A stretch of DNA of 64,000 nt from NCBI RefSeq assembly GCF_010111755.1, contig NC_088955.1, forward strand, positions 124,001 through 188,000, in the 5' to 3' direction. Below, piece after piece: positions 1 to 64,000 of the stretch; the first letter of the stretch is position 1, and every line of letters begins with the position of its first letter. The notes below the pieces were generated by a model. The model worked only from the letters and a program-made list of their open reading frames with translations, was not told where the DNA came from and made no database searches. A program made the translations under genes and the position numbers. The DNA is from Nakaseomyces glabratus (lineage: Eukaryota > Ascomycota > Saccharomycetes > Saccharomycetales > Saccharomycetaceae).

Positions 1-189
1 GGCTCTTCCAAGCCAGCCGCAACAACTGCCAATGCTTCAACCACCAAGCCAGCGGCAGCTACTGCTGCAGCCAACGACGATCTAATGGATTTGTTTGGCC
101 CTTCAAAGACACCAGTAGAGGAAGTCAAGAAGCCTGCAAAGAAGGATGCGTTTTCAGATCTGTTTGCTAGCTCGAAGTCTTTGATATAG
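1..189 (+). CDS. ENT5: ENT5 3' end (epsin-like clathrin adaptor), truncated by window edge
   Basis: Frame 1 is open from the first base to TAG at 187-189 and gives the last 62 residues of a protein. It is rich in Ala, Lys, Thr and Pro and contains two short acidic/hydrophobic boxes, DDLMDLF and AFSDLF. These resemble clathrin-box and adaptin-ear-binding motifs seen in tails of epsin-like adaptors. The identity rests mainly on synteny: the neighbour is GIR2 (YDR152W), and in S. cerevisiae the next gene, convergent with it, is ENT5 (YDR153C), which acts in trans-Golgi/endosome clathrin traffic. The membrane-binding ENTH/ANTH part lies outside the window. Another adaptor tail cannot be excluded from 62 residues. 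Confidence 0.72.
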   Translation, partial: GSSKPAATTANASTTKPAAATAAANDDLMDLFGPSKTPVEEVKKPAKKDAFSDLFASSKSLI

Positions 190-542
190 ATCTGCTAGCA
201 TTACGGGAATATATTAATCGAATCGGTATAAAGTCGTTAAGAGAGAAACGGCAGGCTTCCAGATGGTTTATGTCTTGGAACAGGATTTTCGAGACTACTG
301 TGCATAACATACCGTGTTGCCTAATCGATTCTGTGCCTTTACTCACATTTTAAATTGCTTCAAAAGTGGTCCAGAAAATCCCTATATCTCTGTTTAAAAT
401 CTTTTTGTATTGGTATGTAAAGTAAATAAGTAATATTGAGAATGTACAAAGGAAATGCAATAGTTGCGTGAAACTATGAGTACGATGCTAATTGTTCTTG
501 TATTTATGGGGGCAGACATTTGTATATATGGCTGAACTAGAC
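190..542. other. ENT5-GIR2 convergent 3' intergenic region
   Basis: This is 353 bp between two convergent stop codons. It is AT-rich with poly(A)-signal-like words near 410-440. No gene, repeat or RNA was recognised. Confidence 0.6.
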
Positions 543-1325
543 CTACAAATCGTCTTGCAATTTAGTAGCGACCTCCTGGACATCCGTGTCGTCGATGTCA
601 TCCAGAGTACCTTCGATACCTTGCTCGAACATCTGTTTACCCGTGAGTCTGCCATGGTGTGCTTGCAATCTTCTCTCCTCATCACGCTTATCCAAGCCGT
701 GCTCCTGTCTGAACTTGGTTCTCCAGCCGAGGAAGGACTCTCTAGTGACTTTTGTACCGTGGAACTTGGCCTGCTCTTCTTTCTCACGCTCCTGCAGCTC
801 CTGGTCGTGCTGTTTCTGCTTCAAGGTCAGTTGCTCCAGGAAGTAGTGCTCGGCTTTCTCCTTGATGGAGGATATCAGCGCGAAACACATCTGCATACCG
901 GAGAGCATGTCCGTCTCGATCTGCTCTTCCAGCTCCGCGACCAGCGGACCGCTCACGTAGTCAGCAATGGAGATCGTGTCGGGGATATTCTCGTACTTGC
1001 TCATCAGCCTGTTACCGTGCTCATCGTACTGTTGCTCGTCCTCGTCCTCGTCCTCTCCTTCCCCTTCATCGTCGCTGTTAAGCAACGTCTCTTCGACTTC
1101 TATGCTGATCACAGGGTTCACATCAGGGTACTCCTCTGGCAGCTGAAACGTACAGTGCAAAGTGTGGTCCTTAGACAAATGCGACGTGTCTATCAGCTCC
1201 TGCAACTCCAGCTTCAACTGCAACTCAAACTTCACCCCAGGGTACTCCTTCACCACTTCGAGCTCATCCGGGTATATAGACCGCAGAACTTCCAGCTCCT
1301 GCTCTTGCTCCTCTTTGTAATCCAT
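543..1325 (-). CDS. GIR2: GIR2: RWD-domain protein binding Rbg2 and Gcn1
   Basis: The 260-residue protein starts MDYKEEQEQELEVLRSIYP, the hallmark start of an RWD domain (about residues 1-115). An acidic, disordered stretch rich in Glu/Asp follows (about 90-110), encoded by a repetitive GAG/GAC tract near 1036-1065, then a charged helical C-terminus. Gir2 partners the DRG-type GTPase Rbg2 on translating ribosomes and competes with Gcn2 for Gcn1, damping the general amino-acid response. The ATG at 1323-1325 is chosen because it matches the conserved family start. Two in-frame ATGs lie upstream, at 1362-1364 and 1356-1358, and would add 13 or 11 residues. The length is near that of S. cerevisiae Gir2. 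PAC and RRPE motifs lie upstream. Confidence 0.92.
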   Translation of the reverse strand: MDYKEEQEQELEVLRSIYPDELEVVKEYPGVKFELQLKLELQELIDTSHLSKDHTLHCTFQLPEEYPDVNPVISIEVEETLLNSDDEGEGEDEDEDEQQYDEHGNRLMSKYENIPDTISIADYVSGPLVAELEEQIETDMLSGMQMCFALISSIKEKAEHYFLEQLTLKQKQHDQELQEREKEEQAKFHGTKVTRESFLGWRTKFRQEHGLDKRDEERRLQAHHGRLTGKQMFEQGIEGTLDDIDDTDVQEVATKLQDDL

Positions 1326-1419
1326 CGTCCCGCACACAGTTCCTCCTGCTTGGGCCATACACATCAAACTACAACTACTTCCTACTTACCACTATAACTA
1401 CTTTCTATGCGATTTCAGC

Positions 1420-1430
1420 TGAAAAATTTT
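1420..1430 (+). promoter_or_regulatory. RRPE motif upstream of GIR2
   Basis: TGAAAAATTTT is a perfect match to the ribosomal RNA processing element. It lies 95 bp upstream of the chosen GIR2 ATG. Confidence 0.6.
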
Positions 1431-1499
1431 TTGGCGATAAGCGGGCAAAATCACATGACCTATACAACCCCCCCGAGTTGAAAGAGCCAGGGAACAAGT

Positions 1500-1508
1500 C
1501 GATGAGCT
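1500..1508 (+). promoter_or_regulatory. PAC motif upstream of GIR2
   Basis: CGATGAGCT matches the core of the PAC element bound by Dot6/Tod6. With the RRPE 70 bp away it forms the typical ribosome-biogenesis promoter pair. Confidence 0.55.
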
Positions 1509-1766
1509 AAAGACTTCTGCCCTGCGATGGGAAGTGCCCATGCGATCTGCGATTCACCTCCAAGAGCATATATGTGAGGTGGTTATATGCTCAGCGATGC
1601 GTTATCGGCTGGGTGAAGTGGTGCCCAGGGTCAGGGTGCTCTTTGCCTTGATTAGCAATGGGCTTGCGGATGGGGGAATAGTGCAATGCTAAGATGGTGT
1701 GGTTGCGAGGTAGCAACTTTGATGGTTGTGAGATGGTGGACAGCCTAGAGCCCTTATCATGGGTAG

Positions 1767-1838
1767 TGCACCCACGTAGGTCATGATTGTGAGCTTTGTG
1801 CACCCAAATAATCGGAAATTGTGTAAAAGCTGGGTGTA
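1767..1838. promoter_or_regulatory. Three Aft1/2-type iron-responsive sites
   Basis: TGCACCCA occurs at 1767-1774 and 1799-1806, and TACACCCA on the minus strand at 1831-1838. All three match YRCACCCR, the Aft consensus. They start exactly 32 bp apart and lie 123-194 bp upstream of the CTH1/2 ATG. Confidence 0.65.
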
Positions 1839-1860
1839 GTAAAATATAGGTGATGAGCTC

Positions 1861-1872
1861 ATATATATATAT
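1861..1872 (+). promoter_or_regulatory. TATA box of CTH1/2
   Basis: An alternating TA run about 90-100 bp upstream of the ATG at 1961, just downstream of the Aft-type sites, fits a TATA element. Confidence 0.5.
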
Positions 1873-1960
1873 GGGGGGTTTTGTGCTCGAAACTTTGTAG
1901 TATTTCGAACCTTGTCTTGCCAGGACTTAGCACAAGCATAAGTATCAACCAAGTGTAGCG

Positions 1961-3322
1961 ATGAGTGATATTTATACGGAGTTCAGCGAGAGTGTCTTCT
2001 CGGAGAGACATGGACAGCACCAGTACCTGAAGATGGCCCATGCCAACATGTATGGGAATGGTGGTGCATCTGAGGTGCAGAATGTGGAGATCCAGCCCGA
2101 GGCCGATGACTACGAGGCCCGGATCAAAGAAATTGAGGAGTACTACTTGAAGACTTTGTTGAACGAAGAACCTTCGAAGAGGAACTCCGGGTATGTTGGT
2201 GCGTCTGGGATCAAGAGCGTGCCCTCCTTAGAGCTCGACGACCAGGCCAACCCAAGCAGCAGCTCTAGTGATGTTAGTATACAGGATATATCTACATCAC
2301 CAGGCATGATGTACTCGAAATTTAACACACATCTGGTCGGTAACAGTCCTGCAGTGTATGGTGCAGCAGCTAACAATGCCCTGTTTAACAACCTGAACAG
2401 CCTGAACGAATCTCAATATATTTATGGTAAGTCTATAAACAATGAGAGTTTATACTTCAGGCAACAACAGCAATTACAGCAACAGCAACAGCAGCAACAA
2501 CAGCAGCAGCAACTATTGCAACAACAGCAGCTACAGCAGCAACTGCAACTTCAACAGCAGCAGCCAACATTCCTTGATAGCAATGTACAGACAAACTATG
2601 CTAACCAGGAATTCGTGAACTCACAGGCCAATGTAACACCATTGAACTACACTAATATCTTTAACAATGAAATCTCTGCAAAGCCTGCCAAGACACATAA
2701 AATCAACCCATTTTTGCAAGACAAGCAAGTTTCACGTAAGTCTAACCTAGAAGTTGACATAAAGCATCATTACCAGGCTAATGCGCTTCCACTAACTTCC
2801 GAAAATCTACAGAAGATGCAGGACCTGAGTATTGACGACATGCCTATTGAAAGTATAAACCGCAAGAAGTTCCACATCCAAAAAACTACTGTGGACCCTA
2901 CTAAGCAGATCAACAGCGAGCCTAAGGTGAAAGAGCATCAGCAACAACAACAACAACAACAGATTAATAAGGGTTTGTACAAGACAGAATTATGTGAGAC
3001 TTTTACCACCAAGGGCTTCTGTAAGTATGGGAACAAGTGTCAATTTGCTCATGGCCTTCAAGAACTGAAATTGAAAAAGACCTCAAATAATTTCAGAACA
3101 AAGCCATGCATTAACTGGGATAAGCTTGGTTACTGCCCATACGGTAAGAGATGTTGCTTCAAACATGGTGACGACAGAGATATTCAAATTTATAAAAAAG
3201 CAGGCACCTATACTGCAAACCCTGATGGAAGTGATGCATCAGAAAGAAAATTAACAGAAGTACAGATAAAGCAGAAAAACTTACATGCAAACATTAAGAA
3301 ACTTCAAAAGATGACCTGGTAA
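1961..3322 (+). CDS. CTH1/CTH2: Cth1/Cth2 (Tis11) tandem CCCH zinc finger mRNA-decay protein
   Basis: The 453-residue protein has two C-x8-C-x5-C-x3-H fingers at about residues 339-405, each preceded by the family lead-in (LYKTELC and FRTKPC). This is the TTP/Tis11 RNA-binding module that recognises UAUUUAU elements and promotes decay of mRNAs for iron-using proteins. The N-terminal half is low-complexity, with a polyglutamine/leucine tract at about 168-205 and a second Q8 run before the fingers. Synteny (between GIR2 and NUM1) makes it the CTH1 (YDR151C) orthologue. CTH2/TIS11 (YLR136C) is its whole-genome-duplication sister, so function must be judged from regulation. Aft-type sites upstream and AREs downstream suggest CTH2-like iron control and autoregulation. 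Confidence 0.93.
2461..2568 (+). repeat. CAG/CAA polyglutamine-coding tract
   Basis: A near-continuous CAG/CAA run, interrupted by Leu codons, inside the CTH1/2 gene. Mixed codons reduce but do not remove slippage. A second short CAA/CAG run lies at 2938-2962. Confidence 0.85.
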
Positions 3323-4076
3323 TGTGCTGATTATCAGTTCTAATCTGAAGTCGTGATTAGAAAAATCGAACTCTTCTGTGGAACTCCGCCAAATTTTAAT
3401 TTTATTATCATTTACTCATTCTTTTTTTGTTAGTTTTTGTTATTTTTTTGTCTTTTCCGATAAACATAATGGTATTTGATCCATTTCCAATTGTATTTTA
3501 AGTCTCTTTCCTATAAGAGGTTTTTTCAGTCATATTCAAGAGTAGTGCAAGGTACTTTTACTTCCATTTTGTTTGACATTGACTTTTATTGTTTTGAAAA
3601 GCTATTGCCCATCATTAGTGACAATTCCACACACATTCATTCTCCTCTGGTAGTGTTTGAATGGCTTCCCTTTCTTTTGTTGTTTCATAAAAGTTATGGA
3701 GCAAAAACTGAAAAAATATTTGAAACCGTTCTTTAGTCTGATCGTGTGGTTATTTATATTTATTACCCACTTTAATATTTATTATAACTATTATTATTAA
3801 TATAGTACAAGTTTTATGTTATGAGCGTTGTTAATGTATTTTTGAAATATATATACAGTTGTTATTCGAATTTTTGAATTTTGATATATTATTATCAAGA
3901 GTCCGCATGTTCGTGGTACTTAGTGTATACATGATGATATGAAAATTAAATAGTACAAATTTGGATATAGTGGTAAAGTACACTTTGCCAATCTAAATAT
4001 GGTCAGGCCCTCGTCATCGACTTATATTAATAACTAATAATTTTATACCTTTTCGCATAAGTAAACTCTCATATCT
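3323..4076. other. CTH1/2-NUM1 convergent 3' region
   Basis: This is 754 bp of very AT-rich DNA between two convergent genes. It contains AU-rich elements downstream of CTH1/2 (listed separately). An 86-codon open frame at 3476-3736 has no family features and is not called. Confidence 0.65.
3750..3782 (+). promoter_or_regulatory. AU-rich elements downstream of CTH1/2
   Basis: TATTTAT heptamers occur at 3751-3757, 3757-3763 and 3776-3782, the first within TTATTTAT. These are the binding words of Tis11-family proteins. They lie about 430-460 nt after the CTH1/2 stop and would act only if the 3' UTR is that long. Confidence 0.45.
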
Positions 4077-7000
4077 TTATTTTTTCACCCTATCTCTCAA
4101 CGAAGAGATAGATGGAGATCTCATAGTAGTCCTTGTACCTAGGCGGCCAGGTACATGTTGTCCTTGTCTTCCTAGAGGGAAGACTTTACCGGCGTACATA
4201 TCATTATCAGAATCTTCAACAATCTCATCATAAGGAATACCATCGATGCTTCTTTGAAGTAAGTAGCGCAAAGAATTATACCACACCATATGACGTTCTC
4301 TAGTTGGGCATGTAAAAATGACATTTCTGTCATCAGTGGTAACTACTATACTCTTGTAATATAGACCACTTGGGTGACTGCTATTGTCAGGAATTACAGA
4401 AACGTTCAAAATAGAAACACCTTTAGTCTTACTCTGAGCAGCATTTTCCATCACTGGATTGGTTTCGGACCAGTATAGAGTCATACTGTATGGATGGATC
4501 CAGAAATATCTTCTGTGTCTACCTTCACCACCGATATGTCCTAGTTTTGGGTAGTATTTGTACAAATATTCACCGATAACTGTCTGAGTCAATGCGGGTA
4601 TCATTGTCTTTTCGTTCATAGAAGCAATAGAATTCAAAGTGCCTAATGTGTCAACAGATGTAGAACGGTTCATTGGCGGTTTCTTTGCTGTACGTTTCGA
4701 TGGTGTGTGTAATGGTGATTGAGTTGGGGAAAATGAAAGTGGAGTGCTCTCTGATTTTACAGTACTACTCTCATTAAATGAAGTTCCACCGTATAGCGCT
4801 GATGAAATTGTATTTGGAGGCACTTCAGATGCTGGACTTGAAGGTGCAGTTTTACTTTTCAAAGGTAATTCACTAGCTTCAGATACCAGTGTGGAATCGA
4901 GATTGCTTGTGTTGTTGCGAGATGACAATGTTGTTCTTTTGATTGGTCTTGGGTTACTGCGAGCCAATAGTGTCATATAGTACATTCTAGGCAGAACAAC
5001 AACCTTCTTCGTGGTTGGGGTCTTGGCATAAGCTGTAGAAATGAAACATGTAGATGGAACCACTAGGAATCCCTGGCTACTTAATTCTTGCTTCATTTGT
5101 TCAACATCAGTTATATTAGAAGATTTAGCATTGGTCTCGATTTCAGCTGTTGACGATGGTGACTCCGTTGATTTTGCGTTTGTAATTTGTGACTTCAATT
5201 TCGAATATTCTGCTCTTGGTATAGCTACCAAATTGTAACGTATTTGAAGTAATTTGATTAGCTCTAGCTTTGTCTTTGGCTTTGATACCCTTTCCATATG
5301 TGAGGCATCATTCTTGTCCATGACAACTAGACCCAATTCTTTAGCTCTCGTGCGTAACATGTTTTCGTCAACCTTACCAATATCTATTTTCTTGTTGTCA
5401 GTCTTTAAGCTATTATACTCTCTTTGATCTATGGCGATTAAGCCATGAACTGGTGCCTTTTTGACAATTTCTAGACGTGTTATCTTTGGTATTGGTTTGC
5501 TTGCCTGTCTTTCCTTCGATAACAATGCTTTGTATGACTTTAGAGAAAGGACTATCAAACTTCTCTTGGAGGCTTCTTTCTTCAGGTCATCATCAGAGAG
5601 CTTTGCAGGATCTTCAAGGTCTTTCAATTGCTCTTGTGTCAGCAGGGATAAACCAAGTGTTGAAGCTATTTTTTGTAGTTCTTTTTCTGTTGGTTTTGTT
5701 GGTTTTGATGGCTTCCTAACAGACTTCAACTCCTTTAACTGCTTTTTGTTAATCAGTTCGTATTCTGTCTCCTTCAGTAACTCCTGCACGGTATTAATAT
5801 CAAGTTTATTAGGTATAGTTTTGCTCTGTGCTTTATGATTGTCTTGTGTAATTTTTGAGAGGTCTAGTGATGAGTGGTTTTCATGAGTATTAGTTAAAGT
5901 GGAGTTTGTGGCAGTGCTCTCTGAAGTCAAATCTGGTATATCAGATAATGGTGATGCACTTTTTCTCATAGGAGACAAGATATAACCGAGTTCTTTGGCT
6001 TTATTTGTAAGTTCCTCTAAAGTCAATGAAGAAGTATTTGAAGTCAAGAATGGTGATTTATTTTGAGTAAGGTTCTCCGATTTTTCTCCTGTACTACTAC
6101 TACTACTATCTTCAGCGGATTCCTCCTTCTCAACAAAGTTTAGTCTTGTACCACTAGAATTGCTTCTTAGATCAGGTGTTCTCTTTATCAAATCCATATC
6201 CATTTTAGTTGCTAGACTTTGTAATTCTTCATAAGTCAGTTTCACAGGTGATGATCTCTGTTGAATAAATTTGGAGTATGATTCTTTGTCAATTACGGTC
6301 ATATTCATCTCTCTTGCAGCACGATAAATTTCCTCTTTCTTTAATGCAGAGTCCTTTTGATTCTTGATCAAATTTTCGTATTCATCAGTAGGTAGTGTAA
6401 CGAAACCCAATGCCTGAGCATGTTCTTTGATTTTACCCGGTTGTTGTTTCTGTTCCTTAATGAGTTGTTCAAAATATTGTTTGCTGGCTTTAACTTTGGA
6501 AGAAGGAGATGTATTGTTTCTTTCTTGAAGTTTGATCTGAGCAATGAAATCATTCAATTCATCACTGGTAAAAACTTTCAGATTGTAGTTATGAGCATAG
6601 GATTTCAATTCTTCTTCTGTTGGATTTTCAGCCTTTTGCTTGACACTCTCCCATTTCTCTTGACGAACAATAACATAGTTCATGCTATGGATCTTAGATT
6701 GTAAGAATTCGAATGAAGGTGTTTCTGAGTTATTGACAAGTTCTCTGTACCGAGCCAATTCCACTATTTCATAACCAAGTTCTTTTGCACTGGCTTTCAA
6801 ATAATCCAAATCAGGTTGCGAAAGCATTGCTTGCATTGTTTCTGCTTCATTCTTTGCCATCAAAACCATAGACTCCTTTCTTGCCATGTTTCTTAAGAAA
6901 TCAATGGTTGGATTTTCTAATTGTCTCAATTTACATTGATAGTCTGTTTTGTCAACCAAAGTTTTATTTTGAAGCTCAGCATGCTCAATTAGATAGTCTT

Positions 7001-10000
7001 CTGTAGGGTTTCTTAGTTTATCTCTCAAATCATTTAGTTCATCTTTGTCGATTATTTGTTTGTTGATATTATTTGCCTTTGACTCTAAAAACTCTAAGGA
7101 TGGATTTTCAAAAATATCAAGTTTATACTGGAACTCTTCCTTATCTATTACAATTTTCCTGAATGCCTTAGCTTTTTCTTCCAAATATGCTAACTCAGGG
7201 TTATCAACGGATAATAACAAATTTTGATATTCATTATTGTTGACCATAATCATACCATTATCAGCTAATTTCTCGGATAAATAATCATTAGATGGGTTGT
7301 TATATCTATCCACACTATGTTCATATTCTTCCTTTGGAATTGCCACATAATTGAACTTCTCCAATGACGAAACTAGGTAATCTAAAGTTGGATATTCAAT
7401 CTGTTTTTGTAAATCGTTATATTCATCATTTAATAAAACAACAGATTGTAATGAGTTAGCGTACTGTTTGATCTCATCACCTGTAGGATTAGTAGTTTTT
7501 CTAATCAGCTCTCTAAATTCAACAAGATCCACAAGCTCTTTTCTTTGTCTTCTGGCCTTTTCTTTCAAGTAATCCAATGGAGGCTTTGCCATGTGCTCGT
7601 CTAGCTTAGTTTTCTCCTCAGAGGTCATTACAATACAATCGATCTTTTCAGCTGTTTCCTTTAGCATCTCGATAGTAGGTTGTTCTATTTGTGTTTGCAT
7701 TTCTTCTAATTTCTTAGTTTCAATGATACTACAATCATGTAAAGCTGCTTTTTCTCTAACGAAGCTTAATGGTGTATTCTTTATAAGTTCTTCGTTTCTA
7801 GAGTTTTCATTAGAATCAATCAACACAACATTGTACTTCTGAGCCTTTTCGATCAAGTAGTTTATATCTGGTTCCTCGAATTTTTTCTGTAATTCTTTGT
7901 GTTCTTCTAATGAATGAACCATGAAACCATGAGATTTCACACGTTCAATCAATTCATCAATAGATAGTACTGGTGAGGAGGCACTTTTCTCTAATTCTTC
8001 AAACTCTTCTTTTGAAACTGCACGTAGAGAGAATTTTTCACATAGTTTCATGGTATCATCCAATGATCCTCTTTCAAATACGGGTAAAGATAGTTTATTG
8101 TAAATATCTCTTTCAACCATCACATACCCTTCACTATCAAGACGTTTTCTTAGATCTTCCAATGACGAATTCTCTAACGTTGAATCGATCAATTCGTTAT
8201 ACTCAGATAATGGAACTGCTTTGAAACCAAAGGAGGCAATGTTTTCAATGGCTGCATTTTTGTCATTGGATTTCATTTTCATATCTTCGTATTCATTTTT
8301 ATCGATAACAACATGGTTATATGCTTCGGCTTTTTCTCTTAATATGCCCATTGAAGGATTTTCTGAAATTTCTTTTAGTGTTAAATACTCTGAATCTGGG
8401 ATTGCCACATATCCTACACCGGAGGCGATAGCAGCTAATTCTTTTGCTGTAGGTTCGTTAGTCTTTCTTAATAGATCATCGTATTGTTTAGTCTTTAGCA
8501 TTTCATACCCCTTGGCACTTGCTCTAGCTGATAAGAAATCGATAGGTGGGTCTTGAGAAATTTGCATCAATTCTTCGAATTCATCAGAAGAGATTAATCT
8601 TTGATCGTAATCCTCGGCTTTCTCCGTGATAAAATCTAATGAGGGTTGTTCCACAGATCTCTTGAGTTGGTCATAATCCGATACAGATACAACTTTATAG
8701 CCAGCTTCAAATGCCTTTTGATTTAAGAATTCCATGCTTGGATGTTTACTTGTATTTTCAAGATCTTCGAAGACTTCGGCAGGTATTATTTTCTGTTTCA
8801 TTTGTTCTGCTTTAGAGGTTAAGAACTCTAAAGAGGGGTTCTCCAAGCATCTCATCATCTCTTCATATTCTGCTGTAGATATTATCTTTTCATTAAACTT
8901 CTTTGCAGCTTCTTTGATAAAGGATATATCTGGGTTTTCAATCGATTCTCTCATATCATTTAAGGATTTCTTGTCAATCAATGTATGATTCAGATCATTG
9001 GCTCTTTCTTCTAAAAATTCTTTTGTGGGTGTGTTATAACTGGATTCTAGCATTTCATAACGCTCGGTTGGAATGGCGGTCATATTATTATTCCTCGCGA
9101 AGATCTTGATTAAATCTACAGATGGGTTCAGAGCCTTTTCCTTTAGATTTTCCAGATCATTCTTCTCAATGACATTAAGACCTATCTTCTCAGCAGTCTC
9201 CGATAGCTGAGCTCTGTTGGGGTTAAAGATTCTATTATTCATCTCGTTGTATTTATCTTCTGTTAAAATAATTCGACTATTCAACTGAGCAATCCATTTC
9301 ATCAACTTGATCTGTTGATCTTTGTTATCACTTGATAGCGAGTCCTTAACTCTTTCGATAGTGATCTCTGGATTTTTGACTTGTTCTCTTAAAGTCTCTA
9401 ATTCTTTTCTAGAAATGACTTCAAAATCTTCAGAATCATTGATTTTGTTTATTATAGATTCCAAGGGTAACGAGTTCAGTTTGTAACTCTCGGTGTCTTG
9501 ATCAATGGGTATCAATTTGCAATTGTGACTTTGAGCCATTGTTTCCAATTTTTCAATTGGCAAATCGTTATTGATCTCAGTTGCCATGGTATCTATTGAC
9601 CTAGTATCAAAGAAATCATCTTCAAGGTCACTTGTGTCCTCTTCTACCAATTTTTGCTTCTTCAAGAATCTCAGCAACCCATTTTTCAAAGTTGACAAAG
9701 AAGTTTCTAAAGAATTAACTTTCGAACTCAATTCATCGTTTTCATCGTTAAGATTTGATAATCTTTGTCTCATGGATTTTGATTCTTGGTCAATATTTGC
9801 GACGTGGGAACTTAGTTGTGATTGTAATTTTTGGTTTTCCAGTTTCAATACTTCGGACTCGGTTCTTATGGCATCCAGTTGTTCTCTTGTAGTTTTGTAA
9901 TTCTCGTCAAGATCGTTCTTTTCGTTTCTTATCAATCGAAGTGCGTTGTTGCAACTGTCCAAGTTAGCCTCTAGGTCCCAATTGAGATGTTTCAAGTCGT

Positions 10001-10364
10001 CTAGTTCCTGTTGCAACTTCTCTGTGCCTGTAGTGTGTTTCTGTTGGTCTTCTACGAGATCATGGTTCTCTTGTTTCAGCTGCTCGATCTTCTTCTTAAA
10101 CTTCTCGTTCATCGCTTGCAACCTTCTGCACTCCATGAGCAAGTTCTCGCTCAGGTCCATGGTGAAGTTGATATCCTTGGAGTTATTGGTGGCTCTCATC
10201 ATGGACTCGTAAGAGTTCGAGGCCATGAACATCGGCAGCTCGTCCGTGTTGTCCTTAGTGGCGAGCACATCCGTCACTGATTCTGATCCCTCCGGCACGT
10301 CTTTCATCTGTTCTTTCAACTTCTCCAACCCATCTTCCAGTTCATGGTCAGATGTATGAGACAT
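4077..10364 (-). CDS. NUM1: NUM1: cortical anchor for dynein and mitochondria (PH domain)
   Basis: The 2095-residue protein has three parts. The N-terminal part (about residues 50-240) contains the conserved block SKDINFTMDLSENLLMECRR and a long coiled coil; in Num1 this region binds mitochondria and dynein. A middle array (about 320-1550) consists of some 30 degenerate 32-residue units of the form xPxxxFLxxKA...G...I....Y..L. A C-terminal PH domain (about 1915-2035), which in Num1 binds PI(4,5)P2 at the plasma membrane, precedes a basic tail. Num1 clusters at the mother cortex, tethers mitochondria and recruits dynein for spindle positioning. S. cerevisiae Num1 is longer (about 2750 residues) and has near-identical 64-residue repeats, exactly twice the unit here. 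The first about 350 bp of the gene are visibly richer in GC than the rest. Confidence 0.94.
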   Translation of the reverse strand: MSHTSDHELEDGLEKLKEQMKDVPEGSESVTDVLATKDNTDELPMFMASNSYESMMRATNNSKDINFTMDLSENLLMECRRLQAMNEKFKKKIEQLKQENHDLVEDQQKHTTGTEKLQQELDDLKHLNWDLEANLDSCNNALRLIRNEKNDLDENYKTTREQLDAIRTESEVLKLENQKLQSQLSSHVANIDQESKSMRQRLSNLNDENDELSSKVNSLETSLSTLKNGLLRFLKKQKLVEEDTSDLEDDFFDTRSIDTMATEINNDLPIEKLETMAQSHNCKLIPIDQDTESYKLNSLPLESIINKINDSEDFEVISRKELETLREQVKNPEITIERVKDSLSSDNKDQQIKLMKWIAQLNSRIILTEDKYNEMNNRIFNPNRAQLSETAEKIGLNVIEKNDLENLKEKALNPSVDLIKIFARNNNMTAIPTERYEMLESSYNTPTKEFLEERANDLNHTLIDKKSLNDMRESIENPDISFIKEAAKKFNEKIISTAEYEEMMRCLENPSLEFLTSKAEQMKQKIIPAEVFEDLENTSKHPSMEFLNQKAFEAGYKVVSVSDYDQLKRSVEQPSLDFITEKAEDYDQRLISSDEFEELMQISQDPPIDFLSARASAKGYEMLKTKQYDDLLRKTNEPTAKELAAIASGVGYVAIPDSEYLTLKEISENPSMGILREKAEAYNHVVIDKNEYEDMKMKSNDKNAAIENIASFGFKAVPLSEYNELIDSTLENSSLEDLRKRLDSEGYVMVERDIYNKLSLPVFERGSLDDTMKLCEKFSLRAVSKEEFEELEKSASSPVLSIDELIERVKSHGFMVHSLEEHKELQKKFEEPDINYLIEKAQKYNVVLIDSNENSRNEELIKNTPLSFVREKAALHDCSIIETKKLEEMQTQIEQPTIEMLKETAEKIDCIVMTSEEKTKLDEHMAKPPLDYLKEKARRQRKELVDLVEFRELIRKTTNPTGDEIKQYANSLQSVVLLNDEYNDLQKQIEYPTLDYLVSSLEKFNYVAIPKEEYEHSVDRYNNPSNDYLSEKLADNGMIMVNNNEYQNLLLSVDNPELAYLEEKAKAFRKIVIDKEEFQYKLDIFENPSLEFLESKANNINKQIIDKDELNDLRDKLRNPTEDYLIEHAELQNKTLVDKTDYQCKLRQLENPTIDFLRNMARKESMVLMAKNEAETMQAMLSQPDLDYLKASAKELGYEIVELARYRELVNNSETPSFEFLQSKIHSMNYVIVRQEKWESVKQKAENPTEEELKSYAHNYNLKVFTSDELNDFIAQIKLQERNNTSPSSKVKASKQYFEQLIKEQKQQPGKIKEHAQALGFVTLPTDEYENLIKNQKDSALKKEEIYRAAREMNMTVIDKESYSKFIQQRSSPVKLTYEELQSLATKMDMDLIKRTPDLRSNSSGTRLNFVEKEESAEDSSSSSTGEKSENLTQNKSPFLTSNTSSLTLEELTNKAKELGYILSPMRKSASPLSDIPDLTSESTATNSTLTNTHENHSSLDLSKITQDNHKAQSKTIPNKLDINTVQELLKETEYELINKKQLKELKSVRKPSKPTKPTEKELQKIASTLGLSLLTQEQLKDLEDPAKLSDDDLKKEASKRSLIVLSLKSYKALLSKERQASKPIPKITRLEIVKKAPVHGLIAIDQREYNSLKTDNKKIDIGKVDENMLRTRAKELGLVVMDKNDASHMERVSKPKTKLELIKLLQIRYNLVAIPRAEYSKLKSQITNAKSTESPSSTAEIETNAKSSNITDVEQMKQELSSQGFLVVPSTCFISTAYAKTPTTKKVVVLPRMYYMTLLARSNPRPIKRTTLSSRNNTSNLDSTLVSEASELPLKSKTAPSSPASEVPPNTISSALYGGTSFNESSTVKSESTPLSFSPTQSPLHTPSKRTAKKPPMNRSTSVDTLGTLNSIASMNEKTMIPALTQTVIGEYLYKYYPKLGHIGGEGRHRRYFWIHPYSMTLYWSETNPVMENAAQSKTKGVSILNVSVIPDNSSHPSGLYYKSIVVTTDDRNVIFTCPTRERHMVWYNSLRYLLQRSIDGIPYDEIVEDSDNDMYAGKVFPLGRQGQHVPGRLGTRTTMRSPSISSLRDRVKK

Positions 10365-11022
10365 TTGTTAATAGAGTTTAAAGGTTGTCCTTTTGTTATT
10401 CTTCCAGTTAAAAATATCAAAAAAAAAACTAAGTAAAAAGATACTTACCCTCAAAGAAAAAAATAAAGAACTGTGCTCACAAACCAATCCTTTATGTTGT
10501 TTCAAACACCTGTACTTTGAATGAACTACTTCTTATAGCAATAACAGCAGAAACGGGTATTAAAAAAATTAGCCGCCGAAGATAAAGAGAAAGAAAGAGG
10601 ACGAGATCTGAGGCCGAGAAGTGTGTGGTATTTATAGTCTGCCAGAAAAGTGCCGCCCAAACTGTTGAGGAAGGAAGAATGAGAAAAAAAAAAAAAAGAA
10701 AACTTTGTTGGTTGTGTGGTGTTGGAGAGGAAAGCCCTGACACAAAAACAAAAACAAAGCAAAATCAAAAAAAAACAAAAAGCCGGGTAACGTTTAGCGA
10801 CAATTAAACGCAAAACTACGGAGTACGTCCGCAGAGAGAGACAACGGAAAGCCATTTATCATATTATTTTTGATAGCTTTTGTTCCCCTACCCCTACAAT
10901 CCCTCTGGACAACCGGGAAAGTTTGTTGTGTGTGCTCCACAGAGATCTCGCGGGGAATGCGGAAAAGTAACATTTGCATCAGAGAAGAGGCACAGCCTTA
11001 TTCTTCGGCCTTTGTCTGTTAG

Positions 11023-11027
11023 CCAAT
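11023..11027 (+). promoter_or_regulatory. CCAAT box (possible Hap2/3/4/5 site) upstream of KGD2
   Basis: AGCCAATGA lies about 690 bp before KGD2. Hap complex control of KGD2 is known in S. cerevisiae. The pentamer alone is weak evidence and the site is distant. Confidence 0.3.
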
Positions 11028-11450
11028 GAAAGACAAAAAAAAATCGAAGTACATGGAGATATATCGTGTGCTACGTGTTGTTTATATACCTATGTACGTT
11101 TGTTTACAATTGGTTATGTATTGGTATACGATTTGTTTATCTAATTTATCAGTGGTGGGCAACGGCTCTCACGTATCACGATATGTAGCGATAACGTATA
11201 TATTGTGATGTACGGATGTTTTGTAAACCCAGCATTTCTAACCTCCCTACACCACACTTAATCTCCTCTCTCTCAGCACCGTTTTACCCTTTTTCTCATC
11301 GCTTGAGGGAGGGCAAGCCGTTAGTTGGTGAAAGAGCGAATCAGAAGGCGAGAATTGGTGATTACGCAGATAATCCCGCACCGAGCAAAGGCAGTTAAGA
11401 GAGAAAGGAGGAGAGGGACTCCGAGATCGCGGTTCGCTGTGCGTGAGGAC

Positions 11451-11500
11451 GGGGAGCGACGGGGAGCTACGGGGAGCTACGGGGAGATACGGGGGGAGGC
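11451..11500 (+). repeat. Decamer tandem repeat in KGD2 promoter
   Basis: Five consecutive 10-bp units of the form GGGGAGCTAC (variants GGGGAGCGAC, GGGGAGATAC and a last partial unit) lie 110-160 bp upstream of the TATA-proximal region. Confidence 0.8.
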
Positions 11501-11514
11501 CTTTTCGGCCTCCC
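11494..11514. repeat. Perfect inverted repeat GGGAGGCC / GGCCTCCC
   Basis: Two 8-bp arms (11494-11501 and 11507-11514) flank a 5-bp spacer, directly abutting the decamer array. It may be a hairpin or a dimeric factor site. Confidence 0.75.
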
Positions 11515-11572
11515 ACTCGCACTAATCCAAATCCTGTGAAGGCGAATTGTGTGTGGGAGGGGAGATGGGCGT

Positions 11573-11582
11573 TATATATAAG
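11573..11582 (+). promoter_or_regulatory. TATA box of KGD2
   Basis: TATATATAAG lies about 135 bp upstream of the KGD2 ATG, a typical yeast distance. Confidence 0.6.
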
Positions 11583-11713
11583 AGCAAAGCGCATTGCAAT
11601 CGTATTTGGTACCGCCTTGGTGGAAGGAGAAAATAGTAGCACCAAAAATACACGATTAAGAAAAGGTGTGCTTTATTGTACTTGGGAGAGGAAAACTACT
11701 ACAGAACGAAACA

Positions 11714-12955
11714 ATGTTGTCGAGGTCGGCTGTTTGCGCAAAAAGATACATTACACCACGCCATGTGGCTGCATGGAAATTGCCGGTGCAGAAGGTTGTT
11801 CCTGCGTACTTGTCGCAGTACCGTTGGGCGTCTACGTCTGTTAAGGTGCCCTCCATGGCAGAGTCCCTGACTGAGGGTTCTTTGAAGGAGTTCACAAAGA
11901 AAGTCGGTGAGTTTGTTGAGCAAGATGAGCTTTTGGCCACCATTGAGACCGATAAGATTGATATCGAGGTTAACTCGCCAGTATCTGGTACAGTCACCAA
12001 GCTAAATTTCGAACCAGAGGACACTGTCACTGTTGGTGACGAGCTGGCACAGATTGAAGAAGGTGGTGCACCAGCTGATGGTGGAGCCAAGCCTGCTGCC
12101 GAAGAATCGAAACCTGCTGAGGAATCGAAACCAGCAGAGCAAGCTAAGCCAGCTGCACCAGCTGCGGAGAAAAAATCAGCTCCAGTGAAGAAGCCAGAAT
12201 CTCCAAAGCAAGAGGCATCCAACGCTGCACAACAAGCCCCATCCACTGCAGCCTTCTCCCGTAATGAGAACAGAGTGAAGATGAACCGTATGAGAATGAG
12301 AATTGCTGAAAGATTAAAGGAATCTCAAAACACCGCAGCATCTCTAACCACATTCAACGAAGTCGATATGTCCGCATTGATGGAAATGAGAAAGCTATAT
12401 AAGGATGAAATCATCAAGAAGACCGGTACCAAGTTTGGCTTCATGGGTCTATTCTCTAAGGCTTGTACACTGGCTGCCAAGGATATTCCAGCTGTTAACG
12501 GTGCCATTGAAGGTGACCAAATTGTATACCGTGACTACACAGATATCTCGATTGCTGTTGCCACTCCTAAGGGTTTGGTTACCCCAGTTGTCCGTAATGC
12601 AGAGTCTCTATCCGTGATAGAGATTGAACAAGAGATCGTCAGATTGGGTCAAAAGGCCAGAGATGGTAAGTTGACTTTAGAAGATATGGCTGGTGGTACT
12701 TTTACCATATCCAACGGTGGTGTTTTCGGTTCTTTGTACGGTACACCAATTATCAACATGCCACAAACCGCTGTGTTGGGTCTGCATGGTGTGAAGGAGA
12801 GACCAGTTACTGTTAACGGCCAAATTGTCTCTAGACCAATGATGTATCTAGCTCTAACTTACGACCACAGATTGCTAGATGGTAGAGAAGCAGTCACATT
12901 CTTGAAGACAGTCAAGGAATTGATTGAGGATCCAAAGAAGATGTTATTATGGTAA
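11714..12955 (+). CDS. KGD2: KGD2: dihydrolipoyl succinyltransferase (E2 of 2-oxoglutarate dehydrogenase)
   Basis: The 413-residue protein begins with a basic, Asp/Glu-free mitochondrial targeting sequence (about residues 1-40). It then carries a lipoyl domain (about 43-117) with the lipoyl-lysine in ETDKIDIE (K81), an Ala/Pro/Lys-rich linker (about 118-190) and a catalytic domain ending with the active-site signature DHRLLDG (His385). As in other 2-oxoglutarate E2s no separate E3-binding domain is evident. It transfers succinyl groups to CoA in the mitochondrial matrix, in the TCA cycle. The start is the ATG at 11714, since upstream in-frame codons are not ATG and lie close to the TATA box. 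A TATTTAT element is present 143 nt after the stop. Confidence 0.98.
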
Positions 12956-13299
12956 TTTAATTCATCATTTTTGAAGGGGACTTTACAAGACAAGGAGTAA
13001 AAAACAAACAAACCAAAAAAAAGCACGCTGAAACAGAGAACAATTACAAATATTCATCAATTTTTCTGCAACTCGGTATTCAAAGTCGATAAGACACTAT
13101 TTATAATTTAAATATTCTTTCCCAGATGAATTCGTCATTCTATTTCAAGTAAATAATAAATATATATTGTGATCTAGATCACGTTATTGCTATGCTTTTT
13201 GTATTTGCTAAAAAATATAAGTGATTTTTAGCTCGTATAATGGACTAGGTAACTAAGATAGTAATGCCAAAAAAGTTGTATAAAATGCGATTATGTATA
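12956..13299. other. KGD2-EKI1 convergent 3' region
   Basis: This is 344 bp of AT-rich 3'-flanking DNA. It contains one TATTTAT word at 13098-13104 on the KGD2 strand (possible Cth-protein target) and nothing else recognised. Confidence 0.6.
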
Positions 13300-14574
13300 T
13301 TAAAGCGGTAGATAATTAACAGACTCTGCGATTAAGCGGTTATCGTTCTTGTCGACCAAGTTAAATTGTATCAGATCACCCCAGAAACAGGATAATTTTT
13401 CTTTGCAAAAGAGGAGGTATTGAAATTCTGGTTCGTCATTAAATTTCCCGTTAACTTCCGGAGTGGCGTCTCGAGAATTGACAGTAGTGGTATTAATTGT
13501 GCCACTCTGCAGGATGGCCCACACAGACCAAAATAGTTGAGCGCAGGGTCTCCAAAGCTCTATATCATGTTTTAGTTTCTGCTTGTCGAGCATGGTTCTA
13601 GGTGTGTGTGAGTGGTGTAGGTAGCAATCTATGAATTCGTCGATTTTGTCCTTTGAAGGGTACCTGTCGTAATCTGACTTGTAAGAGTCCAATCTGTCGT
13701 AGTCGTGCATCCATTCACTCATGTGGTTAGATATATCGAAGGCTACTGGGTTTGGTCCGGCATACTCAAAGTCTATAAGCATTAGGTTTTTGTTCTTTTC
13801 GTTATCCTTGTCTATCAAAAGCACGTTTCCGTGTTGTAAATCGTTGTGGCAGAAGACGAAGTTGTCTTGTGAACTGTAATGAGTGTTTGCAAAACACCAG
13901 TCTCTATAAGTTGCGACAGAATCTTTGAAAAACTGCCAATCGTTAACATGCAAGTACTTCTCCAGATTTTTCTTATCAGAGATCCATTGTTCGCCGACGG
14001 TCTCTAATATGGAGAACCAGTCGGATAATTTTTGGAAGCAAGAACCGTACAGGTATTGCTCATCACTGGTGAGTTCTACCTCTGTGTGTAACTTGTTCAT
14101 GCGCATGGCAATATTTTGCATGACCCAAGGGTCAGCGAGGTCATTTCGAGCCACTGAGGCTGATCCCCTTACGTATGCTTCGAATCTGCCATTGGCGAAG
14201 CAACCCAATATCACTGGGCCCCTTAGTTGTGATTCCCGGAGTCTTTGTAGGACTTTAATCTCGTAAGACCTTGCGACAATGGCTTCTAGTTTTGCACCGA
14301 ACACTCTTAGAAGCAAAGATGACGAGTCATCGTATATGGCCTCGTAGATGATATTGGTAAGTGCGCCTTTGATCTTTCTTAGTTTGAACTTGTTAATATC
14401 TGAGCATTCGTGGTCCCATAGCTTCAACTCTCTAATTACTTCGAAAACCTGTTGTTTGAACTGGTTTTCCTCGGTCAATGGGTTGAGTAACTTCTCGGTG
14501 AAGGGGATTGAGTCCAGCGATATGAGGTCTTTATCCTTCCCTGACCCATAAACTTTCCTCTTCAGGTAAGACAT
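13300..14574 (-). CDS. EKI1: EKI1: ethanolamine (choline) kinase
   Basis: The 424-residue protein of the choline/ethanolamine kinase family has the Brenner-type catalytic loop FCHNDLQHGNVLL (about residues 238-250) and the following LIDFEYAGPNPVAFDISNH (about 262-280), which holds the Mg-binding Asp and the choline-kinase motif. It phosphorylates ethanolamine and probably choline, the first step of the CDP-ethanolamine (Kennedy) route to phosphatidylethanolamine. Synteny between KGD2 and SWI5 makes it EKI1 (YDR147W) rather than its ohnologue CKI1 (YLR133W). It is about 110 residues shorter than S. cerevisiae Eki1, mainly because the N-terminal extension is shorter. Substrate preference cannot be read from sequence. 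Confidence 0.86.
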   Translation of the reverse strand: MSYLKRKVYGSGKDKDLISLDSIPFTEKLLNPLTEENQFKQQVFEVIRELKLWDHECSDINKFKLRKIKGALTNIIYEAIYDDSSSLLLRVFGAKLEAIVARSYEIKVLQRLRESQLRGPVILGCFANGRFEAYVRGSASVARNDLADPWVMQNIAMRMNKLHTEVELTSDEQYLYGSCFQKLSDWFSILETVGEQWISDKKNLEKYLHVNDWQFFKDSVATYRDWCFANTHYSSQDNFVFCHNDLQHGNVLLIDKDNEKNKNLMLIDFEYAGPNPVAFDISNHMSEWMHDYDRLDSYKSDYDRYPSKDKIDEFIDCYLHHSHTPRTMLDKQKLKHDIELWRPCAQLFWSVWAILQSGTINTTTVNSRDATPEVNGKFNDEPEFQYLLFCKEKLSCFWGDLIQFNLVDKNDNRLIAESVNYLPL

Positions 14575-15123
14575 GCTTAATCTTTTCTGGTGCCAGTTTT
14601 CAAAAAGTATGTTAGCATCTGATGATTACTCAAAATTTAAATTTATGGCAGTTGGTTGAAATGCACACTGCAGATTATACGTTGAGCAAGAGAAAGCCAA
14701 GAAAGACATACATAGAGACAAAGAGAGTCACTGTTCAAATCGCTGGCAACGTGTAAATCAGATGATCGCCAATTTCTGTTGTATAACTGTAATAAGATAC
14801 AGTAAGGTGATGTGGGTGATCCTTGTAGTGGGGATGTGATCATGAAATTTTTGCAACTGCTTTTCTTGATGCAGGTGAAGGGGGGTAGAGAAAAAAAAAA
14901 AGGCTCAATAATGAAATGAAATAGGTGAGGGAGATTCAGTGAAAGGCCAGATGTCCGGATCCGTTACATTGTGCTTGCAGAATCAAGCAGCTATTTAGCA
15001 AATAGAACACTTGCTCTGATAAGGTAAAAGGTCCCCCCCCCCATACAGATAGATCCTCCTTGCAGCTCTCACTTTGTTGTTTTGTATTGGCCGGTATGGA
15101 GCAGAAAAAAATTGATGATTTAA

Positions 15124-15146
15124 CTCAATTAGGAAAGACGTAAACA
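15124..15146 (+). promoter_or_regulatory. Candidate Mcm1-Fkh2 composite site upstream of SWI5
   Basis: CTCAATTAGG (15124-15133) is one base from the Mcm1 CC-N6-GG palindrome. It is followed by GGAAA and, 6 bp on, GTAAACA (15140-15146), a perfect Forkhead site. This order and spacing are those of CLB2-cluster (G2/M) promoters, to which SWI5 belongs in S. cerevisiae. Confidence 0.55.
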
Positions 15147-15254
15147 CGCGAGCCGAGAAAAAGCACTGAAAAAAAAAAATGGATGTTGATACTGGAACAA
15201 GTCGATAGGACTAGTGGTGAGCAGTGCTTTGTTTTCCATATAGGCTTGATTGCA

Positions 15255-15300
15255 GGGGGGAGAGGGAGAGGGCGAAGGAGAAGGAGAAGGAGAAGGAGGC
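15255..15300 (+). repeat. GA-rich simple repeat
   Basis: GGGAGA and GGAGAA units follow each other in the SWI5 promoter, about 210-250 bp upstream of the ATG. Confidence 0.8.
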
Positions 15301-15508
15301 ATAGGACGATCTTGAGAAATTGTTTATATATATTTGAATTGCAATGAGAGCGTTAGTTCCCAGGCGATGTACATAGGCTCTTTAACCACACCAGACGCCC
15401 AAGAGACGGTATAACTAAGGAAGCTGGTATTTCTTTCACTTACAGACTAGAGAAGTTGTTGATTTTTTTTTTGTCTATTGGGTTTCGAGTTTCAGTAATA
15501 CATATACA

Positions 15509-17578
15509 ATGGACGGCGACTGGGGCACGAAGGTTGACAGCCAGGAGGATTTTTTGAAAGAGGGCAGGAGTTTCAATATATTTGGAGGCGACGATATTGG
15601 GCTCAATTTTGATCTGGGCGATTTTGAAAGTGGTGAGCCCGATCTCGGTGTGATGAGCAATGATTTTGATACTTATATTCTGGATAATTTTTTGAACGAT
15701 GGAGGAGATGCTGGGCATGTAGGTAAGGTGGCAGAAGTAGAGGATCTAGAGATAGCAGATATTTGTGGAACCAATAACGATAAGGGAGCACATATACAGC
15801 CACAATCGCAGTCGCACTCGCAAACGTTATCGCACTCGCAATCACAGCAACAAGCACAAATACAGCCGCAGCCGCAACTGTTTAATGATAGGGCGTCGCT
15901 TGATCTGTTATCGTCTCCGCTGGGCGAGGCTCTGTGGAAGCAGCAGGAGGAGCTGCGGGAGGCGCTACGTATACAGCAGGAGCTCAATGCCCAGGTAGTT
16001 CAGAAGCTTGATAAAACTGTTGAGCAGCAGGAGCAACTGCAGCGCGTGCTGCAGCAGCAAAAACAGCGCGCATCGAGGGCGGACTACTCCTTATCGCCTG
16101 CGCTGAGCGATGCTGGAGCGGATAAAGGCAACTACATGGATTACCTAATGGCCGATGGTGTTGATCGTGCTGATCGTGCTGATAGTGGTGATAGTGGTGA
16201 AAATGCTGGTGGATCTGGATCTGGATCTAGTAGCCATTGTCGGGACAACAAGCACAATGGCTCGCCAGTGAAGCGTGGGAAGTACGGGACGAACGGGAAG
16301 TACGGGACGAACGTACGAGTGAAGCTAGATTTCGAGGATGTAGTTAGTAATGGTGCTGTGAACGGCGGCCAGCACTTATCGGTGCTGTCCCCACAGAGCA
16401 GCAACAAGCTGAATATTAAGAAGGCTGCGCACCGGGCAGTTCCGTACACGCCCAAGTCTCGAGTGAGCTCGATGACGTATACGCCGTCGACGTTATTGAC
16501 ACCTCAGCCGAACAATGGCGCGGGGAAGTTTGACAATGTGACGATCTCGCCTGAGTCTGTGACAATGTCTCCAGTGATAGGGCTTGGGATACACAGTGGT
16601 GCCGATGCGGGATTTTCGTTGAAGCCACCGCCAATGGATATACTGCCCACGATTCCCGGGTCCACGAGTGCTACGCCTGCGAAGCAAGGCAATGGGCAAG
16701 CCCGAGGGTACTCTGGGCCTTCTGTCGGACTATCAGCGGGGCCAACCCGTGCCAACGATGGGTTTGATAAGCTGGGATCGGCGGAGGATCTTCTGTTGGA
16801 ATACCCGGTAAATCCCTCGCTGTCCCCGGAAGAGCTGGCGCCTGAAGTAGGCGGAGCGGGAGACGAGTACTCGCAGGGCCAGTTTCAGCTGGAGCGCACT
16901 GAGACCACGCTGTTACCGCCGGAGATGTCCAGTCCCGTTCGGTACAGCGGTGCGAGTTCGTTGAATGTCTCACCTGTGCTGAAGAGCCGGCATGTGAAGA
17001 TGTCGCAGCCGGGGTCGCCAGTCCGGCTGACATTGGGCCGCAGCTACCTTGACACTGACGAGGCGAGCGACGAAGACGAGATTCTCAGCAGTCCTACGAA
17101 GATTACGAGGAAGCTGACGACGCTTCCGCGCGGGAGCATTGATGTCTATGTCAAGGAGCTTCCCGACCGGATGTACGAGTGTTTGTATCCGCAGTGTGGG
17201 AAGACGTTCAAGCGTCGGTACAACATCCGGTCGCATATTCAGACGCACCTGGAGGACAGGCCCTACAGGTGCGACTATGATGGCTGCGACAAGGCCTTTG
17301 TTCGGAACCACGATCTGGTACGGCACAAGAAGACGCACCAGGAGAAGAGCTACGCGTGCCCCTGTGGCAAGATGTTCAACCGTGAGGATGCGCTGGCGGT
17401 ACACCGGAGTCGGATGATCTGCATCGGAGGCAAGAAGTACGCGAACGTTGTGATCAAGCGCTCGCCCAGAAAGCGCGGCAGGCCCAGAAAGGAAGAAGGC
17501 AGCCCTGTCAAGGAGAGCATACGCCGAGACAGTCAGGGCCAGCTCATCACCCGCATGGAGAGGCAATTGGCCCAATAG
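15509..17578 (+). CDS. SWI5: SWI5: cell-cycle-regulated C2H2 transcription factor (Swi5/Ace2 family)
   Basis: The 689-residue protein has three C2H2 zinc fingers at about residues 556-640. Two are canonical and a third is shortened (CPCGKMFNREDALAVHR), the Swi5/Ace2 arrangement. A basic nuclear localisation cluster, PRKRGRPRK, lies just C-terminal. It is flanked by SPRK and SPVK, Cdk1 consensus sites that in Swi5 block nuclear import until mitotic exit. The N-terminal half is Gln/Ser-rich with many SP/TP sites. Adjacent EKI1 and TAF12 identify it as the SWI5 (YDR146C) orthologue rather than ACE2, although the neighbouring zinc transporter recalls the ACE2-ZRT2 pair. The coding region is strikingly GC-rich compared with the other genes here. 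Confidence 0.88.
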   Translation: MDGDWGTKVDSQEDFLKEGRSFNIFGGDDIGLNFDLGDFESGEPDLGVMSNDFDTYILDNFLNDGGDAGHVGKVAEVEDLEIADICGTNNDKGAHIQPQSQSHSQTLSHSQSQQQAQIQPQPQLFNDRASLDLLSSPLGEALWKQQEELREALRIQQELNAQVVQKLDKTVEQQEQLQRVLQQQKQRASRADYSLSPALSDAGADKGNYMDYLMADGVDRADRADSGDSGENAGGSGSGSSSHCRDNKHNGSPVKRGKYGTNGKYGTNVRVKLDFEDVVSNGAVNGGQHLSVLSPQSSNKLNIKKAAHRAVPYTPKSRVSSMTYTPSTLLTPQPNNGAGKFDNVTISPESVTMSPVIGLGIHSGADAGFSLKPPPMDILPTIPGSTSATPAKQGNGQARGYSGPSVGLSAGPTRANDGFDKLGSAEDLLLEYPVNPSLSPEELAPEVGGAGDEYSQGQFQLERTETTLLPPEMSSPVRYSGASSLNVSPVLKSRHVKMSQPGSPVRLTLGRSYLDTDEASDEDEILSSPTKITRKLTTLPRGSIDVYVKELPDRMYECLYPQCGKTFKRRYNIRSHIQTHLEDRPYRCDYDGCDKAFVRNHDLVRHKKTHQEKSYACPCGKMFNREDALAVHRSRMICIGGKKYANVVIKRSPRKRGRPRKEEGSPVKESIRRDSQGQLITRMERQLAQ

Positions 17579-17753
17579 ACAGTTGAGCAGAGACAAGTTG
17601 AACAGACAATTGATCCTCGGAGAAACGGGGGGGCATAGAAGAAGGGGCGGAGCATGATTTACATATTTCTGAAAATAGCCAAGATACATTATTCCTGTAT
17701 ACGACTATGTACTAAATTTTGTTTAAATCTTCGAGAATTGTTTCTGAGGGAAA

Positions 17754-17885
17754 ATGTTTCTCCGAGAAAGAAGAGAAAGAAGCGAACAGAAATATGTTTC
17801 TCACCGAGAAAGAAGAAAAAGAAGGATGTTTCTCACCGAGAAAGAAGAAAAAAAAGAATGCTTCTCAGAAAGAAGCGAACAGAAA
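17754..17885 (+). repeat. Purine-rich minisatellite downstream of SWI5
   Basis: Four imperfect units begin with ATGTTTCTC(AC)CGAG or a close variant at 17754, 17794, 17826 and 17858, each followed by a GAAAGAAGAAA-like tail. Spacings are 40, 32 and 32 bp. Confidence 0.75.
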
Positions 17886-18188
17886 GATCTCAGGAGAGTT
17901 CGATGACAAGGACACGTCAGATTCTGAGTGTAAAGCCCGCATGACTCAGATTACATCTTCCATTTTTAATTTTCAATTTGCCATTTTTCCTCGGTGTCGG
18001 TGAGAACATCCAGCACAGAAGGAACACAAGAAAAAGAAACGCAACCGTCTTGCACGTTTGTCTGAGTAGAGAATATCGAAAACATTTCCCCTTTCGGGTA
18101 AGACAGGAAAGAAGCGAAGCGAAGAGGGTGACAGGCACAGCTATCTTCCTTTTAATGCTAAGATACGGACGCAGGGGTGAAGGGAATA

Positions 18189-18199
18189 ACCTTCAAGGT
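18189..18199 (+). promoter_or_regulatory. Zinc-responsive element (Zap1 site), perfect
   Basis: ACCTTCAAGGT is a perfect ZRE (ACCTTNAAGGT), 556 bp upstream of the zinc transporter ATG. Zap1 activates zinc-uptake genes in zinc deficiency through this element. Confidence 0.85.
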
Positions 18200-18304
18200 G
18201 TCAAATTGATAAGCAGCAGCTTTATTGTTAGAATATCCCGCAGAATGCAATCTCATATGTGGGGGGGAAACATTCAAAAACGGAAAAACTGAAAAAACTG
18301 AGGA

Positions 18305-18348
18305 GTTGAAAGCAAGCTGAAAGCAAGTCGAAAGCAAGTTGAAGGGAA
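18305..18348 (+). repeat. 11-bp tandem repeat in ZRT promoter
   Basis: Four consecutive units of the form GTTGAAAGCAA (variants at positions 2-3, last unit diverged) occupy 44 bp. Confidence 0.8.
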
Positions 18349-18372
18349 ACTGAAAAAATTTGTTTGGAATGT

Positions 18373-18501
18373 ACCCGGAGGGTTATTTTTTGGAACCTGA
18401 ATGGATAAGGAAAGTGCTGCCCTAGGGGAGTTTCTGTGTGGTGGGGGTAGTGGGAAAGCCATTTGGCAATTTGACAATGGATTTGCTACAACCCGGAAGG
18501 T
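18373..18501 (+). promoter_or_regulatory. Two degenerate ZRE-like palindromes
   Basis: ACCCGGAGGGT (18373-18383) and ACCCGGAAGGT (18491-18501) keep the ACC and GGT ends of the ZRE but differ in the inner bases. They may be weak Zap1 sites. Confidence 0.35.
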
Positions 18502-18611
18502 TATCTGTCCATGATAAGAGTATTTCTGATAAGGACTGTGGGAGTGCAGGCCAAAGGGTACTGTAACGGTTACTTTGTGATGGACACGATAACGGAATTT
18601 TAAAAACATTA

Positions 18612-18620
18612 GTATATAAA
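18612..18620 (+). promoter_or_regulatory. TATA box of the ZRT gene
   Basis: GTATATAAA lies about 135-143 bp upstream of the ATG and downstream of the ZRE elements. Confidence 0.6.
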
Positions 18621-18754
18621 GGTGGTATGTTATTAGCTTGGCTGGGGATTTGGACCACTCAAGCACCACTGAGCACACAGAACAGGCGCGACAACGCATA
18701 AGCTACAATTAAAAGCAATATAAAATAAAAAACAGACGCTACAAAATTATAATC

Positions 18755-20056
18755 ATGGATATTGTGCAGCTATTGTTCAAGAGAGACGATGACGATGGTC
18801 CACCACCGGCCTGTGCTGTTGACAACGACTTCAACGGTCACACGAACCTGAGAATTCTTTCGGTGTTCATGGTCCTGATCTCCTCTGCCATCGGTGTGTA
18901 CTTCCCGCTGCTGGCCTCCCGCTACTCCTTTATCAACTTGCCCTCGTGGGTGTTCTTTATCGCCAAGTTCTTCGGTTCTGGTGTTATCGTCGCTACTGCT
19001 TTCATCCACTTGTTGGAGCCTGCCTCGGACAGCTTGGGTAACCCATGTCTGGGCGGCACTTTTGCTAACTACCCATGGGCCTTCGGTATCTGTCTGATGG
19101 CACTGTTCGCTTTGTTCCTGATCGAGATTGTCTCCCACCACTACGTCGGCAAGACCATGGGCGGCGGCCACAACCACTCCCACAATATGCCAACCACTTT
19201 TGGACAAACTCACATGCACGGCGTTGAGGACGATATGGTTGACGAGGACGGTAGCTCCTCCACTCACTCCCACAGCCACGTCGCCATGGATGACAAGTAC
19301 GGTGATGTTGTCAAGAACAACAACTACAACTACGACGACGGCTCTGACGACATTGAGTCTCAGAAACGTCCTGCTTTCAACGTGGCCCAACAGAAGGTCC
19401 GCAACGACAGCAATGAGAATGACTCTCTGGTGGGTCATGTTCACAACACTACCGTTGACCCATTGGAGCACATGCCAGGTCACAACCACTTCTCTCACGA
19501 TGAAGTCCACCAGGACATCACTCAAATTGGATCTAAGGCTAACGACCAGCAAAAGGAGCAATACTTGAACCAGTTGACCTCTTTGTTCATCTTGGAATTC
19601 GGTATCTTGTTCCACTCTGTCTTCGTTGGTCTATCCCTTTCTGTCTCCGGTGATGAATTCAAGACTCTTTTCGTTGTCATTGTCTTCCACCAAATGTTTG
19701 AAGGTATGGGTCTGGGTGCCAGAATCACTGAGTGTTACTGGCCACATAGTAAGAGATGGTTGCCATACTTGCTAGGTTTTGGTTACACTATCACCACTCC
19801 AATCGCTATCGCTATCGGTATCGGTGTCAGACACAGTTTTGTTCCTGGTTCTAGAAGATCTTTGATCGTTAACGGTGTCTTTGATGCTATCTCTGCTGGT
19901 ATTTTGGTCTACGCTGGTCTAGTTGAGCTGATGGCTCATGAATTCTTGTTCACTAACCAATTCAAGGGTGAACACGGTTTGAGGAATATGTTGGCTGCTT
20001 ATTTCGTTATGGCTCTGGGTGCCGGTCTTATGGCACTTTTGGGTAGATGGGCTTAA
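18755..20056 (+). CDS. ZRT1: ZIP-family plasma-membrane zinc transporter (Zrt1/Zrt2)
   Basis: The 433-residue ZIP transporter has an extracellular N-terminus and three transmembrane helices at about residues 30-140. A long cytosolic His-rich loop (about 145-265, with repeated HNHSHN and HSHSH) follows, then a C-terminal bundle. TM4-TM5 carry the ZIP metal-binding signature (ILFHSVFVGLSL and FHQMFEGMGLG). It imports zinc at the plasma membrane. Its place directly after SWI5 matches ZRT2 (YLR130C) next to ACE2 (YLR131C), so by ancestry it is probably the WGD sister of ZRT2 that S. cerevisiae lost here. The ZRT1 versus ZRT2 label is therefore uncertain. A perfect ZRE in the promoter indicates Zap1 control. 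Early codons are strongly biased, suggesting high expression. Confidence 0.92.
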   Translation: MDIVQLLFKRDDDDGPPPACAVDNDFNGHTNLRILSVFMVLISSAIGVYFPLLASRYSFINLPSWVFFIAKFFGSGVIVATAFIHLLEPASDSLGNPCLGGTFANYPWAFGICLMALFALFLIEIVSHHYVGKTMGGGHNHSHNMPTTFGQTHMHGVEDDMVDEDGSSSTHSHSHVAMDDKYGDVVKNNNYNYDDGSDDIESQKRPAFNVAQQKVRNDSNENDSLVGHVHNTTVDPLEHMPGHNHFSHDEVHQDITQIGSKANDQQKEQYLNQLTSLFILEFGILFHSVFVGLSLSVSGDEFKTLFVVIVFHQMFEGMGLGARITECYWPHSKRWLPYLLGFGYTITTPIAIAIGIGVRHSFVPGSRRSLIVNGVFDAISAGILVYAGLVELMAHEFLFTNQFKGEHGLRNMLAAYFVMALGAGLMALLGRWA

Positions 20057-20871
20057 TGCGAGCGCTAAATTTTAAACTTGCTTTCGTTTTTTTGTCTTTA
20101 TACCCAACTTACCGCAGTTCCTTCGTCTTAATTATTCGTTTTAATTTTCCTTATTCCTAGTTTTTGAGTTCAATAATGATGTTTTCGAACCTTTCCCGTT
20201 AACCAAGAAACCCTCTAATCTAAAGCCAATGATTAAGGTTCGTTTCTATTTGCTGTTTGCTAACACCACCTTCATGTTTCAATGTATTCGTATTCTAGGT
20301 TTCTTAAACATCATCATCACTAATGTTAAATGTCCAGAAAGATCAAAAATACACAAAAATACCGAGACTTTTTTTAGACTTCACGTTGATCATTCAACAA
20401 GGAATTTCTTTCTGAGACAGAAGATCTTGCTTGTTAATTCTTTTACAGTTTCAAATATTTTTTGTTTGCATCTCAAATTTTTCCAAATAATTATTTGGAA
20501 TTTCATTAGACCGCATCTCATATCCTGACGTTGTTTTGTTTTTTCCTCTTTCTATTTATTTTCCAGTACCACATACCTTTAATACGCACATTACATTTAA
20601 TTCCCTTTTATAGAGTTTCATTGACGCAGTAAATAGTAATATTGAATTTTGTTTTCTTCCTGTTCTAATTTACAAATTTTTGAATACCGTTACTTGAATA
20701 TCTCTTGAACTAAACTTGATTGAGTAAGAGCTCTATTGCACCTCCATGGATCCTTCGCTGGGGGATTTGACTCGCCACTGCTTTAGCTATACAGTACTTT
20801 GCAAAATATTTATTATAGTAAACGTTATGATGGATTTCAGTGTTTAATGATATTTATAATGTATATTAATT
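20057..20871. other. ZRT-TAF12 convergent 3' region
   Basis: This is 815 bp of AT/T-rich DNA between convergent genes. A 99-codon open frame at 20229-20528 has no recognisable features. No repeat or RNA gene was seen. Confidence 0.6.
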
Positions 20872-22599
20872 TCATTTTTGAAAGTTTGCCGGCTTCTTCT
20901 TGTTGGATACAGCGTTTGCAGATGCTGTGGAGATTGCCTGCTTGTCAGCATTTATGCTGGTCAGTTTTTGAGCATATGCCGGTGAAGCATTCCACTTATG
21001 TACACTTCTGATCTCATCTGCAGAGTATCCCGGAATTCTAATGTTCCAGTTTCTTTCTAAGTGAAGTTGTATATCTGTTGGCTCCAGGTTATCTGACTTT
21101 CTGTGCTTGGCTAATCTGCATGCGAATCCAGTCACATTGGTAACAAAGTCATCAGCGAGGTCAAGTAATAGCTCTTCAACGTCACCATCTATCACTGTCT
21201 CACCATCACCTTCGTCAATGCCGATAGACTTCACCAATTCCCGTAGCTTACGCTTCGACATCACTCTGTCCGTATCAATCTCATATGGCGGTAGGGTTGT
21301 CATAACAGGAGTATTAAGAGCAGCAGCATTCATGGCCGAACCATCTGATATCGTTGGTCTGTTTGATCTGAATGCTATAGGCTCAGGTGGTTTGACTGAC
21401 ACAGTATCAGCAATGGGTACTGTAGGGTCTGAAGGCTTGAAAATTGATGATTTTGTCACTGTGCTAGAGCCTGCTGATGAAGCTGCAGCATTGACACCTG
21501 TGACAGGTGATTGTTGACTTGCTGTTTGGCCTCTGCCAGATGGCGTTTGTTGTGGTTGTGCAGGTCTTCCACCCTTTTGAGACCCAGGCGCTGGTGTGCC
21601 AACTTCAGTTTTTATCTGTGTTTTTGGATCTTGTGTGTTACCTTGCACAGGTTGTTGACCTGAAGGAGTGCTTATATTCGCACCAGTTGCAGTTGTAGGC
21701 ATCTGCTGCTGTCCCATATTAGTAGGTGGTGCTTCACCAACACTTTGGGGTATGGCTGCTTGTCCGTTAGCATTGGCTTGTGATTGTGCTCCTGGCATAG
21801 CTTGTGACTGAACTTGAGGCTGAGCTGGTTGTGGTTGTTTCTTCTGTTGCATCATTCTCTGTTGTTGGGTGCTTCTCTGTAATAAACGTTGTAAAGCCGG
21901 ATTTTGTCTTGCGCATTCTAGATAAAAATTCTTTTTACCATTTTGTAATTCTTGTTGTAGAGCTTGGTGTTCCAATCTGATTGCCTTAATATTTCTCAGC
22001 AGTTCAGTTTTCTTTTCGTTTAATTGTTTTTTGGCTTCCTCATCCGTTTGTTTGTTAATTTCAACTACCAGCCGGTCAATGTTTTGCTTAATGAAAGTGT
22101 GTTTGTCCTTTATTGCGCTTGCTCTGACTTGGAAATTTTGCAGTAGTTGTTCGTATTGCTGGTTTTGTTCTGGTGTAAGTACTTGTTTAATGATATTAGC
22201 CAATTGTGCGCTGCTGTTACTACTATTATTACCCGATGTAGAGGCGCTACCACTTGAGTTCGCAGTTCCAGTGGTACCTGTTGTGCTAGAACCAGAAGAT
22301 GCGGCGGCATTGGTATTGGAACCTTGTTGTTGCAGTTGTTGCGCTCTGGCTAACGCTTGTTGTCTCCTTGTGTAGTTTTCATATACAGCCTTCAATTTAG
22401 CAGCTTGGAGTAAAAGTTCTTTACCTCTTGGAGTGGTTTCACCAACTTTCTTGGCCTCTGTCACCAGTTGCTTGAACCGGGCTGTTAGCTCCTGTATCTG
22501 TTTCTGTTGAATAGCACTCTTGCTAGGTGGGCCACCAGAACCGCTTGGTGCAGAGGTGTTGTCGTTCTTTGAGTCCTGAGCACTGTTCTGACTAGACAT
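20872..22599 (-). CDS. TAF12: TAF12: TFIID/SAGA subunit with histone fold
   Basis: The 575-residue protein has an H2B-like histone fold at about residues 430-520 (RVMSKRKLRELV... through ...EPTDIQLHLERNWNIRIPG), the module that pairs with Taf4 in TFIID and Ada1 in SAGA. Before it come a Gln/Ala-rich and coiled-coil N-terminal region with a ligand motif for activators, and a long Gln/Pro/Ser-rich disordered segment (about 240-400). It is slightly longer than S. cerevisiae Taf12 (539). It is syntenic with YDR145W, next to MKC7. Confidence 0.95.
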   Translation of the reverse strand: MSSQNSAQDSKNDNTSAPSGSGGPPSKSAIQQKQIQELTARFKQLVTEAKKVGETTPRGKELLLQAAKLKAVYENYTRRQQALARAQQLQQQGSNTNAAASSGSSTTGTTGTANSSGSASTSGNNSSNSSAQLANIIKQVLTPEQNQQYEQLLQNFQVRASAIKDKHTFIKQNIDRLVVEINKQTDEEAKKQLNEKKTELLRNIKAIRLEHQALQQELQNGKKNFYLECARQNPALQRLLQRSTQQQRMMQQKKQPQPAQPQVQSQAMPGAQSQANANGQAAIPQSVGEAPPTNMGQQQMPTTATGANISTPSGQQPVQGNTQDPKTQIKTEVGTPAPGSQKGGRPAQPQQTPSGRGQTASQQSPVTGVNAAASSAGSSTVTKSSIFKPSDPTVPIADTVSVKPPEPIAFRSNRPTISDGSAMNAAALNTPVMTTLPPYEIDTDRVMSKRKLRELVKSIGIDEGDGETVIDGDVEELLLDLADDFVTNVTGFACRLAKHRKSDNLEPTDIQLHLERNWNIRIPGYSADEIRSVHKWNASPAYAQKLTSINADKQAISTASANAVSNKKKPANFQK

Positions 22600-23813
22600 C
22601 CTGTTTCCCGTAAGACCTCTTTCTTTCTAATAAAAAATAAGTATGTGCTTTCCAGTATGAATGTTTCACTAATAAGGTTGTTACAGTGGACCCAAAACTG
22701 TGTTGTGAGATTGCGTAATAGTTACTAAATTAACAAATTTTATCTGGAAAAAGCACAAAGAGCGGGCTCAAAAAGGTAACAATTATTTAATTGTTTATCC
22801 TGACGGGTTCTGATCTTTAGCACTACAGTAACAACTCCGAAAATGACCGAAATGAGTCCAATTTTGAGTGCTCATTAGGCCTTATACTACTTGTTTAGAT
22901 AAACTCCCTCAGAATTTTGAAAAAATTATGGGAAAATGTATACGTTTATAGTGATTTGATACCCGACGCGTATAATGGCTCATCTCATCGCGATGGATAT
23001 CAAAATAGAGAAAGTATAGTAGTTTAGCAACGAAGAGTGAGCTGGTAGCTATCAATACAGTGAATAAGTGATATTAGCCAGTTGTAATCGTTAAGTGCCA
23101 CTTGTTCTTGGCTAGTCTTATCTCCCTCCCCTTTTTACTTGCAGAAAGCAAGATTTGATAGATATTGATCACTAAAATTGGAGTTGAAGGGGGGTTTGTA
23201 AGAGTGGGTTCTATAGCTACTGCCTCGCTTATGTTTTCTTTAGGTTTAGATTGATGAGGGGTTCTAAAATCGTAACTGTTGTGCATCCCTCTTCTCCCCT
23301 TCATTGTGATAAGGATATTCACATATCAGGATAAGAAGCCGACACTCCATGGTTGAGAAATTAGAAACGAGAGTTAAGCAAAAGTTGTGGGCTTTGACTA
23401 CGTTGCAAGTGGCTGGTGTAGTTACACGCATACGTGACCGCTTGGTGATTTGATTACTTTTTTTTTATCTGATCTACGTGATCTTTGGCTGGTGAGTGCA
23501 GTGATAATCATTGCTTGGTGATCCATGATTCTGACGAAATTGAAAAGTACAAACTGCAACTGTGCAGGTCACTCTTGGTGTGGACATTGGGTAAATCCCC
23601 CTTTATGATTGCTTTTTTCTGCAAAATACCATGGTGATATAATCAATGATTTCCTCACAAGTGCCGTTTCTCAATTAAAACACCCAGAACCCTTACGCGT
23701 ATATATAAAAAGGCAATTCTCCAACCATCAGTAAAGAAGTTTGCTCTTGCAGCGAACCCAGGAAGTTTATTCAAGCCCCATACCAGAAATATAAAACTGT
23801 GAGCTGTGATAAG
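22600..23813. other. Divergent TAF12-MKC7 promoter region
   Basis: This is a 1214-bp divergent region with no supported gene. Features seen are a TATA box before MKC7 (23701-23710) and several GTGATC/GGTGAT words near 23440-23530. An open frame at 23074-23322 on the minus strand shows no coding character. Confidence 0.6.
23701..23710 (+). promoter_or_regulatory. TATA box of MKC7
   Basis: TATATAAAAA begins at 23702, about 110 bp upstream of the MKC7 ATG. Confidence 0.55.
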
Positions 23814-25589
23814 ATGAAATTGAAAAACGTTGCTCTGGTGGCAGGTTGTGTTAATGCAGTTGCTGCTGAAAAGTATTTGAAGTTAGACTTTGAAAAGCAT
23901 AGAGCCGATATAGATGAAGAACTTCCATTGACACACTCTGCTGCTAGACAGCTAAGAAAAAGAGCTAGTGATGATTCCGTAGCATTCCCACTTGTTGCTC
24001 AAGAAAACTACTACTCTATTAACTTAGAGGTTGGTACACCACCACAAAATGTGTCTTTGCTATTAGATACTGGTTCTTCAGATATGTGGGTGATTGGCTC
24101 TAATAACGGTTACTGTAAGAACTCTGACAATAAGTCCAGGAATCTAGACGCGCTAGGAAGCAACAGGTTTGCCAAGCGTGCAAGTTCCGTTGCATCGGCT
24201 TCCCCTTCCTCAGCCACTGACTCTGATGGTGGAGATGATGGAGACGATAGTGGAGATGCGGAACAATTTTACCCAACAGCTGCCTCCGAAATTCCGGCTG
24301 CTGCTAAAACACTTGATTGTCAATCACTGTCATTATTTGATCTCGAGAAATCTTCTTCCTTCAAATCCAACTCCACTCCTTTCTTCACAAGTTATGGTGA
24401 CAACAGTTATGCATCTGGTTTGTGGGGTACTGATGACGTTCGTCTAGGTAACTTGAGCATAGCAGATGTATTCTTTGCGGTAGCAAACTTTTCTAATAGT
24501 AGCACAGGTGTGTTAGGTGTAGGTTTACCTGCACTGGAGTCCTACAATCCTGCATTGAGTGACAACTTCAATGTCAGTGATTACCTACCAGTTAATGCTA
24601 GTGATGCTGATATCGACAATATTAGCAAACCAACATATGCAAATTTCCCACAAATACTGAAACAAAAAAATGTCATTGAGAAAGTTGCGTATTCTCTGTT
24701 CTTGAATGACACCAATGCTACTAATGGTCAAATTTTATTTGGTGCCGTTGATCACAGTAAATACACGGGTTCATTGAGTACGCTACCTTTAGTCAACTCT
24801 CTATATGTTGAAGGTATCAATGACACAACTCAGCTAGAGATAACTTTGGATGGTATGGGTTTGAAGAACTCGCAGGGACAATTTACAATTTATAACCAAA
24901 AGATGCCAGCTTTGTTAGATTCTGGTACCACAGTGTCCTACCTTCCAATTGATCTTCATAGTCTAGTTGCAAAGCAACTAAAGGGTATTGTTGATCCACA
25001 GACCGGATTCATCGAGCTGAAGAACTGTCCAGCTAAGAACGACAATACTCAACTTGTTTTTAACTTCGGTGGTGCTTTTATCTCCATCAAGTATACTGAA
25101 TTTATCGAAAAAAGTGACGATGATAATTGTTATGTTACATTTATGCCACAAGGTGAGCCAGGAATCCTACTGGGTGACAACTTTCTAAGAAATGCATACA
25201 TCGTTTATGATCTTGAAGACATGGAGATATCTATCGCACAGGCAAACTTCAACGGCGGAGCAGAAAATATTGAAGCCATTGTTAAGAATGTTCCAAGTGC
25301 TGTAAAGGCACCTGGTTACTCTGCAAGTTTCACTGAGTTCCCATCTTCTTATGCCACTACAGGCAATATATTCTCTGGGTACAACTCTACAAACAGCACT
25401 GGATCGGCGGGTTCCAAAACCACAATGACTTCTTCTAGGACAAGCAGAAACACAAACACGGCATCTGCAGCAGGCAATTCTTCGTCATCAACTAGAGCCA
25501 AGAAGAATGCCGGTTTTGCTCACGAAGTACCCGTGTCCGCCATCTCTGTCATCATGGTGTTTAACATCCTACTCTCCATGCTATTATAA
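23814..25589 (+). CDS. MKC7: Yapsin (GPI-anchored aspartyl protease), MKC7/YPS1-like
   Basis: The 591-residue protein has an N-terminal signal peptide (about 1-18) and a propeptide ending at KR49-50. A pepsin-type bilobal domain follows, with catalytic motifs DTGSSDMW (Asp85) and DSGTTVSYLP (Asp369). Between them lies an acidic insertion (about 121-165) that opens with a second KR site (121-122). Yapsins are cut there to give two disulfide-linked subunits. The C-terminus is Ser/Thr-rich and ends in a hydrophobic GPI-attachment signal. Yapsins shed or process wall glycoproteins after basic residues. Synteny (TAF12 - MKC7 - SAN1; YDR144C) supports MKC7, called YPS2 in C. glabrata nomenclature. 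The ATG at 23814 is chosen because the upstream in-frame codon is GTG. Confidence 0.9.
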   Translation: MKLKNVALVAGCVNAVAAEKYLKLDFEKHRADIDEELPLTHSAARQLRKRASDDSVAFPLVAQENYYSINLEVGTPPQNVSLLLDTGSSDMWVIGSNNGYCKNSDNKSRNLDALGSNRFAKRASSVASASPSSATDSDGGDDGDDSGDAEQFYPTAASEIPAAAKTLDCQSLSLFDLEKSSSFKSNSTPFFTSYGDNSYASGLWGTDDVRLGNLSIADVFFAVANFSNSSTGVLGVGLPALESYNPALSDNFNVSDYLPVNASDADIDNISKPTYANFPQILKQKNVIEKVAYSLFLNDTNATNGQILFGAVDHSKYTGSLSTLPLVNSLYVEGINDTTQLEITLDGMGLKNSQGQFTIYNQKMPALLDSGTTVSYLPIDLHSLVAKQLKGIVDPQTGFIELKNCPAKNDNTQLVFNFGGAFISIKYTEFIEKSDDDNCYVTFMPQGEPGILLGDNFLRNAYIVYDLEDMEISIAQANFNGGAENIEAIVKNVPSAVKAPGYSASFTEFPSSYATTGNIFSGYNSTNSTGSAGSKTTMTSSRTSRNTNTASAAGNSSSSTRAKKNAGFAHEVPVSAISVIMVFNILLSMLL

Positions 25590-26221
25590 GATGTTAGTTT
25601 GGCCTACAAGGAGTGAATGCGGCACAAACTATACTGTACTATTAACTTGGTATGCTGGTATGTAGGAAGGCTCAAATCATATTCATCTGTTGTTTTATAT
25701 ATAATCTACAAATCTATACATATGTTATATTTAGGTTACAACTAATAAGTTCTGGTTTCACGTGACATAGCTATTACTCTCGTAATATCAAATTTACGTA
25801 ATTTGTACGTATTTTATGATTTTGAATTTCAAATCAGCTTGGGCTGTGCAAATGCAGCTTCATTTGCAACTTGAAGGTAGTAGTTTTTATCTTGATCCTG
25901 TTGTATTTAGCGGTTATTTCTGCTTTCCAGAGCGTTGAATAGTTAGTAGTTGAGTCCAGGTCAGGCCCTAACGTACAAATTCCTGGTATTTTAAAAAAGG
26001 TGCCGAGGTCTCGAAGTTGACAACTGCAAAAGCATTTTCGGAGTCCAGAAAGGATTTTTTAGTGTTTATGATAAGATTGCATTACTGCTTGCTCAAAAAG
26101 AATTATTAGATAGTCAAGAGCATATACCTGTGCTTATGCGTAAGCGATATTGTGTAAGAATAAGTGTGGCAGATCTGTTAAACATTAAAAAAAAATAATA
26201 GAAACTTTGTGATATTGAAAA
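25590..26221. other. MKC7-SAN1 intergenic region
   Basis: This 632-bp tandem intergenic region is AT-rich, with an A9 run shortly before the SAN1 ATG. No motif or gene was recognised. Confidence 0.55.
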
Positions 26222-28375
26222 ATGGAGAACCAACAGCAGCAAGATAATAGCCCGCCTAATGACGGTAGTCGGTCCAATAACGACGATGGTAGAAATGCTA
26301 CTGCTGGCAACACTGAAAATAGTGACAATAATGTTCCAAGAAGTAATGTAACGGTTCGTATTCAGTACCAATACTTCACACCACAGGGTCTTGCAGACGC
26401 CAGTAATGGTACTGTCGACCCTGCGGCTACTCAAGATGGTGGTAATGGTAGTCAGGCTCATGTTCAAGGGAGTAATACACTTCCTTTACCAGCAGGTGTT
26501 AATGGCCTACCGGCTGCCATGCCGTTTGGTAATGCCGTAGATAGTCCTGATCTAATATTATCATTTCAAGATGTGCCTTTGACATCTCCCGATAGACTAA
26601 ATTCATTTATCACAATTGCTGCAGAGCTTGCTATGCGGAGATTTCAGAATATGTTGAATAGACCGAAAGGCATTACTAATGAGGCATTCAAAGAACTACC
26701 GGTGATAAAGATTGAAGAGTTGCCAGACAAGACTGAGACAACTTGTAGTATATGCTATGATAAATTTGTGGATGAACCGGAAGATACAGCAGAAAACTCT
26801 AAGAAAAGAAAACACGAATCGAATAGTAATGAGGATAGTATGGATGATATTACAGGGGAAGGCAAATTACCGAGAACTGGCTCTAATACACCCTCTTCAT
26901 TGATGGCTGCGACAGGAATAAGTGACAATAATAATGAACGTACAACTATATCTTCAATATTGAATCCCCAGTCGGAATCAGATAGTTCTCAAAGCCATGA
27001 AAGTACCCATAATGCCTTTATTGAGAATACTGAAGGACAAGATCAAGCGCAAGCCACTCAAGAACAAAACCCGGAGTACTTACATTCACCAGTAAAAATA
27101 CCTTGTGGACATATTTTTGGCAGAAGCTGTCTTTATGAATGGACTAGGTTAGAAAACTCATGTCCACTTTGTAGAAAAAAAATTGCCGAGCAGACTGAAG
27201 AAGAAGAGCAAAGGGAAAATAACGAAAATACAAGTAATATGGAAGCATTTGAAGCTATCCGTCGTATGCTATATAATACAACAGGTCAAGGCAATGCCAC
27301 AGAAGGTCAGAATAATAATAACCCAAACGAGGCAAATGGACAGGTGGGTGTCAATAGTGATGCTACTTCGGATGGAGCTGCTAATCAGAATAATATTTCA
27401 CAAGCTACGGAAAACTCAACGCAAGGTGGTGTTAATTTACAAACGGGTGAACTTAATGACGCCAATTCCACAAACTCCACCACAAACTCCCCAAACAATA
27501 ATAATGTAACTGTTTCTAGAACAAGCATAATTTTTTTGAGGCCAATGAATCCAGGTGAAGCACCCCAAGGAAGTCAAAATGTGAACACTCAAGCGTTAGG
27601 AAATAGCATTCCATTTCCTCCATCGCCAGGGCTGGGTACAACTGATCCAGCCCAAAACGCAAATGGTGCACAACCACCACGTCCACTCACATTTAGAACA
27701 CCGATGCAAATACAATGGTTACCTATCACATTCATAAACCCGGGCTTAGCTAATGGTGAGCAAGGTCCACCAGAGCAAAACAGCAGACTTAGATCACTGT
27801 TTGATCAAATTTTCAGCACATCCGGCAGTGCAGGTACAGTTGATGATGCTCCAAATAGTAGAAGCAATTCTAGTTCCGAAAATAATGATGCCTCTGGCTC
27901 TAGTACGGCGGGGTCTAACGAGGTCGATCAATCCACAGCTAACCCAGACCGTGTCACCTCTCCTAGACGTTCCTTTTTCAATGCTATGAGCAGGTTTGCA
28001 GATCGTTTGAGACCTTCAGGGAGATCCAATGCCAATCAAGCTTTTACAGGTTCATCCAATGCAGAGCATGCTAACGATAACCAGTCTGGTAATGGTACGT
28101 CTGGCTCAAGATTAAGGGATACCATAGCTCGTGCATTGAAGGAAAGAAGACAAAGACAAGAGACAGAGAGACAGCAAGCTGGTGAACTGTTTGCTAGTGG
28201 TGTGGGTAGTTATAGAAACCCAACTGGTAATGTTGTCACTTTCCCTATAAATTCAGAAGCAAGTTTCAACCAGGGCGCTTCAACTTCAAATGAACCGATT
28301 GAAGGTTCCACAAACCAAACAGAAAATGATCAAGATAGTAATGGCAACAATGACAGAGACGATCAAGCAAATTGA
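26222..28375 (+). CDS. SAN1: SAN1: nuclear protein-quality-control RING ubiquitin ligase
   Basis: The 717-residue protein is almost wholly disordered (Asn/Ser/Gly/Gln-rich), with one RING finger split by a long insertion. The first Cys pair is TTCSICYDKF (about residue 175). The remaining ligands are PCGHIFGRSCLYEWTRLENSCPLCRKK at about 290-320, after some 110 acidic and polar residues. This split RING within disordered flanks is the signature of San1, which recognises exposed hydrophobicity in misfolded nuclear proteins directly through its disordered arms. It is longer than S. cerevisiae San1 (610). It is the last gene of the chromosome IV-like block; in S. cerevisiae PEX7 would follow. Confidence 0.91.
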   Translation: MENQQQQDNSPPNDGSRSNNDDGRNATAGNTENSDNNVPRSNVTVRIQYQYFTPQGLADASNGTVDPAATQDGGNGSQAHVQGSNTLPLPAGVNGLPAAMPFGNAVDSPDLILSFQDVPLTSPDRLNSFITIAAELAMRRFQNMLNRPKGITNEAFKELPVIKIEELPDKTETTCSICYDKFVDEPEDTAENSKKRKHESNSNEDSMDDITGEGKLPRTGSNTPSSLMAATGISDNNNERTTISSILNPQSESDSSQSHESTHNAFIENTEGQDQAQATQEQNPEYLHSPVKIPCGHIFGRSCLYEWTRLENSCPLCRKKIAEQTEEEEQRENNENTSNMEAFEAIRRMLYNTTGQGNATEGQNNNNPNEANGQVGVNSDATSDGAANQNNISQATENSTQGGVNLQTGELNDANSTNSTTNSPNNNNVTVSRTSIIFLRPMNPGEAPQGSQNVNTQALGNSIPFPPSPGLGTTDPAQNANGAQPPRPLTFRTPMQIQWLPITFINPGLANGEQGPPEQNSRLRSLFDQIFSTSGSAGTVDDAPNSRSNSSSENNDASGSSTAGSNEVDQSTANPDRVTSPRRSFFNAMSRFADRLRPSGRSNANQAFTGSSNAEHANDNQSGNGTSGSRLRDTIARALKERRQRQETERQQAGELFASGVGSYRNPTGNVVTFPINSEASFNQGASTSNEPIEGSTNQTENDQDSNGNNDRDDQAN

Positions 28376-29018
28376 ATAGAACTATTTGGCCAGAGACGAA
28401 TTTGATGTTCGCTTTTCATCGTCCCCCCAACCACAACTTTTCTATTAAACACACTTGATTTTAATTCTTTGAGCATATTGGGTTAATGAGATTATCATTT
28501 TACCTGCCTTCACGTTTAGTCTAATGGTTCAGCTCTTTTTCATTAAAAGTTACACCAATATGATTAATTTGTTACGATTAATTGATAGATTTAATTGTAG
28601 TACGTTCATATGATTTTTTTTTAGTTCCATCATTGCATATCTATAGACAATAAAATACATATACCATGAAGATAAGAAATAGGCTTCTCGTGAATGTTAG
28701 TATGATATTTCTTAAGTTTATTGTTTCTCGTTGTTTTACTTCGTTATAATGTTTGATTGTTTAATCATTTTGTATTGTTTTATTTTGAATGTCATGTTTT
28801 TTTATGTTTTTTTATAAGATTAAACGCAAATAGTACTTATGGGAGCAAAATATTATACTACGTTTCTAAAAAAAACTATAATATTACTTAATAAAAATTT
28901 CTTAATATACTTGTGTGTCAAATGCGTGAGCACACTGTGCATGTTAAAATGGTAATTAACTGATGCAGCGGTTGATGTGAGGTTGTAAAGCAGAGAGGTA
29001 TTTTTGGGTTGAGCTATC
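28376..29018. other. SAN1-CDC33 convergent region, synteny junction
   Basis: This is 643 bp of very AT/T-rich DNA between convergent genes, with T7-T8 runs around 28614 and 28797-28820. It separates the YDR143C-like and YOL139C-like blocks. No tRNA, LTR or gene remnant was visible at the junction. Confidence 0.65.
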
Positions 29019-29648
29019 TTACAAAGTGATGGTTGGTTGGGAGTGTCTATCGTTGGCGGTGGAGTGTGGGAAGAACTCTAGAGTGTCCTCGTCGGCGAGC
29101 TTCAAGACTTGCTTGAATCTGGCACCGATGTTGGATAGAGGTTCCTTGTCGCAGGACTTGGTCCACAATGCAAATCTGTTACCACCTTTTCTAACGTTTA
29201 GGACAACACCGTTAATCTGGGAGTCTTCTTCATCGATGGTCTCACCGATGACCGCTAGCAATGTTCTCAACCACAACTCGTCGATCTCTGCACCTCTGCC
29301 TCTGACTTGGAAGGACCACTTACCACCTTTAGCGTTAGCAGAGTCTTCCCACTCTGGTCTGATATCGTTACGGAACACATGGTAGTCTGATTTTAGTGGG
29401 AGCTCGTGTGGCTCTGGAATATTCTGAACAATCGCCCAGAACTCCTCCACCGATTGGAAAGATGTAACCGGACGCAGCAAGTCGGACCAGGACTCAGATT
29501 TATCAACAGCTGGCTTTGTGTACCACAACGTCCACTTGGTGTTCAATGGGTGCTTCACCTCAAAATCCTTGGCATCCGAAAGCACAGTCTTTGGTCCATC
29601 AACAGAAACAGTCTCTTCAAACTTCTTGGTAACTTCATCCACAGACAT
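29019..29648 (-). CDS. CDC33: CDC33: translation initiation factor eIF4E
   Basis: The 209-residue cap-binding protein is highly similar to yeast eIF4E throughout. It contains HPLNTKWTLWYTKP, the eIF4G-contact region SVEEFWAIVQNIPEP, and the cap-stacking and phosphate-binding context RPEWEDSANAKGGKWSF. It binds the m7G cap and recruits eIF4G in the cytoplasm. The ATG at 29646-29648 gives the family start MSVDEVTKKFEE; the upstream in-frame extension lacks ATG. It is the first gene of the chromosome XV-like block (YOL139C). Codon use is strongly biased, as expected for an abundant protein. Confidence 0.99.
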   Translation of the reverse strand: MSVDEVTKKFEETVSVDGPKTVLSDAKDFEVKHPLNTKWTLWYTKPAVDKSESWSDLLRPVTSFQSVEEFWAIVQNIPEPHELPLKSDYHVFRNDIRPEWEDSANAKGGKWSFQVRGRGAEIDELWLRTLLAVIGETIDEEDSQINGVVLNVRKGGNRFALWTKSCDKEPLSNIGARFKQVLKLADEDTLEFFPHSTANDRHSQPTITL

Positions 29649-29976
29649 TATGGCTTCACTCGGTCGTTTATTCTTTTTTTCGTTGGGATATCCTTGGAGC
29701 ACTCCTTGCCGCAGCTAAACTGTTACCCACCAGCCCGCCACCAACCAATATATACCAACACGCCCAGCCCGACAGTACAGCTCATCGACTTGCAATTGCC
29801 CATTCGTAGCTTTCCTGCCAAAATCGCAACTTCCCAGTTGTTCCACCAAATTTTTCACTTTTGGCTGCGAAAAAATTTGCAATCATATAATACGTTCACG
29901 TGATGAGGATGGGTTTTACCTATATAAGCCCAGCGGTATGCTAGGATGGGTATACGTTGGTGTATATATCGTGTGG
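29649..29976. other. CDC33 promoter / RTC1 3' region
   Basis: This 328-bp tandem region has an RRPE-like word (CGAAAAAATTTGC, 29868-29880) and CACGTG directly joined to GATGAG (29897-29907). These fit Cbf1-type and PAC-like control of CDC33. Confidence 0.5.
29868..29907 (-). promoter_or_regulatory. RRPE-like, CACGTG and PAC-core cluster upstream of CDC33
   Basis: The AAAAATTT core (29872-29879), CACGTG (29897-29902) and GATGAG (29902-29907) lie within 40 bp, 220-260 bp upstream of the CDC33 ATG. Each motif alone is short; their clustering is the argument. Confidence 0.45.
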
Positions 29977-32900
29977 CTATAGGAGTGCTGCGGTGCAGCC
30001 TGCTGGGCATTCTGACATGCCTTCTGTGATGAACCACTGGGTGAAGCACTCGAAGTGGCCCTCGTGGCCGCACTTGAGTGCGGCCATAGTGAGTTTGCGC
30101 AGTGGGGTGTTGCACACCACGCACAAGGTGTTCGTTCTGCTGCAGGCCTGGCAGTACCAGTATCCGTGTGGGAGGTCTTTGCCCTGTTCGTTGGTGATCA
30201 GCTCGCCGCAGCGCTCGCAGAATATCTCCACGGTGGACTGGTCGCCCTCGGGACCCAGGAGGTCGTCCCAGGGACAGTACTTGAGTATCGCGGCGGCGAT
30301 CTCGAACAGTTCGTACTGGTGCAGTAGGCGCACGAAATGCACAACACTCTCCTTCACGATGCTTATCGGGGCGATGTTGTAGACGTCTTGGAACAAGATC
30401 AGTACGTTGACCGCGAGTATCACGTTGCCCATCTCTAAGGCGTTCGCATGAATTTGGCGCAAGAGCTTAGTCGTGTTCCAGGGCGGTAAGTTGTCTGGGG
30501 CACCTTTCTTCTCAGGTGGCGGGACCTGTAACGTAGGATCGTGCTCCACATGCCAGTCCGATGATGGAGCACGCGTAACCGAATGCGAGGACATGGTCCG
30601 TGGCGATAATTTCTTCAAGAACGCTAGCTTTGAGGGTGTGTTGGCAAAACTGTGTGACGGACCATTCTTATTCTTAGGACTAGAGTAACCATACCCTGGT
30701 GATTGATTTTTATTTAGGTATGGAACATTATGGAACGCATCTGGTGAGTTTTCATTAGTCATAAAAGTGTCAATAAATGAAGTCCTGGCTTCTCTCTTAT
30801 TGAGGATCGGTATGCTGTGGATAGTATTGTCCTTGGTCGTAGCAGGGCCTTTGAAATCCTCATCGTCATTAAACTTGTCATCATCTTCCTCCTCATCTTC
30901 CTCCTCTTCCTCAATTGCGCTGGACTCAATCTCGCTTTCTCGGTTATTCTCATTGCGTTGCCTATGAATCTTTAATGCAGCAGCTAACTTTGGTATATCA
31001 GGTGATCTTTTAGGACTCATGCTTGAAAGCCTACGTCCTAATACAAACTTGTTAGATTCTTCACCTTTGAGTTGTTCACCTAGCTTCGAGACAGGCGATT
31101 TTATACCTTCAGAAGCGTCACTAGAGTAGTCTGATTTTCCATGATAAGCATGTGGATGCTCGGCATAATCAGAACTTAGTTCACTAGTGCCGAGTCTGCT
31201 GAGGTCAGATACCAATGATTGCTTTCTGGTATTAGTTAGTGGGTATTCTAATTGCCCTCCAGTTAACTCTTCCGGTGTTTCATTTTCACTAAAAGAAGAA
31301 TACATTTTTATATCCCATAGAAGAGAATCACGGATAAGCATCCATATCTTGAAGTTCGGTAAGTCATCTATGATGGAGTACACTGAGGCATTGTGGTTAC
31401 TGGATTCGACGAGTTCTAAAAGTAGATTGATTCGGTATTCTGGATTAAAATTCTTGGTTTTCTCCTGTTGGATTTCCTTTGTAATATTCGATTCATATTT
31501 AACATTATTATCACCGGATTCCAGTTTTTGAATTGTTGGTGATTTTATTTCGCTTTCATCAGATAGAACAATTGGTGATTGTTTAATAGAAATTGAGTTA
31601 GCTCTTTCTCTGGTCTTGTTCGATTTATCCTTTACTATATTTGCCCATGTCGCATTTTCTGAGATATCAAATCTTTTCATGAGATCTGACCTTATATTCT
31701 CTTCATTAACACTTTGCTGCCTACTTAATTCAGCATCATCTTCATTATTCTTGTCCTGTCTGAAAGAGAATTCCAACTCTCTTGCTAAGAATTTGAAAAC
31801 TTCAATGTTCGATCCTCTAACAGATGAGACTTTTGGTATATAGCTTCTCTTATTCAGTTCCATTATTTTAGACTCTCTACTATACTGATAAGCCTCTGGC
31901 AATTCAAATGGTATTACTAAAGGAGACTTTAAGAATTTATTTTCCAGCAGTTCATCTTGAGTAGCCAAGGTGGATAATGATGTTGATGACTTATTAACCG
32001 ATGATTGAGTTGACGAAGAAATTGGTACCTTGGAAATATTTGAGAAAGCAGAACGTTTTGGAATAGGTCTCTCTGTCGGAAAATGGCTAACATTGTTGTG
32101 ACTTAAACCACGCTTTATATTAGCCATAAGTCCAATCCCTGGGGTAGCTGTATCTCCCTTTACAGTTGATGATGATTGCTTTTGGAAAGTGTGTAAATCA
32201 ATTAGCTCGTCTTGGTCAGAAACTTCATAAGAACCAGTATCTTGGTTCAAAAATAAGAGACCACTTCCATCAACATCTCTCCATCTTACGATATTCTTAG
32301 GGAGTTCATCTAGTACAGTGGGTTCATTTGTGATATCCCAACCGTTGATGTATCCTGCACTATCAACATTGAATATTAAATTTGAATTCCACCATACCAA
32401 ACCTAGTGAAGGTTTACCGGTTGTTAATAGATGTTTTGGAATGTATTTTCTAGCGAGAGAATATATATTCACTTCAGCTTCATCACCCATTGAGGAAAGT
32501 GCAATCAACGAGTTCAATGCAATTTTATCGTAATTTGGTCTGAATTTTAGTTTCGTTATTGGAGAACCTGTATTTATAGTTGTCTCGGGAATAAATGTCG
32601 AGGCAACTGGATTACCTGGATACCCTATACCAATGCTGCTAGTGTTGGTTGTAGCATTAGATGAAAGGAAAGTAGTCGAATAAGGGCTTTGATCGGTGGA
32701 TCGCCGATCACCAACGTACCATAAAGAGCACTTACCATCACGACCACCAGTTGCTATATAGTCCTGATGAGGATGCCAGTTGAGGCAAAGGCCAGGCCCG
32801 CTATGTGCGTTGATTTTTTTATCCACCTGTGTAGTTTGTCTAAGATCGTATTTCAGTAATACACCCGTATCATGTATTGATGCAAATGTATACCCTGGAC

Positions 32901-33987
32901 TACTGATATTTAGGCTTTTTCCATCTGCAGAACTAGGTAGTGAAGCAAAATTATGAGATGGCATCCATTTTACATCTCTTATGGAGTCATTAGCTGTCTT
33001 GATATTTAAATCACTTCTTCCTTGTCTTTTCATGGAATCACTTCTTATATCCCACACTTTAACACAACCGTCTTGTCCTCCACTAATTATTAAATTTGTC
33101 TGTGACATATTAAAGTCAAAACTATTTATAGCTCTTGTATGTCCGGATAGTATTTGTATCATTGGATCTTCTGCTGGTGTTGTCCTATTGAGATCATACA
33201 ATGAGATGTCTGTTGAGTTGTTGCAAATGGCAATCACGTTGCTATAATTATGAAATCCACATTTCACATCTGCAATGTTACTGATCTTGGCACCTTTGGT
33301 CCTTTTTGAGAGATTTGGTAATATCCATGAGTTACCCTTTGGTGTGTTCCTATTATTTGAGGTGATGAAGTCGTGCACACAAGTCATGGAATTATCAACA
33401 GTAGAGAACTTGTAATACCCCAAGTGTGTCTTACCAGCACATATCAACCCTTGCATAGATGGGTCGTTGACTTTATCTATGCTTGATATCTCATTATTCG
33501 TCCTATGATGAAACTTTATAGTTGACTTCTTGGCGTCACTTTTCTGTGAGCTCTTGCTTCTGCTTGAAGAGATGTGTGGACTACTTGAATATTGTGAGTG
33601 ACTATGAGCATGGTTATGTGTTCCGTGAAACTGATTACCTTGATATGGAGTTCCTGTCCTCCGCCTATTAGCATTCCCCATAATAAATTTGTCTTCGTAA
33701 GATGACCCATAAGAATTAGACGGTCCCCGGTTAGAGCTACTGAAATCATACCATTGTGATCCCACTGCATAAGTGGAGCCATACGAGTACTTTGCTGTAA
33801 GCTTGGGCCTCACTGCAGAGTCATGTATGTACATATGCGTAGAAGAGTTCGCACCACTTAAATGCGGCTGACTAAACACACCTTTCATTGCATTCTTACC
33901 CGCTGACGAACTTGTCCTATGTAGCACCCTATCCTGCCCATTACCACCCGAACCAGCAGGCATATTCTTATTGGGAGAGAAATTCAT
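29977..33987 (-). CDS. RTC1: RTC1/SEA2: SEACAT (GATOR2-like) complex WD40-RING protein
   Basis: The 1336-residue protein has a WD40 propeller at about residues 190-560 (repeats such as [12 protein letters not shown]...[15 protein letters not shown] and [10 protein letters not shown]). A long disordered middle follows with an acidic run (about 1010-1030), then a helical segment and a C-terminal zinc-binding region. The latter (about 1262-1336) has many Cys/His pairs, [23 protein letters not shown] and [14 protein letters not shown], as in WDR24/Sea2 RING modules. Sea2 belongs to the vacuolar SEA complex that regulates TORC1 in response to amino acids. Its length equals the S. cerevisiae protein (1341). 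The 3'-terminal about 650 bp are much richer in GC than the rest of the gene. Confidence 0.95.
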
Positions 33988-34347
33988 AGAGCCTCAATAT
34001 TACAATGCTTGAAAACTTCCAGTCGGATTCCTGTGATCCTTCCTGGTCATAAACTAGCCAACAACTGATGTAATGCACCGAGTTTAGGGCAACCCCAGTT
34101 GGCAATTAATAGATGTTGCTTTACTTACAACTGTTCCAATTAGAGTTTAATTGTTTTCATCCAATAACATCCCATCAATCTACCCATAGCAATTGAGACT
34201 TTCTAGGCTCATCGCTGCCAAAGTTGAAAAAGTTGAAATTTCAAGGCGAAGCCTTTCGAGGATTCCTATAAAAAGTCGATGAGCTTGATCATATCACAAG
34301 TCAGGATCAGTAATTCAAAGACTATCGAGCTTCTTTTAGATTGAGAG
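33988..34347. other. Divergent RTC1-BSC6 promoter region
   Basis: This 360-bp region has CGATGAGCT (PAC-like, 34277-34285) and TATAAAAA (34267-34274) on the BSC6 side. Nothing else was recognised. Confidence 0.5.
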
Positions 34348-35784
34348 ATGAGTAAAGTGTCAGGCGAGGAAGAGTATGAGCTTGGCGGGCTGCATGAGGT
34401 CAACGCGGATGCTAGTGCTACTTCATACTTTATGAAGGATGGTGAGAGGCGAGAGATTGAGGAAGTGGAAGGCAGAGCTGTGGTACGTGAGGTTAATTGG
34501 AAAGGCCATGATATACTATTATATGATTTAGATTATGAAAAGCTTCCCATGGTTAGATATCAAGTTGCATTCTGTTTGGTGATGTTTCTTGTTTTCGGAC
34601 TTAACGACCAGACCACCGGTTCACTACTTCCGACATTAACTGAGCATTACAACATATCTACATTTACAGTTTCAAATATCTTTCTTATCCAACTATCTGG
34701 GTACACCTGTGCGTCATTACTAAATGAAAAGGTGCACAGGATGGGGGGTGTGCGTGGTGCTATGGTCATCGTGTGTATGCTTTGTATAGTACCGCTTCTG
34801 GTCATGGCTATGAAACCTTCCCATTTCTACATCTACATGATATGTTGTTTCCCGTTGGGCTTGGGTCTGGGTGTGATGGACTCAGCAGCAAACGTGCTTA
34901 TCGGCAACTTGACGCAGAACAAAAACGAATGGATGGGCATCCTGCATGCACTTTATGGTGCCGCAGCCATGATAACACCACCAACAGTGTCCTATTTTGT
35001 CAAATGGGGACATTGGAACTTATTCTTTTTAATTCCTTTGATATGCTGTACAGCTGGGTTGGTACTAATATACCCTGCATTCAAATTTGAGACAACAGCC
35101 AAATATAATTACTTGAGTACACTGGATGGTGATGGTAATGAAACTGCTGATACCGGAGTTGATGAGACAAGTTTATTCCAGATCTTGAAAAATCCTGTGG
35201 TGGTGTTATACTCTATTTACATGTTTCTGTACCTCGGTGCGGAGATTACGACGGGTTCTTGGTTCTTCACATATCTTTTGAAAACCAAGTCTGATAATAG
35301 AATTGGGATGTCCTACGTTGCAGCTTCATTTTGGTCTGGTATCACTTTAGGAAGATTGTTGTTAGGGTTTGTTACAAAGAGGTTATTTTCAACTGAATAT
35401 AATGCAAGCAATGCCTACAGTTGGCTATCTGTGGTGTTCTTTTCTTTATTCGTTGCCATAGGTTTACTCAACTACTCATCGATCTTCTACTTTGCTTGTA
35501 TGTTTGTCTCGATGTTCTTTGGTGGGTTTTTTATTGGGCCATTGTTCCCCAATGCAAGTATTGTCGCCTTACAAAACCTACCTCCCAAACTGCATATCAG
35601 TGGTATGGGTACAGCTGTGGCAATCGGAGGATGTGGTGGTGCAGGTTTGCCTTATTTAACTGGTTTGATAATCCACAGCTGTGGTGAAGAGATCGTACCG
35701 TTCATGTCTTGGAGTATGGTGGTCGCTTTCACAATAGTGTGGTATTTATACCCAAGATTTATCCCTGCGTTGAAGGACAACTGA
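34348..35784 (+). CDS. BSC6: BSC6-like major facilitator superfamily transporter
   Basis: The 478-residue protein has an acidic cytosolic N-terminus (about 1-60) followed by about 12 predicted transmembrane segments and a central loop (about 255-280). This is a typical MFS fold, with sequence like the fungal FucP/Bsc6 subgroup. Synteny between RTC1 and PFK27 assigns it to YOL137W. The substrate is unknown; do not infer a sugar from the subgroup. The S. cerevisiae gene was named for stop-codon bypass. Here the TGA stop is followed by TTT and then 25 sense codons to the next in-frame TAG (35860-35862). Confidence 0.86.
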   Translation: MSKVSGEEEYELGGLHEVNADASATSYFMKDGERREIEEVEGRAVVREVNWKGHDILLYDLDYEKLPMVRYQVAFCLVMFLVFGLNDQTTGSLLPTLTEHYNISTFTVSNIFLIQLSGYTCASLLNEKVHRMGGVRGAMVIVCMLCIVPLLVMAMKPSHFYIYMICCFPLGLGLGVMDSAANVLIGNLTQNKNEWMGILHALYGAAAMITPPTVSYFVKWGHWNLFFLIPLICCTAGLVLIYPAFKFETTAKYNYLSTLDGDGNETADTGVDETSLFQILKNPVVVLYSIYMFLYLGAEITTGSWFFTYLLKTKSDNRIGMSYVAASFWSGITLGRLLLGFVTKRLFSTEYNASNAYSWLSVVFFSLFVAIGLLNYSSIFYFACMFVSMFFGGFFIGPLFPNASIVALQNLPPKLHISGMGTAVAIGGCGGAGLPYLTGLIIHSCGEEIVPFMSWSMVVAFTIVWYLYPRFIPALKDN

Positions 35785-36148
35785 TTTTTATCAGTTTACA
35801 GCTATTTTATAGACGGGTTTTGGAATATTTATAGAAAAGGATGTATTAGATCTGTGATATAGGAACATAGGATCGAATATTCATCCATGTCCCTATACTA
35901 TCAGGACTGATTATCTGGAATTATTTACTTGCTTTTAATAAATAAAAAATATTATGCATTTAACAAAAATAATATATAATATAAAATTCGTGGTTCTCAT
36001 TAATGGCGTAAAATTGGTGGTTGTTCATAAGCTCGTGATTGAAGAAATAATCTACAAACAAACAGATTTGATTTGATTGCTTATAGCAGAGTAAAGTTTT
36101 ACACCCTGTTGAGGGTGCGGTAGATGGTTACAATGGCGGAAGGACGTC
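35785..36148. other. BSC6-PFK27 convergent 3' region
   Basis: This is 364 bp of AT-rich DNA between convergent genes. Nothing beyond 3'-end-like sequence was seen. Confidence 0.6.
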
Positions 36149-37321
36149 TTAGTTGATGATGGAGTTCAATTCATTGAAGTAGTCATTGTTAACAATTTTC
36201 TTCAATGAAGCCAAGTGTCTCAATTTGTTAGAGTAGTCCCAAGTTGATAGCTTGCCAGGAATATAGTTTGCGACCCAGCTAGGTTTTTGGACTACTGTAT
36301 TGATGGATTCGCCAAAGAAATTCTTCACCCTATTAATGTAGCTATAGCCATACAGTTCAGAGTAGTTCGTCACAAAATGGGATATAACTCTCAAAGTTTC
36401 TTTGACGATCATGGAGTGCGTTTCCGATTCCCTGGTGTAAGACAATTGGAATTGTTTAGAAGGGTCCAACCCGGCGTTCAAGATGTTGTAATAGTAGAGA
36501 CTAGGTTTCCCAGCTGTTTGGGATGAGTTGGACTCAATAATCGTGTTGAACTCAGTTTCTGTGAAGGGCACAAACTGAGAGTGGTAGTATTTGAGTCTCT
36601 TTGAGAAATCCTGGACGGCGACTTCGTAAGGCTTGTCAAAGTAATCCTCGTTGAAAGTCTTGTTGTGGATGTTGTATCTGATGAAATCCTGGTTTGAGCA
36701 CGTCACTTGGAAGACGATCGGTATCAAGTTGAAGTTAGCGCCCTCGCGGTCGTTGTACTTGTATATCTCCCTGAACACAAAGCTTCTTCTCTGCACAGTC
36801 GAGTTTGTGGCGTCGAAGATTGCGAAGTCGCATATATCCGAGTCCAGTTCGTTAATCAGATTCTCCAACGTTATCTTGGCGTAGACTTCTTTCCTCTCGG
36901 CGTTAGCAGGGTTGAACAAGTCCTCAGAGGGATCGTTGGCTATCTGTATAGACTTTTTCTTCTCGCCGTTGCACAGCATCCTCCTCACTTTGCCGGCGTT
37001 ATACACAGTAGACCTTAGATGCGCGGTCGCCGTGTTGTTCTTTAGGGACTGGATCAGATGCGAAGAGATGGAGGACTTCCCAGAGGCGGGCAACCCGACC
37101 AGGATGACAATAAACTTGTCCTTCTTGGACTCGCGATCCATTTCCCGTCTAATGGACGCCAACGACAGGAACGACTGGTCGTTCGTACTCATGGCAGCAC
37201 CCAGCGGCGAGGGTCTCGGCGTAGTATTCCTGCTGATATCCATGCTGGATATAGACTTCATAGAGAAAAGCGAGTTCGTCGAGCTCTCGGCGGAAGAGAG
37301 CTCCTGCATTTTAAAACTCAT
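36149..37321 (-). CDS. PFK27: PFK27: 6-phosphofructo-2-kinase
   Basis: The 390-residue protein has a Ser-rich N-terminus (about 1-65) followed by a P-loop kinase domain. The Walker A motif is GLPASGKSS (about 76-84), followed by the AGKVRR and DATNSTVQRR motifs typical of 6-phosphofructo-2-kinases. No bisphosphatase domain (RHG/HGE motifs) follows, as in S. cerevisiae Pfk27, which makes fructose-2,6-bisphosphate, the activator of phosphofructokinase and inhibitor of fructose-1,6-bisphosphatase. The start is ATG 37319-37321; a second Met four codons on is an alternative. Serines near the N-terminus are plausible phosphodegron sites, by analogy only. The 5' half is richer in GC than the 3' half. 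Confidence 0.91.
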   Translation of the reverse strand: MSFKMQELSSAESSTNSLFSMKSISSMDISRNTTPRPSPLGAAMSTNDQSFLSLASIRREMDRESKKDKFIVILVGLPASGKSSISSHLIQSLKNNTATAHLRSTVYNAGKVRRMLCNGEKKKSIQIANDPSEDLFNPANAERKEVYAKITLENLINELDSDICDFAIFDATNSTVQRRSFVFREIYKYNDREGANFNLIPIVFQVTCSNQDFIRYNIHNKTFNEDYFDKPYEVAVQDFSKRLKYYHSQFVPFTETEFNTIIESNSSQTAGKPSLYYYNILNAGLDPSKQFQLSYTRESETHSMIVKETLRVISHFVTNYSELYGYSYINRVKNFFGESINTVVQKPSWVANYIPGKLSTWDYSNKLRHLASLKKIVNNDYFNELNSIIN

Positions 37322-38262
37322 CCTTTGCCGTATTTTATATACTCGTGATACCAGCAATACTTGCTATAAAATATTTAATACACACAATGGGGCGAAAGCT
37401 ATAAAATTACATCTTTATCCATTTCACAGTTATATATGACTAAAAAAAATTGACAAAAAAAAATTTTTGACGCAACAGATCAGTTGGAGATGACGTCTTT
37501 TAGTCCATCTGGCTTCTTTCCTCATCTCCAAATAAGAGCTGCCAAAATAAAATGATTTGCCTTATCATGACAATCACAATAGTATGGGCAAGCTGTTAGC
37601 ATAGAGGGGTCCTTTGACCCCACCTTCGTTGAAAAAAAATTGCACAAAATCGCAAGTTGGAAGAGACACCAGTTAAATGAGCGTAGACGGAACAACTCTC
37701 AATTGTCTTTGATTTATTTTTTTATTTTTTACGCGACTCCTACGGAAATGTAGTGTGGAAAAATCTGGAAAAATTGAAATTCAAAAGACGCTTTTATCTC
37801 AGATCTCACCAACTTCGAATAATAAAAGTATTTCTCGAAGCCCCCTACGACATTATCTGTGCATTGCATATTAGCACGGAAAAAAATGAGATAGTCTCAC
37901 AGCTTTACCCCTCACCGTTCTTCTCTCCGTGCGGCGGTTCGTTAGAGGAAAAATTATTGCTAATGTATTAACTAAGCTATGAAAGTGATATACGTTTTGT
38001 GTGTGCGGTATATTCTTCGCCAAAAACAATGCAGTTAGTAATTCCTGCATTGTGCAATTACCCTAGTGATAACCCTGCGCGAACGACTATAGCCAATATA
38101 AGAGCATAACTGGTACTATTTGTGGGAGTAGGAGTCACATTATATTAATATAGAAGAGTGTCCATTGTCTGACCAAGTAGGATAGGCTTGTAAAGTTCTC
38201 TGACTAGCTGTTTGATGAGCGTAATGTTACAATAGATATATATAAATGCGTACTACTACTTA
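37322..38262. other. PFK27 promoter / MED7 3' region
   Basis: This 941-bp tandem region has long A/T tracts and a TGACGTCT word at 37491-37498 resembling a CRE/ATF site. No gene was recognised; a 72-codon open frame near 37753 has no features. Confidence 0.55.
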
Positions 38263-38955
38263 TTACTGAGAGTCTGACTGCAATTGCGACTGCGACTGCG
38301 ACTGCGACTGCGACTGCGACTGCGACTGCGACTGCGACTGTGATTCCTTTAGCAAAGTCTGTACCTGTTTCAGTTTTTCGGTGACTTGCTGGCACACCAG
38401 TTCTATATTGGCCACTTCTTGCTTCTTGTGTTCCAGTTGTTCCTCGAGGAGCATTATTAGGGATTCACGGGACTGGTGGGGCCTGTACTCGTTCAACAAG
38501 TGGTGGATGTTCACCAGGATAGTCCTTATATTCTCTACTTTACTCTCATACAACTCTGGGTTCACACTTAGCACGCCTACTAACTCCACGAAATTGAGCA
38601 ACAACGAGTACGACAGCCTCCTAAGCTCCTTGATCTTGTACTGGTAATCTGTCACTTCAGCTTCCCCTTCGCTTGTCTTCTTGTACAGTTGCGTTATGCC
38701 CATGGTCTCCAAGTCTGGGAGATGGTCCTTGATCTGCCACACACTCCCGAACGCCCTGTAGCTGCCAGAGGACGGCATGGGCGGTGGTATCAGGAAATCC
38801 AGCTCATTCTCTGCACTCTCGCCTTCCTCTCTCCTCTCATTGTACTCCTTCAACTTCTCCACATTCTCACTGGTGAAATACTTGATGTATGGCGGTGGAG
38901 GCGGGTACAACGACGACACATCGTTTGCCCCACTCACACTCTCCTCTCTGCTCAT
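38263..38955 (-). CDS. MED7: MED7: Mediator middle-module subunit
   Basis: The 230-residue protein contains the near-invariant N-terminal motif VSSLYPPPPPYIKYFT, the RAFGSVWQ/DLETMGITQLYK block, and the helical stretch NIRTILVNIHHLLNEYRPHQSRESLIMLLEEQL that packs with Med21 and Med31. It is an essential scaffold of the Mediator middle module. The chosen ATG (38953-38955) gives MSREESVSG before the conserved start. Compared with S. cerevisiae Med7 (222), the C-terminus is extended by an SQ-dipeptide tail encoded by a hexanucleotide microsatellite. Confidence 0.97.
   Translation of the reverse strand: MSREESVSGANDVSSLYPPPPPYIKYFTSENVEKLKEYNERREEGESAENELDFLIPPPMPSSGSYRAFGSVWQIKDHLPDLETMGITQLYKKTSEGEAEVTDYQYKIKELRRLSYSLLLNFVELVGVLSVNPELYESKVENIRTILVNIHHLLNEYRPHQSRESLIMLLEEQLEHKKQEVANIELVCQQVTEKLKQVQTLLKESQSQSQSQSQSQSQSQSQSQLQSDSQ
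38285..38338 (+). repeat. (TGCGAC)9 microsatellite coding the MED7 Ser-Gln tail
   Basis: Nine perfect hexamers on the plus strand, read on the minus strand as alternating Gln and Ser codons. Confidence 0.95.
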
Positions 38956-39334
38956 CCTCAATATAAAAAAAGACCAAAAAAACCCCCTTCGCACTACAAA
39001 AAGCCACTCCCTTCGTACCTCACCTAGAGAAGGAAACCAGCAATAAATATGCGCCCATCTCTCAAACGCTGGTCAAATAAGGTGCAAGCCTGAACTCAAT
39101 TCAATTCAGAAAGTTTCGCAAAACTTCATAGAACTTCAGTTTCGAGTTTCTCGGGGATTGAGTAACGTGTCACGTGATTTTTCAAACCCTTTGCCATAAA
39201 ATTTCTTGCTTCTCAGGACCTTCTGGGACCTCATCGATTGAAGTTATAACAGCATCGAGTGGTTGATTTGAGGTAGGTTGTCCTCGTATCTGGGGTAGTA
39301 TAGGAGCAAGAAGACTAGAAACAGTTGTACAAAG
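38956..39334. other. Divergent MED7-HRT1 promoter region
   Basis: This 379-bp region contains CACGTG within TCACGTGA (39171-39178), a likely Cbf1 or bHLH site. Nothing else was recognised. Confidence 0.5.
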
Positions 39335-39643
39335 ATGGACCAGATGGAAGTGGACTCCGAGGAAGTTCCCAAGAAGAAGTTTCAGATCAAGAAGTGGACT
39401 GCTGTTGCTTTCTGGTCGTGGGACATAGCTGTGGATAACTGTGCGATCTGTAGGAACCACATCATGGAACCGTGTATAGAGTGTCAGCCGAAGGCAATGA
39501 CTGATACAGATAACGAATGTGTGGCCGCGTGGGGTACGTGTAACCACGCCTTCCATTTACACTGTATAAACAAGTGGATTAAGACGAGAGATGCCTGTCC
39601 GCTAGATAACCAGCCTTGGCACTTAGCCAGGTGTGGGAGGTAG
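39335..39643 (+). CDS. HRT1: HRT1/RBX1: RING-H2 subunit of cullin ubiquitin ligases
   Basis: The 102-residue protein is nearly identical to Rbx1/Roc1 from [13 protein letters not shown] (cullin-intercalating strand) to the end. It contains the extended RING-H2 zinc ligands [20 protein letters not shown] and CPLD. It recruits E2 (Cdc34) to SCF and other cullin complexes. It is shorter than S. cerevisiae Hrt1 (121) only because the variable N-terminus is shorter. It is syntenic with YOL133W. Confidence 0.98.
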
Positions 39644-39993
39644 GTATGTGCAAATGCCTGTCTTACAGATTACAAATTACAATTATGCATAAGAATTAGT
39701 CTCACCTGGTGTGATTCAATGTGTTGGGTTATGCGCAATTTCGATTCCTCCTGGGTGTTTGTTGAATGTAGATCTCTCGCCCACAGATTTGAACGGTATT
39801 GTGGCATGTCCAGGTGATATGCAGCGATAATCTCTGTCCCTAAACTTGATAGATTGCCTATTCTTTCTTTTAAAGGTGGTTTAAAAGGTATTTCTCTATT
39901 TTATGAAAGTATACTGTTCGGATCTATAAGAATAATATATAATATTACATCTATATGTATCATTTAATTGAATTTATACGTTAAAGAGATGGT
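39644..39993. other. HRT1-EMW1 convergent 3' region
   Basis: This is 350 bp of AT-rich DNA between convergent genes. No motif or gene was seen. Confidence 0.55.
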
Positions 39994-42708
39994 TTACAAT
40001 TGTTCACGTAATTCGAGTAACTTCTCCCAGCCGTCTGTATCCTCCCATCTGCTCTTACCTCTGCTCATCAATGCCTTGATTGTGGACCTACATTTATACT
40101 TCCAATCTTTGCAGACTAAACTGCCCTCGCCATGTTTGCCTTCCATCTCGCCCAGAGACTCATACGCAGCAACTAGATCGCTACAAACCTCGACAACTTC
40201 GTTCCATACTCTCTCGTCGACGTCCATGTCTGGGTTATGGCTGACAGCACGATATGCCTTCTCTTCGCATTCTAGGGAAGCCCAAGGTCTCTTACGCCAC
40301 AGCTCTACCCTTGCAGCTAACTTCCAACATCTTGCGTCAGTTGTAATAACGGATGGAAGTGTATTGCAAATAAAATCCATGCAACTCCTTTGAAAATATG
40401 TAAACTTAACCTCACCTTCCTCATTTGGTTTCGGGTAATCTGATGTAACAAGGAGCTCTACCAATTTTTCAACAACAGGTAGATCAATAGCCTGTTCCCC
40501 ACTCTTATCCTTCTTGATCTCGATCAGTTGCTTACATGCAGCTAAAACATCCTCCCATTCATCTAATTTAACAGACACTAACAAGAAATTCTCCCATATC
40601 CTCCAGTTCTTTTGAGAGTCACTGGATATAGCCTGCTTCAGACAGCTATGTGCTTCCTTTAGTTTACCTTGTTGGACATAGGCAGCACTCAGGTTGGACC
40701 AAGACATAGCATGTGTTGGATCTAATGCAGTACATCTAGTGAAGGCTTCGGCAGCTATTTCCATTTTATTGCACTCAAGAGCGATGCAACCATAGAAATA
40801 CCAAGTTTCAAAGCTTAATGAGTACTGTCTCAAGGAATCATTCAGATGTTTCAAAGCTAAACCGTAATTCTTTTCTATATTGGCGTTTGGTGGTGGGTTA
40901 AAATAATATCTAGCCAACGAGTTTTTGGCGTTGACATATTTACCGATTGACCAACTTTTCTCCCATAGAGAGGGGTCTTGTCTTATGTCACCAAGTATAG
41001 AATAGGCCCTGGCATCATTAGGTGTGGATTCGATTCTGTTCAATAACATTTGTTCAGCTTTCTTTTCATCACCTACAGCAGCATAACATAACGCAGCTTC
41101 ACAGCTCATTCCCAACCGCTCATATATCTCAACAGCCGACTTCAAAACACCAAGAGACATATATTTTTCAGCTAATTTGGCATCTAGTTCCCATCTTGGT
41201 ATGAATGGAATTTGATGGATGTATTTTAATCTTGGCATAGAGCTTTCGTACTCTGGATCAGTTGCTTTAGGTAACAAAGTGGTTGATATTTTCAACCCTA
41301 GTTCTTCTACTAAAGATTGCATCTGTAAAATACCCCTCTCGATAGTTTTGGCCTTAGTAGTTTCAATCACAGATCTTTCCCATAGTGCTCTAGAGAAGAT
41401 AGTCCAGTTTTTTGGTCCTTCCTGGTAAATAATTCTACCGACTAGCGCACCAAGCTCCTCTTCAACAAGAGGATCAAAAGCCGGAGAGGTTTGTCTTAAG
41501 GTGTATAGTCGTAGTAACAGTTGGATATTGTCATAATCTGAAAGTGTAGGTTGGGCATTCGGATCGATCTCTTGTAATTCAAGTGGAATATTTTCTTGTC
41601 TAATGGCTACAGGTAGTAATTTATCCTCTACAATTCCATCGTTTTCAAATTTTTGCTTCTTGAATATCTGATCATCTAAGGGTTCATTGGCAATATCTTC
41701 ATAAGTGGGTTTTTCTAGCAATATTTCTGAATTTAATTGTAACACATCTGGTTGAGTTGATATATTTTCTTTTGGCTGGTTGCTGAAGAATTTTGATTTC
41801 GCAAGAATTAATAGACCAGATACGGCCTTCTGTTGGTATTTGGTTCTTTTAGCTCTAGCACCTGTTAGAACAAAATTAAAATCTGTTAACTTTTTAACTT
41901 TTGTTAATGCTGGCAAGGCATGATGTTCGGTGTTAATCATAAGAGAGCATTTAACGCTTTCAAGATAGTAAATCACATATAAGCTTTTTCTTAGTTTCTC
42001 CTCTGAAACTTCTTCTATATTTAAGTTTATGTTCTTAACCAAGTTTATGTTGTCATAGATAGATGCCACTACTGCTGGTTGGACACCATACATTTCCGGT
42101 AAAACTGACAATTGGGCCAATAAAGCTCTGGCTCTCCACCAATGAGCAATGCAATCAAATGGACTCTGGTCCTCACTGATTTCAACCGTTGGTGGTAATT
42201 CATCATCATTTTGGTAGTTGAACAAGGACTTCTGGCTAGTTATTTTCTCCAATAACAACAGAGCGAGAGTCAGAGCAATTGGATCATCCATATATTCGTA
42301 AGCCATTTGACCAGCTGAAGAGAGCAATGAAATGAAGCTCTTGTGTAACATCTCATTTTCATCAATATTGAAGATCAGTTTTGTGATGTTTAGGTCAGCT
42401 TTGGGACCAGTATAATTGTTCTGAGCGAACAACTGTAATGATGCAATGGCAAGGATCAAAGCTTTGCTTAGGTCTTCACTGATAATCCTATCAGTGTAGC
42501 TATCCAATGCGGCCAAAATATCTCCATCAGCATCAAGGAATGTTCCAACGTTTTTCAATATATCCTCGACAACATTGTGCGAATTACCTTCTAAGATATT
42601 TCTTGCATAAGCATGTATGCATTGATCCTGTTCAGTGTGTAGTTTCAAGCGGTCCAACTCATCAGGTGGCGAGGCTAGAAGCAAGTGGGTGAAAAGTAGC
42701 GTATCCAT
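39994..42708 (-). CDS. EMW1: EMW1: essential TPR protein (TTC27 family)
   Basis: The 904-residue helical protein has tetratricopeptide repeats at about residues 520-720 (for example AIALECNKMEIAAEAFTRCTALDPTHAMSWSNLSAAYVQQGKLKEAHSCLKQAI). This matches the TTC27/Emw1 family. It equals the length I recall for S. cerevisiae Emw1 (YNL313C), an essential protein linked to cell wall maintenance and, through the family, to assembly or biogenesis of large complexes. The exact role is not certain. The ATG at 42706-42708 is chosen; the upstream extension lacks ATG. The gene sits between HRT1 and GAS4, where S. cerevisiae chromosome XV lacks it. Confidence 0.87.
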   Translation of the reverse strand: MDTLLFTHLLLASPPDELDRLKLHTEQDQCIHAYARNILEGNSHNVVEDILKNVGTFLDADGDILAALDSYTDRIISEDLSKALILAIASLQLFAQNNYTGPKADLNITKLIFNIDENEMLHKSFISLLSSAGQMAYEYMDDPIALTLALLLLEKITSQKSLFNYQNDDELPPTVEISEDQSPFDCIAHWWRARALLAQLSVLPEMYGVQPAVVASIYDNINLVKNINLNIEEVSEEKLRKSLYVIYYLESVKCSLMINTEHHALPALTKVKKLTDFNFVLTGARAKRTKYQQKAVSGLLILAKSKFFSNQPKENISTQPDVLQLNSEILLEKPTYEDIANEPLDDQIFKKQKFENDGIVEDKLLPVAIRQENIPLELQEIDPNAQPTLSDYDNIQLLLRLYTLRQTSPAFDPLVEEELGALVGRIIYQEGPKNWTIFSRALWERSVIETTKAKTIERGILQMQSLVEELGLKISTTLLPKATDPEYESSMPRLKYIHQIPFIPRWELDAKLAEKYMSLGVLKSAVEIYERLGMSCEAALCYAAVGDEKKAEQMLLNRIESTPNDARAYSILGDIRQDPSLWEKSWSIGKYVNAKNSLARYYFNPPPNANIEKNYGLALKHLNDSLRQYSLSFETWYFYGCIALECNKMEIAAEAFTRCTALDPTHAMSWSNLSAAYVQQGKLKEAHSCLKQAISSDSQKNWRIWENFLLVSVKLDEWEDVLAACKQLIEIKKDKSGEQAIDLPVVEKLVELLVTSDYPKPNEEGEVKFTYFQRSCMDFICNTLPSVITTDARCWKLAARVELWRKRPWASLECEEKAYRAVSHNPDMDVDERVWNEVVEVCSDLVAAYESLGEMEGKHGEGSLVCKDWKYKCRSTIKALMSRGKSRWEDTDGWEKLLELREQL

Positions 42709-42823
42709 TGTTAGTATTACTGAAGAGGTATGCACGGTAACCTATTATATTATTCATGGACAGTTATGTTATACTACTACCTTCAAGTATTGCTATAGTT
42801 TTTTGTAAAGTGAAAAAAAAAAT

Positions 42824-42855
42824 CGATGAGCATCGCATAAAGCTGGAAAATTTTT
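42824..42855 (-). promoter_or_regulatory. PAC and RRPE motifs upstream of EMW1
   Basis: CGATGAG (42824-42830) and GGAAAATTTTT (42845-42855) lie 20 bp apart, 115-150 bp upstream of the EMW1 ATG. This is the usual ribosome-biogenesis pair. Confidence 0.55.
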
Positions 42856-43167
42856 GCAGAAAGCGTTGCGTAGTGCGGAAACTTAATTCACTTGAGATAC
42901 AAGCTATATTAAGTGATCCTTAATAGCTTTGTACCCTCCTATGATTGAGTAGACTTCGCAGCAGTATGTTTCTTGAGAGCTAGTACCCTGTCAAGGTTGA
43001 TTGAACACAAAGCAGGCGATTCGGATGCCCGGTTAATATGGTCCTAACTATCACCCAGTAAGATAATATAGCAAGATTCCTAGGGTTTATTGCCTAAGGT
43101 AGAAATTTATTAGGTGGTATTAGCAGGACGCTAGATGGGTGGTCGGTTTGGTTGATCAAAACTCTAT

Positions 43168-43176
43168 TTTTGTGTC
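43168..43176 (-). promoter_or_regulatory. Middle sporulation element (Ndt80 site) upstream of GAS4
   Basis: The minus strand reads GACACAAAA, a perfect gNCRCAAAW match, 147-155 bp upstream of the GAS4 ATG. Confidence 0.55.
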
Positions 43177-43286
43177 ATAAAAAGCAGAGCAGTTTGATTG
43201 GGAGGCATTGAAGAACAGTAATACTGAAAGTATCGCCGCTTGATCAGTTACTTTGGGGACCTTATTTCAGAATATTGAGCACTGGT

Positions 43287-43316
43287 ATGTTTAAACAACG
43301 GCAAAAAGGTAGTTAA
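43287..43316 (+). other. Candidate 9-codon uORF in the GAS4 leader
   Basis: ATG at 43287 runs to TAA at 43314-43316 and ends 6 nt before the GAS4 ATG. Whether it is transcribed depends on the unknown start site. Confidence 0.35.
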
Positions 43317-43322
43317 TATTAG

Positions 43323-44729
43323 ATGTCAACTACAATGCAAGTCTTCATTTTATGGGTGCTTTTTCTCGGAGTTGGGCAATGTTACTTGAATCCGATAACT
43401 ATACAAAACAAGCATTTTGTTGATTCTGTAACTGGTGAGCCTTTCTTTATAAAGGGTGTGGATTATCAACCGGGAGGAGCTGCGGGCATTAATGGTGAAT
43501 CGGATCCTCTATCAGATCCCAAGAAATGTGCTCGGGATATTGTGTTGTTTCAAGAGCTCGGCATAAACACTGTACGTGTTTATTCGATCAACCCTGATCT
43601 CGACCACAATATATGCATGAGTATGTTGTCAATGGCTGGTATATATCTCATTTTGGATGTGAATTCGCCATTACCAAACCAGCATCTCAATCGGTATGAA
43701 CCTTGGAAGACATATAATCCATTATATCTTGAACATGTATTTAAAGTTGTGTCACAGTTCTCGGGATACAATAATACTTTAGGATTTTTTGCTGGTAATG
43801 AAGTTATTAATGATGAAGAGTCAGCAACTAACTCTCCTATTTACGTCAAAAAGTTAATAGGTGATATTAAGGAGTATATTGCAATCACATGTGATAGATT
43901 AATACCTGTTGGTTATTCTGCCGCGGATGACCTCAACTATCGGGTTTCATTGTCTCAATACCTGGAATGCTCTACGAACTCTAATAAGGTTTATGACTCC
44001 GTGGATTTCTACGGTGTCAACTCGTACCAATGGTGTGGTGAGCAAACAATTAGGACATCTGGATATGATAAACTAATTGAGGCATATAGGAACTATACAA
44101 AGCCGGTGATGCTGTCTGAGTTTGGTTGCAATAGGGTTCTTCCCCGTCAGTTTGGCGAAGTTGAAGTCTTGTACTCAAAGGAAATGTACACAGTCTTCAG
44201 TGGAGGGTTAGTCTATGAGTATAGTCAAGAGCCTAATAATTATGGTCTAGTAAAGATTAATCACGATGGCTCTGTAAGAATGTTACCTGATTTTGTGACT
44301 TTACAAGAGAAATATAAGAAAATCGCTTTGCCCAATCGTGATCAACTCCATAAAGAGTTGGAAGGTCAATCCATTGGTCTTAAGAGGAACGTTTTGTGTC
44401 TGGATAAATATGAGAACCTCGAAATTAGTGGCAAAACTGAAAATGACATACCTGCAAAGGCAATCAAGACTGGAATTCAAGTTAAAAGAGGTCATATTCT
44501 TGAGCTTCTAAATTCTAATACTTTACAAGTACAATTCGAAATATTCGATGTATATGGTCAAAGATGGCAAGGACCTAAAATTGTCACTCCAATCACTAGG
44601 AAAACAAGTAACAAAAAAGAAAACGAGGCGAAGACGAATGGAGCCAATGGAACCAGCGAGTCTTTGTTGATTGAAAGCATTTTCACCATGTTACTAATGG
44701 TAATAGCAGTTCAGTGTATTATTTTATAG
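43323..44729 (+). CDS. GAS4: GAS4: GPI-anchored beta-1,3-glucanosyltransferase (GH72)
   Basis: The 468-residue protein has a signal peptide (about 1-20) and a GH72 catalytic domain (about 21-330). Its acid/base Glu160 lies in FFAGNEV and its nucleophile Glu266 in VMLSEFGCN. No Cys-box (X8/CBM43) module follows, as in the Gas3-5 subgroup, and a hydrophobic GPI signal ends the protein. The enzyme elongates and remodels beta-1,3-glucan. Synteny with YOL132W gives GAS4, which in S. cerevisiae is sporulation-specific and builds the spore wall. The promoter keeps an Ndt80-type element. A second Met at residue 5 is an alternative start. Confidence 0.93.
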   Translation: MSTTMQVFILWVLFLGVGQCYLNPITIQNKHFVDSVTGEPFFIKGVDYQPGGAAGINGESDPLSDPKKCARDIVLFQELGINTVRVYSINPDLDHNICMSMLSMAGIYLILDVNSPLPNQHLNRYEPWKTYNPLYLEHVFKVVSQFSGYNNTLGFFAGNEVINDEESATNSPIYVKKLIGDIKEYIAITCDRLIPVGYSAADDLNYRVSLSQYLECSTNSNKVYDSVDFYGVNSYQWCGEQTIRTSGYDKLIEAYRNYTKPVMLSEFGCNRVLPRQFGEVEVLYSKEMYTVFSGGLVYEYSQEPNNYGLVKINHDGSVRMLPDFVTLQEKYKKIALPNRDQLHKELEGQSIGLKRNVLCLDKYENLEISGKTENDIPAKAIKTGIQVKRGHILELLNSNTLQVQFEIFDVYGQRWQGPKIVTPITRKTSNKKENEAKTNGANGTSESLLIESIFTMLLMVIAVQCIIL

Positions 44730-45054
44730 ATGAGCATCACATAGATATATATGTTTATTTAATTTTTATTGAGTTCACCGTTTAATGTTTAGTTGATGAA
44801 TGGAGGAGGGAAAAGGTGTCGTAAAATTATGAAACAAAGCTGATACCTGAGTATGTATTATGTAGTGTTGAAATTAATCTACCTGCTCCTATACCCAAAT
44901 TCATTTTTTTATTTCAATTTATATATATCTATTAGCAGGTGGACCAATATACATATTTTTTCAGTTAAGCATCTCTATATTGTTAGAGTTGCACATATTT
45001 TCCCTGCCAAAAATGTTTTTATATATATAACTATATCACGATACATCAATAACG
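44730..45054. other. GAS4-small gene intergenic region
   Basis: This is 325 bp of very AT-rich DNA with TATATATA runs near 44921 and 45021, which may serve as TATA for the next gene. Nothing else was seen. Confidence 0.5.
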
Positions 45055-45288
45055 ATGTCTGATGACCTCAAAAGGATAATAGTAGAACGATCTGATATCG
45101 CCAAAGCTCTCAGAGAGCGCAGACTCTCCCTGATTCATATAAACAACATCAGCGCCGCACCATCACCCGGAACGCTAGCGCAATTGCTGTCTAGCACATT
45201 TGAGGACCTCCCAGCCCCACCAACATCGTCATCTTCACGTATATCCCAGAGCCCACAACCGAAGACAAGTTATTGGCCAAACTACTAA
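45055..45288 (+). CDS. Small hypothetical protein, positional YOL131W homologue
   Basis: A 77-codon ORF starts at ATG 45055 with favourable adenines upstream (AACGATG). The N-terminal half is charged and helical (ERSDIAKALRERRLSLIHI) and the C-terminal half is Ser/Pro-rich. No domain is recognised. It occupies, on the same strand, the place of the uncharacterised S. cerevisiae YOL131W between GAS4 and ALR1, which is the main reason for calling it. Homology was not verified by alignment. A chance ORF is possible. Confidence 0.45.
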   Translation: MSDDLKRIIVERSDIAKALRERRLSLIHINNISAAPSPGTLAQLLSSTFEDLPAPPTSSSSRISQSPQPKTSYWPNY

Positions 45289-45865
45289 GCTGGCTTCATG
45301 TATTTACGTATTTCAAGAATAAATTGCAATATAACTCCACAAAATAACCAGCAGAAATGTAAAAAAGCAAAAAACAAAGCCCACAAAAATATACTACAAA
45401 TTAAAGTAAAAATTACTGCGACAATGACTATATTAATCACATCCTATAATGAACTGCAACTTTGGCAAGAATATAGTTTGGCAATAGGCTGTATACTAAC
45501 AATTGTGCTATAGCACACAAAACGACATAATAAAATTTTTCCCCAGCTTACCGGGCACCACGAGGCTGGGGGGGGGACCTTTTGGCAGCGATGAGGTTTG
45601 GATGCTCATAGATAAGGTTGGCATACTTTTGCTGACAGTTGCTTGCTATTTGCTGGAATTTGGCAGTCAAGAGTCTTGAGTGATGAAATAGGTTTATAGC
45701 GGGACCTTGTGATGCAACTTGTGCCGGTGCTAAACAGATATATATAAAGGACAATAGGACAGCGAAAGGCACAACGACAACTACAGGCACGGTTTAGAAA
45801 TAATAAGACGGTATCAAAGGATCAAGTAGCTGGTAAGGAACACGAAATCTTGAATAAATGCCAAG
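45289..45865. other. ALR1 promoter region
   Basis: This 577-bp region has a G8 run at about 45570, TATATATAAAG at 45739-45749 (likely TATA box) and the start of an overlapping uORF at 45858. No gene was seen. Confidence 0.55.
45739..45749 (+). promoter_or_regulatory. TATA box of ALR1
   Basis: TATATATAAAG lies about 117-127 bp upstream of the ALR1 ATG. Confidence 0.5.
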
Positions 45866-48277
45866 ATGTCTTCTTCTAGTGAATCGGAGCCGCACTCTCC
45901 GCAGCTTTCGCACACTTCTGTGGCAGAGTCTATGGTTTCCATGAACACTGAGGATCACAATGAGTTGTATGACCACAGGCAGCACATTAGTGTTCCTCCG
46001 CGGTTAGGCCAGGATTCTCCTGGGAGTTCCAATCTTAATGCGAGGCATATGATGCTTGATGATAGAGCTAATGAAGATTTTGGTTTTATGAACATTGAAG
46101 GGGCAGACTCTGATTGCGAGCCACTGGGGAAGGACCACCACAAATTAAGGTCTACAGCTTTACAAAATTCTAATGCGAGACCTTCTAGATTGGCCCACAC
46201 AGTTAACCACCAGGAAGTTGTCCAACCTGCGACAATCACAACCGACAATAGTGAGTTGAAGAAGAATGTCTCAGCAATTTCGGCTTCTCCACCAACAAAG
46301 ACTCGAAGACAGTCCAATACATTTTCACTTACAGACAAGAAACCGCTAAAGAGGACCATGTCAAGGCATAACTCCGTGAATTCTGCTGTGTCATCTTCAA
46401 ATAGGCTTAACTTGGCTGCTGTTTCGAGAAGCATTTCCCACAAGTCGGTAGATGATGATAACCTCAAACGTAAGATTACGAGGGCATCGTTTAGTAGCGA
46501 CAATTCTCAGGCATCCAGAGAGTCTCAAGAGACCGAGGAAGATGTTTGCTTCCCTATGCCTCCACAGTTACATAGCCGTGTTAATGGCATAGACTTTGAC
46601 GAACTAGAGGAATTTGCAGAGCAAGTCAACGAACAGAAAAAGCTATGTGAAATTTCCTTGAGTGCACAGAAGAGTGGCTCAAACGGAATTCAAGCCTCTG
46701 GCTCTTCATCATCCGCTAATTCTTATATGTCAGAAGCAGCTCTCAAATATACTCCAAAACATTTAAGAAAAGACCTCTCTCCTCCCAAATCTGAGTCCCT
46801 TAACAGTAACTCATCCAATTCTCCTGATTCTAACCAACCCCAAGGTGTCTCATTTGGTAATAACAAGATTGAAGGTGAAGATGAGCCATACGAAGAAAAA
46901 CCCCAAGCTTATACCCAAACTCCCGAAAACCAATTCTACGGAGACGGGAGTTTTAAAGCTCCTGACAGATTTTCTTTCTTCTCATCAGAAATGGAAGAAA
47001 CGATACATGCCACAGATATAGCAAACTTAGTGACACCAGGGCAGTCATTCTTTGACCTCTTCAGGGGCGGAGAGCCAACGTGGTGGCTAGATTGTAGCTA
47101 TCCTACTGATGATGAAATGAGATGTCTTGCAAAGGCTTTTGGCATCCATCCTTTGACTGCTGAAGATATTAGAATGCAAGAAACTCGTGAGAAAGTGGAG
47201 TTATTTAAGTCCTACTATTTTGTTTGTTTCCATACATTTGAAAATGATAACGAATCTGAAGATTTCCTAGAGCCAATCAATGTATATGTGGTTGTATTTA
47301 GATCAGGTGTTTTGACATTTCACTTTGGACCCATTTCACATTGTGCTAATGTTAGAAGACGTGTGAGACAGCTGCGAGATTATGTCGACGTGAACTCTGA
47401 CTGGCTTTGTTATGCTCTGATTGATGATATTACCGATAGTTTTGCTCCAGTTATTAGATCGATAGAGCTAGAAGCGGACTCAATTGAAGACTCCGTGTTT
47501 ATGGCAAGAGACTTGGATTTTGCTGCGATGTTACAAAGGATCGGTGAAAGTAGGCGCAAAACGATGACTTTAATGAGATTACTAAGTGGCAAAGCAGATG
47601 TCATCAAAATGTTCGCCAAGAGATGTCAAGATGAGGCTAATGGTATCGGTCCTGCATTGACGTCTGAGGTCAACATAGCAAATCTAACTTCAAGCAGTGA
47701 CCCTAATGTCAAATATATGCAGAAATTGCAAATGAATACACAACCAAGAGGTGATATCGCGCTGTATCTAGGTGACATCCAGGATCATTTACTGACAATG
47801 TATCAAAACTTATCAGCTTATGAAAAGATTTTTTCTAGATCACATACCAACTACTTAGCACAACTTCAAGTGGAATCCTTCAACTCCAACAACAAAGTCA
47901 CAGAAATGCTTGGTAAAGTGACTATGATAGGTACTGTATTAGTACCACTGAACCTAATAACTGGTCTTTTCGGTATGAACGTCAAAGTTCCAGGGCAGGA
48001 CACCAGTATTGCATGGTGGTTTGGCATTCTTGGCGTGATGATCGGAATTGCAATTTGTTTATGGTTCCTCGCATCACTATGGATCAAAAGTCTTGTCCCC
48101 CCAGCTACCTTAAACGAGGCCGCTGAAAGTGGAGCCAAGTCAATTCTCTCTAGTTTCATCCCCCGGGGACCTAAAAACGAGAATGACCCAAAATACTCGC
48201 GAGGCAGATCAAAATACGGAGGCCCCTCCAACCGTTCGATAGCAAGTCTGCCAAGCAAATACAGCAGATATGATTAA
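45866..48277 (+). CDS. ALR1: ALR1: plasma-membrane magnesium transporter (CorA superfamily)
   Basis: The 803-residue CorA/Mrs2/Alr protein has a long Ser/Asn-rich cytosolic N-terminus (about 1-370), a conserved CorA funnel domain (about 385-680) and two C-terminal transmembrane helices. The diagnostic GMN motif sits at the pore mouth (GLFGMNVKV, about residues 702-710). The tail ends in PSKYSRYD, the same end as S. cerevisiae Alr1. It imports Mg2+ at the plasma membrane. Syntenic with YOL130W. A 28-codon uORF starting at 45858 overlaps the start in another frame. Confidence 0.97.
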   Translation: MSSSSESEPHSPQLSHTSVAESMVSMNTEDHNELYDHRQHISVPPRLGQDSPGSSNLNARHMMLDDRANEDFGFMNIEGADSDCEPLGKDHHKLRSTALQNSNARPSRLAHTVNHQEVVQPATITTDNSELKKNVSAISASPPTKTRRQSNTFSLTDKKPLKRTMSRHNSVNSAVSSSNRLNLAAVSRSISHKSVDDDNLKRKITRASFSSDNSQASRESQETEEDVCFPMPPQLHSRVNGIDFDELEEFAEQVNEQKKLCEISLSAQKSGSNGIQASGSSSSANSYMSEAALKYTPKHLRKDLSPPKSESLNSNSSNSPDSNQPQGVSFGNNKIEGEDEPYEEKPQAYTQTPENQFYGDGSFKAPDRFSFFSSEMEETIHATDIANLVTPGQSFFDLFRGGEPTWWLDCSYPTDDEMRCLAKAFGIHPLTAEDIRMQETREKVELFKSYYFVCFHTFENDNESEDFLEPINVYVVVFRSGVLTFHFGPISHCANVRRRVRQLRDYVDVNSDWLCYALIDDITDSFAPVIRSIELEADSIEDSVFMARDLDFAAMLQRIGESRRKTMTLMRLLSGKADVIKMFAKRCQDEANGIGPALTSEVNIANLTSSSDPNVKYMQKLQMNTQPRGDIALYLGDIQDHLLTMYQNLSAYEKIFSRSHTNYLAQLQVESFNSNNKVTEMLGKVTMIGTVLVPLNLITGLFGMNVKVPGQDTSIAWWFGILGVMIGIAICLWFLASLWIKSLVPPATLNEAAESGAKSILSSFIPRGPKNENDPKYSRGRSKYGGPSNRSIASLPSKYSRYD

Positions 48278-48861
48278 TTCGTGCTATTCTCACAACTTCA
48301 ACTATGAGCTACACCACAGACGTTTTTCACGCCCAATCATAACATCGCCACTTTTCTTGTTTACAATTCATTTAGGCATACAACATCTTTAATTTATTCT
48401 AATTTTTTGTATTTTACCATTTCAACTTTCACTCACTATTCAGCACATGTACTTCTTAATAATATACAGTAATCATTTCTATTTTGCTCTACATTTACAG
48501 AGGGCTCTCGTTATATATTTGCCTTAATCAGTGCTATTCAGCTACTTTGCTAAAACTTAGAGTGTAGATATTAGCAATTCCTTTTGAGCACTGAGTTGGG
48601 GTACACAACATCAATGCACTCATACACGTATCATATCAAAACGAATAAATACTCCTTAGCAAATTGTTATATCAAAGCAATATCTTTTAATATTTACGAA
48701 GCTATTTTATCACTCGATCCTCTTCGCTTTCTTCACCGGAGTCACCGAACCTCTAAAAGGGAAAGCGAAAGGCTTATAAAAGGGACTTCATTACAAAACT
48801 ATAAAAGTGAAGCAAGAACTGTTTATCGTAGTAGAATAAACCAGATACAGATAATACAAAT
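48278..48861. other. ALR1-VPS68 intergenic region
   Basis: This 584-bp tandem region is AT-rich with TATAAAAG at 48775-48782, the probable VPS68 TATA box. No gene was recognised. Confidence 0.55.
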
Positions 48862-49407
48862 ATGGACGAAGAACCTCAACATTTATTTAGGTTTCCTTTT
48901 CACTTGCCATCCTTTGATGGTATGCGCACGATTGGTGTATACTTGGCAGGTGTACTCTATGCCCTAGGGTTCTGGGCATTTATAGACTCGGTGCTGTTTT
49001 CCAAGTATAATAATGCTTCAGATTTACATATTACTTTTGTGGATTGGGTCCCGTTTCTTTGCAGCACGTTTGGTATGCTGATAGTAAACTCGATTGAGAA
49101 GAACAGGCTTTTGCAAGGGGCTTTATCTGGTGACAATGGTATGTTCGGGGGTATGAACATGGATTCACAATTGGCATGGCAAGCTAGATCTGTGCTGTTT
49201 CTGGGGTTTGCACTACTAGCTGGTGGCATTTCTGGTTCTCTAGTAATTTTGATTATAAAGTATATTGTGAGAGACTACATATCATTCCCAACATTAGGGA
49301 TGGGTATCGAAAATGTGGTCTCAAACGCATGTGTGATGCTAAGTTGTGTTGTTCTATGGGTTGCACAAAATATTGAAGATGAATATTCATACAACCTCAC
49401 TTTGTAA
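48862..49407 (+). CDS. VPS68: VPS68: vacuolar/endosomal membrane protein
   Basis: The 181-residue protein has four predicted transmembrane segments (about 27-50, 58-75, 108-135, 145-170) and a short soluble N-terminus (MDEEPQHLFRFPFHLPSFDG). This fits the UPF0220/TMEM50 family that includes Vps68 (184 residues). Vps68 cooperates with Vps55 in late endosome to vacuole trafficking. Syntenic with YOL129W. Confidence 0.93.
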   Translation: MDEEPQHLFRFPFHLPSFDGMRTIGVYLAGVLYALGFWAFIDSVLFSKYNNASDLHITFVDWVPFLCSTFGMLIVNSIEKNRLLQGALSGDNGMFGGMNMDSQLAWQARSVLFLGFALLAGGISGSLVILIIKYIVRDYISFPTLGMGIENVVSNACVMLSCVVLWVAQNIEDEYSYNLTL

Positions 49408-51612
49408 CTGCTGTAACGATATGTTGGTACTCTCAACTGTATTTCGGAAAGCCGGCAATTAAAAATTTCTTAGTCTCACTTTAATACAAAGATATAATTA
49501 GTATACATACACAAGGAAGGACTAAAAAGCACCTCTTATGAAAACTAAACATTGAAAAGACTGTGTTCTCTAAGTTAGTTGAACAATCATTATCATCGTA
49601 AATACACCATATAATTGTATACAGGCTAGAACCTGTGTTATCTAAGGATTGTTGGGTCTGAAGAAATAAAGTAGGAGCTATATTTTCTTTTTTAGTTACA
49701 AATACTACTCATACTTTAATCTTAATTCATAAAGCGAAACATAATCTACATATTAAAACCTCTCTTTTCACAATATGATAACCACTTTAAGAAATATTTA
49801 ATGGATTTATTATTAATGACCAAGAACTGGGATAAATTACTTCCTCTATCGGTCGTAAAGCTATAGCCATCGTAGATTAAAAGGATTTACCAAAGGTGAC
49901 CAAGTTAATTTTTTTCATACCATAACCAGAACTGTGTTACGAATGAAACAAGATGTTTTTGAGTCTACGACATATCTGGGGCTAGATTCATGCTGGGATT
50001 AATGAAACATTTTATGTGTACTAGCAAATCGATAACGCATTTTCATTATACGTTGTCTCTGTACAGTAGTATAGCGTAGCGGCCTATGGAATATCTCTAC
50101 TGATAACTAGGAACTTTGCTACACCGATCATCCCTTTTGTCCTAATATTAATTCCTGAGAAATTTAAATTACATTGCCATGACTAAAATCACAAACTAAA
50201 ATAAATAACATTTCCATGGCCGTGCAACACTGTAGTCATTACTCTGAAATATAATTGAAGACAACTCTATTAATTATCAGTTAATTAATACATTCCGAAA
50301 GCTGAGAGCTAATCAGAGAAGAACTCAAGACCAAGACCACACATCGTAACGGTGACGAAATCCGTCCCAATACCAAGGATGAAGCTTTTCGATTCGGCTA
50401 ATTTATCTCCGTTATGAAGAGTCATTGTGAACATAGACAATAGCCCCTTGGAGCATATGCTCTTATTTGTCGTCAACTTGCAAGCAGAGAGCGTTAGCAG
50501 CTTGGCGTACGCGTATCTAGAAGCACATACTCTTGCGCAGTGCCACAGCGTGGGCTTCCCCACTGGGGCCATTCCCCTCCCTCCCCTACGACATATTCTA
50601 AGCTGCTAGCGATCCCTTCCCCCCTCGTCTCCCTTCAACTTGCCGAACACCCGAGGCATAGAATGTGAAAATTTGGTAAATCCTCGGGAGTTTGCAAATC
50701 AGCGCTGGTCGGGCCTGTCTGGTAAGACTGCTGCGATTCGGGACACTTAACTGCACAGGGAACACACTGTAGCAACATTGATTGAGGGGGGAATGGGTAT
50801 GTCTGGTCGGTGTTATTCATCTAAATCTATTACGCAAGGAGGCTTCTTTGCTTTTCTATACATGCGACTGTTTCAGAGAGACTTACAACAGACAATGATA
50901 TCTCGCCGTCCTAACGGTATCTCTCGAGTCTCGAGTCTCGGCCTTTCCAGGATTCGGTCACTATTGAGCTATTCGAGCTTAACAAAGTTTAACGAAGTTG
51001 AATAGAAGGAGACATATTTACGGAGTCTGTGGTGACTAAGGGGACGACTTGCATTTCGTGAACCAGAGAAAATGCTTGTACGCACTTCTGTTAATTAATC
51101 TGGCCATACGTTGAACTGTTCACCAAGCTTCTTCGGAAGGGACTGGGTTATTTCTGATATAATCCTATTCATAATGTGTTCCAAAGCGCGAGCCATGGTT
51201 GTTATCACCACTAGTCGGATCCCGATATCTTTGCTTTTCTTTTCCATGTTTTCATTGTATGGGAAATCCTAACCTGTACTGGAGGGTCTGTTGCTATGTG
51301 CAAGGGTCTTAGCCTATATTATGGTTTAGTCAATTATTGGATTGCTCAACAAAGCTAATGGCCTAGCTTCGGTAAATCCTTTAACTGATGTTTCGAAATT
51401 CGGGCACCATTCACTTACATATTTAAGTGTTATGTGTATTCGCCAAATTCCAAATTATTCTAATATGAATCTTTTATCTTTTTGACTTTCATTACATGAA
51501 TAAAAAGTAAGATAAAACAACTGACCTACTGTTCCAAATTCGGTGTTTTAAGAAGTATTACAGTTTTTAAGAACATACTAGACACATTGGGGCACAAGCA
51601 ACCATATCCCTG
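49408..51612. other. 2.2-kb upstream region of the adhesin gene
   Basis: This is the longest gene-poor stretch of the window. 49408-50290 is AT-rich with no signals. 50300-51050 is richer in GC and contains a small minus-strand ORF (50309-50572), G-rich words and a CTCGAGTCT direct repeat near 50925-50940. 51050-51612 is AT-rich and proximal to the adhesin. Long 5' regions are usual for regulated cell-surface genes. No tRNA or LTR was found. Confidence 0.55.
50309..50572 (-). other. Small unassigned ORF (87 codons)
   Basis: An open frame of 87 codons, with an internal ATG giving a 42-residue version starting MFTMTLHNGDKLAESKSF. The last 45 codons look plausible as coding sequence. No family was recognised and there is no synteny support. 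It may be a relic, or chance in a GC-richer regulatory region. Confidence 0.2.
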
Positions 51613-54600
51613 ATGAAGTATCTAAGTGTGTTTGCTACATTTGTGGCCATTTTATCCTGGGCATGCGCTACGGTGTATCCTAATTTCTATAAAGATAAGA
51701 CGATAGTACTGGATGGTATGGGCACCGAGGAATTTACTATTCCCAGGGATAAAATATTATCTTTAGTTAATACAAGTTTAACTTTAAAGAATTTTGCTCA
51801 TATCAGCATTAAGGAGGGTGTTCTTATCCAGGAAAAATCATCAGTTACTATTATTCCTCCTATTGGCGCTAGTAGGAAATTTAACTTTACATTGGGCGGT
51901 GTATTTGATCTAGAAAATGAGTCAAAATTCATATTTGATGGTAGCGGAAACACCTATGAGGATGAGGCCGATGCTGTGAACAATTTTGTTTTTGATATTT
52001 ATGCAAATAGTAGTGGGATTCAGGTCTATAAGGGCAATACTGTAAGTGTCACTCTTCCAACCATAAAAAATAGTATACCAAACTACCAAGGAGAATCCCC
52101 ACATATTCGTTTTGCTGGTAGTACCTTAGATCAATTTATATATAAACCTCCATACGTGTTGGTTTCACTTATGATCATTGCCGGAAAATTTGAAGTGCTG
52201 TCACCGGGCAGTAAGACAGGATCTCAGTTTGATAAAGTTATTTGGAGAGTGGACTTTGGAGTAAGTGGATTAGCAAAAACTAACCCGAATACCCCATCCT
52301 ATGGCGTAGATAAGTTAACTGGTGAAATAACATGTGAGGGGATACTGGCTGTTTATAATGATATGTTTGCATTCACAAATAATGCTGTGTTGCATACATT
52401 GGGGTATATTGGGTATTCCGTTGTATCACCAATCACTTTGGATCTGAGCATGGGGCCAATTCGTAGGCCAACAAACTATGAATATCTAGTGGCATTGCCA
52501 GCGGGGCAAGACGGCATCACACTGACAGGCTATAAATACACAGCAGATACCGATATAAGCGATGCTCATCAGTACCTGTTCTACTATTTCTACGACAATG
52601 ATGCTACCAAAGAAGACGAGATTAGTGTATCTACTGACAATTCCGATGTAAGGATTTTGCATTCCAACCCATCACAAACTGTGACAGTGCATGGTGATAG
52701 CGCCCTGAATATTGGATACTACAAAGGCGACAGAATCGACTCATTTGTAGGCTTCGATGGTCTAGACTTTAGCAAATACAAGAAGGAGTTAGCGGTATAC
52801 TTTTATGAGTCCTTTCAATACTCATCTACCACGACAACGAAGTCTGATGAGTATACCACTGAAATTATCGAGATCATTGTGTCAGGAACACTTGGAATAG
52901 ATAACAAGCCCTCTCCGGTAACGATTAGTTCAACAATTTATAACCAACTACGCGAAACAACCGAGACAGTCGACTTAGGAAATGGAGTGACGGAATATCA
53001 TGTACTAGATTATTTCCCAGTTCCTCAAGATGATAAAGAGCATCCATATGGGACGAGTACTAAAATAATTACATACAGTCCGCCACCTGTGACGATCACC
53101 GCCACCACTGCCGCGGACTATGTTGAGACCGACTGGATCTCGTTCTTCATCACCACGAATGATAAGGGTGAGATTATTACTGACAGCACACTGTTCAATG
53201 CTACGCGTGACTACAACTTGCCTGAGGCTCCGCACACGTCGTTCGGGCCTGCACCTCCTGCCGAGACCAAGACTGTTGATCTGGGCAACGAAGTGACTGA
53301 GTACCTGGTCATCAGCTACTGGACGACCACCAACGAGTTTGGTGGGTTGATCACCACAGCAGCAACCAGGACGTACAGTCCGCCACCTGTGACGATCACC
53401 GCCACCACTGCCGCGGACTATGTTGAGACCGACTGGATCTCGTTCTTCATCACCACGAATGATAAGGGTGAGATTATTACTGACAGCACACTGTTCAATG
53501 CTACGCGTGACTACAACTTGCCTGAGGCTCCGCACACGTCGTTCGGGCCTGCACCTCCTGCCGAGACCAAGACTGTTGATCTGGGCAACGAAGTGACTGA
53601 GTACCTGGTCATCAGCTACTGGACGACCACCAACGAGTTTGGTGGGTTGATCACCACTAGCAGCACCAGGACGTACAGTCCGCCACCTGTGACGATCACC
53701 GCCACCACTGCCGCGGACTATGTTGAGACCGACTGGATCTCGTTCTTCATCACCACGAATGATAAGGGTGAGATTATTACTGACAGCACACTGTTCAATG
53801 CTACGCGTGACTACAACTTGCCTGAGGCTCCGCACACGTCGTTCGGGCCTGCACCTCCTGCCGAGACCAAGACTGTTGATCTGGGCAACGAAGTGACTGA
53901 GTACCTGGTCATCAGCTACTGGACGACCACCAACGAGTTTGGTGGGTTGATCACCACTAGCAGCACCAGGACGTACAGTCCGCCACCTGTGACGATCACC
54001 GCCACCACTGCCGCGGACTATGTTGAGACCGACTGGATCTCGTTCTTCATCACCACGAATGATAAGGGTGAGATTATTACTGACAGCACACTGTTCAATG
54101 CTACGCGTGACTACAACTTGCCTGAGGCTCCGCACACGTCGTTCGGGCCTGCACCTCCTGCCGAGACCAAGACTGTTGATCTGGGCAACGAAGTGACTGA
54201 GTACCTGGTCATCAGCTACTGGACGACCACCAACGAGTTTGGTGGGTTGATCACCACTAGCAGCACCAGGACGTACAGTCCGCCACCTGTGACGATCACC
54301 GCCACCACTGCCGCGGACTATGTTGAGACCGACTGGATCTCGTTCTTCATCACCACGAATGATAAGGGTGAGATTATTACTGACAGCACACTGTTCAATG
54401 CTACGCGTGACTACAACTTGCCTGAGGCTCCGCACACGTCGTTCGGGCCTGCACCTCCTGCCGAGACCAAGACTGTTGATCTGGGCAACGAAGTGACTGA
54501 GTACCTGGTCATCAGCTACTGGACGACCACCAACGAGTTTGGTGGGTTGATCACCACTAGCAGCACCAGGACGTACAGTCCGCCACCTGTGACGATCACC

Positions 54601-57600
54601 GCCACCACTGCCGCGGACTATGTTGAGACCGACTGGATCTCGTTCTTCATCACCACGAATGATAAGGGTGAGATTATTACTGACAGCACACTGTTCAATG
54701 CTACGCGTGACTACAACTTGCCTGAGGCTCCGCACACGTCGTTCGGGCCTGCACCTCCTGCCGAGACCAAGACTGTTGATCTGGGCAACGAAGTGACTGA
54801 GTACCTGGTCATCAGCTACTGGACGACCACCAACGAGTTTGGTGGGTTGATCACCACTAGCAGCACCAGGACGTACAGTCCGCCACCTGTGACGATCACC
54901 GCCACCACTGCCGCGGACTATGTTGAGACCGACTGGATCTCGTTCTTCATCACCACGAATGATAAGGGTGAGATTATTACTGACAGCACACTGTTCAATG
55001 CTACGCGTGACTACAACTTGCCTGAGGCTCCGCACACGTCGTTCGGGCCTGCACCTCCTGCCGAGACCAAGACTGTTGATCTGGGCAACGAAGTGACTGA
55101 GTACCTGGTCATCAGCTACTGGACGACCACCAACGAGTTTGGTGGGTTGATCACCACTAGCAGCACCAGGACGTACAGTCCGCCACCTGTGACGATCACC
55201 GCCACCACTGCCGCGGACTATGTTGAGACCGACTGGATCTCGTTCTTCATCACCACGAATGATAAGGGTGAGATTATTACTGACAGCACACTGTTCAATG
55301 CTACGCGTGACTACAACTTGCCTGAGGCTCCGCACACGTCGTTCGGGCCTGCACCTCCTGCCGAGACCAAGACTGTTGATCTGGGCAACGAAGTGACTGA
55401 GTACCTGGTCATCAGCTACTGGACGACCACCAACGAGTTTGGTGGGTTGATCACCACTAGCAGCACCAGGACGTACAGTCCGCCACCTGTGACGATCACC
55501 GCCACCACTGCCGCGGACTATGTTGAGACCGACTGGATCTCGTTCTTCATCACCACGAATGATAAGGGTGAGATTATTACTGACAGCACACTGTTCAATG
55601 CTACGCGTGACTACAACTTGCCTGAGGCTCCGCACACGTCGTTCGGGCCTGCACCTCCTGCCGAGACCAAGACTGTTGATCTGGGCAACGAAGTGACTGA
55701 GTACCTGGTCATCAGCTACTGGACGACCACCAACGAGTTTGGTGGGTTGATCACCACTAGCAGCACCAGGACGTACAGTCCGCCACCTGTGACGATCACC
55801 GCCACCACTGCCGCGGACTATGTTGAGACCGACTGGATCTCGTTCTTCATCACCACGAATGATAAGGGTGAGATTATTACTGACAGCACACTGTTCAATG
55901 CTACGCGTGACTACAACTTGCCTGAGGCTCCGCACACGTCGTTCGGGCCTGCACCTCCTGCCGAGACCAAGACTGTTGATCTGGGCAACGAAGTGACTGA
56001 GTACCTGGTCATCAGCTACTGGACGACCACCAACGAGTTTGGTGGGTTGATCACCACTAGCAGCACCAGGACGTACAGTCCGCCACCTGTGACGATCACC
56101 GCCACCACTGCCGCGGACTATGTTGAGACCGACTGGATCTCGTTCTTCATCACCACGAATGATAAGGGTGAGATTATTACTGACAGCACACTGTTCAATG
56201 CTACGCGTGACTACAACTTGCCTGAGGCTCCGCACACGTCGTTCGGGCCTGCACCTCCTGCCGAGACCAAGACTGTTGATCTGGGCAACGAAGTGACTGA
56301 GTACCTGGTCATCAGCTACTGGACGACCACCAACGAGTTTGGTGGGTTGATCACCACTAGCAGCACCAGGACGTACAGTCCGCCACCTGTGACGATCACC
56401 GCCACCACTGCCGCGGACTATGTTGAGACCGACTGGATCTCGTTCTTCATCACCACGAATGATAAGGGTGAGATTATTACTGACAGCACACTGTTCAATG
56501 CTACGCGTGACTACAACTTGCCTGAGGCTCCGCACACGTCGTTCGGGCCTGCACCTCCTGCCGAGACCAAGACTGTTGATCTGGGCAACGAAGTGACTGA
56601 GTACCTGGTCATCAGCTACTGGACGACCACCAACGAGTTTGGTGGGTTGATCACCACTAGCAGCACCAGGACGTACAGTCCGCCACCTGTGACGATCACC
56701 GCCACCACTGCCGCGGACTATGTTGAGACCGACTGGATCTCGTTCTTCATCACCACGAATGATAAGGGTGAGATTATTACTGACAGCACACTGTTCAATG
56801 CAACTAGGGAATATATTGACGCAGAAGCACCTCATTTATCTTCTAGCATGAAAGATGTTTTACCTGAGAGTGAGGCTGATTACACGACGACGATTGACAA
56901 GGGCAACGGTGAGTTTGAGACCGACCTTGTTTCGCACATCACTACGAAGGACTCTGACGGCAAGCCTACGACGATTACCACTACGATCCCATTGAAGCCA
57001 AGTGAAGTCGGCGAGGCCGGCGAGGCCGACTACACGACGACGATCATATCAGATGGGCACACGATCACGGAGGTAGTATCTCATGTCACAACTACAGACT
57101 CTGATGGGAAGACCATTACATACATCACCACGATGGCGTCATATGATCAAGTAGATGAGGGTGTGTTCACGTCAGCTGCACCTTACTCACAGCCACCAGT
57201 CGTGACGAGTACAATTACTGAGGATGACGGCAGTAGCAAGACTGTTGTGATCTCTTACTTCCCATCTGAAGGCGAGGATGGAGTGACCCGTACTGGCACA
57301 ACGACTGTGTCGACCATCACACCTGGAGAAGCCGACTACACGACGACGATCATATCAGATGGGCACACGATCACGGAGGTAGTATCTCATGTCACAACTA
57401 CAGACTCTGATGGGAAGACCATTACATACACGACCACCATATTCAGTAACGATTGGTTGTTAGTGGATTCTGAGTTAGACGTTAAATCGAATCACCCTAC
57501 TTCAGTTGTTTCCAAGGAGAATCCTTATACTACAGTGGATTCGCAAAGCACTATCTCTAGCAATTCTGGAAACACGGTCGTCACTACAAAGACGCCAGCC

Positions 57601-58260
57601 AACGGTAATGAGAATCACGGATTATCTTCTGTTAATGGAACTTCAGTTTCTAGTGGACGCAATACTATCCCTTCAGTGTCATTGATAATCACAAATACTT
57701 TAGGATTCGCAGGGCCGATAAACAAGCCTTCTTATAGTACTACTTCTGCATCGAGTTCTGTGCCACAGGAAGTTGCGAGGGACAGTTCTAAATATGGCGA
57801 AAATGTATCATCTGTGGGTATTATGCTACCTCAAATGTCTAAACCACATGCCTCATCTGCTTCAATCTCAGTTGTTCATAGTTCATCACGTCCAGTTATC
57901 TCTAGGGGATCTAGGCCATCCGATGTTTCTGCTCGTCCTACCGAGAACACGCCGACATTTGGATCAATGCCGGTTCAAAGCGGCGCTGAGAATGATGCTT
58001 CCGTGAGTTCGACAAATGATAACCAGAATACACATACAGCACAGTCACGGCTGCAACAGCTAGGAAAGACCTCCAGCGATTTAGGGACCACTGCATTATT
58101 AATACCGTCAAGCTCCGCTGTTAACATCAGCCATACCGGAGGGCCATCGGACACTCAAATAGCTTCTGTTTTACAAGGTTCTGGTTTTAAGATCAAGGCC
58201 AACAAATCAGAGGTTATGATTCTTTTAGTAACTGTGTTTCTCTTTTTAGGAATGGTGTGA
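51613..58260 (+). CDS. Megasatellite-bearing GPI adhesin-like wall protein (Hyr/Awp type)
   Basis: The 2215-residue protein has a signal peptide (about 1-19) and an N-terminal domain (about 20-340) resembling the Hyphally regulated cell wall protein (Hyr1/Awp) beta-helix domain. A linker (about 340-487) ends in a degenerate half-repeat. The SFFIT megasatellite occupies residues 488-1730, with 12 full 100-residue units plus a partial unit. It is followed by SHITT/SHVTT-type units (about 1750-1957), a Ser/Thr stalk and a hydrophobic GPI signal at the extreme C-terminus. Each unit carries Thr-rich strands and an NATR N-glycosylation site. It is probably a covalently attached wall adhesin. It lies between VPS68 and the MCK1-type kinase, where S. 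cerevisiae has none. The ligand is unknown. Confidence 0.93.
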   Translation: MKYLSVFATFVAILSWACATVYPNFYKDKTIVLDGMGTEEFTIPRDKILSLVNTSLTLKNFAHISIKEGVLIQEKSSVTIIPPIGASRKFNFTLGGVFDLENESKFIFDGSGNTYEDEADAVNNFVFDIYANSSGIQVYKGNTVSVTLPTIKNSIPNYQGESPHIRFAGSTLDQFIYKPPYVLVSLMIIAGKFEVLSPGSKTGSQFDKVIWRVDFGVSGLAKTNPNTPSYGVDKLTGEITCEGILAVYNDMFAFTNNAVLHTLGYIGYSVVSPITLDLSMGPIRRPTNYEYLVALPAGQDGITLTGYKYTADTDISDAHQYLFYYFYDNDATKEDEISVSTDNSDVRILHSNPSQTVTVHGDSALNIGYYKGDRIDSFVGFDGLDFSKYKKELAVYFYESFQYSSTTTTKSDEYTTEIIEIIVSGTLGIDNKPSPVTISSTIYNQLRETTETVDLGNGVTEYHVLDYFPVPQDDKEHPYGTSTKIITYSPPPVTITATTAADYVETDWISFFITTNDKGEIITDSTLFNATRDYNLPEAPHTSFGPAPPAETKTVDLGNEVTEYLVISYWTTTNEFGGLITTAATRTYSPPPVTITATTAADYVETDWISFFITTNDKGEIITDSTLFNATRDYNLPEAPHTSFGPAPPAETKTVDLGNEVTEYLVISYWTTTNEFGGLITTSSTRTYSPPPVTITATTAADYVETDWISFFITTNDKGEIITDSTLFNATRDYNLPEAPHTSFGPAPPAETKTVDLGNEVTEYLVISYWTTTNEFGGLITTSSTRTYSPPPVTITATTAADYVETDWISFFITTNDKGEIITDSTLFNATRDYNLPEAPHTSFGPAPPAETKTVDLGNEVTEYLVISYWTTTNEFGGLITTSSTRTYSPPPVTITATTAADYVETDWISFFITTNDKGEIITDSTLFNATRDYNLPEAPHTSFGPAPPAETKTVDLGNEVTEYLVISYWTTTNEFGGLITTSSTRTYSPPPVTITATTAADYVETDWISFFITTNDKGEIITDSTLFNATRDYNLPEAPHTSFGPAPPAETKTVDLGNEVTEYLVISYWTTTNEFGGLITTSSTRTYSPPPVTITATTAADYVETDWISFFITTNDKGEIITDSTLFNATRDYNLPEAPHTSFGPAPPAETKTVDLGNEVTEYLVISYWTTTNEFGGLITTSSTRTYSPPPVTITATTAADYVETDWISFFITTNDKGEIITDSTLFNATRDYNLPEAPHTSFGPAPPAETKTVDLGNEVTEYLVISYWTTTNEFGGLITTSSTRTYSPPPVTITATTAADYVETDWISFFITTNDKGEIITDSTLFNATRDYNLPEAPHTSFGPAPPAETKTVDLGNEVTEYLVISYWTTTNEFGGLITTSSTRTYSPPPVTITATTAADYVETDWISFFITTNDKGEIITDSTLFNATRDYNLPEAPHTSFGPAPPAETKTVDLGNEVTEYLVISYWTTTNEFGGLITTSSTRTYSPPPVTITATTAADYVETDWISFFITTNDKGEIITDSTLFNATRDYNLPEAPHTSFGPAPPAETKTVDLGNEVTEYLVISYWTTTNEFGGLITTSSTRTYSPPPVTITATTAADYVETDWISFFITTNDKGEIITDSTLFNATRDYNLPEAPHTSFGPAPPAETKTVDLGNEVTEYLVISYWTTTNEFGGLITTSSTRTYSPPPVTITATTAADYVETDWISFFITTNDKGEIITDSTLFNATREYIDAEAPHLSSSMKDVLPESEADYTTTIDKGNGEFETDLVSHITTKDSDGKPTTITTTIPLKPSEVGEAGEADYTTTIISDGHTITEVVSHVTTTDSDGKTITYITTMASYDQVDEGVFTSAAPYSQPPVVTSTITEDDGSSKTVVISYFPSEGEDGVTRTGTTTVSTITPGEADYTTTIISDGHTITEVVSHVTTTDSDGKTITYTTTIFSNDWLLVDSELDVKSNHPTSVVSKENPYTTVDSQSTISSNSGNTVVTTKTPANGNENHGLSSVNGTSVSSGRNTIPSVSLIITNTLGFAGPINKPSYSTTSASSSVPQEVARDSSKYGENVSSVGIMLPQMSKPHASSASISVVHSSSRPVISRGSRPSDVSARPTENTPTFGSMPVQSGAENDASVSSTNDNQNTHTAQSRLQQLGKTSSDLGTTALLIPSSSAVNISHTGGPSDTQIASVLQGSGFKIKANKSEVMILLVTVFLFLGMV
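53074..56801 (+). repeat. SFFIT-type megasatellite, 300-bp unit, about 12.4 copies
   Basis: The 300-bp period (exactly 100 codons) contains WISFFITTND in each unit. Units 2-12 look base-for-base identical. The only difference seen within the array is at the end of unit 1 (53357-53367, Ala-Ala-Thr in place of Ser-Ser-Thr context). The last unit diverges after 56801. Confidence 0.97.
57025..57430 (+). repeat. SHITT/SHVTT-type units with a 100-bp exact duplication
   Basis: 57025-57124 and 57331-57430 are identical over 100 bp and encode ADYTTTIISDGHTITEVVSH plus following residues. A diverged unit with SHITT lies just upstream (about 56876-57024). Confidence 0.9.
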
Positions 58261-60130
58261 GTATTGATTGGATATGTGATTCATCAGCCCGTGCAAACTT
58301 CCTTTCAGATGGTGCCATGCATTTATTAATCACTATACATGATTGTTACTGCGGAATAAAAGTCCAGTAGGCACGTCCTGAAATTACATCACAAAATATC
58401 GTATACCAGATTGTCTGCACTGGATAACTTCTGTTAAAATTGAGCCCTTTCTTTTACGTTTGATGAAGAATTGTTCATAATTGCTAGATTTGGTGTGAAA
58501 ATCCAACACAAGAAACAAATAATACATTTGTTTATATTATAGTATCCATTTTTAGCTTAATAGGCATCTTCGATAAGTAATGTTCTATCGTTCTAAAGAT
58601 AATTCATATAAGTGGCAAAGTTACTACTAATCAAGAACTGTGGTGAATGTATTCTTACTGTATCAGTAGTGATCAATATAACAGCTATATATTCGAAAGT
58701 GATGTTTTCATTGAATAGTTGTTGAATCCAGTACAATACCATCTTCATATATGGATATCTATGAAACAAATTTTTAACTATTGTATTTCAGTACCTTCTA
58801 AATACATACAAGACACTTGGCTAAATACTCTTGATAAAATTTAGTATTTTCCCAAAGCTGCTCTTTCATTGCATCCCCACAAACATCAGTAAATTTAACT
58901 TTCCTATTTTTTAGATGTAATTAAATATAATACCTTGGAATTGATATTATAAAAATTACATCCATTAGTGGATGAAAAATTTATTACAAGAAGCGAGCGT
59001 TTTTTTACAATATATTTTAAGCCAAAGCTACCTATGTTTTGGAATATATATGTTGATATGTCAAATAAGAAATATATCGTATTATATAAATGACATCTTT
59101 TTGTCTTGGACCTATGCAAATTTTGTAATACTACTGATATAATAATCATATAGGGAAACAATCAAGGAATTTATTTGAGGTCAACATTGGCATTATCAAT
59201 TTCAGATCAAGGCGAAACCGAATTAGATATTGTATACTAAATACATAATAAAAGAGTTGCTAAAAAAAAATCTACTGAAGAGATGTTTATAAATCCTATA
59301 AATAAGGAAATTCAGAAATAAAATTCTGCGTCTAAAATTTGAACTGATTTGATGTTAAGACAAACATATTACAGCTGACATACTTCATATTAGATTTATA
59401 TACATTATCAACAGAACTCAAGCAATGCTTGCATTTATGTAACCTGAAACTATAAAAAATGGCATCGATAAGGAAAACTATTTATTGATAGATTTGTCAA
59501 GTTCATTAAGAATTTACACTGACAAATAGTTTTGTGGCATCCTTTGCTGATTACGATTATGTGTACAAAAATCTGTCGAACATAAAGTATTCTTTTAGAA
59601 ATGAAATTATATCTTGTCAAAAGCACTTTATCAAGCATTACTATTCTGTGGTCTATTCTATTAAACTATGATTTTGTTTTTTATTATCAGATACACTAAA
59701 CTGGTAAAGTCAAAAAAATCAAATAGTAGTCATTATAAAAACCTAGAAGCAGATTTACTTCTATCTCACATTATCTCATAGTTTCCCAATGTGAAAGAGA
59801 CAGTTTATACGGAATACATGTTTCATAATATAAAGATCTATCAAACCTGTGTTAACGATTATATGCTGATGTGTCAGTATGTACCCAGCTCAGAGCAAAC
59901 TCTAATAACTTCGAGACATAGCAGACTTACCTTGAGATACAACTAAAAAACTATTGCATTTATTTGCAAGGTAAAAGTAGTGTTTGGGTCGTTCAACTTC
60001 ATATATGTGATAAAAAGCATAAAGTAGAGACTCAATAAGAGAAAAAAAAAACAACTGTGACAACCTCACTAGACCGTAAGAATAAAATATACGAAATAAA
60101 ATAAATTTCACCATTGCCTCTCAATTGATT
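58261..60130. other. 1.9-kb AT-rich region between adhesin and kinase gene
   Basis: Very AT-rich convergent 3' DNA without a supported gene. Open frames of 60-85 codons lack coding features. No LTR, tRNA or other RNA gene was recognised by eye. Confidence 0.55.
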
Positions 60131-61258
60131 TCAATGCTCCTCAGAATGTGGTTTAATTTGTTGCAATAGTTCACCTATCACTTGCAATTCAAACTCGTTG
60201 AAATTAAATAACTCCGGCAACAACACTGGTTGTGTCTGCTCTCTTGGGAAAAAGTATTTCTCGTTTCTCAAGTCATCGAAAAATGGATGAGCCATAATCC
60301 TTCTTGGGGAAAATCTTAGCTCTGGTTCATATTTCAATACCTTCATCAGCAAATCAATACCGTCCGGTCCTGCATGACCGAAGTATTTTTGAAATCTCTC
60401 CAAAGAGGTACCATTGAACAAAGGTGTCGAGTATAATGGGCCTGTGTAACGTGGGTTGGAGAAAAAAATAAACTTTTTATCTGGTGGTCCTAGTAGCTTT
60501 GCTATCTCCCGTAACTGTAGAAGTGGATCCTGGCCTTGGAAGATGGCTCTACCGATTAGCATTTCACCGATGACACATCCCAGACCCCAAATATCAACCT
60601 GGGTGGTATATTGTGTGGAACCCAGGATAAGTTCTGGAGCTCTGTAAAATCTAGAGCAAATATAGCTGATAGATGGCTGGTTCGGTTCAAGTCTCTTTGC
60701 GGAGCCGAAATCACATATCTTTAGAACGCCCGTCTTCGGATCAACTAGGATATTGGATGGTTTAATATCACGGTGACATATACCCAATGCATGCAAGTAT
60801 AACATACCTCTAGCGATCTGGTAACTGTATAACTTGACATGTTTGATGGCCAACTGTAAGTTGTTAGAAGTATATCGATTTATTTCTATTTGCAAAGTCT
60901 CTGGTAAGCATTCCATGGCTAGATGCTGATATACCTTGTTGTCCTTTGGAGAAGTATGTGTAAAAAAGTATTCCAATTTAACGATGTTTGGGTGGTCAGT
61001 CAACCTAAGAATCTGCAACTCACGGGATTTGTACTCTGTTTGTGCAGGTACCTTCTTGATAGCAAATGGGCCGTACCATGTTTGCTCGTCCTGAGTCAAA
61101 TAAGCCTGGACCACTGTACCAAAAGCACCACGCCCTATCTTCCTATGCTCACGCACCAGCATGCGTCTGGGAGCACCGTTCTCCCCCCGCGTCTCATCTG
61201 GTCTATTCGGAGTGACATCCTCCGCGATAAACTCGTCGTGAACTTCCTCGTGGCTCAT
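60131..61258 (-). CDS. MCK1: GSK-3 family kinase, MCK1/YGK3 type
   Basis: The 375-residue kinase has Gly loop GRGAFGTV, catalytic Lys in AIKKV, the catalytic loop CHRDIKPSN, DFG in CDFGSAK, and the activation-loop tyrosine in SYICSRFYRAPEL. It has the same Phe (SRFYRAPEL) and KPSN variants as Mck1. Its position (VPS68 side, next to MDH2) is that of YGK3 (YOL128C), whose ohnologue is MCK1 (YNL307C). By sequence it looks closer to Mck1, as recalled rather than aligned. Mck1 phosphorylates targets in cell-cycle control, stress and meiosis. The start is ATG 61256-61258 (MSHEEVHDE); codons upstream in frame include no ATG. Confidence 0.92.
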   Translation of the reverse strand: MSHEEVHDEFIAEDVTPNRPDETRGENGAPRRMLVREHRKIGRGAFGTVVQAYLTQDEQTWYGPFAIKKVPAQTEYKSRELQILRLTDHPNIVKLEYFFTHTSPKDNKVYQHLAMECLPETLQIEINRYTSNNLQLAIKHVKLYSYQIARGMLYLHALGICHRDIKPSNILVDPKTGVLKICDFGSAKRLEPNQPSISYICSRFYRAPELILGSTQYTTQVDIWGLGCVIGEMLIGRAIFQGQDPLLQLREIAKLLGPPDKKFIFFSNPRYTGPLYSTPLFNGTSLERFQKYFGHAGPDGIDLLMKVLKYEPELRFSPRRIMAHPFFDDLRNEKYFFPREQTQPVLLPELFNFNEFELQVIGELLQQIKPHSEEH

Positions 61259-61902
61259 TTTATTTATTACTAACTTGTTCAATAGTAGATATAGAACACA
61301 CTATTCCTCTTTCTCAGTATTGGAATCGAGCAGCCAAAAAATATTACTTTGCTATATTACTTGCCTTCCAGTTAACAGATTTCTCCCGTTACTCCGCGCA
61401 AAAGCCCAAGGTCTAAACCAATTGTACTCCTGCCTATACACACAAACCAAATCGATCGATCCCAATGGTTCCTGACCGCCTTACAAACTAACAGAAGTAA
61501 GCCAGACCCTGTTGGCTTCAGCTATTTTTATCGTAATCCTTGTTTACAATCCTTCCTTTTGGCATTATTTTTTCATCCTGGGAGAAAGAAACACGTATGA
61601 CATGATTTGAGTATTCGAGAGGTATAAGAGTATTCGATTGTAGGGAAGGGCATTCAGAAGAGGAAGAAAAAAGAAGAAGAGAAAATAACGCTGTTAGAAA
61701 GAATATTAACTATTTAGAGGGTGGCATGTTTGCTTAAATAATCTGGTAAGTTTTTTGAGAACATAGTTTTTATTTATAAGAATATATAATACTGGTTTTC
61801 CTGCTCGATTTGTGGGGTGAAATATTGTTTTAATTATTTTTTCTTTAATGCTATTCGAGCTTGCCTGTGTGCTAGATGGGGAGCTTTGTAGGATGGGTGA
61901 AA
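61259..61902. other. Kinase promoter / MDH2 3' region
   Basis: This 644-bp region has a purine run AGAAGAGGAAGAAAAAAGAAGAAG near 61656-61680. In S. cerevisiae RPL25 (YOL127W) lies here. It is absent, and no RPL25-like frame or intron was seen. Confidence 0.6.
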
Positions 61903-62991
61903 TTATGCAGAGAAGTCTAGGCCCTTAGCGATGTTCTTTTCTAGTTGGTCTAGACAGATTGGCAGTAGTTCCTTGCGTTCGTGGATGTTCATGTTTTCGA
62001 TGATGTCGCTGTCGACAGACTGGACACCGTCCAGGGTCAATGTCATTGGCAGAGCGAAGAATGGGACGTTGTTGACCAGTGGGAGCAAAGCGTCGGCGTT
62101 CTTAGCGATGGGTTGGTTGTTGAAGTCTTTCAAGGAGATGTAGTAAGTGCCTTTGAACTCCTTTTCGCCACCTAGGAACAGCTTAGCGAACTTGACCACG
62201 CACTGGAAGCCGGCGTGGGCCATGGACAAAGTAGCGGAACCCGCGCCGTTCTTGGCCTTGACGACCTCGTCACCACCGTATTGGACTCTGTGTACCAGTG
62301 GGCCGAGTTTCTCAGATGGCACGGCCTTGGAGTGAGGGTTCTGGGAGAACAGTGGGATGATTGTTTCGCCCGAGTGGCCACCGATGACTGGCACGTAAGG
62401 CATCTTTTCGATCTTGTCCTCGGAGACTTCTCTTAGGAAAGTGGAGGCTCTGACCAGGTCCAGGTTCGTGACACCGAAGACTCTCTTCTCGATGCCTGTG
62501 TTCTTGTGGTTCACCTTCTGGCTCATTCTGTTGACCATAACTGGGACCAAGGAGTTAACTGGGTTGGAGATCAGCAGCACGACCACCCTGGTCAAGTCAC
62601 AGTTCTCGAGGATGGAGTCGGTCAGCTGTGTGATGATCTTGGCGTTGATGTTGAACAGGTCGTCACGGGTCATACCTGGCTTTCTTGGCACACCGGCAGG
62701 GATCACCACGATGTCAGCGCCTTTCAGACACGAGTTGATACCGTCACCTTCCTGTGGGTTGTGCATGGACACCTCGACCTGCGTGTCAATGTGCGACAAG
62801 TCTGTGCCAACACCGTTGACAGCGTCCTTGTTGACATCGAAAAGTGCTAGCTTCAGGTTCTTGTCTGCAGAGCCAGCGAGCACTTGCAATTGCGTCTTCA
62901 CCAGCAGCGACAGCGACTGCCCGATACCGCCTGCGGCACCTAGAATAGACACTTTCAGATCAGCTTCGTTGTTTCCAGTAATATGAGGCAT
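61903..62991 (-). CDS. MDH2: MDH2: cytosolic malate dehydrogenase
   Basis: The 362-residue NAD malate dehydrogenase has dinucleotide-binding GAAGGIGQSLSLL (about residues 18-30), the substrate-binding mobile loop VPRKPGMTRDDL, RASTFLRE, and the catalytic His in GGHSGETIIPLFSQ (about 203). The C-terminus ends in FSA, not the peroxisomal SKL signal of Mdh3, and there is no mitochondrial presequence, so it is cytosolic. It acts in gluconeogenesis and the glyoxylate route. The start MPH leaves an N-terminal Pro after Met removal, the degron read by the GID ligase in S. cerevisiae Mdh2. Syntenic with YOL126C. A Cat8/Sip4 element and a TATA box lie upstream. Confidence 0.97.
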   Translation of the reverse strand: MPHITGNNEADLKVSILGAAGGIGQSLSLLVKTQLQVLAGSADKNLKLALFDVNKDAVNGVGTDLSHIDTQVEVSMHNPQEGDGINSCLKGADIVVIPAGVPRKPGMTRDDLFNINAKIITQLTDSILENCDLTRVVVLLISNPVNSLVPVMVNRMSQKVNHKNTGIEKRVFGVTNLDLVRASTFLREVSEDKIEKMPYVPVIGGHSGETIIPLFSQNPHSKAVPSEKLGPLVHRVQYGGDEVVKAKNGAGSATLSMAHAGFQCVVKFAKLFLGGEKEFKGTYYISLKDFNNQPIAKNADALLPLVNNVPFFALPMTLTLDGVQSVDSDIIENMNIHERKELLPICLDQLEKNIAKGLDFSA

Positions 62992-62995
62992 TGTA

Positions 62996-63070
62996 TTTGT
63001 GTTTGTAGTTGTGTTTGTAGTTGTGTTTGTTTGTTTGTTAGTTGTAGTTGTAGTTGTAGTTGTAGTTGTG
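62996..63070 (+). repeat. GTTTGT/GTTGTA microsatellite in the MDH2 leader
   Basis: GTTTGTAGTTGT units, then GTTGTA hexamers (63040-63070), directly upstream of the MDH2 ATG. On the mRNA strand this is a CAA/CTACAAC-rich unstructured leader. Confidence 0.85.
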
Positions 63071-63122
63071 AGTTATTAGTTAATAGTTAATAGTTGTAAG
63101 GAAAAGTCTCGAGTCGAGTCGC

Positions 63123-63130
63123 TTTATATA
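63123..63130 (-). promoter_or_regulatory. TATA box of MDH2
   Basis: The minus strand reads TATATAAA, about 132 bp upstream of the MDH2 ATG. Confidence 0.55.
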
Positions 63131-63178
63131 CAAAGGGAGGAGGGGATGCGGATGAATGGAACGGAGATTGCAGAGTCC

Positions 63179-63190
63179 TCCATTGAACCG
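63179..63190 (+). promoter_or_regulatory. CSRE (Cat8/Sip4 site) upstream of MDH2
   Basis: TCCATTGAACCG matches the carbon-source-responsive element YCCRTYNRNCCG at every position and is followed by another G. It lies 188 bp upstream of the ATG and about 50 bp upstream of the TATA box. Confidence 0.75.
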
Positions 63191-63532
63191 GTAATAGAGT
63201 AGGCAATACGCAGTCAAGGCAGTACGAAGCACGCAGCCAAGGAGAACACCGGTTTATTGGCGACATGTGGGGATCGGGTGGTCGGATGGTCGGATGGTTC
63301 CGGTTAATTACCCGTGTGCGTTGTATTCTGTGGAGATGGGGGTACTCGAGTGAGGGGTGTCTCTCCCCTCCCCTCCTTTCTCTGCTCTGCTTCTCTACTG
63401 CGCTGCTTCTCTACTGCTCTGCTTCGCCCCTCTCCGGAACTCTCCACACTCTCCGTTCAGCCGAGCTTTTTCATTTCGACCGGCGAGTCCCGGGTGGGCA
63501 GTACCGTGTTAGTATAGAGTGATGTGGGCTAA

Positions 63533-63570
63533 CACAGGGTATACCGAGGTATACCGAGGTGTACCCTGTG
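63533..63570. repeat. 38-bp inverted repeat centred on GGTATACC
   Basis: Arms CACAGGGTATACC (63533-63545) and GGTGTACCCTGTG (63558-63570) pair with one mismatch. The spacer carries the palindrome GGTATACC (63548-63555). Confidence 0.85.
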
Positions 63571-63674
63571 TATATGCTTTGGCTGGTGTGTGTCGCGCAA
63601 GAGTATTGATGATGCAGTGTTATAATCCCTGAACCTTTGACAGCTCTGGCACCTCTCTGTGTATGTGTGTACAC

Positions 63675-63690
63675 CCCCCTCTAGAGGGGG
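63675..63690. promoter_or_regulatory. Perfect palindrome of two inverted STREs
   Basis: CCCCCTCTAGAGGGGG contains CCCCT and AGGGG, the two orientations of the Msn2/4 stress response element, 6 bp apart. Confidence 0.55.
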
Positions 63691-63700
63691 AGTAACTCGA

Positions 63701-64000
63701 AATTATTATTCTAACAGATGATCATATGATCATACCGTGCCCACGAATATGAGCGTCTTAAACGACAATGACGCCAGGCATTATACCGCTCATACCGGTG
63801 CAGAAGATAGCCTATAAAAGATAAGATAAGATATAGGCCGGTAACCGACTATCATCTTACAGGTGAAAACCAATTGAGTTAGGGCTTCTTAGAACCAGTT
63901 TATCCAAAGACTAAAGGTATAAAAGGAGCCCTCATCTCTATTCAGTTAAACCGAAGTTCTAGTATCTTATTCCGTATAATAACAAGAGAACAACCAGTAT
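63701..64000 (+). promoter_or_regulatory. Promoter of a plus-strand gene beyond the window
   Basis: Contains a 16-bp palindrome (63718-63733), overlapping GATAAG sites (63820-63830), TATAAAAG (63919-63926) and A-rich leader-like sequence to the edge. No ATG-initiated gene starts before 64000. In C. glabrata a yapsin gene cluster is known on chromosome E near an MDH gene, a possible continuation to check. Confidence 0.45.

What the first reader, a model, noticed from the sequence alone, without database searches (positions are those of the whole stretch)
51613..58260. SFFIT megasatellite adhesin inserted between VPS68 and the MCK1/YGK3 kinase
A 6.6-kb gene with a Hyr/Awp-like N-domain, a 300-bp SFFIT megasatellite, SHITT-type units and a GPI end sits inside an otherwise conserved chromosome XV-like block. 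S. cerevisiae has no gene here. Coexistence of both megasatellite families in one wall protein, at an internal site, is informative about how these repeats spread.
Basis: partly seen in the sequence, partly recalled or inferred. Interest (0 to 1): 0.8.

Follow-up and report, generated by a model that had tools for sequence, protein, structure and literature searches.

The report
Known Candida glabrata repeat-stalk adhesin gene
This is an already catalogued cell-wall adhesin gene of the yeast Candida (Nakaseomyces) glabrata; comparing it with its near-twin on another chromosome shows a fast-changing binding head joined to a stalk of repeats that seems to be kept alike by copying between genes.

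The parts
49947..51612 (+). Shared upstream block, 93.6% identical (1552/1658) to the upstream region of the C12 paralogue; likely promoter and regulatory region, duplicated with the gene
51613..58260 (+). Cluster III GPI-type cell-wall adhesin gene, CAGL0E01661g locus of N. glabratus, 2215 aa in this strain
51613..51672 (+). Signal-peptide-like N-terminus, residues 1-20 (read from sequence)
   Evidence: helix 2-17 in the model
51673..52353 (+). Beta-helix part of the A-domain, residues 21-247; the part that varies most between the paralogues and between some alleles
52354..52812 (+). Beta-sandwich part of the A-domain, about residues 248-400; almost identical in the two paralogues
52813..53073 (+). 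[not shown]
53074..56801 (+). SFFIT megasatellite, 300-bp (100 aa) unit, 13 SFFIT words, last unit incomplete
56875..57456 (+). VSHITT and VSHVTT modules (PF20646 Hpf1_C) with one ISYF module between them; first module starts at residue 1755, last ends near residue 1948
57457..58260 (+). Ser/Thr-rich tail ending in a hydrophobic GPI-type C-terminus; approximate start
   Evidence: 94.7-98.0% identical to the paralogue in the five 150-nt windows of 57441-58190
58261..58712 (+). 3' flank shared with the C12 paralogue (76-83% in the windows after the stop), end of the shared block

Best explanation
This is the N. glabratus cluster III wall adhesin gene CAGL0E01661g. The secreted protein puts a beta-helix/beta-sandwich head at the tip of a long SFFIT/SHITT stalk that is anchored to the wall through a GPI remnant; the head is inferred to bind a surface ligand, not shown here. 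The gene and its promoter were duplicated with an internal partner on C12 (CAGL0L10092g type). Since then the two copies have kept or gained different beta-helices, while conversion between loci has made the sandwich, the linker and the repeats alike. Array length differs between strains, inferred to be by unequal exchange, and purifying selection keeps the unit's protein sequence. Shown: gene, anatomy, fold by model, shared block, mosaic divergence, copy-number differences between records. Inferred: ligand binding, conversion as the mechanism, selection on the beta-helix.
Against: No ligand or expression test of this protein was possible or found. Diversifying selection is not proven: dN/dS in codons 21-245 is 0.68, and above 1 in only 3 of the eight 30-codon windows from 31 to 270. 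Within a locus the beta-helix excess shows in 6 of 15 comparisons to the reference allele, three of which are near-identical alleles (P0010-P0012); the other nine, among them L-type P0015 (6/225 against 4/239, p 0.53), have 0-6 beta-helix differences and no excess. Public array records contain errors (P0010 and P0016 look damaged), so counts may be off. The Mantel test of head against unit similarity over 8 loci is borderline positive (r 0.37, p 0.051), so heads and units are not shown to be independent.
Confidence: 0.8

Rival explanations
1. No conversion: the sandwich and linker are simply under much stronger constraint than the beta-helix, and plain duplication plus selection on the protein explains the pattern.
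For: Constraint differs between domains, and replacement changes are almost absent in codons 246-486.
Against: Synonymous divergence also falls about 19-fold (0.356 to 0.019) at the same boundary, while the non-coding upstream differs by about 6%. Selection on protein alone does not do that. P0013 is a chimera.
Confidence: 0.1
2. Cassette replacement: the pair is young, and one copy received a foreign beta-helix from a third gene by a single conversion, instead of old divergence being kept while the flanks were homogenised.
For: Upstream divergence is about 6% while the beta-helix differs by 22% at nucleotide level.
Against: No third place in this genome is closer than 36% over the head, so no donor is present here. 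Some alleles within each locus also differ mainly in the beta-helix (6 of 15 comparisons), which suggests more than one event.
Confidence: 0.3
3. The N-domain is a true Hyr/PF11765 domain too diverged for Pfam.
For: Same overall fold as Awp1/Awp3b; PMC8746771 (passages) places cluster III in the same beta-helix/alpha-crystallin architecture and links clusters V/VI to Hyr1 and Hpf1.
Against: No Pfam match at E<=1; profile-profile probability 0.3% against eight of the 20 PF11765 domains of the same genome; both alignments are shallow.
Confidence: 0.15
4. The gene is an assembly artefact or collapsed array.
For: Long identical arrays are hard to assemble; PMC9548116 (passages) says problems remain in highly repetitive regions.
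Against: Frame open through all 2215 codons; the same gene is in 11 other records. Only the exact copy number is doubtful.
Confidence: 0.03

Closest known systems
CAGL0E01661g, cluster III (AED1/AED2 homolog family) adhesin of N. glabratus
   Same: Same locus: residues 1-400 identical in 5 of 11 other records, one difference in 2 more, 14-15 differences in the other 4; named in the family table of PMC11542307
   Different: 13 SFFIT words here against 3-14 in the other records; the stalk and tail were not compared residue by residue
CAGL0L10092g-type paralogue (C12:1097228 here; P0013-P0016)
   Same: Shared upstream region, sandwich, linker, repeats and tail
   Different: Residues 21-245 only 145/223 identical; 3 SFFIT words in this strain
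Awp14 (cluster III; PDB 7qpk)
   Different: 28% identity; published stalk of 114 VSHITT and 4 SFFIT, against mainly SFFIT here
Awp1 and Awp3b (cluster VI; 7o9q, 7o9p)
   Different: 10-17% identity in the structural alignment
PA14/GLEYA-headed adhesin at C12:1438501-1443600 (L043)
   Same: Commonest SFFIT unit has identical protein sequence and 294/300 identical DNA
   Different: Unrelated head: GLEYA E 2.4e-20 and PA14 E 6e-13

Membership tests
Cluster III (AED1/AED2) adhesins of N. glabratus | N-terminal A-domain homologous to the other members | tested here: met
   13 places in the genome, E from 8.9e-275 to 1.6e-17; alignment A1; phmmer to Awp14 E 2e-33
Cluster III (AED1/AED2) adhesins of N. 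glabratus | Beta-helix followed by beta-sandwich | tested here: met
   [not shown]
Cluster III (AED1/AED2) adhesins of N. glabratus | Stalk with VSHITT and/or SFFIT repeats | tested here: met
   13 SFFIT, 1 VSHITT, 2 VSHVTT
Cluster III (AED1/AED2) adhesins of N. glabratus | Signal peptide and GPI-anchor signal | tested here: inconclusive
   Read from sequence only; no predictor available
Cluster III (AED1/AED2) adhesins of N. glabratus | Present in the cell wall; adhesion | not testable with these tools
   PMC8634165 (passages) reports Aed1, Awp13 and Awp14 from walls
Hyr/Hyphal_reg_CWP (PF11765) | Match to the Pfam profile | tested here: not met
   profile-profile probability 0.3%
SFFIT megasatellite | About 300-bp tandem unit carrying SFFIT in an adhesin stalk | tested here: met
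VSHITT (SHITT) megasatellite | Tandem array of VSHITT units | tested here: not met
   Three separate VSHxTT modules in this allele; no such array in Tandem Repeats Finder

The most novel reading that the evidence does not exclude
SFFIT and VSHITT are not two unrelated megasatellite families but branches of one about 45-residue Hpf1_C (YTTT) module, SFFIT being a doubled module. Because these stalks are shared by adhesins with unrelated heads, they act as recombination anchors, so that stalks are homogenised across the genome while the beta-helix head diversifies as a separate cassette, even at internal, non-subtelomeric loci.
Probability: 0.4. Interest if true: 0.55.

Novelty: already known. 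Interest (0 to 1): 0.35.

Why it matters
How megasatellites form and spread was called unexplained in PMC4556013 of 2015 (passage). This pair offers a clean case: two internal copies with shared flanks, in which the step in synonymous divergence falls at the border between the two halves of the binding domain, and SFFIT units that differ only by silent changes behind cluster III heads and behind an unrelated PA14 head. It makes 'conversion keeps stalks alike while heads diverge' testable with existing long-read genomes. It also warns that trees or adhesin counts based on only part of an A-domain, or on stalks, can mislead.

Tried and rejected

Literature: the founding megasatellite papers PMC2566889 and PMC2919712 and the review PMC3623432 are not held, so I cannot say whether the SFFIT/SHITT kinship or this pair's mosaic is in print. 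Searches made: megasatellite+SFFIT+SHITT, megasatellite+Candida glabrata, CAGL0E01661, CAGL0L10092, megasatellite+gene conversion+glabrata, SFFIT, Awp14+crystal structure+glabrata, glabrata+adhesin+positive selection+gene conversion. Of every paper cited I saw passages only, besides search listings. Supplements were not open to me; PMC9548116 reports at least three converted adhesin pairs from its EPA and AWP2 analysis, and its text names neither AED1 nor E01661.

Full report
What is there. The frame 51613-58260 (+) is open from ATG to stop, 2215 aa. It starts with a signal-peptide-like segment and ends with a hydrophobic GPI-type tail (read from sequence). Tandem Repeats Finder gives a 300-bp array at 53074-56801, 12.4 copies, 99% matches. 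The unit is 100 aa. There are 13 SFFIT words, one VSHITT and two VSHVTT; of the 13 units, 11 are identical over 300 nt, one is 293/300 to them and one 181/300, the last, which runs out into the next module. The VSHxTT modules match Pfam PF20646 (Hpf1_C YTTT repeat; four stretches, E 3.5e-30 on the C-terminal piece). They are separate modules, not a second array, in this allele.

Which gene. The genome has 12.73 Mb in 13 contigs, and the window is C5:124001-188000. The homolog search returned 17 proteins (only proteins of 0.55-1.75 times the query's length are candidates), all bearing the name Nakaseomyces glabratus; 11 (P0002-P0012) are this locus by A-domain identity and, P0010 excepted, by an E-type C-terminus; one is named B1J92_E01661g. 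CAGL0E01661g is listed with AED1, AED2, AWP13 and CAGL0L10092g in a family marked as specific for N. glabratus (table passage of PMC11542307; that table row holds 17 names by my count). PMC8634165 (passages) counts 13 cluster III adhesins in ATCC 2001, all with VSHITT or SFFIT repeats; the N-domain of this gene finds 13 places in this genome. Eleven of those lie within about 36 kb of a contig end; only this gene and C12:1097228 are internal.

A shared block. Upstream DNA 49947-51611 matches C12:1095569-1097226 at 94%, and 57600-58712 matches C12:1100821-1101924 at 89%. So upstream region, gene and 3' flank are shared by two internal loci. The other gene has 1416 aa and 3 SFFIT words. PMC9348041 (passages) gives CAGL0L10092g a log2 value of 7.46 in its Table 3 of in vivo adhesin expression (mouse urinary-tract infection); the passages I saw do not name E01661g.

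Mosaic divergence. Along the pair, nucleotide identity is 1552/1658 upstream, 525/675 in codons 21-247 and 713/717 in codons 248-486. dS and dN are 0.356 and 0.243 in codons 21-245, against 0.019 and 0.002 in codons 246-486. The run of amino-acid differences ends at residue 238, with one more at 253, close to the end of the beta-helix in the model (strand 238-247). Selection on protein does not lower synonymous divergence like this, so exchange of DNA between the loci is the simplest reading. Within loci I compared 11 E-type records with this gene and 4 L-type records with the C12 gene. A beta-helix excess shows in 6 of 15: P0009 13/227 against 0/239 (p 7.3e-5), P0010-P0012 each 14/227 against 3/239 (p 0.0055, near-identical alleles), P0013 32/225 against 5/239 (p 1.2e-6) and P0016 30/205 against 6/239 (p 2.5e-6); without residues 21-62 the last two remain at p 0.0004 and 3e-5. 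The other nine show no excess: eight have no beta-helix difference and P0015 has 6/225 against 4/239. P0013, L-type by its C-terminus, has E states at 11 of the first 12 informative sites and mostly L states after them (16 E, 55 L, 11 other of 82); it differs from P0016 at 16/42 residues in 21-62, 4/163 in 63-247 and 1/239 in 248-486. I read this as a conversion tract. The dN/dS of 0.68 in the head does not by itself show positive selection.

The repeats. SFFIT units occur at 14 or more places by my count of the 150 scored of 370 candidates. They sit under cluster III heads, next to a GLEYA/PA14 head (L043), and in a more diverged form (77-79% identity) behind a PF11765 head (C12:1072073, units from C12:1074041, both in a 3157-aa open frame). 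Representative units of this gene, C12a, C12b and C3 have the same 100 residues with 2-10 silent differences. Head and unit similarity are often discordant: C5/C3 heads 24% and units 292/300; C1/C12c 55% and 300/300; C9/C12c 86% and 262/300; yet the overall correlation over 8 loci is borderline positive (Mantel r 0.37, p 0.051). The C9 unit itself looks mosaic (its last 50 nt match this gene 49/50 and C1 33/50, while nt 101-150 match C1 48/50 and this gene 44/50). SFFIT words at this locus are 3-14 in 12 alleles. This fits spread and homogenisation by recombination with purifying selection on the unit.

Verdict. A real, correctly placed, already catalogued adhesin gene. The useful addition is the mosaic history of the pair. 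I found no paper on it in the searches named under Tried and rejected, but key papers and supplements were not readable.

Noticed in passing
window 53005-56835 (-): Antisense ORF of 1276 aa across the SFFIT array; antisense frames are also open across the C12 paralogue's and the C12b array. Probably a by-product of the repeat.
   Followed up: partly
window 50250-51250: Intergenic stretch with 43-50% G+C between AT-rich flanks, 93-100% identical per 100 nt to the C12 copy; includes an 87-aa minus-strand ORF present in both copies (50309-50572).
   Followed up: partly
L043 (C12:1438501-1443600): PA14/GLEYA adhesin whose frame breaks on both sides of its SFFIT array as assembled; real lesion or assembly error not decided.
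   Followed up: no
window 58500-59750: Very AT-rich intergenic stretch (26-28% G+C) between the adhesin and the kinase, mostly outside the shared block.
   Followed up: no
G000:C9:6195-8594 (L015): SFFIT unit that looks mosaic between the C1 type (middle) and the C5 type (end).
   Followed up: partly
L011 (C5:33311-37456): Module in which the first SFFIT half is followed by a SHITT-like module with the TVDLGN start of the second SFFIT half: a possible intermediate between the two repeat families.
   Followed up: partly
P0010, P0016: Public records of this pair with signs of frame damage (foreign C-terminus; 20-residue gap and scrambled repeats).
   Followed up: no
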